Assembly: GCA_902796355.1 (NCBI GenBank)
Contig: CADBOU010000109.1
Span: 1-34,819 of the forward strand
DNA from: an uncultured Lachnospiraceae bacterium
Lineage (GTDB): Bacteria > Bacillota > Clostridia > Lachnospirales > Lachnospiraceae
Direction of reading: 5' to 3'
DNA: 34,819 nucleotides
Every line of letters begins with the position of its first letter. Positions within the stretch are counted from its first letter, which is position 1. The notes beneath the pieces were generated by a model, which was not told where the DNA came from, did not search any database, and was given only the letters and a program-made list of their open reading frames with translations. Positions 1 to 34,819 of the stretch are shown here, piece after piece. The position numbers were made by a program, and so were the translations under genes.

Positions 1-2
1 GT

Positions 3-1232
3 GTGTTTGACGCCGTGACCGACCCGTTGATCGCGTCCCTGTCCGACCGCAGCACCAACAAGCGCGGCAGACGCATTCCCTTTATGCGGACAGCAGCGGT
101 TCCCTTTGCTGTGATTACGGTATTAGTGTTCTGCGCACCGGTCGGTCATATCAGCAAGATCAATATCGGATGGGTCTTGATCTTCCTGATTCTGTTCTAT
201 CTGTTCATGACGATGTACTGCACACCATACAACGCACTGATCTCCGAGTTTGGCAAGACGCAGGATGACCGCATGTTCATCTCAACAGCAATTTCTCTGA
301 CGTATTTTATCGGTACCCTGATTGCCTATCTGCCGTTCGTGCTGGCAGGGCCGCTCCAGAAGATGGTCGGCTACTCATGGAGTTACCGTGTATGGTTTAT
401 CGTGTTGGCTGCGCTGGCGCTGTACTGTATGCTGGTTCCGGTCAGAAAACTCAATGAAAAGGAGTTTGTCGATGCCGTTCCCAGCAAAACCAATACCATC
501 AAGAGTCTTGGGGCGACATTCCGTAACCGCAATTTCAGACGGTTTGCCTTTTCTGATATTTCTTATTGGATCGGATTGACTTTATTTCAGACCGGTCTTC
601 CGTTTTTTGTGAAAGTTTCCATGCAGCTGGATGAGTTCTACACAACCGTTTTTTTAGGCGGCATGACAGTGCTTTCGGCCTGCTTTTATCCGATGGTATC
701 CAAACTGGTCGTTCTCTTTGGGAAAAAGCGGCTGGTTATCACTGGATTCATAGGTTTGGCACTGGCCTATGTCATTACAGCCCTGATTGGTATTCTTCCG
801 CTGGGCGGGATCGTACCGGGCGTTTTGATCTGCGTGATCGCCGCTTTCCCAATGGCTCTTCTTGGCATTATTCCGCAGTCAATCGTGGCTGACGTCGCAG
901 AGGAGGACGCCATCATCACCGGAGAGAAGCGGGAGGGTATGTTCTTTGCTGCCCGTACCTTTGCGATGAAGTTTGGACAGTCGATCGCGATGTTGGTTTT
1001 CACATCTCTGGCTGTGCTGGGAACCACACAGAACATCAAGAGCAATGATTTGACGGCTTCGCCTGTCGGGCTGAGAATTGTGGCCATCGTGGCGGTTGTG
1101 TTCTGTATTTTGGGTGCAGTGATTCTCTCATTCTATGATGAAAAGAAGGTGATGGGAACGATCGATGCAGCCAGGGAGGCAGCAGAACTGGGAACAGCCG
1201 GAATCGATCAGAATGAGGGTGCAGATGCATGA
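3..1232 (+). CDS. GPH-family sugar:cation symporter (MelB-like), 5'-truncated
   Basis: Inner-membrane symporter of the glycoside-pentoside-hexuronide family, which imports sugars such as melibiose or other galactosides with Na+ or H+. The frame is open at the left edge, so the true N-terminus lies outside; the first visible residues are the family signature FDAVTDPLIASLSDR in the first cytoplasmic loop, so roughly one transmembrane helix is missing. A second signature, IVADVAEEDAIITGEKREG (near residues 295-315 of the visible part), matches the late cytoplasmic loop of GPH proteins. About ten hydrophobic helices are visible. The stop overlaps the start of the alpha-galactosidase in ATGA, so the two are translationally coupled. 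The neighbours suggest an alpha-galactoside substrate; this is inference, since GPH specificity cannot be read from sequence. Confidence 0.9.
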   Translation: MFDAVTDPLIASLSDRSTNKRGRRIPFMRTAAVPFAVITVLVFCAPVGHISKINIGWVLIFLILFYLFMTMYCTPYNALISEFGKTQDDRMFISTAISLTYFIGTLIAYLPFVLAGPLQKMVGYSWSYRVWFIVLAALALYCMLVPVRKLNEKEFVDAVPSKTNTIKSLGATFRNRNFRRFAFSDISYWIGLTLFQTGLPFFVKVSMQLDEFYTTVFLGGMTVLSACFYPMVSKLVVLFGKKRLVITGFIGLALAYVITALIGILPLGGIVPGVLICVIAAFPMALLGIIPQSIVADVAEEDAIITGEKREGMFFAARTFAMKFGQSIAMLVFTSLAVLGTTQNIKSNDLTASPVGLRIVAIVAVVFCILGAVILSFYDEKKVMGTIDAAREAAELGTAGIDQNEGADA

Positions 1233-2848
1233 CCACCATATCCATCCGGTATCTGATCGACGGTGCCCAGCGCCGATCGACATACAGAGAAACAGAAGAT
1301 TACAGGGTATCTGTGTACAGAAAAAACGAGCGGGTGCAGGTTGAAATCTGTGCGAAAAAGCCGATTGAGCTGATCAGCTGTTCTTTTAAAAAACCGTTTC
1401 ACTATCACAGGAAAGATCAGATCTATTTAAACGGGTACCAGTCATGGACTGATACCCGGGAGTACGATCTGTCTGAGGAAATACACAATCTGAACCGCCT
1501 TCCACAGGGGATCAAACACCGGTATCATTTTGAGATGTATGGTGATTCATGGTTTTGGAAATACCACGATGAAAGCTGTCATAGTTTTACGTATTCGTAT
1601 ATACGGCGGGGAGAGCGATCAGCGTTTATCGGATCGCTTGGCGATGAGAACGCGTATCTGATTATTCATCATAAGAAAAAAGAAAATGAAATGTCGATCC
1701 GCAGTGACTGTGAGCACAAGAAACTGAAAGCGGGTGAGAAATTTAAGCTGTATGACTTTGTGTATTATGTCGGTGATGTGCAGGAGAATCTCAAGCGCTA
1801 TTTTGCGCATTTCGGCATCTGCAAATCAGAGAAGATCAGCGGATATACGTCGTGGTATCTCGATTATCAGGATATTAATGACGAAAAAATACATACAGCA
1901 CTTGCTCAGACAGACCCCGATAATTTTGACCTGTTCCAGATTGACGACGGTTACGAGACCTTTGTGGGCGACTGGATGGATATTGATCCGGTGAAGTTTC
2001 CGCATGGTCTGCAAGATATCGTGACTGAAATCCATCAAAAGGGGCTCAAAGCCGGTATCTGGCTGGCACCCTTTGTCTGCGAAGTGGACAGCCGCCTGTA
2101 CCGTGAGCACCCTGATTGGATTTTCAGAGAAGATAATCAGGATGTTTATGCCGGATCCAACTGGAGCGGAGACGTAGTCCTGGACCTGAGAAAACAGGAG
2201 GTGATGGATTACATCAGGGAATGTCTTCAGTACTATATTGATACCGGATTCGATTTCTTTAAGCTTGATTTTCTCTATGCAGCAGCTCTCGTGCACGGCA
2301 ACGGAAAAACCCGTGCTGAAATGATGCGCCTGGGGATGAAGTTTCTGCGGGAAGTTTTGAAAAACAAGCTTATTCTGGGGTGCGGTGTGCCGTTGTCGTC
2401 TGCCTTTAACCTGGTTGATTACTGCCGCATTGGCCCGGACGTGTCTCTTGAGTTTGACGATGTCTTCTATATGCGCAGAATGCACCGGGAGCGTATTTCA
2501 ACAAAGACGACACTTCAAAACACAATTTACCGAAGCTGCATGGACGGATATGTTTTTGGCTGTGATCCGGATGTGTTTTTACTGCGGGATGATCAGATTA
2601 AACTGTCCGGAAAGCAGCGCAGGGCACTGGTGACGCTCAATCATCTGTGCGGATCAGTCTATCTGACCAGTGATCGTGTCGGTGAGTATGATGACGAAAA
2701 AAAGACATGGTTAAACGAGGCGCGGAAGCTGACAGATGCCTCTGTAACGTCTGTAAAGAGAACGAAAGATCTCATCACAATCACATATGAACTGCACGGA
2801 CAGGAGAGCCGGTTGGTTTACGACAGGGAAAAAGGTGTTCTTTTGTGA
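1229..2848 (+). CDS. Alpha-galactosidase, GH36 family
   Basis: Retaining glycoside hydrolase that releases terminal alpha-galactose from melibiose/raffinose-type sugars. The TIM barrel starts near residue 200. Signatures are FDLFQIDDGY (233-242), a Trp in VGDWM, GLKAGIWLAPF (272-282), the nucleophile Asp347 in FFKLDF and the likely acid/base Asp404 in RIGPDV. The N-terminal 200 residues form the beta-sandwich of the family. At 539 residues it is shorter than the roughly 700-residue enzymes of many GH36 members. There is no signal peptide, so it is cytoplasmic, fitting uptake of the intact sugar by the upstream symporter. Its ATG overlaps the symporter stop (ATGA). The product would feed the galactokinase two genes downstream. 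The family call is firm; exact substrate is inferred. Confidence 0.93.
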   Translation: MTTISIRYLIDGAQRRSTYRETEDYRVSVYRKNERVQVEICAKKPIELISCSFKKPFHYHRKDQIYLNGYQSWTDTREYDLSEEIHNLNRLPQGIKHRYHFEMYGDSWFWKYHDESCHSFTYSYIRRGERSAFIGSLGDENAYLIIHHKKKENEMSIRSDCEHKKLKAGEKFKLYDFVYYVGDVQENLKRYFAHFGICKSEKISGYTSWYLDYQDINDEKIHTALAQTDPDNFDLFQIDDGYETFVGDWMDIDPVKFPHGLQDIVTEIHQKGLKAGIWLAPFVCEVDSRLYREHPDWIFREDNQDVYAGSNWSGDVVLDLRKQEVMDYIRECLQYYIDTGFDFFKLDFLYAAALVHGNGKTRAEMMRLGMKFLREVLKNKLILGCGVPLSSAFNLVDYCRIGPDVSLEFDDVFYMRRMHRERISTKTTLQNTIYRSCMDGYVFGCDPDVFLLRDDQIKLSGKQRRALVTLNHLCGSVYLTSDRVGEYDDEKKTWLNEARKLTDASVTSVKRTKDLITITYELHGQESRLVYDREKGVLL

Positions 2849-2869
2849 ATGAAGAGAAGGGGAATACAT

Positions 2870-4306
2870 TTGGATAGAACAAGTATGATTTTCGGCAATC
2901 CAATAGACCGGAAAACCATTAAAAAAGCACAAAAAAGCAAAGAAAAGTTTATCAGGCGTTTTGGCGATGATACGCAGACGGTTTATCATCTGGGGCTGGA
3001 GCCGATCTCTCAGATCAGAGAGATCAGAATGCAGAATCTGGTGCATGCCAAAGATCCGCTCAGACTGCCCGGGAAACCGCTCATTGTCGGGAATATCCGC
3101 ATGGGATTCGGGCACTACCGTATTGCCCTGGCGATTGCCTCCTGTGCGCAGGCGCTGGGTTTTTCACCAGTGTGGTTTGACCTGGCTTCCTTTGACGCGA
3201 CAGGTTCTAAGATGATCCGTGCACAAAATGACTTGTACTCCATGGGATCAAGGCTGTCTCAGAAAGTCGGTCTGTTCAACAAACTGTACTGGGAACCCCT
3301 TAATTCGGAAGGCTTTCGCAAGATTACATACAATGCGCAGGATCAGAAGAATGCGGAGCTGTTAGTTCCGCTCTTTGGTGATATCCCGAAGGACACGCCC
3401 TATGTCGGAACGCATGTCTGGCCTTCGCAGGGAGCTGTTCATGCCGGCCTGACTCAAGTGGTCAACGCCATTCCTGACAACTGGCCGATGGGTCTTCATC
3501 TGGCTGAAGGGTCCATCCATACTGTGCAGACACCGTTTGCCTATATGGGATATAAAAAGCTGAACGGGATGGCGAAAGAACCGCTTAAACCCATGCCGGA
3601 TGATGCCTTGTACAGAGTTGGTCACTATGTTGATCATGAGCTCGTCGCGGGAGTGGAAGATGACTGTGCCAGAAGGAAAGCGCGTCTGACAGACGGCGAA
3701 CCTGTCCGTTTCCTGATGACTGTAGGCGGAGCCGGAGCCGGAGCGGATTTATATCTGGCTATGACACAGCATCTTTTGCCGTATATTAATGCAGGACAGG
3801 CATCACTGATGATTAATTTCGGCGATCATCTGGATATGTGGGAGCTGTTCAGAAAGAAGATTCCCGGATTTGAAGAGAACTGTCAGACGTTCTTTGATGA
3901 TTATGAGGGTCTGTGCAAATGGAGCGCCATGATAAAGAATCAGACGTGCCGCGGGGTCACAGCTTTTTGCCATCACGATATTTTTGAGGCAGTTTACTCG
4001 ACAAATCTTCTTATGCCTCACTGTGACGTCCTGGTTACAAAGCCGTCAGAACTGACATTCTATCCTGTGCCGAAGCTGATGATGCGCCATATCGGAGGAC
4101 ATGAGGCTTACGGTGCCCGTTATGCCTGTGAACTCGGTGATGCGACGGCAGAGTGCATGACAGCTGACGAGCTGTGCGAGATGATCGACACACTGCTGAC
4201 GGATAAGTCTGTGCTCAGATCGATGTGCGCGCGCATCGTGGAATTAAAAAACGAACATGTGTATGACGGCGGTTACGAGGTCGTCAAGCTGGCTGCTAAA
4301 GCGTAG
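2870..4306 (+). CDS. Uncharacterised protein, possible GT-B-like glycosyltransferase fold
   Basis: I do not recognise this family with certainty. The protein is soluble, about 478 residues, with no signal peptide. An N-terminal Gly-rich loop GNIRMGFGHYR (74-84) followed by a helix resembles the first loop of GT-B enzymes of the MurG/MGDG-synthase type. A second Gly-rich strand-loop, VGGAGAGADLY (285-295), and a late acidic/Pro segment VTKPSELTFYPVPK (389-402) sit where the donor-binding C-terminal half would be. This is a fold guess, not an assignment. Start choice: an ATG at 2849 is in frame, but the strong Shine-Dalgarno AGAAGGGG (2855-2862) lies downstream of it and 7 nt before TTG 2870, so TTG is preferred. 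Its place between alpha-galactosidase and galactokinase implies a role in galactoside metabolism. Confidence 0.7.
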   Translation: MDRTSMIFGNPIDRKTIKKAQKSKEKFIRRFGDDTQTVYHLGLEPISQIREIRMQNLVHAKDPLRLPGKPLIVGNIRMGFGHYRIALAIASCAQALGFSPVWFDLASFDATGSKMIRAQNDLYSMGSRLSQKVGLFNKLYWEPLNSEGFRKITYNAQDQKNAELLVPLFGDIPKDTPYVGTHVWPSQGAVHAGLTQVVNAIPDNWPMGLHLAEGSIHTVQTPFAYMGYKKLNGMAKEPLKPMPDDALYRVGHYVDHELVAGVEDDCARRKARLTDGEPVRFLMTVGGAGAGADLYLAMTQHLLPYINAGQASLMINFGDHLDMWELFRKKIPGFEENCQTFFDDYEGLCKWSAMIKNQTCRGVTAFCHHDIFEAVYSTNLLMPHCDVLVTKPSELTFYPVPKLMMRHIGGHEAYGARYACELGDATAECMTADELCEMIDTLLTDKSVLRSMCARIVELKNEHVYDGGYEVVKLAAKA

Positions 4307-4321
4307 AAAGAAGGGGAGAAC

Positions 4322-5446
4322 GTGACAGACACAAGAGCTGTGATATACAGATCACCTGGACGGACGGAGATTATCGGAAACCACACAGATCATCAGAACG
4401 GTTGTGTGATTGCGGCAGCGATCAACCGCGAAATCTGTGCGGAGGTCATTCCGATCGATGCGCCGCATGTCACCCTCACACAGGATGATCACAGATTGAT
4501 CGATTTTGATCTGACGGACACAAGAATGCGAAAAGAGGAGCGCGCTTCTTCTCCATCTCTGGTGCGCGGAGTAGCCAATTATCTGAAGGAGCGCGGCTAC
4601 CACCTGCACGGATTTAACGCACATGTTACCAGTCATGTGCCGGCCGGAGCGGGCATATCATCTTCTGCAGCTTATGAGATACTGATCGGTAAAATTATGA
4701 CTGATCTGTCCGACGAGGGGTTGGCCGATCCGGTTACCCTGGCATTGGCAGGGCTTTACGCCGAGAAAGAGTATTACGGAAAACCATCCGGCCTGATGGA
4801 TCAGATGGCTGTTGCCAACGGCGGGTTAACATTCATTGATTTCGGAAAAGGAGATGGAGAACATCCCTTGACAGAGAGTCTTCCGTTTGATCCTGAAGAG
4901 TTTGGATATCAGCTCTGTCTGACAAATACGGGAGGATCACACTCTGATCTGACTGATGCGTATGCGGCGATACCGCAGGAGATGGGACAGGTAGCAGCGT
5001 ATTTCGGAAAGAGATATCTTCGCGAAGTAGAGCCTGATGAGTTCTTTGCAGCATTGACACCGCTTAGAAATAAAGTGACAGATCGGGCTTTGCTGCGGGC
5101 AGCACACTTCTTTGGGGAAAACGACCGTGTTCTGCAGCTTTGTACGGCAATGAAAAAGAAGGATATCAAAGAATATCTTCAGATTGTGCGTGCTTCGGGA
5201 CGCTCCTCTTATGAATTGCTGCAGAACATACATCCGGCAGGGGCCATCAGCGACCAGAGCATCGGATTAGCGTTAATGCTTTCCGAGAAAGTGTTGGCCG
5301 GGTCGGGGGCAAGCCGGGTCCATGGCGGCGGTTTTGCCGGAACCATTCAGGCATATGTTCCGAAAGATTTATGTGATGAGTATAAGAGGTGCATGGAGCA
5401 GGTGTTCGGGGAGGGGTCCTGTCACTTTGTTTCGATTGTTTCCTAG
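4322..5446 (+). CDS. galK: Galactokinase (GHMP kinase)
   Basis: Phosphorylates alpha-D-galactose at C1 with ATP, the first step of the Leloir pathway, in the cytoplasm. Three GHMP motifs are visible: the galactokinase signature as SPGRTEIIGNHTDHQNG (11-27, a variant of the usual PGRVNLIGEHTDY), the ATP loop PAGAGISSSAA (107-117) and the C-terminal GSGASRVHGGGFAG (near 323). The catalytic Asp is Asp160 in SGLMDQM. Length 374 is typical. Translation starts at GTG behind AGAAGGGGAGA, 15 nt after the preceding gene. The Glu-to-Asn change in the first motif (GEHTD to GNHTD) seems a clade variant and may affect sugar preference. galT and galE are not in the window. The TAG stop lies within a CTAG shared with feoB on the other strand. 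Confidence 0.92.
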   Translation: MTDTRAVIYRSPGRTEIIGNHTDHQNGCVIAAAINREICAEVIPIDAPHVTLTQDDHRLIDFDLTDTRMRKEERASSPSLVRGVANYLKERGYHLHGFNAHVTSHVPAGAGISSSAAYEILIGKIMTDLSDEGLADPVTLALAGLYAEKEYYGKPSGLMDQMAVANGGLTFIDFGKGDGEHPLTESLPFDPEEFGYQLCLTNTGGSHSDLTDAYAAIPQEMGQVAAYFGKRYLREVEPDEFFAALTPLRNKVTDRALLRAAHFFGENDRVLQLCTAMKKKDIKEYLQIVRASGRSSYELLQNIHPAGAISDQSIGLALMLSEKVLAGSGASRVHGGGFAGTIQAYVPKDLCDEYKRCMEQVFGEGSCHFVSIVS

Positions 5447-7797
5447 AACAGAGAGGCAATCATATAAACTGCGAAAGCACATATCCAGGCAATCAGACAT
5501 TGGGCGGTGATCATGATCATCGCCCATTTTCCGCCTAACTCACGTCTGACAGCGGCTACTGCGGCTACACAAGGCGTGTAAAGAAGGCAGAAGACCAGGA
5601 TAGAGGCTGCTGATGCCGCTGTCAGTGAAGCGGCAAAGGCGGCCTTGCTTCCAAAGATGACTCCCAGAGTAGCGACAACGCTTTCTTTGGCAATGAATCC
5701 GGTGATCAATGCTGTGGAAAACTCCCAGCTTCCAAATCCCAGGGGCTTAAAGACAGGTGCAATCCAGCCGGCAATGACAGCCAGAATGGAGTCATGGGAA
5801 GAGCTGACCATATGCATGCCAAAATCGAAGGACTGCAGAAACCATACGACAATGGTGGCAAGCATGATGATAGTGAAAGCACGCTGCAGAAAATCTTTTG
5901 CTTTATCCCACAGAAGCCGGATGACATTTTTGGCAGCCGGCATACGGTAATTAGGCAATTCCATGACAAAGGGAACCGCTTCGCCTTTAAAAACGGTGTT
6001 TTTCGATAGTAAAGCGGTCAAAACACCGATCAGGATACCCAGCAGATAGAGACAAATCATTACCAGCGCCTTGTATTTCGGGAAAAAGGCTGATGCAAAA
6101 AAGGCATAGATCGGCAGCTTTGCTGAGCAGCTCATAAAAGGAGTCAGCATGATTGTCATGCGCCTGTCCCTTGCAGATGGAAGCGTGCGGCTGGCCATAA
6201 CACCGGGAACTGTGCATCCAAAGCCGATCAGCATGGGAACAATGCTGCGCCCGGACAGGCCGATCTTACGCAGCATCTTATCTGTGACAAAGGCGACACG
6301 CGCCATATATCCGCTGTCTTCCAGAATGGACAGAAAGAAGAACAGCACAACAATAATGGGTACAAAGCTGACCACACTGCCGACACCGGCAAAAATTCCT
6401 TTGACAAACAGAGACCGGATCGCCGTGCTTACATGTGCAGAGGCCATCGCATGATCACAGAGTTCTGCAAGGGCATTGATCCCCTGATCAAGAAGATCTT
6501 GCAGGAAAGGACCGATCAGACTGAAGGTCAGATAAAAGATCAGCAGCATAATACCGATAAATGACGGTATCGCAGTATATTTCCCCGTTAAAATACGATC
6601 CATTTTCATGCTGCGCTCACGCTCTATACTGGTCTTAGGTTTGGTGACAGTTTTTCGGCACAGCCTGCCGATATAAAGATAGCGCATGTCAGCGATGGCC
6701 GCCGCGTGATCCAAACCGCTTTCTTCCTCCAGCTGGCGGATGCTGTGATCGACCAGCTGCCGTTCGTTTTTGGCTAAAACAAGAGCGCCGGCAATTTGCT
6801 CATCTCCCTCTGCCAGTTTGGTGGCGGCAAATCGGACGGGAATGGAGGCGCGCTCTGCGTGATCCTCGATTAAATGCATCAGAGAGTGAATGCATCTGTG
6901 AACAGCCCCGCCCTTGTCTTCTTTGTCACAGAAGTCCTGCCGGAGCGGTTTTTCCTGATATTTTGCAATATGGATAGCATGGGAAATCAGTTCGTCGATA
7001 CCTTCGTTTTTAGCGGCGGAAATAGGGACGACCGGGATCCCAAGAGACTGTTCCATCTCGTTGATACGGATAGAGCCTCCGTTTTGACGCACTTCATCCA
7101 TCATGTTCAGCGCCAGAACCATTGGGACATTGAGTTCGAGCAGCTGCATGGTCAGATACAGATTGCGTTCGATATTAGTTGCGTCCACGATATTGATAAT
7201 TGCGGACGGCTTTTCATTGATGATAAAATTCCGGGAGATAATCTCTTCACTTGAATAGGGAGAGAGGGAATAGATGCCCGGCAGATCTACAATCTTAGTG
7301 TTTGGGTATCCCTTGATTTGTCCGGATTTCTGGTCGACAGTGACGCCCGGGAAATTGCCAACATGCTGGTTTGCACCCGTTAACGCGTTGAAAAGCGTTG
7401 TCTTACCGCTGTTTTGGTTTCCTGCCAGCGCAAATGTCAGCGTCTCATTTTCCGGGAGCGGGTGCTCCTGCTTTTTGTCGTGGTATTTTCCTTCTTCGCC
7501 GAGACCCGGGTGCAGCGCTTCAATCACATGATCTGAATCCGGTGCATCCTTTTGGCCGGAGGTGCTTTCAGTGACGGGCTCAACTTTGATCTGGGCGGCG
7601 TCGGCCAGCCTGAGCGTCAGCTCATAGCCATGTATCTGAAGCTCAAGCGGATCGCCCATCGGCGCAAATTTGACTAAAGTGACGGTAGCCGTGGGGATTA
7701 ATCCCATATCCAGAAAGTGCTGACGGAGCGCACCGGTTCCGCCAACCTCTGTCACAATAGCAGATTGACCTGGTTTTAGTTCTTTAAGTGTCATCAT
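5443..7797 (-). CDS. feoB: Ferrous iron transporter, FeoA-FeoB fusion
   Basis: GTP-dependent inner-membrane Fe2+ uptake protein with the small SH3-like FeoA domain fused at its N-terminus (residues about 1-75). After a polar linker comes the G domain: G1 GNQNSGKTT (126-134), G2 GVT (151-153), G3 DLPG (171-174), G4 NMMD (231-234), G5 SAA (260-262). The membrane part carries the Gate and pore segment with IGFGCTVPGVMASRT and FMSCSAKLP, whose Cys and Pro are typical of FeoB. Length from this start is 784 residues. The reading frame continues 46 codons upstream, but that part overlaps the regulator gene and lacks similarity to FeoA, which begins at MMTLKELKPG; hence the start at 7797. No strong ribosome site is seen, so coupling to the regulator stop 10 nt upstream is likely. 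Confidence 0.95.
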   Translation of the reverse strand: MMTLKELKPGQSAIVTEVGGTGALRQHFLDMGLIPTATVTLVKFAPMGDPLELQIHGYELTLRLADAAQIKVEPVTESTSGQKDAPDSDHVIEALHPGLGEEGKYHDKKQEHPLPENETLTFALAGNQNSGKTTLFNALTGANQHVGNFPGVTVDQKSGQIKGYPNTKIVDLPGIYSLSPYSSEEIISRNFIINEKPSAIINIVDATNIERNLYLTMQLLELNVPMVLALNMMDEVRQNGGSIRINEMEQSLGIPVVPISAAKNEGIDELISHAIHIAKYQEKPLRQDFCDKEDKGGAVHRCIHSLMHLIEDHAERASIPVRFAATKLAEGDEQIAGALVLAKNERQLVDHSIRQLEEESGLDHAAAIADMRYLYIGRLCRKTVTKPKTSIERERSMKMDRILTGKYTAIPSFIGIMLLIFYLTFSLIGPFLQDLLDQGINALAELCDHAMASAHVSTAIRSLFVKGIFAGVGSVVSFVPIIVVLFFFLSILEDSGYMARVAFVTDKMLRKIGLSGRSIVPMLIGFGCTVPGVMASRTLPSARDRRMTIMLTPFMSCSAKLPIYAFFASAFFPKYKALVMICLYLLGILIGVLTALLSKNTVFKGEAVPFVMELPNYRMPAAKNVIRLLWDKAKDFLQRAFTIIMLATIVVWFLQSFDFGMHMVSSSHDSILAVIAGWIAPVFKPLGFGSWEFSTALITGFIAKESVVATLGVIFGSKAAFAASLTAASAASILVFCLLYTPCVAAVAAVRRELGGKWAMIMITAQCLIAWICAFAVYMIASLF

Positions 7798-7807
7798 ATG
7801 GAAATGA

Positions 7808-8188
7808 TCAGATGTCAAGAAGATGCTTGTCGTGCAGGTGCTTCTTGATCGCGTTAAATGAGGTGTCGCTGATGTAATGCTCGATCCGGCATGCATCATC
7901 CGTGGCCGTTTTTTCATCGACACCGATGTCGACAAACATCTTTGTCAAAACAGTATGACGCTCATAGATCTTTGCGGCAATCGCACGCCCTGATTCGGTC
8001 AGAGCAAGATGTCCGTTTCCGTCCACTAACAGATAACCGGAACTTTTGAGAAGTCCAACAGCCCGGCTGACGCTGGGCTTGGAATAGTTCATATGTTCCG
8101 CGACATCCAGTGAGCGGACAAACTCTTTTTCCTGGGATAAAATATATATCGTCTCGAGATACATCTCGCCAGACTCCTGCATTTTCAT
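7808..8188 (-). CDS. DtxR-family metal-dependent regulator, iron-type ligand set
   Basis: Small (126 residues) DNA-binding repressor with a winged helix (about 8-65) and metal-dimerisation domain, lacking the C-terminal SH3 domain of DtxR. Aligned by eye, Met9 in GEMYLETIY matches DtxR Met10, and Cys100, Glu103, His104 in DDACRIEH match DtxR Cys102, Glu105, His106, the primary site. MntR instead has Asp and Glu at the Met and Cys positions. His78 matches ancillary-site His79, but the equivalents of Glu83 and His98 are Thr. This suggests Fe2+ sensing, fitting the downstream feoB. Start ATG follows AGGAGGTG at 5 nt. It is first gene of the regulator-feoB operon and is probably autoregulated. 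Family certain; metal identity inferred. Confidence 0.9.
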   Translation of the reverse strand: MKMQESGEMYLETIYILSQEKEFVRSLDVAEHMNYSKPSVSRAVGLLKSSGYLLVDGNGHLALTESGRAIAAKIYERHTVLTKMFVDIGVDEKTATDDACRIEHYISDTSFNAIKKHLHDKHLLDI

Positions 8189-8214
8189 AAGGACACCTCC
8201 TAGCCTCCTTTTTA

Positions 8215-8251
8215 CTGTTAACAGGATACACTAAAAAAAGGATGAAATCAA
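8215..8251 (-). promoter_or_regulatory. Promoter of the DtxR-like/feoAB operon with overlapping palindrome
   Basis: On the minus strand TTGATT (8251-8246) and TATCCT (8228-8223) are separated by 17 nt. The perfect palindrome CTGTTAACAG (8215-8224) overlaps the -10 box and the expected transcription start. A second near-perfect palindrome CTTAACTTAAG (8267-8277) lies upstream of the -35. Either could be the operator of the iron regulator; neither closely matches the long DtxR consensus. Confidence 0.6.
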
Positions 8252-8321
8252 GAATATACAAGCTGCCTTAACTTAAGATAATTCAAGCGTGATCGCACAT
8301 ATATGTTTTTGAAAATAAAAG

Positions 8322-8350
8322 TAGTATTTCGCGCGGAGAGATGCTATAAT
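8322..8350 (+). promoter_or_regulatory. Extended -10 promoter for the small acidic membrane protein
   Basis: TGCTATAAT (-10 hexamer 8345-8350) is a consensus extended -10 element. The -35 region at 17 nt spacing (TAGTAT, 8322-8327) is poor, as often seen with extended -10 promoters. It is divergent from the iron-operon promoter. Confidence 0.6.
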
Positions 8351-8393
8351 AAATTAAAGTTTCAGAAACCAGATCAGGAAAGGGAGTGTCCAT

Positions 8394-8624
8394 ATGAGTG
8401 ATAAAGTTAAAGACGCTATCTTGGAGAGCCGCATCAGTTCGCTTCTTTCAAAAAAAGATGATGATGATTTTCTGAAAAAGGTATTGATCATCTGTTCGGT
8501 TATCGTGCTTTTGGCAACGGTGTGTATCGTTGTGGTTAAGCTGGTCAGCCGGGACGATGAGTTTGACGATGATTTTGATGATGATTTTGAAGATGAATTT
8601 TTCGATGATGACGATGATTTCTGA
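8394..8624 (+). CDS. Small single-helix membrane protein with Asp/Phe-rich tail
   Basis: Unrecognised 76-residue protein. Residues 1-27 are charged (with KKDDDD), 28-49 form one hydrophobic helix (VLIICSVIVLLATVCIVVV), and 52-76 are almost only Asp, Glu and Phe, with repeated DDF/DEF units (EFDDDFDDDFEDEFFDDDDDF). Charge distribution does not settle the topology. The ATG follows GGAAAGGGAG at about 8 nt, with a good promoter upstream and a terminator 34 nt downstream, so it is a real one-gene unit. It is divergent from the DtxR/feoAB operon, which raises the possibility of a metal-binding or membrane chaperone role, but nothing in the sequence proves that. Confidence 0.75.
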   Translation: MSDKVKDAILESRISSLLSKKDDDDFLKKVLIICSVIVLLATVCIVVVKLVSRDDEFDDDFDDDFEDEFFDDDDDF

Positions 8625-8657
8625 TCGTCCTTCAAGCATCTGATCTGAATGGTATCA

Positions 8658-8687
8658 ATCCCCGGGGCTTGCTCGGGGATTTTTTTC
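8658..8687 (+). terminator. Rho-independent terminator
   Basis: ATCCCCG (8658-8664) pairs with CGGGGAT (8674-8680) around a 9-nt loop and is followed by seven T residues. It ends the small acidic membrane protein unit. Confidence 0.85.
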
Positions 8688-8714
8688 TGAAATGATGGGA
8701 ATAGAGGAAGCACT

Positions 8715-9296
8715 ATGATTGTGTATGACATTACGAGAGAGATGTTTTCAGCTGAGAGCTATCCGGGTGATCCGCTGCCGCGCGTGACAGCACTCAAGAC
8801 AATCCGGGGCGGCGACGGCTATCATTTAAGCCGCATTTCGGTCGGATCTCATATCGGAACACATATCGACGCTCCGATGCATTTTGTCGAGGGCGGACGC
8901 GATGCGGCGTCGATAGACCTCAGCAAATGCATGGGGCCATGCATCGTGATGACATATCACGGAGAGCTGACGGCGGGAGTGCTTCAAAAGTATCTGCTGG
9001 AACACGAGCGCCCGGCGCGGATTCTGTTTCGCGGCAACACGCTGCTGACAGAGGCGGCGGCCAGGATTCTGACTGTGTTTGATGTCAAGCTGGTTGGATT
9101 TGACAATCTGGATATCGCAGCACCGGAAGTGACTGATCCGGTTCACCATGAGCTGCTGTCTAATGAGATCATCATACTGGAGAATCTGATATTGGACGAC
9201 ATCGAAGACGGTCGGTATTTTTTAAATGCCCTGCCGCTTAAGATGGAGGGACTGGACGCCTCACCTGTAAGGGCTGTGTTGATGACAGATGAGTGA
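8715..9296 (+). CDS. Cyclase / kynurenine formamidase-family hydrolase
   Basis: Metal-dependent amidohydrolase of the cyclase family, which includes arylformamidases that hydrolyse N-formylkynurenine. The diagnostic motif HIGTHIDAPMHF lies at residues 46-57, supplying His46, His50, Asp52 and His56 for metal binding and catalysis. Length 193 residues is at the short end of the family's usual 200-220. The ATG at 8715 follows AGAGGAAG at about 6 nt. It stands alone between the terminator at 8687 and the tRNA terminator on the opposite strand. No tryptophan catabolic genes are nearby, so the real substrate is unknown; many clostridial members act on unidentified amides or lactones. The family call is firm, the physiological reaction is not. 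Confidence 0.85.
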   Translation: MIVYDITREMFSAESYPGDPLPRVTALKTIRGGDGYHLSRISVGSHIGTHIDAPMHFVEGGRDAASIDLSKCMGPCIVMTYHGELTAGVLQKYLLEHERPARILFRGNTLLTEAAARILTVFDVKLVGFDNLDIAAPEVTDPVHHELLSNEIIILENLILDDIEDGRYFLNALPLKMEGLDASPVRAVLMTDE

Positions 9297-9300
9297 GGAA

Positions 9301-9333
9301 TAAAAAAGACCGTCTCCCTGAAGAAGACGGTCT
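9301..9333 (-). terminator. Terminator of tRNA-Met
   Basis: A perfect 9-bp stem, AGACCGTCT (9307-9315) with AGACGGTCT (9325-9333), is followed on the minus strand by a run of T (complement of 9302-9307). There is no T run on the plus side, so it serves the tRNA. Confidence 0.85.
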
Positions 9334-9341
9334 GAAGAAAA

Positions 9342-9415
9342 TAGCGGGAAAGAGACTCGAACTCTTGACGCCCCGGGTATGAACCGAGTGCTCTAGCCAA
9401 CTGAGCTATCCCGCC
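9342..9415 (-). tRNA. tRNA-Met (CAT), probably elongator
   Basis: The reverse complement folds as a 74-nt cloverleaf: acceptor GGCGGGA/TCCCGCT (one G-U pair), D stem GCTC/GAGC, anticodon stem CTCGG/CCGGG (its last pair is G-G as written) with loop TTCATAC, T stem AAGAG/CTCTT with loop TTCGAGT, discriminator A. Anticodon CAT is at 9381-9379. The 3' CCA is not encoded. The G1-U72 pair and lack of initiator features (no three G-C pairs above the anticodon loop, no 1-72 mismatch of the C-A type) favour elongator Met; a CAT tRNA-Ile read through lysidine is the alternative. Confidence 0.93.
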
Positions 9416-9423
9416 AAATTGAT

Positions 9424-9441
9424 GCGGCTCTTTCGCAAGCC
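9424..9441 (-). other. Leader hairpin of the tRNA-Met precursor
   Basis: GCGGCT (9424-9429) and AGCCGC (9436-9441) form a 6-bp stem in the transcribed 5' leader, ending 9 nt before the mature tRNA. It may shape the RNase P substrate. Confidence 0.5.
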
Positions 9442-9449
9442 GCTCGATT

Positions 9450-9479
9450 ATTATACAATCCGTCTCATTGTTCTGTCAA
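9450..9479 (-). promoter_or_regulatory. Strong promoter of tRNA-Met
   Basis: Consensus TTGACA (9479-9474) and consensus TATAAT (9455-9450) with an 18-nt spacer on the minus strand; transcription would start near 9443. Confidence 0.85.
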
Positions 9480-9508
9480 TATCAAATTTGGGATTTAAAA
9501 GCTAAAAA

Positions 9509-9561
9509 TTGTGTCAGATGCAGTATCTATGGTAATATATAAAGATACAGATGCTGTATCT
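9509..9561 (+). promoter_or_regulatory. Promoter with duplicated operator-like sites
   Basis: Candidate -35 TTGTGT (9509-9514) and -10 TAATAT (9533-9538), 18 nt apart. Two 13-bp near-palindromes, AGATGCAGTATCT (9516-9528) and AGATGCTGTATCT (9549-9561), bracket the -10 with a 33-bp repeat distance, about three helical turns. An extra half-site AGATAC (9543-9548) makes 9543-9561 a perfect 8-bp inverted repeat around ATG. This is a typical arrangement for a repressor dimer pair; the cognate regulator is not evident in the window. Confidence 0.6.
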
Positions 9562-9600
9562 GAGATGACATTTAATCTAAAACAGAGATGGAAGGCTGCT

Positions 9601-9864
9601 ATGCAAAAAGATGAAGTCAGACAAATTGTGATGGCGCTGCTCAGCGGATATCTGGCGTATATTGGGATCGGTTTGATCAGGGATCACGATCCTTCAGCCA
9701 GTGTTGTATATCTGATTGCCGCTGTCATCTTCATCCTGTTCGGAGGGGCATCGTGTATATGGTATGTACGCCTGCTGATTCAAGGCAGACGGAAAAAGAC
9801 TGGTTCTGATCAGGATAAGCAGCAGAGAGGTCTGACTGAAACGGAGCAGGATCATGAAGAGTGA
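9601..9864 (+). CDS. Small two-helix membrane protein, unknown function
   Basis: Unrecognised 88-residue protein. Two hydrophobic segments are visible, at about 9-26 ([17 protein letters not shown]) and 34-58 ([23 protein letters not shown]), joined by a short polar loop RDHDPSA; the C-terminal 28 residues are strongly charged ([12 protein letters not shown]). The two-helix hairpin with charged tail would put both ends on the same side. The frame is open from a GTG at 9511, but that would place the operator-like repeats inside the gene. ATG 9601 has GGAAGG 6 nt upstream and is preferred. It is first in the ispF-cysS-rlmB run, so the regulated promoter upstream may drive some of that transcription. 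Confidence 0.7.
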
Positions 9865-9883
9865 TCAAGAGGGACTGGGCAGA

Positions 9884-10369
9884 ATGAGAATCGGTTTCGG
9901 GTACGATGTACACCGGATGGTTTCCGGAAGAGATCTGATCCTGGGCGGCGTACACATTCCCTATGAACAGGGCCTTTTGGGCCATTCTGATGCGGATGTG
10001 CTTCTCCATGCACTGATGGACGCGCTTTTGGGCGCGGCTGCACTGGGGGATATCGGAGAGCATTTTCCGGATACAGATGCGCAGTATAAAGGAGCATCCA
10101 GCATGGAATTGCTCAGGGCTTGCAGCAGGATTCTGTATACGCATGGGTTTGATCCGGTGAACGTGGATGTCACATTAGTGGCTCAGGCACCGAAGATCAG
10201 TCCGTATAAGCAGGCCATGCGGGAAAATATTGCACAGGCACTAAACCTGTCAATAGCGGATGTGTCGGTGAAGGCAACGACGGAAGAGGGGCTTGGGTTG
10301 ACCGGTGACGGTAGCGGGATGAAAGCTTATGCCGCCGCTATGGTGAAGGAAAGAAATGAGTCATGTTAA
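9884..10369 (+). CDS. ispF: 2-C-methyl-D-erythritol 2,4-cyclodiphosphate synthase
   Basis: Fifth enzyme of the MEP isoprenoid pathway: it cyclises CDP-methylerythritol 2-phosphate with loss of CMP, as a homotrimer with Zn2+. The N-terminus [11 protein letters not shown] carries metal ligands Asp8 and His10, and [20 protein letters not shown] provides the third His; [15 protein letters not shown] near the C-terminus is the family signature. From ATG 9884 the protein has 161 residues, as usual. An in-frame ATG at 9854 with GGAG 7 nt upstream would add ten residues and overlap the previous gene; the conserved N-terminus favours 9884. ispD, its common partner, is not next to it. The stop overlaps the next gene. 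Confidence 0.95.
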
Positions 10370-11178
10370 TAGAAAAGCTCAAACAAAAGGACAATGAGAA
10401 GACGCGGCCTCTGTATGAGGAATGCTTTCCGAAAGACACAAAGCGGTTTGTTGATTACTATTATTCCTATAAAGCAACCGACAACGAGATCTATGTGATT
10501 CGTGACGGGCAGAGGATTGTCTCGATGATTCATCTGAATCCTTATCGGATGCAGGTGGGCAGCCATGTCGAGACCCTGCACTATATCGTGGCAGTCGGTA
10601 CAGCGAAAGAATATCGCGGGCAGGGGCTGATGGATAAACTGATGACCCATGTGCTCGACGTCATGTACGATCGTGGAGAATCCTTCACCTATTTGATGCC
10701 GGTTTCTGAAGAACTCTATGAAAAGTATGATTTTGTCACGGTGTACAGACAGCCGTATTTCAAAATTGAGCATCCTGTTATCTGGCACAGGGAGCTGGAA
10801 GAGGCAGGGTATACCTTCAGAAAGGCGATTGAACCGGACTGTGCGGATATCGCCAAGAAGTCATCATCTCTGCTTGCGCGGCGCTATGATATTTATGCCA
10901 TCCGCAACGCCTATTATTATGAAACACTTCTGGAGGAGCAAAAAGCACAGAAGGGCGGCGTGATGATGATTCTGCACGATGATAAACTGATCGGGTCTTT
11001 TCTGTATGATCGGGAGAACGGGTATTGTATCCGTGAGCCGTTGATTGAGAAAAAATACGAGAAAGCCGTGTTTGGTGATCTTGTGCTCAGTGAGCGGACA
11101 AATGTCATGGTCCGTGTCTTGTGCAAGGAGAATCTGTCGGTGCCCATGAAAAATCTGTATTTGAATGAGATTGTTTAG
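10363..11178 (+). CDS. GNAT-family N-acetyltransferase (Eis-like)
   Basis: Predicted acetyl-CoA-dependent acetyltransferase. The N-terminal GNAT domain (residues about 1-130) contains the strand-turn [19 protein letters not shown], where RGQGLM is the acyl-CoA pyrophosphate-binding loop, and the closing YEKYDF typical of the motif B end (usually YEKFGF). Residues 140-271 resemble the second domain of Eis-type two-domain acetyltransferases. The acceptor is unknown. The ATG at 10363 lies inside the end of ispF (7-nt overlap), so translation is coupled. In the Bacillus order gltX stands between ispF and cysE; here this gene holds that position. Confidence 0.82.
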
Positions 11179-11192
11179 GTTGAGGAGAGGTT

Positions 11193-11882
11193 ATGGGTTT
11201 AATCTCATATTTTAAAGAACAAGTAAGACTGACGCGCGAACGGGATCCGGCGATTCATTCACCGCTGGAAGTGTTGCTGTATCCCGGGGTGAGAGCGATC
11301 AATTATTACCGTATATCACACAAGCTGTATCAAAGCGGACATTATTTCCTGTCCCGCTGGCTCTCTCAGAGAGCGCTGCGCCGTACCGGGATAGAGATTC
11401 ATCCCGGAGCTCAGATCGGAAAAGGCTTGTTCATTGACCACGGCACCGGTGTAGTGATCGGAGAGACGACTATCATCGGAGACAACTGTACGCTGTTTCA
11501 GGGGGTGACGCTGGGAGGCACCGGCAAGGAACACGGCAAACGCCATCCGACACTCGGCAACAATGTCATGGTGTGCACGGGTGCGAAGGTGCTGGGATCG
11601 ATTACAATCGGAGACAATACGAAAATCGGAGCAGGAGCTGTCGTCCTGCGCGAGGCGCCTCCCAACAGTACTGTTGTCGGAGTGCCCGGCCGCGTGGTGC
11701 GTCTGAATAATGAACGGGTTACCTGGGAAGATATGGATATGGTTCATCTCCCGGACCCGGTACAGCAGGATATCTGCAGACTGCAGTTTGAATACAAAAG
11801 ACTTTATAAGAGAGTAGAAGCAATGGAGGAAAAAGACCGTGCAGCTATACAACACGATGACAAAGAAAAAGGAGCCGTTTGA
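11193..11882 (+). CDS. cysE: Serine O-acetyltransferase
   Basis: Acetylates L-serine with acetyl-CoA, the first step of cysteine synthesis. A helical N-terminal part (1-65) is followed by the left-handed beta-helix with hexapeptide repeats (IHPGAQIGKGLFIDHG, VVIGETTIIGDNCTLFQGV, LGSITIGDNTKIGAGAVV). Active-site residues are the His in IDHGTG and the His in GKRHPTLG. Length 229 with a short N-terminus is the Firmicutes form. RBS GAGGAGAGG precedes the ATG by about 3 nt. The C-terminal charged tail (MEEKDRAAIQHDDKEK) is encoded by the same DNA as the start of cysS in another frame. Pairing with cysteinyl-tRNA synthetase links cysteine supply to its use. Confidence 0.95.
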   Translation: MGLISYFKEQVRLTRERDPAIHSPLEVLLYPGVRAINYYRISHKLYQSGHYFLSRWLSQRALRRTGIEIHPGAQIGKGLFIDHGTGVVIGETTIIGDNCTLFQGVTLGGTGKEHGKRHPTLGNNVMVCTGAKVLGSITIGDNTKIGAGAVVLREAPPNSTVVGVPGRVVRLNNERVTWEDMDMVHLPDPVQQDICRLQFEYKRLYKRVEAMEEKDRAAIQHDDKEKGAV

Positions 11883-13245
11883 ACCGCTTGAGCCGGGGCA
11901 TGTACGCATGTATGTCTGCGGTCCGACTGTATATAATCTGATTCATATCGGCAATGCCCGCCCGATGATCGTCTTTGATACGGTGCGTCGTTATTTCATG
12001 TACAAAGGCATGGATGTAAGCTATGTCTCCAATTTTACAGATGTTGATGACAAAATAATCAACGAAGCCAATGCGCAGGGAATTGATCCCGGCGATCTGG
12101 CCGCGCATTTCATCGATGAATGTAAAAAAGATATGGAGGCACTGCATGTCATGCCGGCAACGATTCATCCGCTGGCGACGCAGGAGATTCCGGAGATGAT
12201 TGAGCTGATCAGTTCATTGATCGAGAAGGGCTTTGCCTATGAAAAGAACGGAACCGTCTATTTCTCAACGCGTAAGTTCAAACCGTACGGAAAGCTGTCA
12301 CATAAAAATCTGGACGATTTGCGGGCAGGAGAGCGCACGCTCAAAGTGACAGGCGAAGACGAGAAGGAGGACGCGCTGGATTTCGTTCTCTGGAAGCCGA
12401 AGAAAGAGGGAGAACCGTTTTGGAAATCTCCGTGGGGAGACGGCAGACCCGGGTGGCATACAGAATGCTCGGCAATGGCGAAAAAGTATCTCGGCGATTC
12501 TATCGACATTCATGCCGGAGGAGAAGACCTGGTCTTCCCACATCACGAAAATGAGATTGCGCAGAGTGAAGCGGCCAACGGAGTTGAATTTGCCCGCTAT
12601 TGGCTTCACAATGGCTTTTTGAATATCGATAACAAAAAAATGAGCAAATCTCTCGGCAATTTCTTTACTGTGCGCGACATACTGGAACAGTATGATCCGC
12701 AGGTGGTGCGCTTTTTCATGCTCAATGCCCATTACCGCAGCCCGTTGAATTTCTCAAAGGAGCTGATGGAGTCGGCCAAAGCGTCATGGCAGAGGATCGT
12801 CACAGCCCGCGGTGCGCTCGAAGATGCCCTGAAAGCGGCCGGGCAGGAATCCATGACAGAAGATGAGACCAAGTTGTTTGCAGAGACAGATCAATACGTT
12901 GCTGCCTTTGAGGAGTCCATGGAGGATGATTTTAATACAGCAGATGCGATGGCAGCGATTTTCGAGCTGGTTAAATTCATCAATATCACAGTGAAAGATG
13001 AGCATAGCAGTGCTTTCTTTGAGGTGCTTGCAGAGCGCATGGACACTTTGCTGGATGTGATGGGTCTCAATGCGCTTGTCGACGAAGGGGATCTTTCCGA
13101 TGAGATAGAGGCGATGATCGAGAAGCGGCAGCAGGCGCGTAAAGCGAAAGATTTTGCGACTGCTGATGCGATCCGCGATGAGCTGCTCGCCAGGGGCATC
13201 GTACTGGAAGATACACGAGAGGGAGTCAAATGGCACAAAGCATAA
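11839..13245 (+). CDS. cysS: Cysteinyl-tRNA synthetase
   Basis: Class I aminoacyl-tRNA synthetase charging tRNA-Cys. N-terminus MQLYNTMTKKK is characteristic and starts at GTG behind GGAGG at 9 nt. HIGN (36-39) is the HIGH motif, KMSKS is at 267-271, and the active-site Zn2+ ligands are Cys27 (VCGPT), Cys210 (WHTECSAMA) and the His pair near 235-236 (FPHHENE), with a Glu following. Length 468 is standard. The first 44 nt overlap cysE in another frame, an unusually long overlap that suggests coupled translation. No T-box leader is visible upstream of cysE, so amino-acid-responsive control is not evident here. Confidence 0.97.
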   Translation: MQLYNTMTKKKEPFEPLEPGHVRMYVCGPTVYNLIHIGNARPMIVFDTVRRYFMYKGMDVSYVSNFTDVDDKIINEANAQGIDPGDLAAHFIDECKKDMEALHVMPATIHPLATQEIPEMIELISSLIEKGFAYEKNGTVYFSTRKFKPYGKLSHKNLDDLRAGERTLKVTGEDEKEDALDFVLWKPKKEGEPFWKSPWGDGRPGWHTECSAMAKKYLGDSIDIHAGGEDLVFPHHENEIAQSEAANGVEFARYWLHNGFLNIDNKKMSKSLGNFFTVRDILEQYDPQVVRFFMLNAHYRSPLNFSKELMESAKASWQRIVTARGALEDALKAAGQESMTEDETKLFAETDQYVAAFEESMEDDFNTADAMAAIFELVKFINITVKDEHSSAFFEVLAERMDTLLDVMGLNALVDEGDLSDEIEAMIEKRQQARKAKDFATADAIRDELLARGIVLEDTREGVKWHKA

Positions 13246-13721
13246 ATGCAGATCAAAACGGTACACTGGCTCTGACGCGGATCGATGTGCCTTCGGTATT
13301 AATGGAAGTTGCCGGTACCGGCGCAAAGCCGGATGTACTCACCCCGCTTGATCTGGCTTTTGTAGGTGATGCGGTATGCGCACTGGTTTTTCGTACGATG
13401 GCTGCCGGCGGCGGGGCACGTCCCGTTGAGAAGATGCACCAGTTTACGGAACGATATGTCAATGCGGGTGCTCAGTCGGCTATGATGCGCTTTATTCAGC
13501 CGCATCTGACGGAGGAGGAGCATCACGTCTATAAGCGCGGGCGCAATTCCAAACCTGTGACGCATGCCAAGAATCAGACAGTGACTGATTACCGCAGAGC
13601 GACAGGTTATGAAGCGCTGCTCGGTTATTTGTATCTGGCAAACGATTGGAACCGCCTGATGGAACTGGTCAGGATCGGATATGAGGGATATGAGAGAGAA
13701 GAACACGGATCAACGAAGTGA
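13230..13721 (+). CDS. mrnC: Mini-ribonuclease III
   Basis: Dimeric RNase III-like nuclease lacking a dsRNA-binding domain, which matures 23S rRNA ends in Firmicutes. The catalytic motif appears as LTPLDLAFVGDAVCALVFR with Asp47, and the later signature is ATGYEALLGYLYL with the catalytic Glu. GRNSKPVTHAKN is the conserved middle block. Its ATG overlaps the cysS end by 16 nt with GAGGGAG 4 nt before it; this adds an N-terminal extension of about 30 residues over typical proteins, so a later start is possible. Position between cysS and rlmB is conserved with Bacillus. Confidence 0.93.
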   Translation: MAQSINADQNGTLALTRIDVPSVLMEVAGTGAKPDVLTPLDLAFVGDAVCALVFRTMAAGGGARPVEKMHQFTERYVNAGAQSAMMRFIQPHLTEEEHHVYKRGRNSKPVTHAKNQTVTDYRRATGYEALLGYLYLANDWNRLMELVRIGYEGYEREEHGSTK

Positions 13722-14460
13722 AGCGATTTTAATCGGCCGCAATAGTGTGGCCGAAGCTTTTCGTGCTGGAAAAACAATCGATAAGCTCTTTGTGCAAAAA
13801 GGACTGGAGAGCGGGCCGATTCAGTCGATTATCAAGCAGGCAAAAAAGAGCGGCTGTATTTATTCCTTTGTGGAAAAAGAGCGGTTGATACAGATCTGCG
13901 GGTCAGATCAGCATCAGGGCGTTGTCGCCTTTACAGCCTCATATACATATGCCTCCGTGGAGGACATTTTAAGCAAAGCGAGAGAAGCAGGTGAGGAGCC
14001 CTTTGTCATTGTGGCGGACGGTATTCAGGATCCGCACAATCTCGGTGCAATTATCAGAAGTGCCCATCAGGCAGGTGCGCATGGGCTGATCATTCCAAAG
14101 CGCAGGGCTGTAGGACTGACGCAGGTGGTAGCTGCCGCCTCTGCCGGAGCGCTGCATTATCTTCCTGTTGCCAAAGTGACAAATCTGACACAGACGATTC
14201 ATGATCTGCAGGCGGAAGGGCTTTGGTTTACGGCTGCCGACATGGATGGCGAAAGCATGTATGAGTGCGATCTTACAGGGCCCATCGGACTTGTGATCGG
14301 AGGAGAGGGAGCCGGAGTCAGCCGGCTTGTCAAAGAATCATGTGACAGAACTGTCCGTATTCCGATGAAAGGGCAGATTGATTCGCTTAACGCATCTGTG
14401 GCTGCCGGCATTCTTGCTTTTGAGGTGATGCACCAGCGAGATCGGAAGGGGACACTATGA
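13681..14460 (+). CDS. rlmB: 23S rRNA guanosine-2'-O-methyltransferase, TrmH/SpoU family
   Basis: SAM-dependent SPOUT methyltransferase, most likely modifying a 23S rRNA guanosine. The N-terminal substrate-binding domain (about 15-90) starts with ILIGRNSVAEAF. The trefoil-knot domain has all three motifs: DGIQDPHNLGAIIRSA, GLVIGGEGAGVSRLV and IPMKGQIDSLNASVAAGI. Length 259 is normal. The start overlaps the end of mrnC by 41 nt; an alternative ATG lies 9 nt downstream, and the Shine-Dalgarno signal does not decide between them. The stop overlaps the next gene in ATGA. Conserved neighbour of mrnC, consistent with shared rRNA maturation roles. Confidence 0.93.
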   Translation: MRDMREKNTDQRSEAILIGRNSVAEAFRAGKTIDKLFVQKGLESGPIQSIIKQAKKSGCIYSFVEKERLIQICGSDQHQGVVAFTASYTYASVEDILSKAREAGEEPFVIVADGIQDPHNLGAIIRSAHQAGAHGLIIPKRRAVGLTQVVAAASAGALHYLPVAKVTNLTQTIHDLQAEGLWFTAADMDGESMYECDLTGPIGLVIGGEGAGVSRLVKESCDRTVRIPMKGQIDSLNASVAAGILAFEVMHQRDRKGTL

Positions 14461-15344
14461 CAGACAGGACACGCTACTATAAAGGTGTTATTTTTTTGAT
14501 TCTGTCGTCTGCTTCTTTTGCGGTAATGAATGTCTGTGTACGCCTGGCAGGGGATGTTCCTACCTACGAGAAGGTCTTTTTCCGCAATCTAATTGCTTTT
14601 ATATTTGCCGTGATTGTACTGGTGAGGCAGCACGGTCAGATGCCGATGCGCTGGAATGTTAAGAGAGCGAGCTTTATGTTTCTGCGCTGCTTTGCGGGAT
14701 TAGTCGGTGTATTTGCCAATTTTTGGGCGATTGACCATATGGTTGTGGCAGATGCAGCCATGCTCAACAAACTCAGTCCTTTCTTTATTCTGATTTTTTC
14801 GATTTTCATGTTAGGCGAGCGCGTAAAACCGTTTCAGCTGTTCTGCATCATGTTGGCCTTTATCGGTGTTTTGTTTATTGTCAAGCCGGGATTTATCGGA
14901 ATGCAGGCAGGACCCGCTATGGTGGGCGTCCTGAGCGGCATGAGCGCGGGCTTTGCCTATACATGTATGCGTAAGCTCGGGCTGATGGGGGTTCCGGGGC
15001 CATGGATTGTTCTTTGCTTCTCCCTGTTTTCATGCCTGGCGATCATTCCGTTTATGGCAGTGAATTTTGTCCCGATTCCGGGACGTTCATTGGCTTTTCT
15101 GCTCCTTGCAGGGTTGGGCGCAGCGGGAGGCCAGTTTGGAATTACGGCTGCATACACCTACGCACCGGCGCGTGAGATTTCTATTTATGATTATTCACAG
15201 CTCTTGTTTATCACCCTCTTGACATGGCTGTTGCTCGGCGAGGTGCCGGATTGGATCAGCTGGATAGGATATGCGGTGATCATCACCGGATCACTTTTAC
15301 TGTTTTTTTACAACAAGAGACAGTTAGCTGAAACAGAAAAGTAG
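14457..15344 (+). CDS. EamA/DMT-superfamily transporter
   Basis: Inner-membrane protein with ten hydrophobic helices in two five-helix repeats, as in drug/metabolite transporters of the EamA family. Each repeat has the usual pattern: YFKGVIFLILSSASFA-type first helix, a motif FFRNLIAF after helix 2, and LLGEVPDWISWIGYAVIITG before the last helix; the equivalent in repeat 1 is LGERVKPFQLFCIMLAFIG. Length 295 is standard. The substrate cannot be predicted. ATG overlaps rlmB's stop in ATGA and has AAGGGGA upstream, so it is the last gene of the ispF run, ending at the hairpin at 15372. Confidence 0.88.
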   Translation: MTDRTRYYKGVIFLILSSASFAVMNVCVRLAGDVPTYEKVFFRNLIAFIFAVIVLVRQHGQMPMRWNVKRASFMFLRCFAGLVGVFANFWAIDHMVVADAAMLNKLSPFFILIFSIFMLGERVKPFQLFCIMLAFIGVLFIVKPGFIGMQAGPAMVGVLSGMSAGFAYTCMRKLGLMGVPGPWIVLCFSLFSCLAIIPFMAVNFVPIPGRSLAFLLLAGLGAAGGQFGITAAYTYAPAREISIYDYSQLLFITLLTWLLLGEVPDWISWIGYAVIITGSLLLFFYNKRQLAETEK

Positions 15345-15371
15345 AAAGAAAACAACCTGTTTTCATAAAAG

Positions 15372-15400
15372 AAGGACTGCATCATAATGATGCAGTCCTT
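15372..15400. terminator. Bidirectional terminator hairpin
   Basis: AAGGACTGCATCAT (15372-15385) and ATGATGCAGTCCTT (15387-15400) form an almost continuous perfect inverted repeat between convergent genes. The minus-strand side is followed by a T-rich stretch (TTCTTTTAT), so it best serves the superoxide reductase; the plus side has only a weak T run. Confidence 0.75.
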
Positions 15401-15420
15401 GTCATGTCATCGGGAAAAAC

Positions 15421-15795
15421 TCAGGCTTCCGCTTTCCACAATCCGTGGAGATTGCAGTATTCATAAGCGGCAACAACCTCATCGCCCTTGGCAAGAGCGA
15501 AACAGACGCAGGGATCGTCACCCGGAGAGAGCGGCTTTCTCTGCATTCCCTGTTTTGTTTCAAGAGCGATCCACTGGATCGAATGGGCTTCGAGCATCGG
15601 ATGCGCAACCTCACCAACAGTTACTTTAACATGTGATCCGTCGATTTCGATGACCGGGACATGCTTTTCGCCGGCGCCGTCGGATGTGTTGGGGATCAGT
15701 TCTTCGAGATCTCCGCCGCAGAAGGGGGTGCCCTCCGTTGGTTCCTGAATAACGCCAACGATCACGCCGCAGGTTTTACATTTTAAAAACTTCAT
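15421..15795 (-). CDS. Superoxide reductase (desulfoferrodoxin family) with incomplete N-terminal site
   Basis: Reduces superoxide to H2O2 in anaerobes. The catalytic Fe(His4-Cys) centre is complete: Glu43-Lys44-His45 in EKHVP, His65 and His71 in HPMLEAHS, Cys114 and His117 in CNLHG. The N-terminal desulforedoxin-like domain has Cys6 and Cys9 (KCKTCG), but the usual Cys-Cys pair is Phe25-Cys26 (TPFCGG), so one of the four ligands of the second iron is missing. The start at 15795 is set by GGAGGA 6 nt before ATG; an upstream in-frame ATG at 15819 has no such site. Monocistronic, with promoter and terminator visible. Confidence 0.92.
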   Translation of the reverse strand: MKFLKCKTCGVIVGVIQEPTEGTPFCGGDLEELIPNTSDGAGEKHVPVIEIDGSHVKVTVGEVAHPMLEAHSIQWIALETKQGMQRKPLSPGDDPCVCFALAKGDEVVAAYEYCNLHGLWKAEA

Positions 15796-15845
15796 TCTAA
15801 TCCTCCTCACATAACGCATGAATAACTACTCGGTTAGATATGTTT

Positions 15846-15874
15846 ATCATACGTTGTTATCTCGAAAATCGCAA
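15846..15874 (-). promoter_or_regulatory. Promoter of superoxide reductase
   Basis: TTGCGA (15874-15869) and TATGAT (15851-15846) are separated by 17 nt on the minus strand, about 50 nt upstream of the start codon. Confidence 0.65.
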
Positions 15875-15928
15875 GCAAAAAAGATGAAAAAACCGTTGTA
15901 TTCAGCGTAAATGATCAGGAGAATGCTA

Positions 15929-15958
15929 TAGACGAAACACCTTATTTTGTGGTATTAT
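15929..15958 (+). promoter_or_regulatory. Candidate promoter of the topoisomerase genes
   Basis: An extended -10 TGGTATTAT (hexamer 15953-15958) with a partial -35 TAGACG (15929-15934) at 18 nt. AT-rich alternatives (GATAAT, TATATA) follow at 15965-15979, so the exact start is uncertain. Confidence 0.45.
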
Positions 15959-16029
15959 AGTTAGGATAATGGCTATATATAGTTTAATAAGGGGAAAGAA
16001 AGTAAACGAGAGGAAGGAAACAGCAATCA

Positions 16030-17952
16030 ATGACAGCTGACAATTACGGTGCAAAAGATATAAAGGTGCTCGAGGGCCTCGAAGCCGTCCGTATGCGTCC
16101 CGGCATGTATATCGGAAGTGTGGGTACCAAAGGTCTTAATCACCTTGTGGCAGAGATGGTTGACAACTCAGTGGATGAGCATATGGCCGGCTTCTGTGAT
16201 CACATCTATGTGACTCTGGAGGCGGACGGGTCGGCGACCGTGGAAGATGACGGGCGGGGCGTGCCGGTTGACATGCATGAGACAGGCCTCCCGGCGGAGC
16301 GTGTCGTCTATACGACTCTGCATGCAGGCGGTAAATTTGATAATACGACTTACAAGACAAGCGGCGGCCTGCATGGCGTCGGTTCATCTGTTGTCAATGC
16401 TCTGTCAGCCTATATGGATGTGCAGATTTTTAAAGATGGCAAGATTCATCATGACCGTTACGAGAGAGGTGTCCCGACGCAGGAGCTGACAAAGCAGGGG
16501 CTTCTTCCGGTGATCGGAAAAACTAAAAAGCGCGGCACGCATGTCAATTTTATGCCGGATGATCAGATTTTTGATCAGATCGAGTTCCGCGCAGCAGATA
16601 TCAAGAGCCGTCTGCATGAGACGGCGTATCTCAATCCGGGGTTGACGATTACATTTACTGATCTGCGCGGTGATGTCAAGGAATCCGAGACTTATCATGA
16701 GCCGGAAGGGATTGTGGGATTTATCAAAGAACTCAACAAGAATAAAGAAACGATCTGCGAGCCGATCTACTACAAGGGCGAAGCAGAAGGTATTGAAGTT
16801 GAGTGCGCAATCCAGTATGTCAATGAGTTTCATGAAACCGTACTCGGTTTCTGCAATACGATATACAACAGCGAGGGCGGATCTCACCTGACCGGATTTA
16901 AGACAATGTTTACGACTGTCATCAATCAGTATGCCCGCGATCTGGGGATTCTGAAAGAAAAAGATCAGAATTTTACCGGTGCTGATGTGCGCAACGGAAT
17001 GACAGCAGTGGTCTCAGTCAAACATCCTGACCCGCGCTTTGAGGGGCAGACCAAGACGAAGCTTGACAATCCGGATGCAGCCCGTGCGACCAGCAAAGTG
17101 ACGGGTGAAGAGATTGTGCTGTATTTTGATCGCAATGTTGAAGCGCTCAAAGATGTGATCGGATGCGCACAGAAAGCTGCAAAGATCCGTAAAAGCGAGG
17201 AGAAGGCCAAAACAAATCTGCTGACAAAACAGAAGTATTCTTTTGACAGCAACGGAAAGCTGGCCAATTGCGGAAGCCGGGATGCCTCAAAATGCGAGAT
17301 TTTTATCGTTGAGGGTGATTCTGCGGGCGGCTCTGCGAAAACGGCCCGCGACCGTCAGTATCAGGCAATTCTTCCCATCCGCGGAAAGATCTTAAATGTT
17401 GAAAAAGCGAGCATAGACAAGATTCTGGCCAATGCAGAGATCAAGACCATGATCAATGCATTCGGATGCGGTTTTTCGGAAGGGTACGGAAACGACTTTG
17501 ACATTTCCAAACTGCGCTATGACAAGATTATTATTATGGCTGACGCAGATGTTGACGGAGCTCATATTTCAACACTGCTGCTGACATTGTTTTACCGTTT
17601 TATGCCGGATCTGATTTTTGAAGGACATGTCTATATTGCCATGCCGCCGCTTTACAAGGCAATGCCGAAAGACGGAGAAGAAGAGTATCTCTATGATGAT
17701 GCGGCACTGGCCAAGTACCGGAAGGAGCACAAGGGACCATTTACACTGCAGCGATACAAGGGGCTTGGCGAGATGGATGCCCAGCAGTTGTGGGAGACAA
17801 CACTTGATCCCAAAACACGCATTCTTCAAAAAGTTGAAATTGAAGATGCCAGGATGGCCTCTCAAGTCACTGAAATGCTGATGGGGACACAGGTTCCTCC
17901 CAGAAAGCAGTTTATTTATGATAATGCAGTCAATGCTGTGATTGATGCATAA
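16030..17952 (+). CDS. parE: Type IIA topoisomerase subunit B (ParE/GyrB-like)
   Basis: ATPase subunit of a DNA topoisomerase. GHKL ATP site: Asn46 in EMVDNSVDE, DDGRGVP (73-79), GLHGVGSS (113-120). Transducer follows, then the Toprim domain with Glu428 in EGDSAGGS and Asp505/507/509 in DADVD, and the C-terminal YKGLGEMDAQQLWETT. Length 640 fits either GyrB or ParE. The GyrB-specific insertion of proteobacteria is absent. I favour topoisomerase IV because the partner subunit lacks a GyrA box and no replication-origin genes are near. The ATG has GAGGAAGG about 10 nt upstream; the partner starts 15 nt after this stop, so they form an operon. Confidence 0.85.
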   Translation: MTADNYGAKDIKVLEGLEAVRMRPGMYIGSVGTKGLNHLVAEMVDNSVDEHMAGFCDHIYVTLEADGSATVEDDGRGVPVDMHETGLPAERVVYTTLHAGGKFDNTTYKTSGGLHGVGSSVVNALSAYMDVQIFKDGKIHHDRYERGVPTQELTKQGLLPVIGKTKKRGTHVNFMPDDQIFDQIEFRAADIKSRLHETAYLNPGLTITFTDLRGDVKESETYHEPEGIVGFIKELNKNKETICEPIYYKGEAEGIEVECAIQYVNEFHETVLGFCNTIYNSEGGSHLTGFKTMFTTVINQYARDLGILKEKDQNFTGADVRNGMTAVVSVKHPDPRFEGQTKTKLDNPDAARATSKVTGEEIVLYFDRNVEALKDVIGCAQKAAKIRKSEEKAKTNLLTKQKYSFDSNGKLANCGSRDASKCEIFIVEGDSAGGSAKTARDRQYQAILPIRGKILNVEKASIDKILANAEIKTMINAFGCGFSEGYGNDFDISKLRYDKIIIMADADVDGAHISTLLLTLFYRFMPDLIFEGHVYIAMPPLYKAMPKDGEEEYLYDDAALAKYRKEHKGPFTLQRYKGLGEMDAQQLWETTLDPKTRILQKVEIEDARMASQVTEMLMGTQVPPRKQFIYDNAVNAVIDA

Positions 17953-17967
17953 AGGAGCGACGATTTC

Positions 17968-20229
17968 ATGAAAGAAAAACTTTTGCATACAGAATATTCT
18001 GATGTCATGCAAAAATCCTATATAGACTATGCAATGAGCGTGATCATCGCCCGGGCTCTTCCCGATGTGCGTGACGGGTTAAAACCTGTTCAGCGCCGCA
18101 CGCTGTACGATATGAGCGAGCTGGGCATACGCTATGACAAACCTTACCGCAAATGTGCCCGTATTGTCGGCGATACGATGGGTAAATACCATCCGCACGG
18201 TGATTCATCGATTTATGACTCACTGGTCGTGATGGCGCAGGACTTTAAAAAAGGCCAGATTCTGGTGGATGGCCATGGAAACTTCGGATCCATAGAAGGG
18301 GACGGTGCAGCGGCGATGCGTTACACTGAGGCCCGGCTGACAAAGTTTACCCAGGAAGCTGCACTGGCAGATATGGATAAAGATATCATCGATTTCATGC
18401 CGAATTTTGATGAGACTGAAAAAGAGCCGGTCGTTCTCCCGTTCAGAGTGCCCAATCTTCTGGTCAATGGCGCAGAAGGGATTGCGGTTGGTATGGCGAC
18501 CAGTATACCCACACATAATCTGCGGGAAGTGGTTGAGGGCGTCAAGGCCTACATGAATGATAATGCCATCACAACCCAGGATTTGATGCAGTATATCAAA
18601 GGACCGGATTTTCCGACCGGCGGGATTGTTGCAAACAGTGCTGAGCTGGAAGAGATTTACGCAACCGGTATGGGCAAGATCCGTCTGCGGGGAAAAGTTG
18701 AAATCGAAAATGCAGGGAGCGGTAAAAAAAGGCTGGTGATTACTGAGATTCCCTATACCATGATTGGAGCGGGTATCGGAAAGTTTTTAAACGATGTAGC
18801 GGCGCTCGCAGAGACGCCTGCCGGCAGTTCAATTGTCGATATTTCCAATCAATCATCCAAAGAGGGGATCAGGATTGTCATCGAGTTAAAACGCGGTGGT
18901 GATGTTCAGTATCTGCAGGATCTGCTCTACAAGAAGACGCGTCTGGAAGATACGTTCGGTGTCAATATGCTTGCTGTTGCGGAGGGAAGACCCAAGACGC
19001 TGTCGCTGAAGCAGATTATTGAGCATCATGTCGATTTTCAGTTTGAGACGACAACCCGCAAATACCAGTATATGCTGGGCAAAGAACAGGATAACAGAGA
19101 GATCCAGGAAGGCCTCATTAAAGCCTGTGATGTCATCGATCTGATTATCGAGATTCTGCGCGGATCAAAAACACTGGCACAGGCAAAGCGCTGTCTTACC
19201 GATGGAGACACCTCCGAGATCAAATTCAAGTCATCTGTCTCCAAAAAGATGGCTGCCATGCTGCGCTTTACGGAAAAGCAGGCAGATGCCGTATTGGCCA
19301 TGCGTCTGTCAAAGCTGGTGGGATTAGAGGTCGAAGCTTTGCTGGCTAAGCAGGAAGAGACAATCAAGAAGATTACGGAGTATGAACATATTCTCAATGA
19401 TTACGATGCCATGGCGCAGGTGATCATGGATGATCTTGACAAACTGGGGCAGGAGTACGGACATGACCGCCGCACTGCTTTGGATGATGTGCAGGAAGTG
19501 GTGATCAAGGAAAAACCGGTAGCTCGTCAGAAGCTGAAATTCCTGATGGATCGCTTTGGTTATGTCAAGACACTTGATCCCGGTACATACAGCCGTAACG
19601 AGGAGGCGGCCATTGCGGAGAGCCGGTTTATCTGCTCCTGCGTCAATGTCGGAAAAGTCTGCCTGTTTACGGATGATGGGATGATGCATCAGGCCAAAGT
19701 ATCGGACATTCCCCGAAAAAAATTCCGCGATAAAGGAATCCCGATCGACAATGTGAGCGGATTTGATTCGACAAAGCAGAGAATCCTGTTTGTGTGCAGT
19801 GAAGAGAAGCTGAAAGAGATGAAACTCTATTTCCTGACGCAGGACGGTATGATCAAGAAAGTTGACGGCAATGAGTTTGAGGCAAGCCGTTACAATATAG
19901 CGGCAACCAAACTGGGAGCCGGTGATGCGGTGGTCTCTATCTGCGCGGCTCACGAGTTGGATGATGTTGTTATCCGGACGGAGAGAGGATACTTCCTTCG
20001 CTTTGACAGCAACGAGGTTCCGGAGAACAAGAAAAACTCAATCGGCGTGCATGGTATTAAGCTCAAAAAAGGAGATCATGCCTCAGCCCTGTATGCCTTT
20101 GCGCAAGGGGATTCAAATGTTCAGATTGATTACGGTGAAGGCAAGCTTACGCTGACGAGACTTAAAAAGGGAAAACGCGCCGGAACAGGCACATTGCGTG
20201 ATAAAGGACAAATTTCACTCCCGGTATAG
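17968..20229 (+). CDS. parC: Type IIA topoisomerase subunit A (ParC-like)
   Basis: DNA breakage-reunion subunit. The catalytic Tyr119 is in [11 protein letters not shown]; the winged-helix region has [11 protein letters not shown] with Ser80 and Asp84 at the positions whose substitution gives quinolone resistance, both in the susceptible form. The tower and coiled-coil follow, then a C-terminal beta-propeller of reduced regularity (about 520-753). At the position of the GyrA box (QRRGGKG in gyrase), the sequence after [12 protein letters not shown] reads [10 protein letters not shown], so the box is missing and DNA wrapping is not expected. That supports topoisomerase IV over gyrase. Length 753 is shorter than GyrA. 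RBS AAAGGAG precedes ATG. Confidence 0.85.
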
Positions 20230-20266
20230 TTCTGTGATAAAAAAATCAAAAAAAAGATTTTTCCCA

Positions 20267-20296
20267 TTGTGCACTTCGGCATAGCACGTGTATAAT
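20267..20296 (+). promoter_or_regulatory. Promoter of the L,D-transpeptidase operon
   Basis: TTGTGC (20267-20272) and consensus TATAAT (20291-20296) at 18 nt, about 64 nt upstream of the start codon. Confidence 0.7.
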
Positions 20297-20323
20297 AAAG
20301 GACTGGGAGTGGATAATTAAAAG

Positions 20324-20345
20324 AAGGGGTATTTTTGTACCCTTT
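20324..20345 (+). promoter_or_regulatory. Leader hairpin just upstream of the L,D-transpeptidase ribosome site
   Basis: AAGGGGTA (20324-20331) pairs with TACCCTTT (20338-20345, one G-U) around TTTTTG, ending 3 nt before the Shine-Dalgarno AGGTGA (20349-20354). It could stabilise the message or tune initiation; it also hides an AGAAGGGG sequence that would otherwise act as a decoy ribosome site. Confidence 0.4.
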
Positions 20346-20359
20346 TGCAGGTGATATCA

Positions 20360-22270
20360 ATGGCAGATGAGAGAATTAAAAAGAACAACCTCCCTGTAGA
20401 AGATACAGAAAAAGAGGTTCAGGGGACAGTGGATCAGACACAGCAGACCGGTGCCGCAGAGGATGCATCGGATTTAGGTGTGCTTTCCTGGGATGATATT
20501 CAGTCTGACGAGACAGATGAGGCTGAAGTGGCTGAAGAGACCGGGAAGAACGATCATGATGTTCATGACAATGATAACAACACGGATAAACAGGTGTCAG
20601 ATAAGGAGAAGCAGAAAGAACAGGATCCTGACGATACAGAAGAATCTGATGCTTCTGAAGATGATATAGATGAAAAAGATATAGATCAGAATGATGATAT
20701 AGAAGAAGATCAATTTGAAGAAGAAAGCTCTGACAAAGAAGAAGAGTTTGAGGAAGATGATCTGGGAGAAGAAGGCTTTGAGGAGGAGGCGCCCGGAGCA
20801 GGCTTCTATATGGAAAGCGAGGATCTGGAGGAATACGTGAAGGGAAAGAAGAGAAAAAAGAAAAAGAAACATAACGCTGCCAAGGCAATCGGCAAATTTT
20901 TCTTAGGCCTCCTGATCTTTTTGATTGTGGCTTATCTGGGCGTGTCAGCATTTTTTGTCAAGCATTTTTATCTTGACACGAAGATCAACGGCACTGATTT
21001 TTCGCTGCGTTCGGCCGAGGACGTAGAAAAGTACATGACTAAACAGGTGGATAACTACATTCTGACATTGCAGGAAGTAGGAGATGCCGAAGAGACGATT
21101 GCAGGATCAGATATCGATATTCAGTACAGGCAGAGCACACAGATTGCCAAGGAACTGAAAAAGCAAAATCCGTTCCTGTGGCCGGTGGCATTCTGGGATC
21201 CGGATGAGATCAACGTTGATATTGGCGTAGGATATGACGAGGCGAAGCTGGCTGATGTCATTGCCAAGCTCAATTGCATGAAGCAGGATGAATGGACTCA
21301 GCCGACAAGCGCGCAGCCCGAGTATGACGGGGAGCAGTTTGTGGTTAAGCCGGAAGTGTTCGGTACGACGCTGATTCCTGAGACATTTAACAAAGCAGTA
21401 CGTGATACCATTGCAGGGTTCGGTCCGACGCTCAATCTGGAGGAAGCTGAGTGTTATCAAAAGCCCAAATACGTGAGCACATCGCCGGAAGTGCAGGCAG
21501 CCTGCGATCAGATGAACAATTACAGCAAGGCCAGCATTACTTATAAGTTTGGCGATTATACCGAAGTTGTCGACAGAGCTGTCATCAAAGACTGGCTGAC
21601 AGTCAATATAGACGACATGTCTGTGCAATACAATGAAGATCAGGTCAATGCCTACGTGGCTTCGCTGGCTGAAAAATATGACACCATCGATAAGACGCGT
21701 ACTTTTAATGCACAGAACGGTCAGACCTATCAGGTAAGACCCGGGACATACGGATGGTCAATTGACCAGGAGACAGAGATTGCCGCCCTCAAGGACAGTA
21801 TCAACAAGGGTGAGACAATCGAGAAAGAGCCGGCATACAAGACGACAGCCCGCACACATACAGATCAGGACTGGGGCGATACCTACGCTGAAGTCTCGAT
21901 TTCTCAGCAGCATATGTGGTATATACAGGGCGGAGCGGTTGTCTTTGAGGCGGATGTCGTAACCGGCTTACCTACAGCAAAGAAAGCGACACCGACAGGA
22001 ATGCATCAGTGCCTTGAAAAGGCGCAGAACAAAGTGCTGCGCGGCGAGATACAGTCTAATGGTAAACCCGAATATGAGACGCCGGTGGCCTATTGGATGC
22101 GTGTCACATGGAGCGGTGTCGGTTTCCATACGGCGACATGGCAGCCGTGGTTTGGCGGCAACCGTTATACATATGCCGGTTCACACGGATGCATCAATAT
22201 GTCATATTCCGATTCACAGACACTCTATGGCATCATACAGGTAGGAGACGCGGTTATTATCCATGAATAA
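20360..22270 (+). CDS. L,D-transpeptidase (YkuD) with acidic cytoplasmic tail
   Basis: Membrane-anchored enzyme that cross-links peptidoglycan stem peptides (3-3 links) or attaches other groups. Residues 1-160 are low-complexity and highly acidic (Asp/Glu runs, e.g. EEDQFEEESSDKEEEFEEDD), then KGKKRKKKKKHN (161-172), one membrane helix (about 177-200), a PG_binding_4-type extracellular region (205-500), and the YkuD domain with catalytic Cys611 in SHGCINM and the earlier His in GVGFHTATW. The positive stop-transfer block before the helix puts the acidic tail in the cytoplasm. Start ATG 20360 has AGGTGA at 5 nt; an in-frame TTG at 20345 has none. The stop overlaps tgt by 8 nt. Confidence 0.93.
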   Translation: MADERIKKNNLPVEDTEKEVQGTVDQTQQTGAAEDASDLGVLSWDDIQSDETDEAEVAEETGKNDHDVHDNDNNTDKQVSDKEKQKEQDPDDTEESDASEDDIDEKDIDQNDDIEEDQFEEESSDKEEEFEEDDLGEEGFEEEAPGAGFYMESEDLEEYVKGKKRKKKKKHNAAKAIGKFFLGLLIFLIVAYLGVSAFFVKHFYLDTKINGTDFSLRSAEDVEKYMTKQVDNYILTLQEVGDAEETIAGSDIDIQYRQSTQIAKELKKQNPFLWPVAFWDPDEINVDIGVGYDEAKLADVIAKLNCMKQDEWTQPTSAQPEYDGEQFVVKPEVFGTTLIPETFNKAVRDTIAGFGPTLNLEEAECYQKPKYVSTSPEVQAACDQMNNYSKASITYKFGDYTEVVDRAVIKDWLTVNIDDMSVQYNEDQVNAYVASLAEKYDTIDKTRTFNAQNGQTYQVRPGTYGWSIDQETEIAALKDSINKGETIEKEPAYKTTARTHTDQDWGDTYAEVSISQQHMWYIQGGAVVFEADVVTGLPTAKKATPTGMHQCLEKAQNKVLRGEIQSNGKPEYETPVAYWMRVTWSGVGFHTATWQPWFGGNRYTYAGSHGCINMSYSDSQTLYGIIQVGDAVIIHE

Positions 22271-23408
22271 TCATTATGAACTTGTGACGACGGACGGTCT
22301 GGCTAAGCGGGCTCATTTTACGACTGTTCACGGGACAATTGAAACACCGGTTTTTATGAATGTTGGAACGGCAGGGGCCATCAAAGGCGCCCTGTCGTCT
22401 TACGATCTGGAGCAGATCGGGACGCAGGTGGAGCTTTCAAATACGTACCATCTCCACGTGCGCCCGGGGGATGAGGTTGTGCGGGATATGGGAGGTATCC
22501 GCAAGTTTATGGCCTGGGACGGTCCGGTGCTGACAGATTCAGGCGGCTTTCAGGTCTTTTCTCTGGCACAGCTGCGTTCTATCAAAGAGGAAGGTGTGCA
22601 TTTTTGCTCACATATTGATGGACACCGGATCTTTATGGGACCGGAGGAGAGCATTCAGATTCAATCTAATCTGGCTTCGACCATCGCAATGGCTTTTGAC
22701 GAGTGCCCCTCTTCTGTGGCGGAGAAATCATATATTGATCAGTCGGTTGAGCGCACAACGCGTTGGCTTGAGCGATGCCGCAAAAAGATGGATGAGCTCA
22801 ACAGTCGGGAAGGGACTCTGAATCCGCATCAAATGCTTTTTGGTATCAATCAGGGAGGGATCTATCCCGACATTCGCAAAAAGCACGCAAAACAGATCGC
22901 CCAGATAGATTTGGACGGCTATGCGATTGGCGGCCTTGCTGTGGGAGAAACACATGAACAGATGTACGAGATACTCGAAGAAACTGTACCGCTTTTGCCG
23001 CAGGATAAGCCGGTCTATCTGATGGGCGTCGGGACGCCGCAAAACATACTCGAGGGCGTTGAACGCGGAGTGGATTTCTTTGATTGTGTTTATCCCAGCA
23101 GAAATGGACGGCATGGCCATGTGTACACAAATCACGGAAAGATGAATCTGCTCAATGCACGGTTTGAGAGGGATGACAGGCCGCTTGACGAGACCTGTGA
23201 CTGCCCAGTATGCCGCCGTTTTTCGCGCAGCTATATTCATCATTTGTTTAAGGCGAAGGAAATGCTTGCCATGCGCCTTTGTGTCATGCATAATCTGTAT
23301 TTCTACAATCACATGATGACAGAGATTCGCACAGCCATTGAAGCCGGGCGGTATGCAGAGTATAAAAAAGCTAAACTGGAAAATATGGAAGCAGGAGAAG
23401 ATCAATGA
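22263..23408 (+). CDS. tgt: tRNA-guanine transglycosylase
   Basis: Exchanges guanine 34 for preQ1 (or queuine) in tRNAs with GUN anticodons. Catalytic Asp92 is in LTDSGGFQVFS and the nucleophile Asp274 in FFDCVYPSRNGRHG (commonly FDCVLPTR). The Zn2+ site is Cys312, Cys314, Cys317 in CDCPVC plus a His in YIHHL. Length 381 is standard. ATG lies 8 nt inside the end of the transpeptidase gene and the stop overlaps proC in ATGA, so all three are co-translated. No queA or preQ1 synthesis genes are in the window; whether this strain makes or imports the base cannot be seen. Confidence 0.96.
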   Translation: MNNHYELVTTDGLAKRAHFTTVHGTIETPVFMNVGTAGAIKGALSSYDLEQIGTQVELSNTYHLHVRPGDEVVRDMGGIRKFMAWDGPVLTDSGGFQVFSLAQLRSIKEEGVHFCSHIDGHRIFMGPEESIQIQSNLASTIAMAFDECPSSVAEKSYIDQSVERTTRWLERCRKKMDELNSREGTLNPHQMLFGINQGGIYPDIRKKHAKQIAQIDLDGYAIGGLAVGETHEQMYEILEETVPLLPQDKPVYLMGVGTPQNILEGVERGVDFFDCVYPSRNGRHGHVYTNHGKMNLLNARFERDDRPLDETCDCPVCRRFSRSYIHHLFKAKEMLAMRLCVMHNLYFYNHMMTEIRTAIEAGRYAEYKKAKLENMEAGEDQ

Positions 23409-24211
23409 AAGATGTAATCGGGTTTATCGGTGCAGGAAATATGGGGACAGCTTTACTGACTGGTGCACGCGGTGCATACGGACCTGAGCAGTTCACTTTT
23501 TATGATCATCATGAAGATAAGAGAGCATTCATTGAGGAAACTCTTGGTGTTAAAGCGGCTGCAAATGCAGCTGATGTGGCAAAGAAAGCCAAGTTTTTAT
23601 TCCTGACGGTAAAACCGCAAAACTACGAAGAGTTGCTTGGGCAGATTAGAGATGAGCTGACCCGGGAACATATTATGATCAGCGTTGCACCCGGCGTGAC
23701 AGGACAGTGGATTTGCCGTACGGCTGGAACAGACTGCCGTGTTGTACGAGTCATGCCCAACACGCCGGCTCTGATCGGCTCTGGCATGACAGGCTTTTCC
23801 TATGAAGAGGGAGCACTGACTGATGAGGAGAGTGAAGTAATCATGAATATTCTCTCATCATGCGGCATTGCCCGGCGTGTCGATGAATCTTTGATGGATA
23901 CTGTCATCTGTGCGAGCGGATCATCGCCGGCCTTTTACTATCTTTTTATCGATGCTATCGCCAAACGCTGTGAAGCATGGGGCATGAGCAGGGAAGATGC
24001 CGTGCTCTTTGCGGCGCAGACAGCCATTGGTTCTGCCCGGATGATTCTTGAAACAGGTGAAGATCCCGCCATTCTCGCAGAACGTGTCTGCTCCAAGGGA
24101 GGGACGACTATTGAAGGAGTTCAGTCCCTGCAGCGTGATAACCTTGATTCTGTTGTAGCCCGTGCCATTGACGCGACATACACCAAGGCCAAGGCCATGC
24201 GAAAAGACTAA
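23405..24211 (+). CDS. proC: Pyrroline-5-carboxylate reductase
   Basis: Last step of proline synthesis, reducing P5C with NAD(P)H. Rossmann start IGFIGAGNMGTALL (5-18), LFLTVKPQNYEE, and the family's VRVMPNTPALIGSGMT; the C-terminal dimer domain carries GSSPAFYYLFIDA and CSKGGTTIEGVQ. Length 268 is typical. It overlaps tgt by 4 nt (ATGA). The other proline genes, proB and proA, are on the opposite strand immediately downstream, with only 2 nt between the proC and proA stop codons and no hairpin between them. Confidence 0.96.
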   Translation: MKDVIGFIGAGNMGTALLTGARGAYGPEQFTFYDHHEDKRAFIEETLGVKAAANAADVAKKAKFLFLTVKPQNYEELLGQIRDELTREHIMISVAPGVTGQWICRTAGTDCRVVRVMPNTPALIGSGMTGFSYEEGALTDEESEVIMNILSSCGIARRVDESLMDTVICASGSSPAFYYLFIDAIAKRCEAWGMSREDAVLFAAQTAIGSARMILETGEDPAILAERVCSKGGTTIEGVQSLQRDNLDSVVARAIDATYTKAKAMRKD

Positions 24212-24213
24212 TC

Positions 24214-25458
24214 TTATTTTCTGACCTGTCCGTTTCCCCGCAGCTGATATTTGTAGGATGTCAGCTCCTTAAGCCCCATCGGTCCGCGCGCATGAAGTTT
24301 TTGCGTGCTGATGCCGATCTCAGCTCCGAATCCAAACATGAAGCCGTCCGTAAACCGAGTTGATGCATTGGCGTAAACGCAGGCGGAATCGATCTCATTG
24401 AGAAATCTGTCGGCATTCTCATTTGTCGAAGTGATAATAGCATCCGAATGGCCGGTGTGATACCGGTTGGTATGCTTAATCGCCTCATCGACAGAATCAA
24501 CAATTTTGACAGAGAGGATATAATCGAGATATTCGGTTCCCCAGTCTTCCTCTGTGGCACGCTTCATGACGGGCGCGATACCGCAGGCAATCTCATCACC
24601 GCGCAGTTCCACCTGCTCGCCCAGCCGTTCTGCCAGAGCAGGAAGAAAGGCGTCGGCAATATTTCTGTGAACAAGCAGGCTTTCAGCTGCGTTACAGACG
24701 CCTACACGCTGCGTTTTAGCATTCGTGATGATGTCAAGAGCCATTTGAATATCGGCTGACTCATCAACAAATATATGGCAGTTTCCGGTTCCTGTCTCAA
24801 TAACAGGGATCGTGCTGGTTTCGACAACACTTTTAATCAGTCCGGCGCCTCCGCGCGGAATCAATACATCGATATACGCATTGGCGCGCATCATTTCTTT
24901 GACAGTCTCTCTGCTTGTATCTTCGAGCAGAATCAGGACGTCAGGATTGATATCCATCTGCTGAAGCGTCTGACGCATCACTTGCACCATGGCGATATTG
25001 GAGTGAATGCAATCGCTCCCACCGCGTAAGAAACTGACATTTCCTGACTTAAAACAGAGAGAAAAGGCGTCAGGAGTAACGTTGGGGCGGCTTTCATAAA
25101 TAATACCGATCACGCCCATCGGTACGCGGACTCTGCGGATATCAATACCGCTGTCCAATGTCCATGAATCCATGACCTCACCGATGGGATCAGGCAAGGC
25201 AGCGACCTGGCGCATCCCTTCGGCAATATCTTCCAGGCGCGCCTGAGTCAGACGCAGGCGGTCCTGCAGGCCTGGAGCCATGCCGGCCTTGACGGCATCT
25301 TCAAGATCTATGGCATTGGCGGCAAGGATCTCATCGCTGTGTGCCAACAATGCATCTGCTATACAGCATAATGCCTGATTCTTTTTGTCCGTTGGCATGG
25401 AGCGCATGATCACTTCTGCCTGCTTTGCCTTTTCTCCGAGAGTCATAATCGTGTTCAT
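24214..25458 (-). CDS. proA: Glutamate-5-semialdehyde dehydrogenase
   Basis: Reduces glutamyl-5-phosphate with NADPH to the semialdehyde, which closes to P5C. Aldehyde-dehydrogenase fold; [16 protein letters not shown] (118-133) is the family block, [13 protein letters not shown] follows, and the catalytic Cys is in [14 protein letters not shown]. The C-terminal [21 protein letters not shown] is the gamma-glutamyl phosphate reductase signature. Length 414 is normal. The ATG has AAAAGGAGGC upstream and lies 13 nt after the proB stop, so proB-proA is an operon transcribed with mrp. Confidence 0.96.
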
Positions 25459-25471
25459 ATGCTGCCTCCTT

Positions 25472-26272
25472 TTACACTGGAAGAAAGAGGGTTCCGATCG
25501 GCCTTCCGTTCATGATACGGTGGATGTTGTTTAAATCTTCTCCGTTTGCGATGATCATCGGGATGCCGGCTTCGGTCGCGGTCTTTGCGGCAGAAATCTT
25601 AGTCGCCATTCCGCCTGTACCGACATCTCCGGCGGTGTCTTTTGCCATCGAGAACATGCGCGCATCAAGGTGCTCGACTGTCTCAATCAGTTTTGCATCA
25701 GGATTCAAATTGGGATCATCTGTGTAGAATCCGTCAATATCCGAGAGAAGAATCAGCAAATCGGCTTTGACTAACGTGGCCACGATAGAAGAGAGGGTAT
25801 CATTGTCGCCGTACAGAATTTCATAGGGCGAGACCGTATCATTTTCATTGACAATCGGAATGGATCCCAGCTCTAATAAAGTGGTCAGTGTACCAATAAC
25901 ATTCTTTTTTGTTTCAGTGCTTTCCAACCCTTTCATCGTCAAAAGCACCTGTGCGGCTGTCTGGCCGTATTCGGCAAAGAGCTTCTGATAAATCATCATA
26001 AGCCGTCCCTGTCCGATCGCAGCATAACCCTGTTTGGTGAGCAGATCGTCGGTAGGTGTATGACGGCCGATTGAGTGACGGCCGACAGCAATGGCACCAG
26101 AAGAGACAAGGATGACCTCACGGCCTTCTCCTTTTTGGGTGCATATTTCGCGCACAAGTTTTTCAAGGCGCAGTAAATTGGGGGATCCGTTTTCAGCGCG
26201 TGTAATTGTTGAGGATCCGACCTTGACGACGAGGCGTTTTATGGTTTTGATGTTTTCTCTTGTAAATGCCAT
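25472..26272 (-). CDS. proB: Glutamate 5-kinase without PUA domain
   Basis: Phosphorylates glutamate as the first and usually feedback-inhibited step of proline synthesis. Amino-acid-kinase fold: [11 protein letters not shown] (13-23), [44 protein letters not shown] and [15 protein letters not shown] are all present. At 266 residues it lacks the C-terminal PUA domain of the E. coli enzyme (367 residues), a form common in clostridia. The ATG starts 2 nt after mrp's stop (TGATTATG), indicating coupling. Confidence 0.96.
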
Positions 26273-26274
26273 AA

Positions 26275-27165
26275 TCAGTTGTTAAAGTGTTTGTCAAGAT
26301 ATGTAATCATATCCGTGACGCGCTGCAGAGTGTTCTTTTCTGTAACCTTTTGAGGATCGATGTTCTTAAAGTTTTCCAGTGCCCAGTTCTCGATTGTTCC
26401 GGTATCACAGGCATGTGCCAGATCCGGCAGGAACGGAATGCGTGCCATTGTGGGGATGCTGTGCAGTTTAACTAATTCTTCCACATGGCTGGCACCGTAG
26501 ATTTCATGACGCTCATGGCAGTTCGGGCATTCAAAGAAGCTCATATTCTCAATGATGCCGAGAATAGGAACAGTCAGCATATCAGCCATTTTTACAGCCT
26601 TAGTGACGATCATAGAAACCAGCTCCTGCGGTGATGTGACGACAATGAGTCCCTCTACAGGAAGCTGCTGGAAGACAGTAAGAGGAACATCGCCTGTTCC
26701 GGGAGGCATGTCGATGACCATATAATCGACATCATTCCATATCACTTCACTGTAATAATTAGTTACCATTCCAGCAATCATGGGCCCGCGCCATACGACA
26801 GGTTCAGTCTCATCTGGAAGCAGAAGGTTGGTGGAGATGACCTGAATGCCCCCCTGGGTCAGAGCCGGCTCAATATTGCCTTCTGCATCGCCTTTCATTT
26901 TTTCGTGAAGGCCGAAAGCAGTAGGAATGGAAGGACCGGTCATATCGGCATCCAGTATAGCTACCTGACTCCCGTTTCGGCGCAGGAGCGTTGCAATCAG
27001 AGATGTTGTCATGGATTTTCCGACACCGCCCTTACCGCTGATGACACCGATGACATGGCGCACAGAGGCACGCGGATTGAGCTGTGCTTTCTGGATGCCG
27101 CCATTTTCACGGCTGTCGCAGTCAAGACTGCAGGTTTCGCAGTTATGTGTACATTCTTCTGGCAT
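26275..27165 (-). CDS. Mrp/NBP35-family Fe-S carrier ATPase
   Basis: Cytoplasmic P-loop ATPase that binds and transfers iron-sulfur clusters. The deviant Walker A GKGGVGKS is at 44-51, DADMTGPS at 72-79, and IDMPPGTGD at 151-159. The CxxC bridging motif is CPNC (213-216) in FFECPNCHERH. The N-terminus carries four Cys (5, 9, 12, 16; CTHNCETCSLDC), as in NBP35-type proteins, likely a second cluster site, and lacks the DUF59 domain of Mrp proper. Length 296. RBS AAAGGGTG lies about 6 nt before ATG. First gene of a unit with proB and proA; a functional link to proline synthesis is not apparent. Confidence 0.93.
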   Translation of the reverse strand: MPEECTHNCETCSLDCDSRENGGIQKAQLNPRASVRHVIGVISGKGGVGKSMTTSLIATLLRRNGSQVAILDADMTGPSIPTAFGLHEKMKGDAEGNIEPALTQGGIQVISTNLLLPDETEPVVWRGPMIAGMVTNYYSEVIWNDVDYMVIDMPPGTGDVPLTVFQQLPVEGLIVVTSPQELVSMIVTKAVKMADMLTVPILGIIENMSFFECPNCHERHEIYGASHVEELVKLHSIPTMARIPFLPDLAHACDTGTIENWALENFKNIDPQKVTEKNTLQRVTDMITYLDKHFNN

Positions 27166-27239
27166 AATGATTCACCCTTTCGTATTTGTTTCCTAATGTC
27201 TATGCAGATCTTGATACATGCCGCATAAAATCACTTTCC

Positions 27240-27268
27240 ATTGTACTGCGCGCACTGCGTTGATGCAA
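27240..27268 (-). promoter_or_regulatory. Candidate promoter of mrp-proBA
   Basis: Minus strand TTGCAT (27268-27263) and TACAAT (27245-27240), 17 nt apart, giving a leader of roughly 65 nt. Confidence 0.5.
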
Positions 27269-27291
27269 ATCCTTTTTGCCGCACCAGCACC

Positions 27292-27320
27292 CTGACTGGC
27301 TGTCGCAGAAGATTTATAGT
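27292..27320 (+). promoter_or_regulatory. Candidate promoter of the amidase / multidomain protein operon
   Basis: CTGACT (27292-27297) and TATAGT (27315-27320) at 17 nt; an overlapping TATACT (27320-27325) is an alternative -10. It diverges from the mrp promoter. Confidence 0.45.
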
Positions 27321-27360
27321 ATACTGTTGATAAAGAAATTGAAGTGTAAAGTGGGGGAGT

Positions 27361-28425
27361 ATGAGTAAACATAAGAGATATAAAATCATTACAGGCATAT
27401 TGATTACACTGATTGTCATTCTGGGTCTTGTTCTGGCGTGGATCATTGCCGGTCAGCTGCGCCGTTCCAATGAAATCCATGGTGCTTCCGGGCGCGAAGG
27501 TTCCGGATGGAAAGTCTTGTCCGGACGTCTTAATCAGGAAATCAAGCCGGTTGTTTCTCAGGCAGCGGATCATGCACAGGAAATGCTGTTGGCATCCAAT
27601 GAGGAAAAAGAGAAGGAGAAGGCTGAGCAGGGCAAGCTGAAAGAGCCAGAAGAGAAGGCGGAGGCTGCACCAGCTGTCAGCGAAGGTCCCGTCGCATGGA
27701 ATGACGGGTGGCAGTATGCCGGCTTTTCGAAGATTCACACGGGAGAGGCAGTGCTTTACCGTGCCGGGGCAAACAGAAGAGATATTACGGTGGCAGTTAA
27801 TGCAGGACATGGAACTGCCGGCGGTCAATCAGTATATACACAGTGTCACCCTGACGGGTCGGCTAAGGTGACAGGCGGCAGTACAGGGGCCGGCGCCACG
27901 CAGGCTGCAGCTGTATCATCCGGTACAACCATGCAGGATGGCACAACTGAAGCGGCGGCTGTGCTGGCACTGGCCAAACAGGTTAAAGCAGATCTTCTGG
28001 CAGCCGGATTTGATGTCCTGATGATCAGAGAGGGCGATGATGTACAGCTGGATAATATAGCCCGGACAGTCATAGCGAACAACAATGCAGACTGCCACAT
28101 CTCGCTTCATTATGATTCAACGCAGAGCAATAAAGGGTTCTTTTATATCAGTGTACCGGACATTGCTTCATATCGCAGCATGGAGCCGGTTGCCACACAC
28201 TGGCAGCAGCACAATGCGCTGGGAGATAGTATTATAGGAGGTATGCAGCAGGCAGGTGTAGCGCTGTACGGTCAAGGGTCCATGGCAATTGATCTGACAC
28301 AGACGTCATATTCGACAATTCCTTCTGTGGATCTGGAGGTAGGAGACAGGGCCTCTGATCATTCGGACAGCAGACATGCGGTGATTTCCAAAGGGATCGT
28401 AGCCGGAATTTCTGGTTATTTTTAG
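27361..28425 (+). CDS. N-acetylmuramoyl-L-alanine amidase (Amidase_3)
   Basis: Zn2+-dependent peptidoglycan hydrolase cleaving the bond between MurNAc and L-Ala. One N-terminal membrane helix (about 8-31, uncleaved anchor), a charged linker (45-115), then the catalytic domain from 140. Zn2+ ligands are His150 (VNAGHGTAGG), Glu197 (GTTEAAAV) and His250 (ISLHYDS); the catalytic Glu326 is in IPSVDLEVGD. A Gly/Ala/Thr-rich insert (about 160-195) separates the first two ligands. Length 354. RBS GGGGGAG lies immediately before ATG. The giant multidomain gene starts 26 nt after its stop with no terminator between, so they are probably co-transcribed. Confidence 0.92.
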   Translation: MSKHKRYKIITGILITLIVILGLVLAWIIAGQLRRSNEIHGASGREGSGWKVLSGRLNQEIKPVVSQAADHAQEMLLASNEEKEKEKAEQGKLKEPEEKAEAAPAVSEGPVAWNDGWQYAGFSKIHTGEAVLYRAGANRRDITVAVNAGHGTAGGQSVYTQCHPDGSAKVTGGSTGAGATQAAAVSSGTTMQDGTTEAAAVLALAKQVKADLLAAGFDVLMIREGDDVQLDNIARTVIANNNADCHISLHYDSTQSNKGFFYISVPDIASYRSMEPVATHWQQHNALGDSIIGGMQQAGVALYGQGSMAIDLTQTSYSTIPSVDLEVGDRASDHSDSRHAVISKGIVAGISGYF

Positions 28426-28451
28426 ACATTGTCACAAACGGAGATGGCAGG

Positions 28452-31400
28452 ATGAAAAAGACAGATGTATTAAGCAGATTGATCGCTCAGGCTTATGAGG
28501 GAAGAAAGGGCCAGTACCGTCAGACGGCCGAACAGCTTCTCAATCATGCCGACAAAAACGGAAGGATACATGCGCAGGATATCCTGAAAGTGTGGGAGGA
28601 GTACATCGCCTCCGATCAGGCAGAAGAGCCGCAGGATGGCTGGCTGATATATGTTTATCTATACCTGCGCAATCAGCTTTTTCCGCATTTGCCGTTGACA
28701 ACCCGGGAAGCAGGTACACAGACGGAGCAGGGTGGATCCGGATTACAGGATATGACGGAGAATCGGGACAGCCTGATTCGTTTGCTGCATGCGGTCTATC
28801 AATACGAAAGAGCCGTGTGCCGCTTTGATCCGACAAAGGATATCCGGCTTTTATCGGACAAGGAGGTCAAGGAGAACGGTTTTACCGGTGAATACTTCAG
28901 AATGAAGAAACTGATTAGCATGCTCAATATATATGAGTTTATGCGAATCGGAGCTGATATAACTCCATTTAACACGCTGGGACATATCAGCGGCGTACAT
29001 TACATTGCCATGTATGTAGCCAGGCAGCTTTTTGCCGCTGGCGTGCCGGTTGATCTGGGAATGGTGTCTGCAGCAGCAGCAAGCCATGACATCGGTAAAT
29101 ACGGGTGCCGCAAACAGGAAGAAAGCCGGGTTCCGTACCTCCATTATTATTATACTGACTATTGCCTGAGCCGATACCGCCTTCCCGAGATTGCACATAT
29201 AGCAGCCAATCATTCAACGTGGGATCTGGAGCTTGAGAATCTGCCTGTGGAGTCCCTCCTTCTGATTTATGCTGATTTCAGGACGAAGAGCACACGCGAA
29301 CAAGGCAGGGAAATCATTCATTTTTACAGTTTGAAGGATGCTTTTGATGTCATACTCAACAAACTGGATAATGTTGATGAGGCCAAAGCGCACCGCTATA
29401 CAAAGGTCTACAATAAACTGAAAGACTTTGAGGATTATATGGTGGAGCGCGGCGTGCAGACAGAGGTCTCTGACTGTGCACTGAGATATCCGGTGGATCC
29501 GCCCGAGGTTAAGAAACCCGCCTTAAAGGAGACAGCGTTTCTGTTTGGCCAGCAGATAGTTGATCAGATGAAGAACAGGGCCATTGATCATAATGTCCGC
29601 CTGATGAGACGATTTGGCAATGCTGAGGAGTTCGGGAGCCTCTTAGAAGCAGCCAGAAGCGAAACGCGCTGGAAGAATGCGCGCACTTATCTGAATATTC
29701 TCAACGAGTATTCCACGTACATGACAGATGAACAGAAGACGATGACACTCGATTTTCTCTATGAGATGCTCCCGCATCATGAGAGTGATATCAGAGAGCA
29801 AACAGCCACAGTCATGGGCAAGATCGTCGGACGATACCGCATGGAATACAAAAAGGAGCTTCCGGCGGATATTCCGGCGCCAGATGAGAATCAGACGAAT
29901 CTCAGCATGTTCTCCAAATATATTGAGCTGCTGCTTATTCCCAATTATAAATATACAGATCAGCACAAAAAATGGATTACAGCGAGTGCTGACTTCTTTG
30001 TCAGATCTGTTGCGGAAAACTGCAGGCCCTCCTGCAGGCATAAGTATTATGAGATCCTGGAACAGTATTATCACAGGGACGAGACGGATGAGCTGTGGGT
30101 GATTGAGCTTTTGTCGACAGCGCTCAATGCGCGCCCGTCTTACTGCCCTGAAAGCTTTATCGAAACAGTGACAGGATATGCCCGCAAAATGCTTGGACAT
30201 CAGGGAATGCGTGTGGATTTAATCGCCATCGATGTGCTGAGACACTTTGGGAAGATGACAGAAGATGAGGCGGTCAGGCGCCGGCGGAAAATCATGCGTC
30301 TGCATGATCATGGTCTGACAGATGAACAGCTGGCCGCGATGTTCCTGGATGATTTAAAGACACAGACGCATTGGGTTGTCAAACTGACCAATATTGAAGA
30401 AATGATGCACTGCGTGCTGGAGGAGACAGGACGCAGCCGTCTTCTGCATGTGGCCACTCATTTTGCCAATCTGATCAAAGTCAGTGAGACCGTGACTGTA
30501 CGCAAGACGGCAGGAGATGCGCTCCTTCAGATCATTCAAAAGATGACAATGGATCAGCGCAATGAGCTGATGGTTGAGCTGCAGAGCGGACTGGAGATTG
30601 AGGACTATCAGTTCTCACGATTCATTCCGGATTACCTGGGTGTAGTCCTGCTGTATCTTTCACCGAGAGAGATTGATGAAACGATCGACTCCCTTCAAAA
30701 ATACATCGATGCCGGGAACGAGAGGACCGCGTCAGCGGCATTGGGAACAATTGCCATTGCTCTGGAGAACTATGGTTTGTATCAGGGGAATGAAAGTGAT
30801 ACAAAGAGGGAGGAGAGAAAACGGCGCCTGCTCGGCATGCTGATGAAAGGGTTTGCTTATTATAAGCACTCAATCTCCAGAGAAGCTTTCCGTACGATCG
30901 GTGAGCATCTGTTCGCATCACCGATCCTGTCGATGAAAGAGAAGCACGATATTGCCGGATGCATATTTAAGCGAATCCTGTCAATTCTTCCCGAAAAAGA
31001 GGAAGACCGGGAGCTTGATTTCTACAATAATGCCGCTGTTTTGAACCACATTTACCGGTTTATCTCCGAATATCAAAGCGAAGTCGGGTCATTTTGTATT
31101 CCGCATCAGGGACGCGTGGCCTTTTTCCCGGGGACCTTTGATCCGTTCAGTCTGGGGCACAAAGCCATTGCCACAACGATCCGGGATATGGGATTTGAAG
31201 TGTACCTGGCCATCGATGAGTTTTCCTGGTCTAAAAAAACACTTCCGCATATGCTGCGTAAAGAGATCCTTAGCATGACCATTGCTGATGAGGATGATTT
31301 ATATGTCTTTCCGGATGACATTTCTGTTAATATCGCCAATCCGGAAGATTTACGGCAGCTGAAGCTGCTCTTTGAAGGGCGCGAATTGTATATCGCTGTC

Positions 31401-33227
31401 GGCTCTGATGTCGTGTTGAATGCATCCAGTTACAAGAAAAAACCGGAGCCGTATTCGATTCATTCCTTTAATCATCTGATCTTTGCCAGAGAGGCAGAAC
31501 AACTGGATGAGGACGGAGAGCAGTATCCGATCACAGGGAAAGTGATCGAACTGACACTGCAAAAATACTATGAGGATATCAGCTCTACCAGGATCAGAGA
31601 GAATATTGACCTGGGACGGGATATATCAAACCTGCTCGATCCGGTTGTTCAGAATTATATTTATGACCGCAACTTCTATGCCCGTGAGCCGGCTTACAAA
31701 CACGTGCTTCAGGCGCAGGAGATGAACATTCTGTGTTACGGACACGATGAAATACCGGACGTGGAACGTATGAGGTCAGAGCTGCGTGAGAGCAGATATG
31801 ACTTCGATGAGCTGTATGATTATTTTTCTCTGCCCAGAGTGCGTAAGATCGTGATTGAGACAGGAGAAGAAGAGAGAAAGATCTCCGCTTTTGCAGCTGC
31901 TTCACGCATCCGCACGCATGATCTGCTGGAAGAGTTCAAAGATGCCGGAATTGCTGCCCATATCAGACAGGAGTCCGGCGGGGGGATTGCTGTGATCGGA
32001 GCATTTTATGCGGCCAAAACAGAGATTTCCAATCTCAGGGAGATTCTGCTCACCGAGTTGTTGACGATGCTGCTCGCCGGGGATTATGCATACGCAGTCT
32101 ATCATCCCATCTGCGATGCGGGGATGGATCCGCGTACAATCAGAGCTTTTAAGAAACAGGGATTTGTCAATATATCAGAGGATCCGAACCGCCCGGTCTA
32201 CGCAGTGGATATGCGTGATCCGATTGTCATCTTCAGGGATGTAGAGACGATGGTCAAAGCGCCGCTCAACAAGAATCCGCGTGTGCAGAAAGCGATTGAT
32301 GACGCACATGACAGGCTTCTTAAGACATTCAGAGATATTTATCCTGAAAAGCTCCTGATCTCATTTAACACGAGTGCCGTGCACAACAAGATCGCATCAC
32401 TTGTCGCGCGCGATAATGGTGTCTCCACCGTGCCTGATCCCAGGCGCCGCAGGGGACCCTATCTGTCGGTTCCGTTCGGGAAAGCGTTGTCAGATGTTGT
32501 TGTTCCTAATACGGTCACCAAGGCGCTGCGGACTGAGAAGTATTTTCATAACGATCTTTCAGGATTTACAATCAGAGAGTCACAGGATTATCAGACACTG
32601 CAGGATCAGGCAAAAACACTCAAATCCTTTAACCGCCCGGTCATCCTGATCGATGATTTGCTGCATTCAGGGCAGAGGATTAACAAAATTGATCCCATCC
32701 TCAGAGAACAGGATGTACAGGTGCACAAAGTGATTGTCGGCCTTCTGACCGGTAATGCACAGGACAATATGAAAGCGCGCGGACGCAAGGTGGAGGGAGC
32801 GTATTTTATTCCGTCTATCAACATATGGCTTAATGAGCGGGATTGTTATCCTTTTATAGGCGGCGATTCCATTGACGGGCCAGAGGGAGACGATGATGTT
32901 TCTATCAATCTGACAATGCCTTACACCAGCTTTTCATTTGTCGGAGATAATGATATGGACGCCATCTACCGTTATTCACTGACATGTCTGGAAAATGCAT
33001 TGTCAATATTAAAGGCCCTGGAGCAGGAGTATCAGAAAATGTTTGAAAAGAAACTGACACTTCACAGATTGGGGGCTGTTCTGCTGCACCCGCGCAGGCC
33101 GCTTCTGGGCGGAGGCCTCGGATATGACGAACAGATGGCGCCATCTGTTTATGTGGCCAATGATATCCGTTGGCTTAAACGTCTGTATTTAAAGCGCGGC
33201 AAAGGCGGCATGCCGCAGGATCAGTAA
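28452..33227 (+). CDS. Giant multidomain protein: HD hydrolase, helical repeats, NadD-like, GNAT-like, PRTase-like
   Basis: A 1591-residue cytoplasmic protein with no signal or membrane helix. In order: an HD phosphohydrolase domain (about 150-330) with His178/183, His212-Asp213 in SHDIGKYG, His254 and Asp276; a long all-helical region (about 360-870) that looks like irregular HEAT-type repeats; a nucleotidyltransferase domain (887-1075) with GTFDPFSLGH (894-903) and ISSTRIREN (1043-1051), the two signatures of NadD-type adenylyltransferases; a weakly supported GNAT-like part (about 1130-1245, ending in IRAFKKQGFVN); and a phosphoribosyltransferase-like part (about 1290-1530) with the PRPP-loop pattern VILIDDLLHSGQRI (1397-1410). 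The ATG has GGAGATGG upstream. HD and NadD-like domains echo the separate nadD-yqeK genes of Firmicutes. Function unknown; nucleotide or NAD-related chemistry is inferred. Confidence 0.85.
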   Translation: MKKTDVLSRLIAQAYEGRKGQYRQTAEQLLNHADKNGRIHAQDILKVWEEYIASDQAEEPQDGWLIYVYLYLRNQLFPHLPLTTREAGTQTEQGGSGLQDMTENRDSLIRLLHAVYQYERAVCRFDPTKDIRLLSDKEVKENGFTGEYFRMKKLISMLNIYEFMRIGADITPFNTLGHISGVHYIAMYVARQLFAAGVPVDLGMVSAAAASHDIGKYGCRKQEESRVPYLHYYYTDYCLSRYRLPEIAHIAANHSTWDLELENLPVESLLLIYADFRTKSTREQGREIIHFYSLKDAFDVILNKLDNVDEAKAHRYTKVYNKLKDFEDYMVERGVQTEVSDCALRYPVDPPEVKKPALKETAFLFGQQIVDQMKNRAIDHNVRLMRRFGNAEEFGSLLEAARSETRWKNARTYLNILNEYSTYMTDEQKTMTLDFLYEMLPHHESDIREQTATVMGKIVGRYRMEYKKELPADIPAPDENQTNLSMFSKYIELLLIPNYKYTDQHKKWITASADFFVRSVAENCRPSCRHKYYEILEQYYHRDETDELWVIELLSTALNARPSYCPESFIETVTGYARKMLGHQGMRVDLIAIDVLRHFGKMTEDEAVRRRRKIMRLHDHGLTDEQLAAMFLDDLKTQTHWVVKLTNIEEMMHCVLEETGRSRLLHVATHFANLIKVSETVTVRKTAGDALLQIIQKMTMDQRNELMVELQSGLEIEDYQFSRFIPDYLGVVLLYLSPREIDETIDSLQKYIDAGNERTASAALGTIAIALENYGLYQGNESDTKREERKRRLLGMLMKGFAYYKHSISREAFRTIGEHLFASPILSMKEKHDIAGCIFKRILSILPEKEEDRELDFYNNAAVLNHIYRFISEYQSEVGSFCIPHQGRVAFFPGTFDPFSLGHKAIATTIRDMGFEVYLAIDEFSWSKKTLPHMLRKEILSMTIADEDDLYVFPDDISVNIANPEDLRQLKLLFEGRELYIAVGSDVVLNASSYKKKPEPYSIHSFNHLIFAREAEQLDEDGEQYPITGKVIELTLQKYYEDISSTRIRENIDLGRDISNLLDPVVQNYIYDRNFYAREPAYKHVLQAQEMNILCYGHDEIPDVERMRSELRESRYDFDELYDYFSLPRVRKIVIETGEEERKISAFAAASRIRTHDLLEEFKDAGIAAHIRQESGGGIAVIGAFYAAKTEISNLREILLTELLTMLLAGDYAYAVYHPICDAGMDPRTIRAFKKQGFVNISEDPNRPVYAVDMRDPIVIFRDVETMVKAPLNKNPRVQKAIDDAHDRLLKTFRDIYPEKLLISFNTSAVHNKIASLVARDNGVSTVPDPRRRRGPYLSVPFGKALSDVVVPNTVTKALRTEKYFHNDLSGFTIRESQDYQTLQDQAKTLKSFNRPVILIDDLLHSGQRINKIDPILREQDVQVHKVIVGLLTGNAQDNMKARGRKVEGAYFIPSINIWLNERDCYPFIGGDSIDGPEGDDDVSINLTMPYTSFSFVGDNDMDAIYRYSLTCLENALSILKALEQEYQKMFEKKLTLHRLGAVLLHPRRPLLGGGLGYDEQMAPSVYVANDIRWLKRLYLKRGKGGMPQDQ

Positions 33228-33241
33228 GGGATACAATTGAT

Positions 33242-34222
33242 ATGAGATATATACATGAACTGGTCAATGAGATAGGGGCCCGGGCAATGGTGCTGGACGG
33301 GTGCCCGGTACATCTGAAGCGGAAGAACAGCGTTAACATTCTGGCTCTCGGCGATGTCGGGACAACCATGCTGATCGGATTGAGGCTGCTGGGAGCGGAT
33401 GTGATATCCTGCATCGGCATCTGCGATATCAAACCGGGTAATACAGAGCGCCTTGAGATGGAGATCAATCAAATCGGGTATCCGTTTGAAAACGATCTGC
33501 CGCCGGTTAAGATTGTACAAGAAGAGAATCTGTTTGACTGTGATGTCATGATTTTCTGCGCCAGCAAAGGAGTTCCTCCGGTTGGCGAAAAAACAGAGGG
33601 GATGGATGTGCGGATGGCTCAGCTTGAGGCTAACAGAGATCTTATCCGGCACTATGCAACCCTGGCTGGTAAAGGTGCTTATACCGGCCTGGTCTGTATT
33701 GTGAGTGATCCGGTTGATCCTCTGGCGGCGGCATTTCTCGATGCATCCGGATTAATGCCCTGGCAGATACAGGGATATGGCCTGGGAGTGATGAACACGC
33801 GGGCCCGCTACTATGCTGAAAAGGCAGATGATGCAGCGCTTCAAAAGTATAAGCAGGAAGGGCGGGCGTTCGGACCCCATGGTCAGGATCTGGTGATTGC
33901 CAACAGTATCGGCAATTATGATGAAACCGCTTCAAAAAAGCTGACAGACATGACTGTAAATGCCAATCTGAAGGTGCGGGAGCTTGGATACAAACCGTAT
34001 ATCGCACCGGCACTGTCGTCTGCTGCGTTGTCGATTCTGCTGACGCTCAGGGGACAGTGGCACTATGGTTCTGTTTATTTGGGTTCAAAAGATCGAGGAG
34101 CCTATCTGGGAGTGAGAAACCGCCTTAAGCCATCCGGTTGGGAATATGAAGATGCACCGCTTCCGGATGAGCTCTATCAGCGTATCAGAAAAGCCTTTCT
34201 AAATCTGTGTGAGATTCGGTGA
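33242..34222 (+). CDS. Lactate/malate dehydrogenase-fold protein, divergent
   Basis: A 326-residue protein that by motif order belongs to the LDH/MDH superfamily but is divergent. NAD-binding loop ILALGDVGTTM (33-43) and an acidic residue closing the second strand (Asp62 in ICDI) suggest NAD rather than NADP. VRMAQLEANRDLI (123-135) matches the R...N block, VSDPVDPL (154-161) the NPvD block (Asp replaces Asn), NTRARYY (185-191) the substrate Arg region, and GPHGQD (211-216) the catalytic His213. The Asp that pairs with this His in LDH (LD..R) appears to be Asn185. Starts 14 nt after the giant gene. Substrate unknown. Confidence 0.75.
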   Translation: MRYIHELVNEIGARAMVLDGCPVHLKRKNSVNILALGDVGTTMLIGLRLLGADVISCIGICDIKPGNTERLEMEINQIGYPFENDLPPVKIVQEENLFDCDVMIFCASKGVPPVGEKTEGMDVRMAQLEANRDLIRHYATLAGKGAYTGLVCIVSDPVDPLAAAFLDASGLMPWQIQGYGLGVMNTRARYYAEKADDAALQKYKQEGRAFGPHGQDLVIANSIGNYDETASKKLTDMTVNANLKVRELGYKPYIAPALSSAALSILLTLRGQWHYGSVYLGSKDRGAYLGVRNRLKPSGWEYEDAPLPDELYQRIRKAFLNLCEIR

Positions 34223-34228
34223 GAAAAA

Positions 34229-34819
34229 GTGACAAATCAAGTAGACAGCAAACAACAGAAACTGGTCATCGTCCGCCCGATTTGTGAGCTGCACGGCAGG
34301 ACGAAGCGCATGGAGGATGTGCTGAGCAGTATGGTCAGTGATCTTGTAGCACAGGATGTGGAGATCACGTGGGTAGAAATGGCTTCTGAGTTAAGGCGGA
34401 TCAGCCTTCAGGGAGAGAGAGTTCTCTTTGCCATATGCCTTTCTGAAGCAGGCGTTAACATGGAATACTACCGGCTGCTCGAATACTTCAGAGAACATCC
34501 GGATTGCCTTTCAGGCGCCGTCGGGGGAATCATTGTGGACGGCAGCAGTGAACTTTTCACCAAAGCGCTGGCCAGAAGAATTGCTTTTTCTGCGAATATG
34601 GCAGGCTGTACATTCCCGGGCAAACCGCTTGTCGAAGCGACCGGTTCACTTAGCAATTTTAATGTGCTTGCAAATGTGAGAGGGGTCGCGCCCTATGAGG
34701 TATACCGGCAGCAGGTTAAAGAGCTTGCACACAAGGTGCTCCGTTTTTCAAGGGAGAAGAGTGGCCGGGGAGGTCATGTTCTGGCACTCCACGCCAGTTC
34801 CCGCAGCACATCCAATTCA
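34229..34819 (+). CDS. Flavodoxin/FMN-reductase-like protein, 3'-truncated
   Basis: Open to the right edge (197 codons visible). GTG start 6 nt after the previous stop, with GAGAAAAA upstream; the first residues are VTNQVDSKQQKLVIVRPICE. The first 185 residues form a separate alpha/beta domain with GGIIVDGSSELF and GKPLVEATGSLSNFNVLAN, not matched to a family. At its end GHVLALHASSRSTSNS matches the strand-loop that binds FMN phosphate in NADPH-dependent FMN reductases and flavodoxin-like oxidoreductases (GSxRxxSN). So a second, flavin-binding domain probably begins at about residue 183 and continues outside. Third gene of the multidomain operon. Confidence 0.65.
   Translation, partial: MTNQVDSKQQKLVIVRPICELHGRTKRMEDVLSSMVSDLVAQDVEITWVEMASELRRISLQGERVLFAICLSEAGVNMEYYRLLEYFREHPDCLSGAVGGIIVDGSSELFTKALARRIAFSANMAGCTFPGKPLVEATGSLSNFNVLANVRGVAPYEVYRQQVKELAHKVLRFSREKSGRGGHVLALHASSRSTSNS

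Follow-up and report, generated by a model that had tools for sequence, protein, structure and literature searches.

In the minimal mycoplasma cell JCVI-Syn3A, a fused YqeK HD domain proofreads the dinucleotide products of NadD (PMC9426524). Such mycoplasma NadD–YqeK fusions are chains of ~360-425 aa that begin with NadD and end with HD. Another report (PMC12879401) describes the HD-containing NadD of a different mycoplasma as a c-di-AMP phosphodiesterase. YqeK itself, an Ap4A hydrolase (COG1713, TIGR00488), has published dimetal ligands H21, H50, D51, H83, H109 and D127 (PMC8177086). The two mycoplasma cases are the nearest functional precedents for the protein described here, an HD and a NadD-fold domain together making and checking a dinucleotide. 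NadD–YqeK fusions, with NadD first and HD second, are not confined to the mycoplasmas from which they were described: clostridial genomes of the present organism's order have them too (L007:1420-2697, 425 aa; L009, 376 aa).

We analysed a 34,819-nt stretch of DNA, hereafter the window, from an uncultured Lachnospiraceae bacterium whose genome sequence comprises 1.53 Mb in 192 contigs and is 86% complete. The window carries, in one uninterrupted ATG-to-stop frame, a protein that combines an HD hydrolase with a NadD-fold adenylyltransferase, as the mycoplasma NadD–YqeK fusions (PMC9426524) do. However, HD lies ~550 residues before NadD, a HEAT solenoid stands between them, GNAT- and PRTase-like domains come after, and the acceptor pocket is different. 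Moreover, the host has separate nadD and yqeK genes, whereas the mycoplasma type has NadD before HD and is the sole NadD of the cell. The DVU_1551 family NTP transferase–HD protein (NF045665) is likewise a fusion of nucleotidyltransferase and HD, but it matches the present family weakly and over the HD stretch only, with 23 bits against a cut-off of 315 (E 3e-5, Mobilibacterium homologue). The fusion, its domains and the two genes behind it are arranged as follows.

28452-33227, plus strand: five-domain fusion protein, 1,591 aa (single open frame; full-length homologues).
28947-29453, plus strand: HD hydrolase domain, residues 166-334 (Pfam HD; conservation; ligands collinear with those of YqeK).
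29550-31082, plus strand: HEAT-repeat solenoid, residues about 367-877 (Pfam HEAT; AlphaFold pLDDT 88.9; fold matches).
31107-31682, plus strand: NadD-fold adenylyltransferase domain, residues 886-1077 (Pfam CTP_transf_like; fold; comparison with real NadDs).
31707-32216, plus strand: GNAT-fold domain, residues 1086-1255 (fold matches; alignment).
32235-33185, plus strand: PRTase-like domain extended by C-terminal helices, residues 1262-1578, core at 32466-32822 (PF00156; hhalign; alignment).
33242-34222, plus strand: c0, LDH/MDH-like NAD-type dehydrogenase, 326 aa (sub-threshold Pfam Ldh_1_N; LDH matches in PDB; co-occurrence).
34229-34819, plus strand: c1, NADPH-dependent FMN-reductase-like flavoprotein (Pfam FMN_red in homologues; conservation; co-occurrence).

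From the N to the C terminus, the fusion runs through a helical region (1-165), HD, the HEAT solenoid (to about 885 in the model-based layout), the NadD fold, the GNAT fold and the PRTase-like domain with C-terminal helices. An earlier, sequence-only reading had reported a single-frame fusion with the motifs SHDIGK (H212-D213), GTFDPFSLGH (894-903), ISSTRIREN and VILIDDLLHSGQRI; the frame is real and every motif is in it. A chance ORF or an annotation artefact is ruled out, because 49 near-full-length homologues share the complete architecture, with 31-83% identity over the C-terminal half and catalytic residues invariant or nearly so. Conservation over the whole length is seen in about 50 clostridial genomes of several orders, at identities of 30-80%. 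Pfam matches on the fusion are HD at 176-275 (E 2.4e-4), CTP_transf_like at 891-1051 (E 2e-10) and Pribosyltran at 1339-1457 (E 7e-5). Two AlphaFold models were made, of residues 1-885 (pLDDT 88.9) and 868-1591 (pLDDT 86.9), and then submitted to structure comparison.

Sequence profiles and models together back the domains assigned in that reading, among which the PRTase-like domain is the least secure. Its HD hydrolase and NadD-like adenylyltransferase both proved to have Pfam matches and sites that look intact, and its 'helical scaffold' is a HEAT solenoid; its list missed the GNAT fold at 1086-1255. The profile searches and predicted structures it had proposed as a check confirmed a nucleotidyltransferase fold and active sites that are not degraded, and no existing characterisation was found. 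Its remark that the architecture had no described function agrees with the open-access literature, in which we found no description of it, and no profile library names the full-length fusion. The fusion carries some but not all of the features that define NadD, YqeK and PRTase family members. To our knowledge, the domains are known singly, and their assembly and the three-gene system are new in anatomy.

CTP_transf_like is found in 37 of 37 homologues, and the modelled domain superposes on NadD with a Z of 16.5 (183 residues aligned, rmsd 2.8), its best folds being NadD/NMNAT. Both this fold and the ATP motifs (GxFDPxxxxH and ISSTxIR) are common to the fusion and to NadD/NMNAT enzymes (TIGR00482, PF01467), and the family versions of the motifs, FPGTFDPFSLxHK and DISSTxIR, are invariant or nearly so among the 49 homologues. 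The best NCBIfam match of the fusion is also NadD (TIGR00482, E 2.5e-12), but its 47.2 bits fall short of the curated cut-off of 112.45. The difference from real NadDs, including that of the same genome, lies on the acceptor side, where family-specific residues stand in all aligned members in place of the NaMN-site motifs. PPHK has become DEFSWSK, SYTxDT has become VNIANPxDL, and NASxY stands where NadD has its tryptophan after GxD. Moreover, W926 and K928 are invariant in the 49 homologues. The pocket is thus rewritten yet itself invariant, and from this we infer that the domain probably acts on one particular acceptor, different from NaMN.

Predicted metal ligands H178, H212, D213, H231 and H254 of the HD domain are invariant in the 49 homologues, and so is D275 in an N-terminal alignment of 44 members. 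H178, H212, D213 and D275 provide the H..HD..D ligands of the HD superfamily within an HD-type profile (Pfam HD, 21.8-23.1 bits; cut-off 22). H231 and H254 align with the two extra histidines that form the dimetal site of YqeK, so that the six-ligand pattern H..HD..H..H..D is common to both. However, similarity to YqeK at the family level is poor: hhalign places the six ligands in the same order but gives the family match a probability of 1.7%, an NCBIfam search at E 1 does not report TIGR00488, the spacing differs, and the fusion has extra invariant motifs, HYYYTD and NHSTWDLELENL. Searches of PDB sequences with the HD sub-profile gave weak or irrelevant matches only.

The same holds for the GNAT and PRTase sub-profiles in PDB sequence searches. 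The solenoid is recognised by Pfam HEAT in 24 of 44 homologues, and the model of residues 1-885 reaches Z up to 15.1 to CAND1, with similar values for karyopherins and PP2A-A. The GNAT fold is assigned from the predicted structure, with Z 13.8 over 151 residues to Naa60 (5icw) and 13.7 to RimI. It is the least conserved part of the fusion (mean column identity 37%), and the alignment of homologues has no conserved motif of the acetyl-CoA loop type, (Q/R)xxGx(G/A), between beta4 and alpha3.

The PRTase assignment, the least secure of the named domains, is suggested by PF00156, by the alignment of its DD motif with genuine PRTases in hhalign (probability 69%, 37 columns) and by the order of strands and helices. 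In the structure comparison, NadD and GNAT matches took up the whole list of folds, so that the lack of PRTases among the matches listed does not count as evidence. PF00156 scored 22.6 bits in hmmscan and 27.2 bits in the whole-genome search, around a cut-off of 26.3, and matched 4 of 37 homologues at E 0.01. The domain has the vxxvDD...G motif and the helix–strand context of type I phosphoribosyltransferases. However, the PRPP loop DDxxxTGxT of these enzymes is altered, with HKGYR in place of TTGxT; the equivalent stretch reads DDLLHKGYR in most homologues and DDLLHSGQR in the copy of the window. Residues DD, G and R of this loop are nearly invariant among homologues, therefore the site is under selection, though it is non-canonical. 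The loop without TGxT and the weak overall match to PRTases mean that the domain may not be a transferase. A divergent PRTase-like domain can be kept from the sequence-only reading, and its statement that such domains make the mononucleotide for NadD becomes uncertain here.

The strongest clue to function is the presence of two obligate oxidoreductase partners, which lie outside the coordinates considered in that reading. The gene for c0 follows the fusion after a gap of 14 nt. Its product shares with the L-lactate/malate dehydrogenase family the GDVG loop, an Asp in the Rossmann motif that is characteristic of NAD enzymes, and the equivalents of Arg171 and His195. It differs in having Met for Asp168 and Asp for Asn140, both invariant or nearly so; the Asp168–His195 pair that, with Arg171, defines LDH/MDH enzymes is thus broken, and the chemistry of c0 is possibly altered within the superfamily. 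In one branch (L030, L027, L019 and L021), c0 has an extra N-terminal stretch of ~90-110 aa.

The c1 gene is cut by the end of the window (34819), and its FMN_red part lies beyond. Four c1 homologues match FMN_red with 64-75 bits against a cut-off of 24 (E 1e-17 to 8e-21), the domain of NADPH-dependent FMN reductases. To this domain c1 adds four invariant Cys (C-x2-C-x4-C-x8-C in homologues) and an N-terminal domain of ~160 aa in which TK and FpG...VE motifs are conserved. This domain is present in the window and in homologues such as L014:15652-16701, and Pfam gives it no noteworthy match.

The fusion was found in 25 of 392 genomes sampled evenly across the order, and both c0 and c1 occur in exactly these 25 and in none of the others; related genomes are not independent in these counts, and presence and absence agree within mixed genera too. 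In a sample of the phylum the fusion was found in 8 of 398 genomes, and c0 was present in seven of seven positives. Both c0 and c1 are present in all fetched loci that extend far enough downstream, in one case (L019) ~5.4 kb past the end of the fusion. In two genomes (G278 and G330) the fusion and the c0–c1 pair lie on separate contigs, and in a third (G740) c0 is likewise on another contig. Because co-occurrence also extends to genomes in which the genes are unlinked, their association goes beyond position and is functional. The fusion, c0 and c1 form an obligate system of three genes.

Peptide patterns were scanned against 84,980 species genomes, and 18 loci were fetched, most of them spanning nearly the whole protein. 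Carriers among them are Mobilibacterium timonense (L025), Alkaliphilus transvaalensis (L030) and MAGs of Lachnospiraceae, Oscillospiraceae, Clostridiaceae and Tissierellia. In one family the fusion occurs in 21 of 58 genomes and follows genus boundaries, with eight of eight genomes of genus g163 and none in most other genera; it is therefore a stable accessory trait. In a tree of 49 members this family forms one branch. The family of the window's organism sits in two separate places, and its genus lies beside Mobilibacterium and Eubacterium-like sequences, which suggests some horizontal transfer.

The fusion is single copy in its source genome. Clustering of flanking genes from 19 loci revealed no other neighbour as widely conserved as c0 and c1; the remaining neighbours vary by lineage and, by inspection, look like ordinary chromosomal genes. 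Rfam searches of the window and four loci gave tRNA only and no riboswitch upstream, and a scan for promoters and terminators did no better than shuffles. Just upstream in the window (23405-27165) are proC on the plus strand, proA and proB on the minus strand and a gene for an Mrp-type Fe-S carrier, none of them conserved neighbours.

The survey for a separate nadD–yqeK pair proposed in the sequence-only reading found both genes in the same genome (G000), adjacent on contig C191: a standard nadD (C191:5358-5885, 217 aa) followed by yqeK (C191:6013-6528, 192 aa). Because these ordinary genes stand side by side elsewhere, the fusion is unlikely to be the housekeeping enzyme of NAD synthesis. The earlier idea of a single-chain machine for a dinucleotide, possibly NAD-like, thus survives as a scaffolded nucleotide or dinucleotide enzyme, and its 'NAD-like' part loses ground, since the NaMN motifs are replaced and nadD and yqeK are separate.

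We tentatively favour a scaffolded enzyme that adenylylates a nucleotide other than the nicotinate one, can hydrolyse its product and serves the two redox partners; its chemistry may be a variant of NadD–YqeK editing. We infer reactions, substrates and partner roles as follows. The NadD-fold domain would use ATP to attach AMP to an acceptor (a nucleotide or phosphorylated compound), probably not NaMN, and give an ADP-linked dinucleotide. The HD domain, with its YqeK-type dimetal ligand set, would cut the phosphoanhydride of this product or of wrong products, in proofreading or turnover. The PRTase-like domain might make or hold a 5′-phosphoribosyl acceptor, the GNAT fold might be a non-catalytic or divergent module binding a ligand or partner, and the solenoid could hold the active sites together or bind a partner. 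That c0 and c1 prepare the acceptor or use the product is a guess, and so is the order of the steps. The NadD fold, the ATP motifs, the HD ligands, the rewritten but invariant pocket, the mycoplasma precedent, the co-occurrence and the separate nadD and yqeK argue for this scheme; the PRPP loop without TGxT, the weak PRTase match, the poorly conserved GNAT fold and the dissimilarity of HD to the YqeK profile argue against it. In a bolder form, which we consider unlikely, the three proteins would make and use a new adenine-dinucleotide redox cofactor, or a modified NAD or FAD, in anaerobic Clostridia. The NadD-fold site would then join AMP to a non-nicotinamide nucleotide and the HD site would edit, while the LDH-like and flavin-type partners would reduce the cofactor or depend on it.

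The best profile and the best folds of the adenylyltransferase domain being those of NadD/NMNAT, the system might instead be a second, edited route of NAD(P) synthesis or salvage. The NadD-fold domain would adenylylate NMN or NaMN made by the PRTase-like domain, HD would destroy mistakes, and the partners would use NAD(H). The SLGHK motif, also present in the putative NadD 3h05, and the HD–NadD proofreading precedent (PMC9426524) are consistent with such a route. However, the profile score is less than half of its cut-off, the NaMN-site motifs are replaced, ordinary nadD and yqeK are at hand, and extra demand for NAD does not explain a patchy set of three genes; we therefore judge this route unlikely. 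No more probable in our view is a sensor of nucleotide state with little or no synthesis, in which the domains would serve as binding sites for ATP, for phosphoribosyl compounds and for acyl-CoA, and the HEAT solenoid would dock and control c0 and c1 according to the energy state of the cell. Such a role would suit a large solenoid, typical of protein binding, as well as the altered catalytic loops of the GNAT and PRTase-like domains and the strict co-inheritance with two enzymes, but HD ligands and NadD ATP-side motifs that stay invariant over ~50 divergent members are expected of catalysis, not of sensing alone.

The YqeK-type ligand set of HD, together with the report of a mycoplasma HD-containing NadD as a c-di-AMP phosphodiesterase (PMC12879401), would also fit an enzyme that makes and degrades a dinucleotide signal such as Ap4A or c-di-AMP, with HD as the phosphodiesterase. 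This is quite improbable, as the genome already has yqeK, a signal does not account for two obligate redox partners, and neither a riboswitch nor another Rfam signal is nearby. A defence system or a toxin system borne on a mobile element is very improbable. Its patchy distribution (25/392) and the two places of the organism's family in the gene tree could be read that way, but PADLOC gave no match of note, PHROGs and phage records gave none, and the gene is single copy and genus-consistent among ordinary-looking chromosomal neighbours. The one PADLOC hit on the fusion, to Cmr6 (E 0.008), was weak and taken as chance, and phage origin was likewise rejected.

Constant co-inheritance of the fusion with two redox enzymes points to an unrecognised nucleotide or cofactor pathway. 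A conserved five-domain enzyme of ~1,600 residues with two oxidoreductases, carried by gut and environmental anaerobes, is hard to explain by known metabolism. If the product were a new dinucleotide, the very short list of universal-type redox cofactors would gain a member; otherwise the system still shows that domains of NAD synthesis and proofreading have been reused on a HEAT scaffold. The system is directly testable, because isolates carry relatives (Mobilibacterium timonense, Alkaliphilus transvaalensis and Acetoanaerobium noterae) and the three genes are compact and mostly adjacent. A plasmid origin was also considered and rejected, the sole 'plasmid' match being a 2.6-Mb Acetoanaerobium record that resembles a chromosome. 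This record of A. noterae (L099, NZ_CP154629.1; 2.63 Mb), labelled plasmid pTPELB2 in PLSDB, is chromosome-like and has the fusion, c0 and c1.
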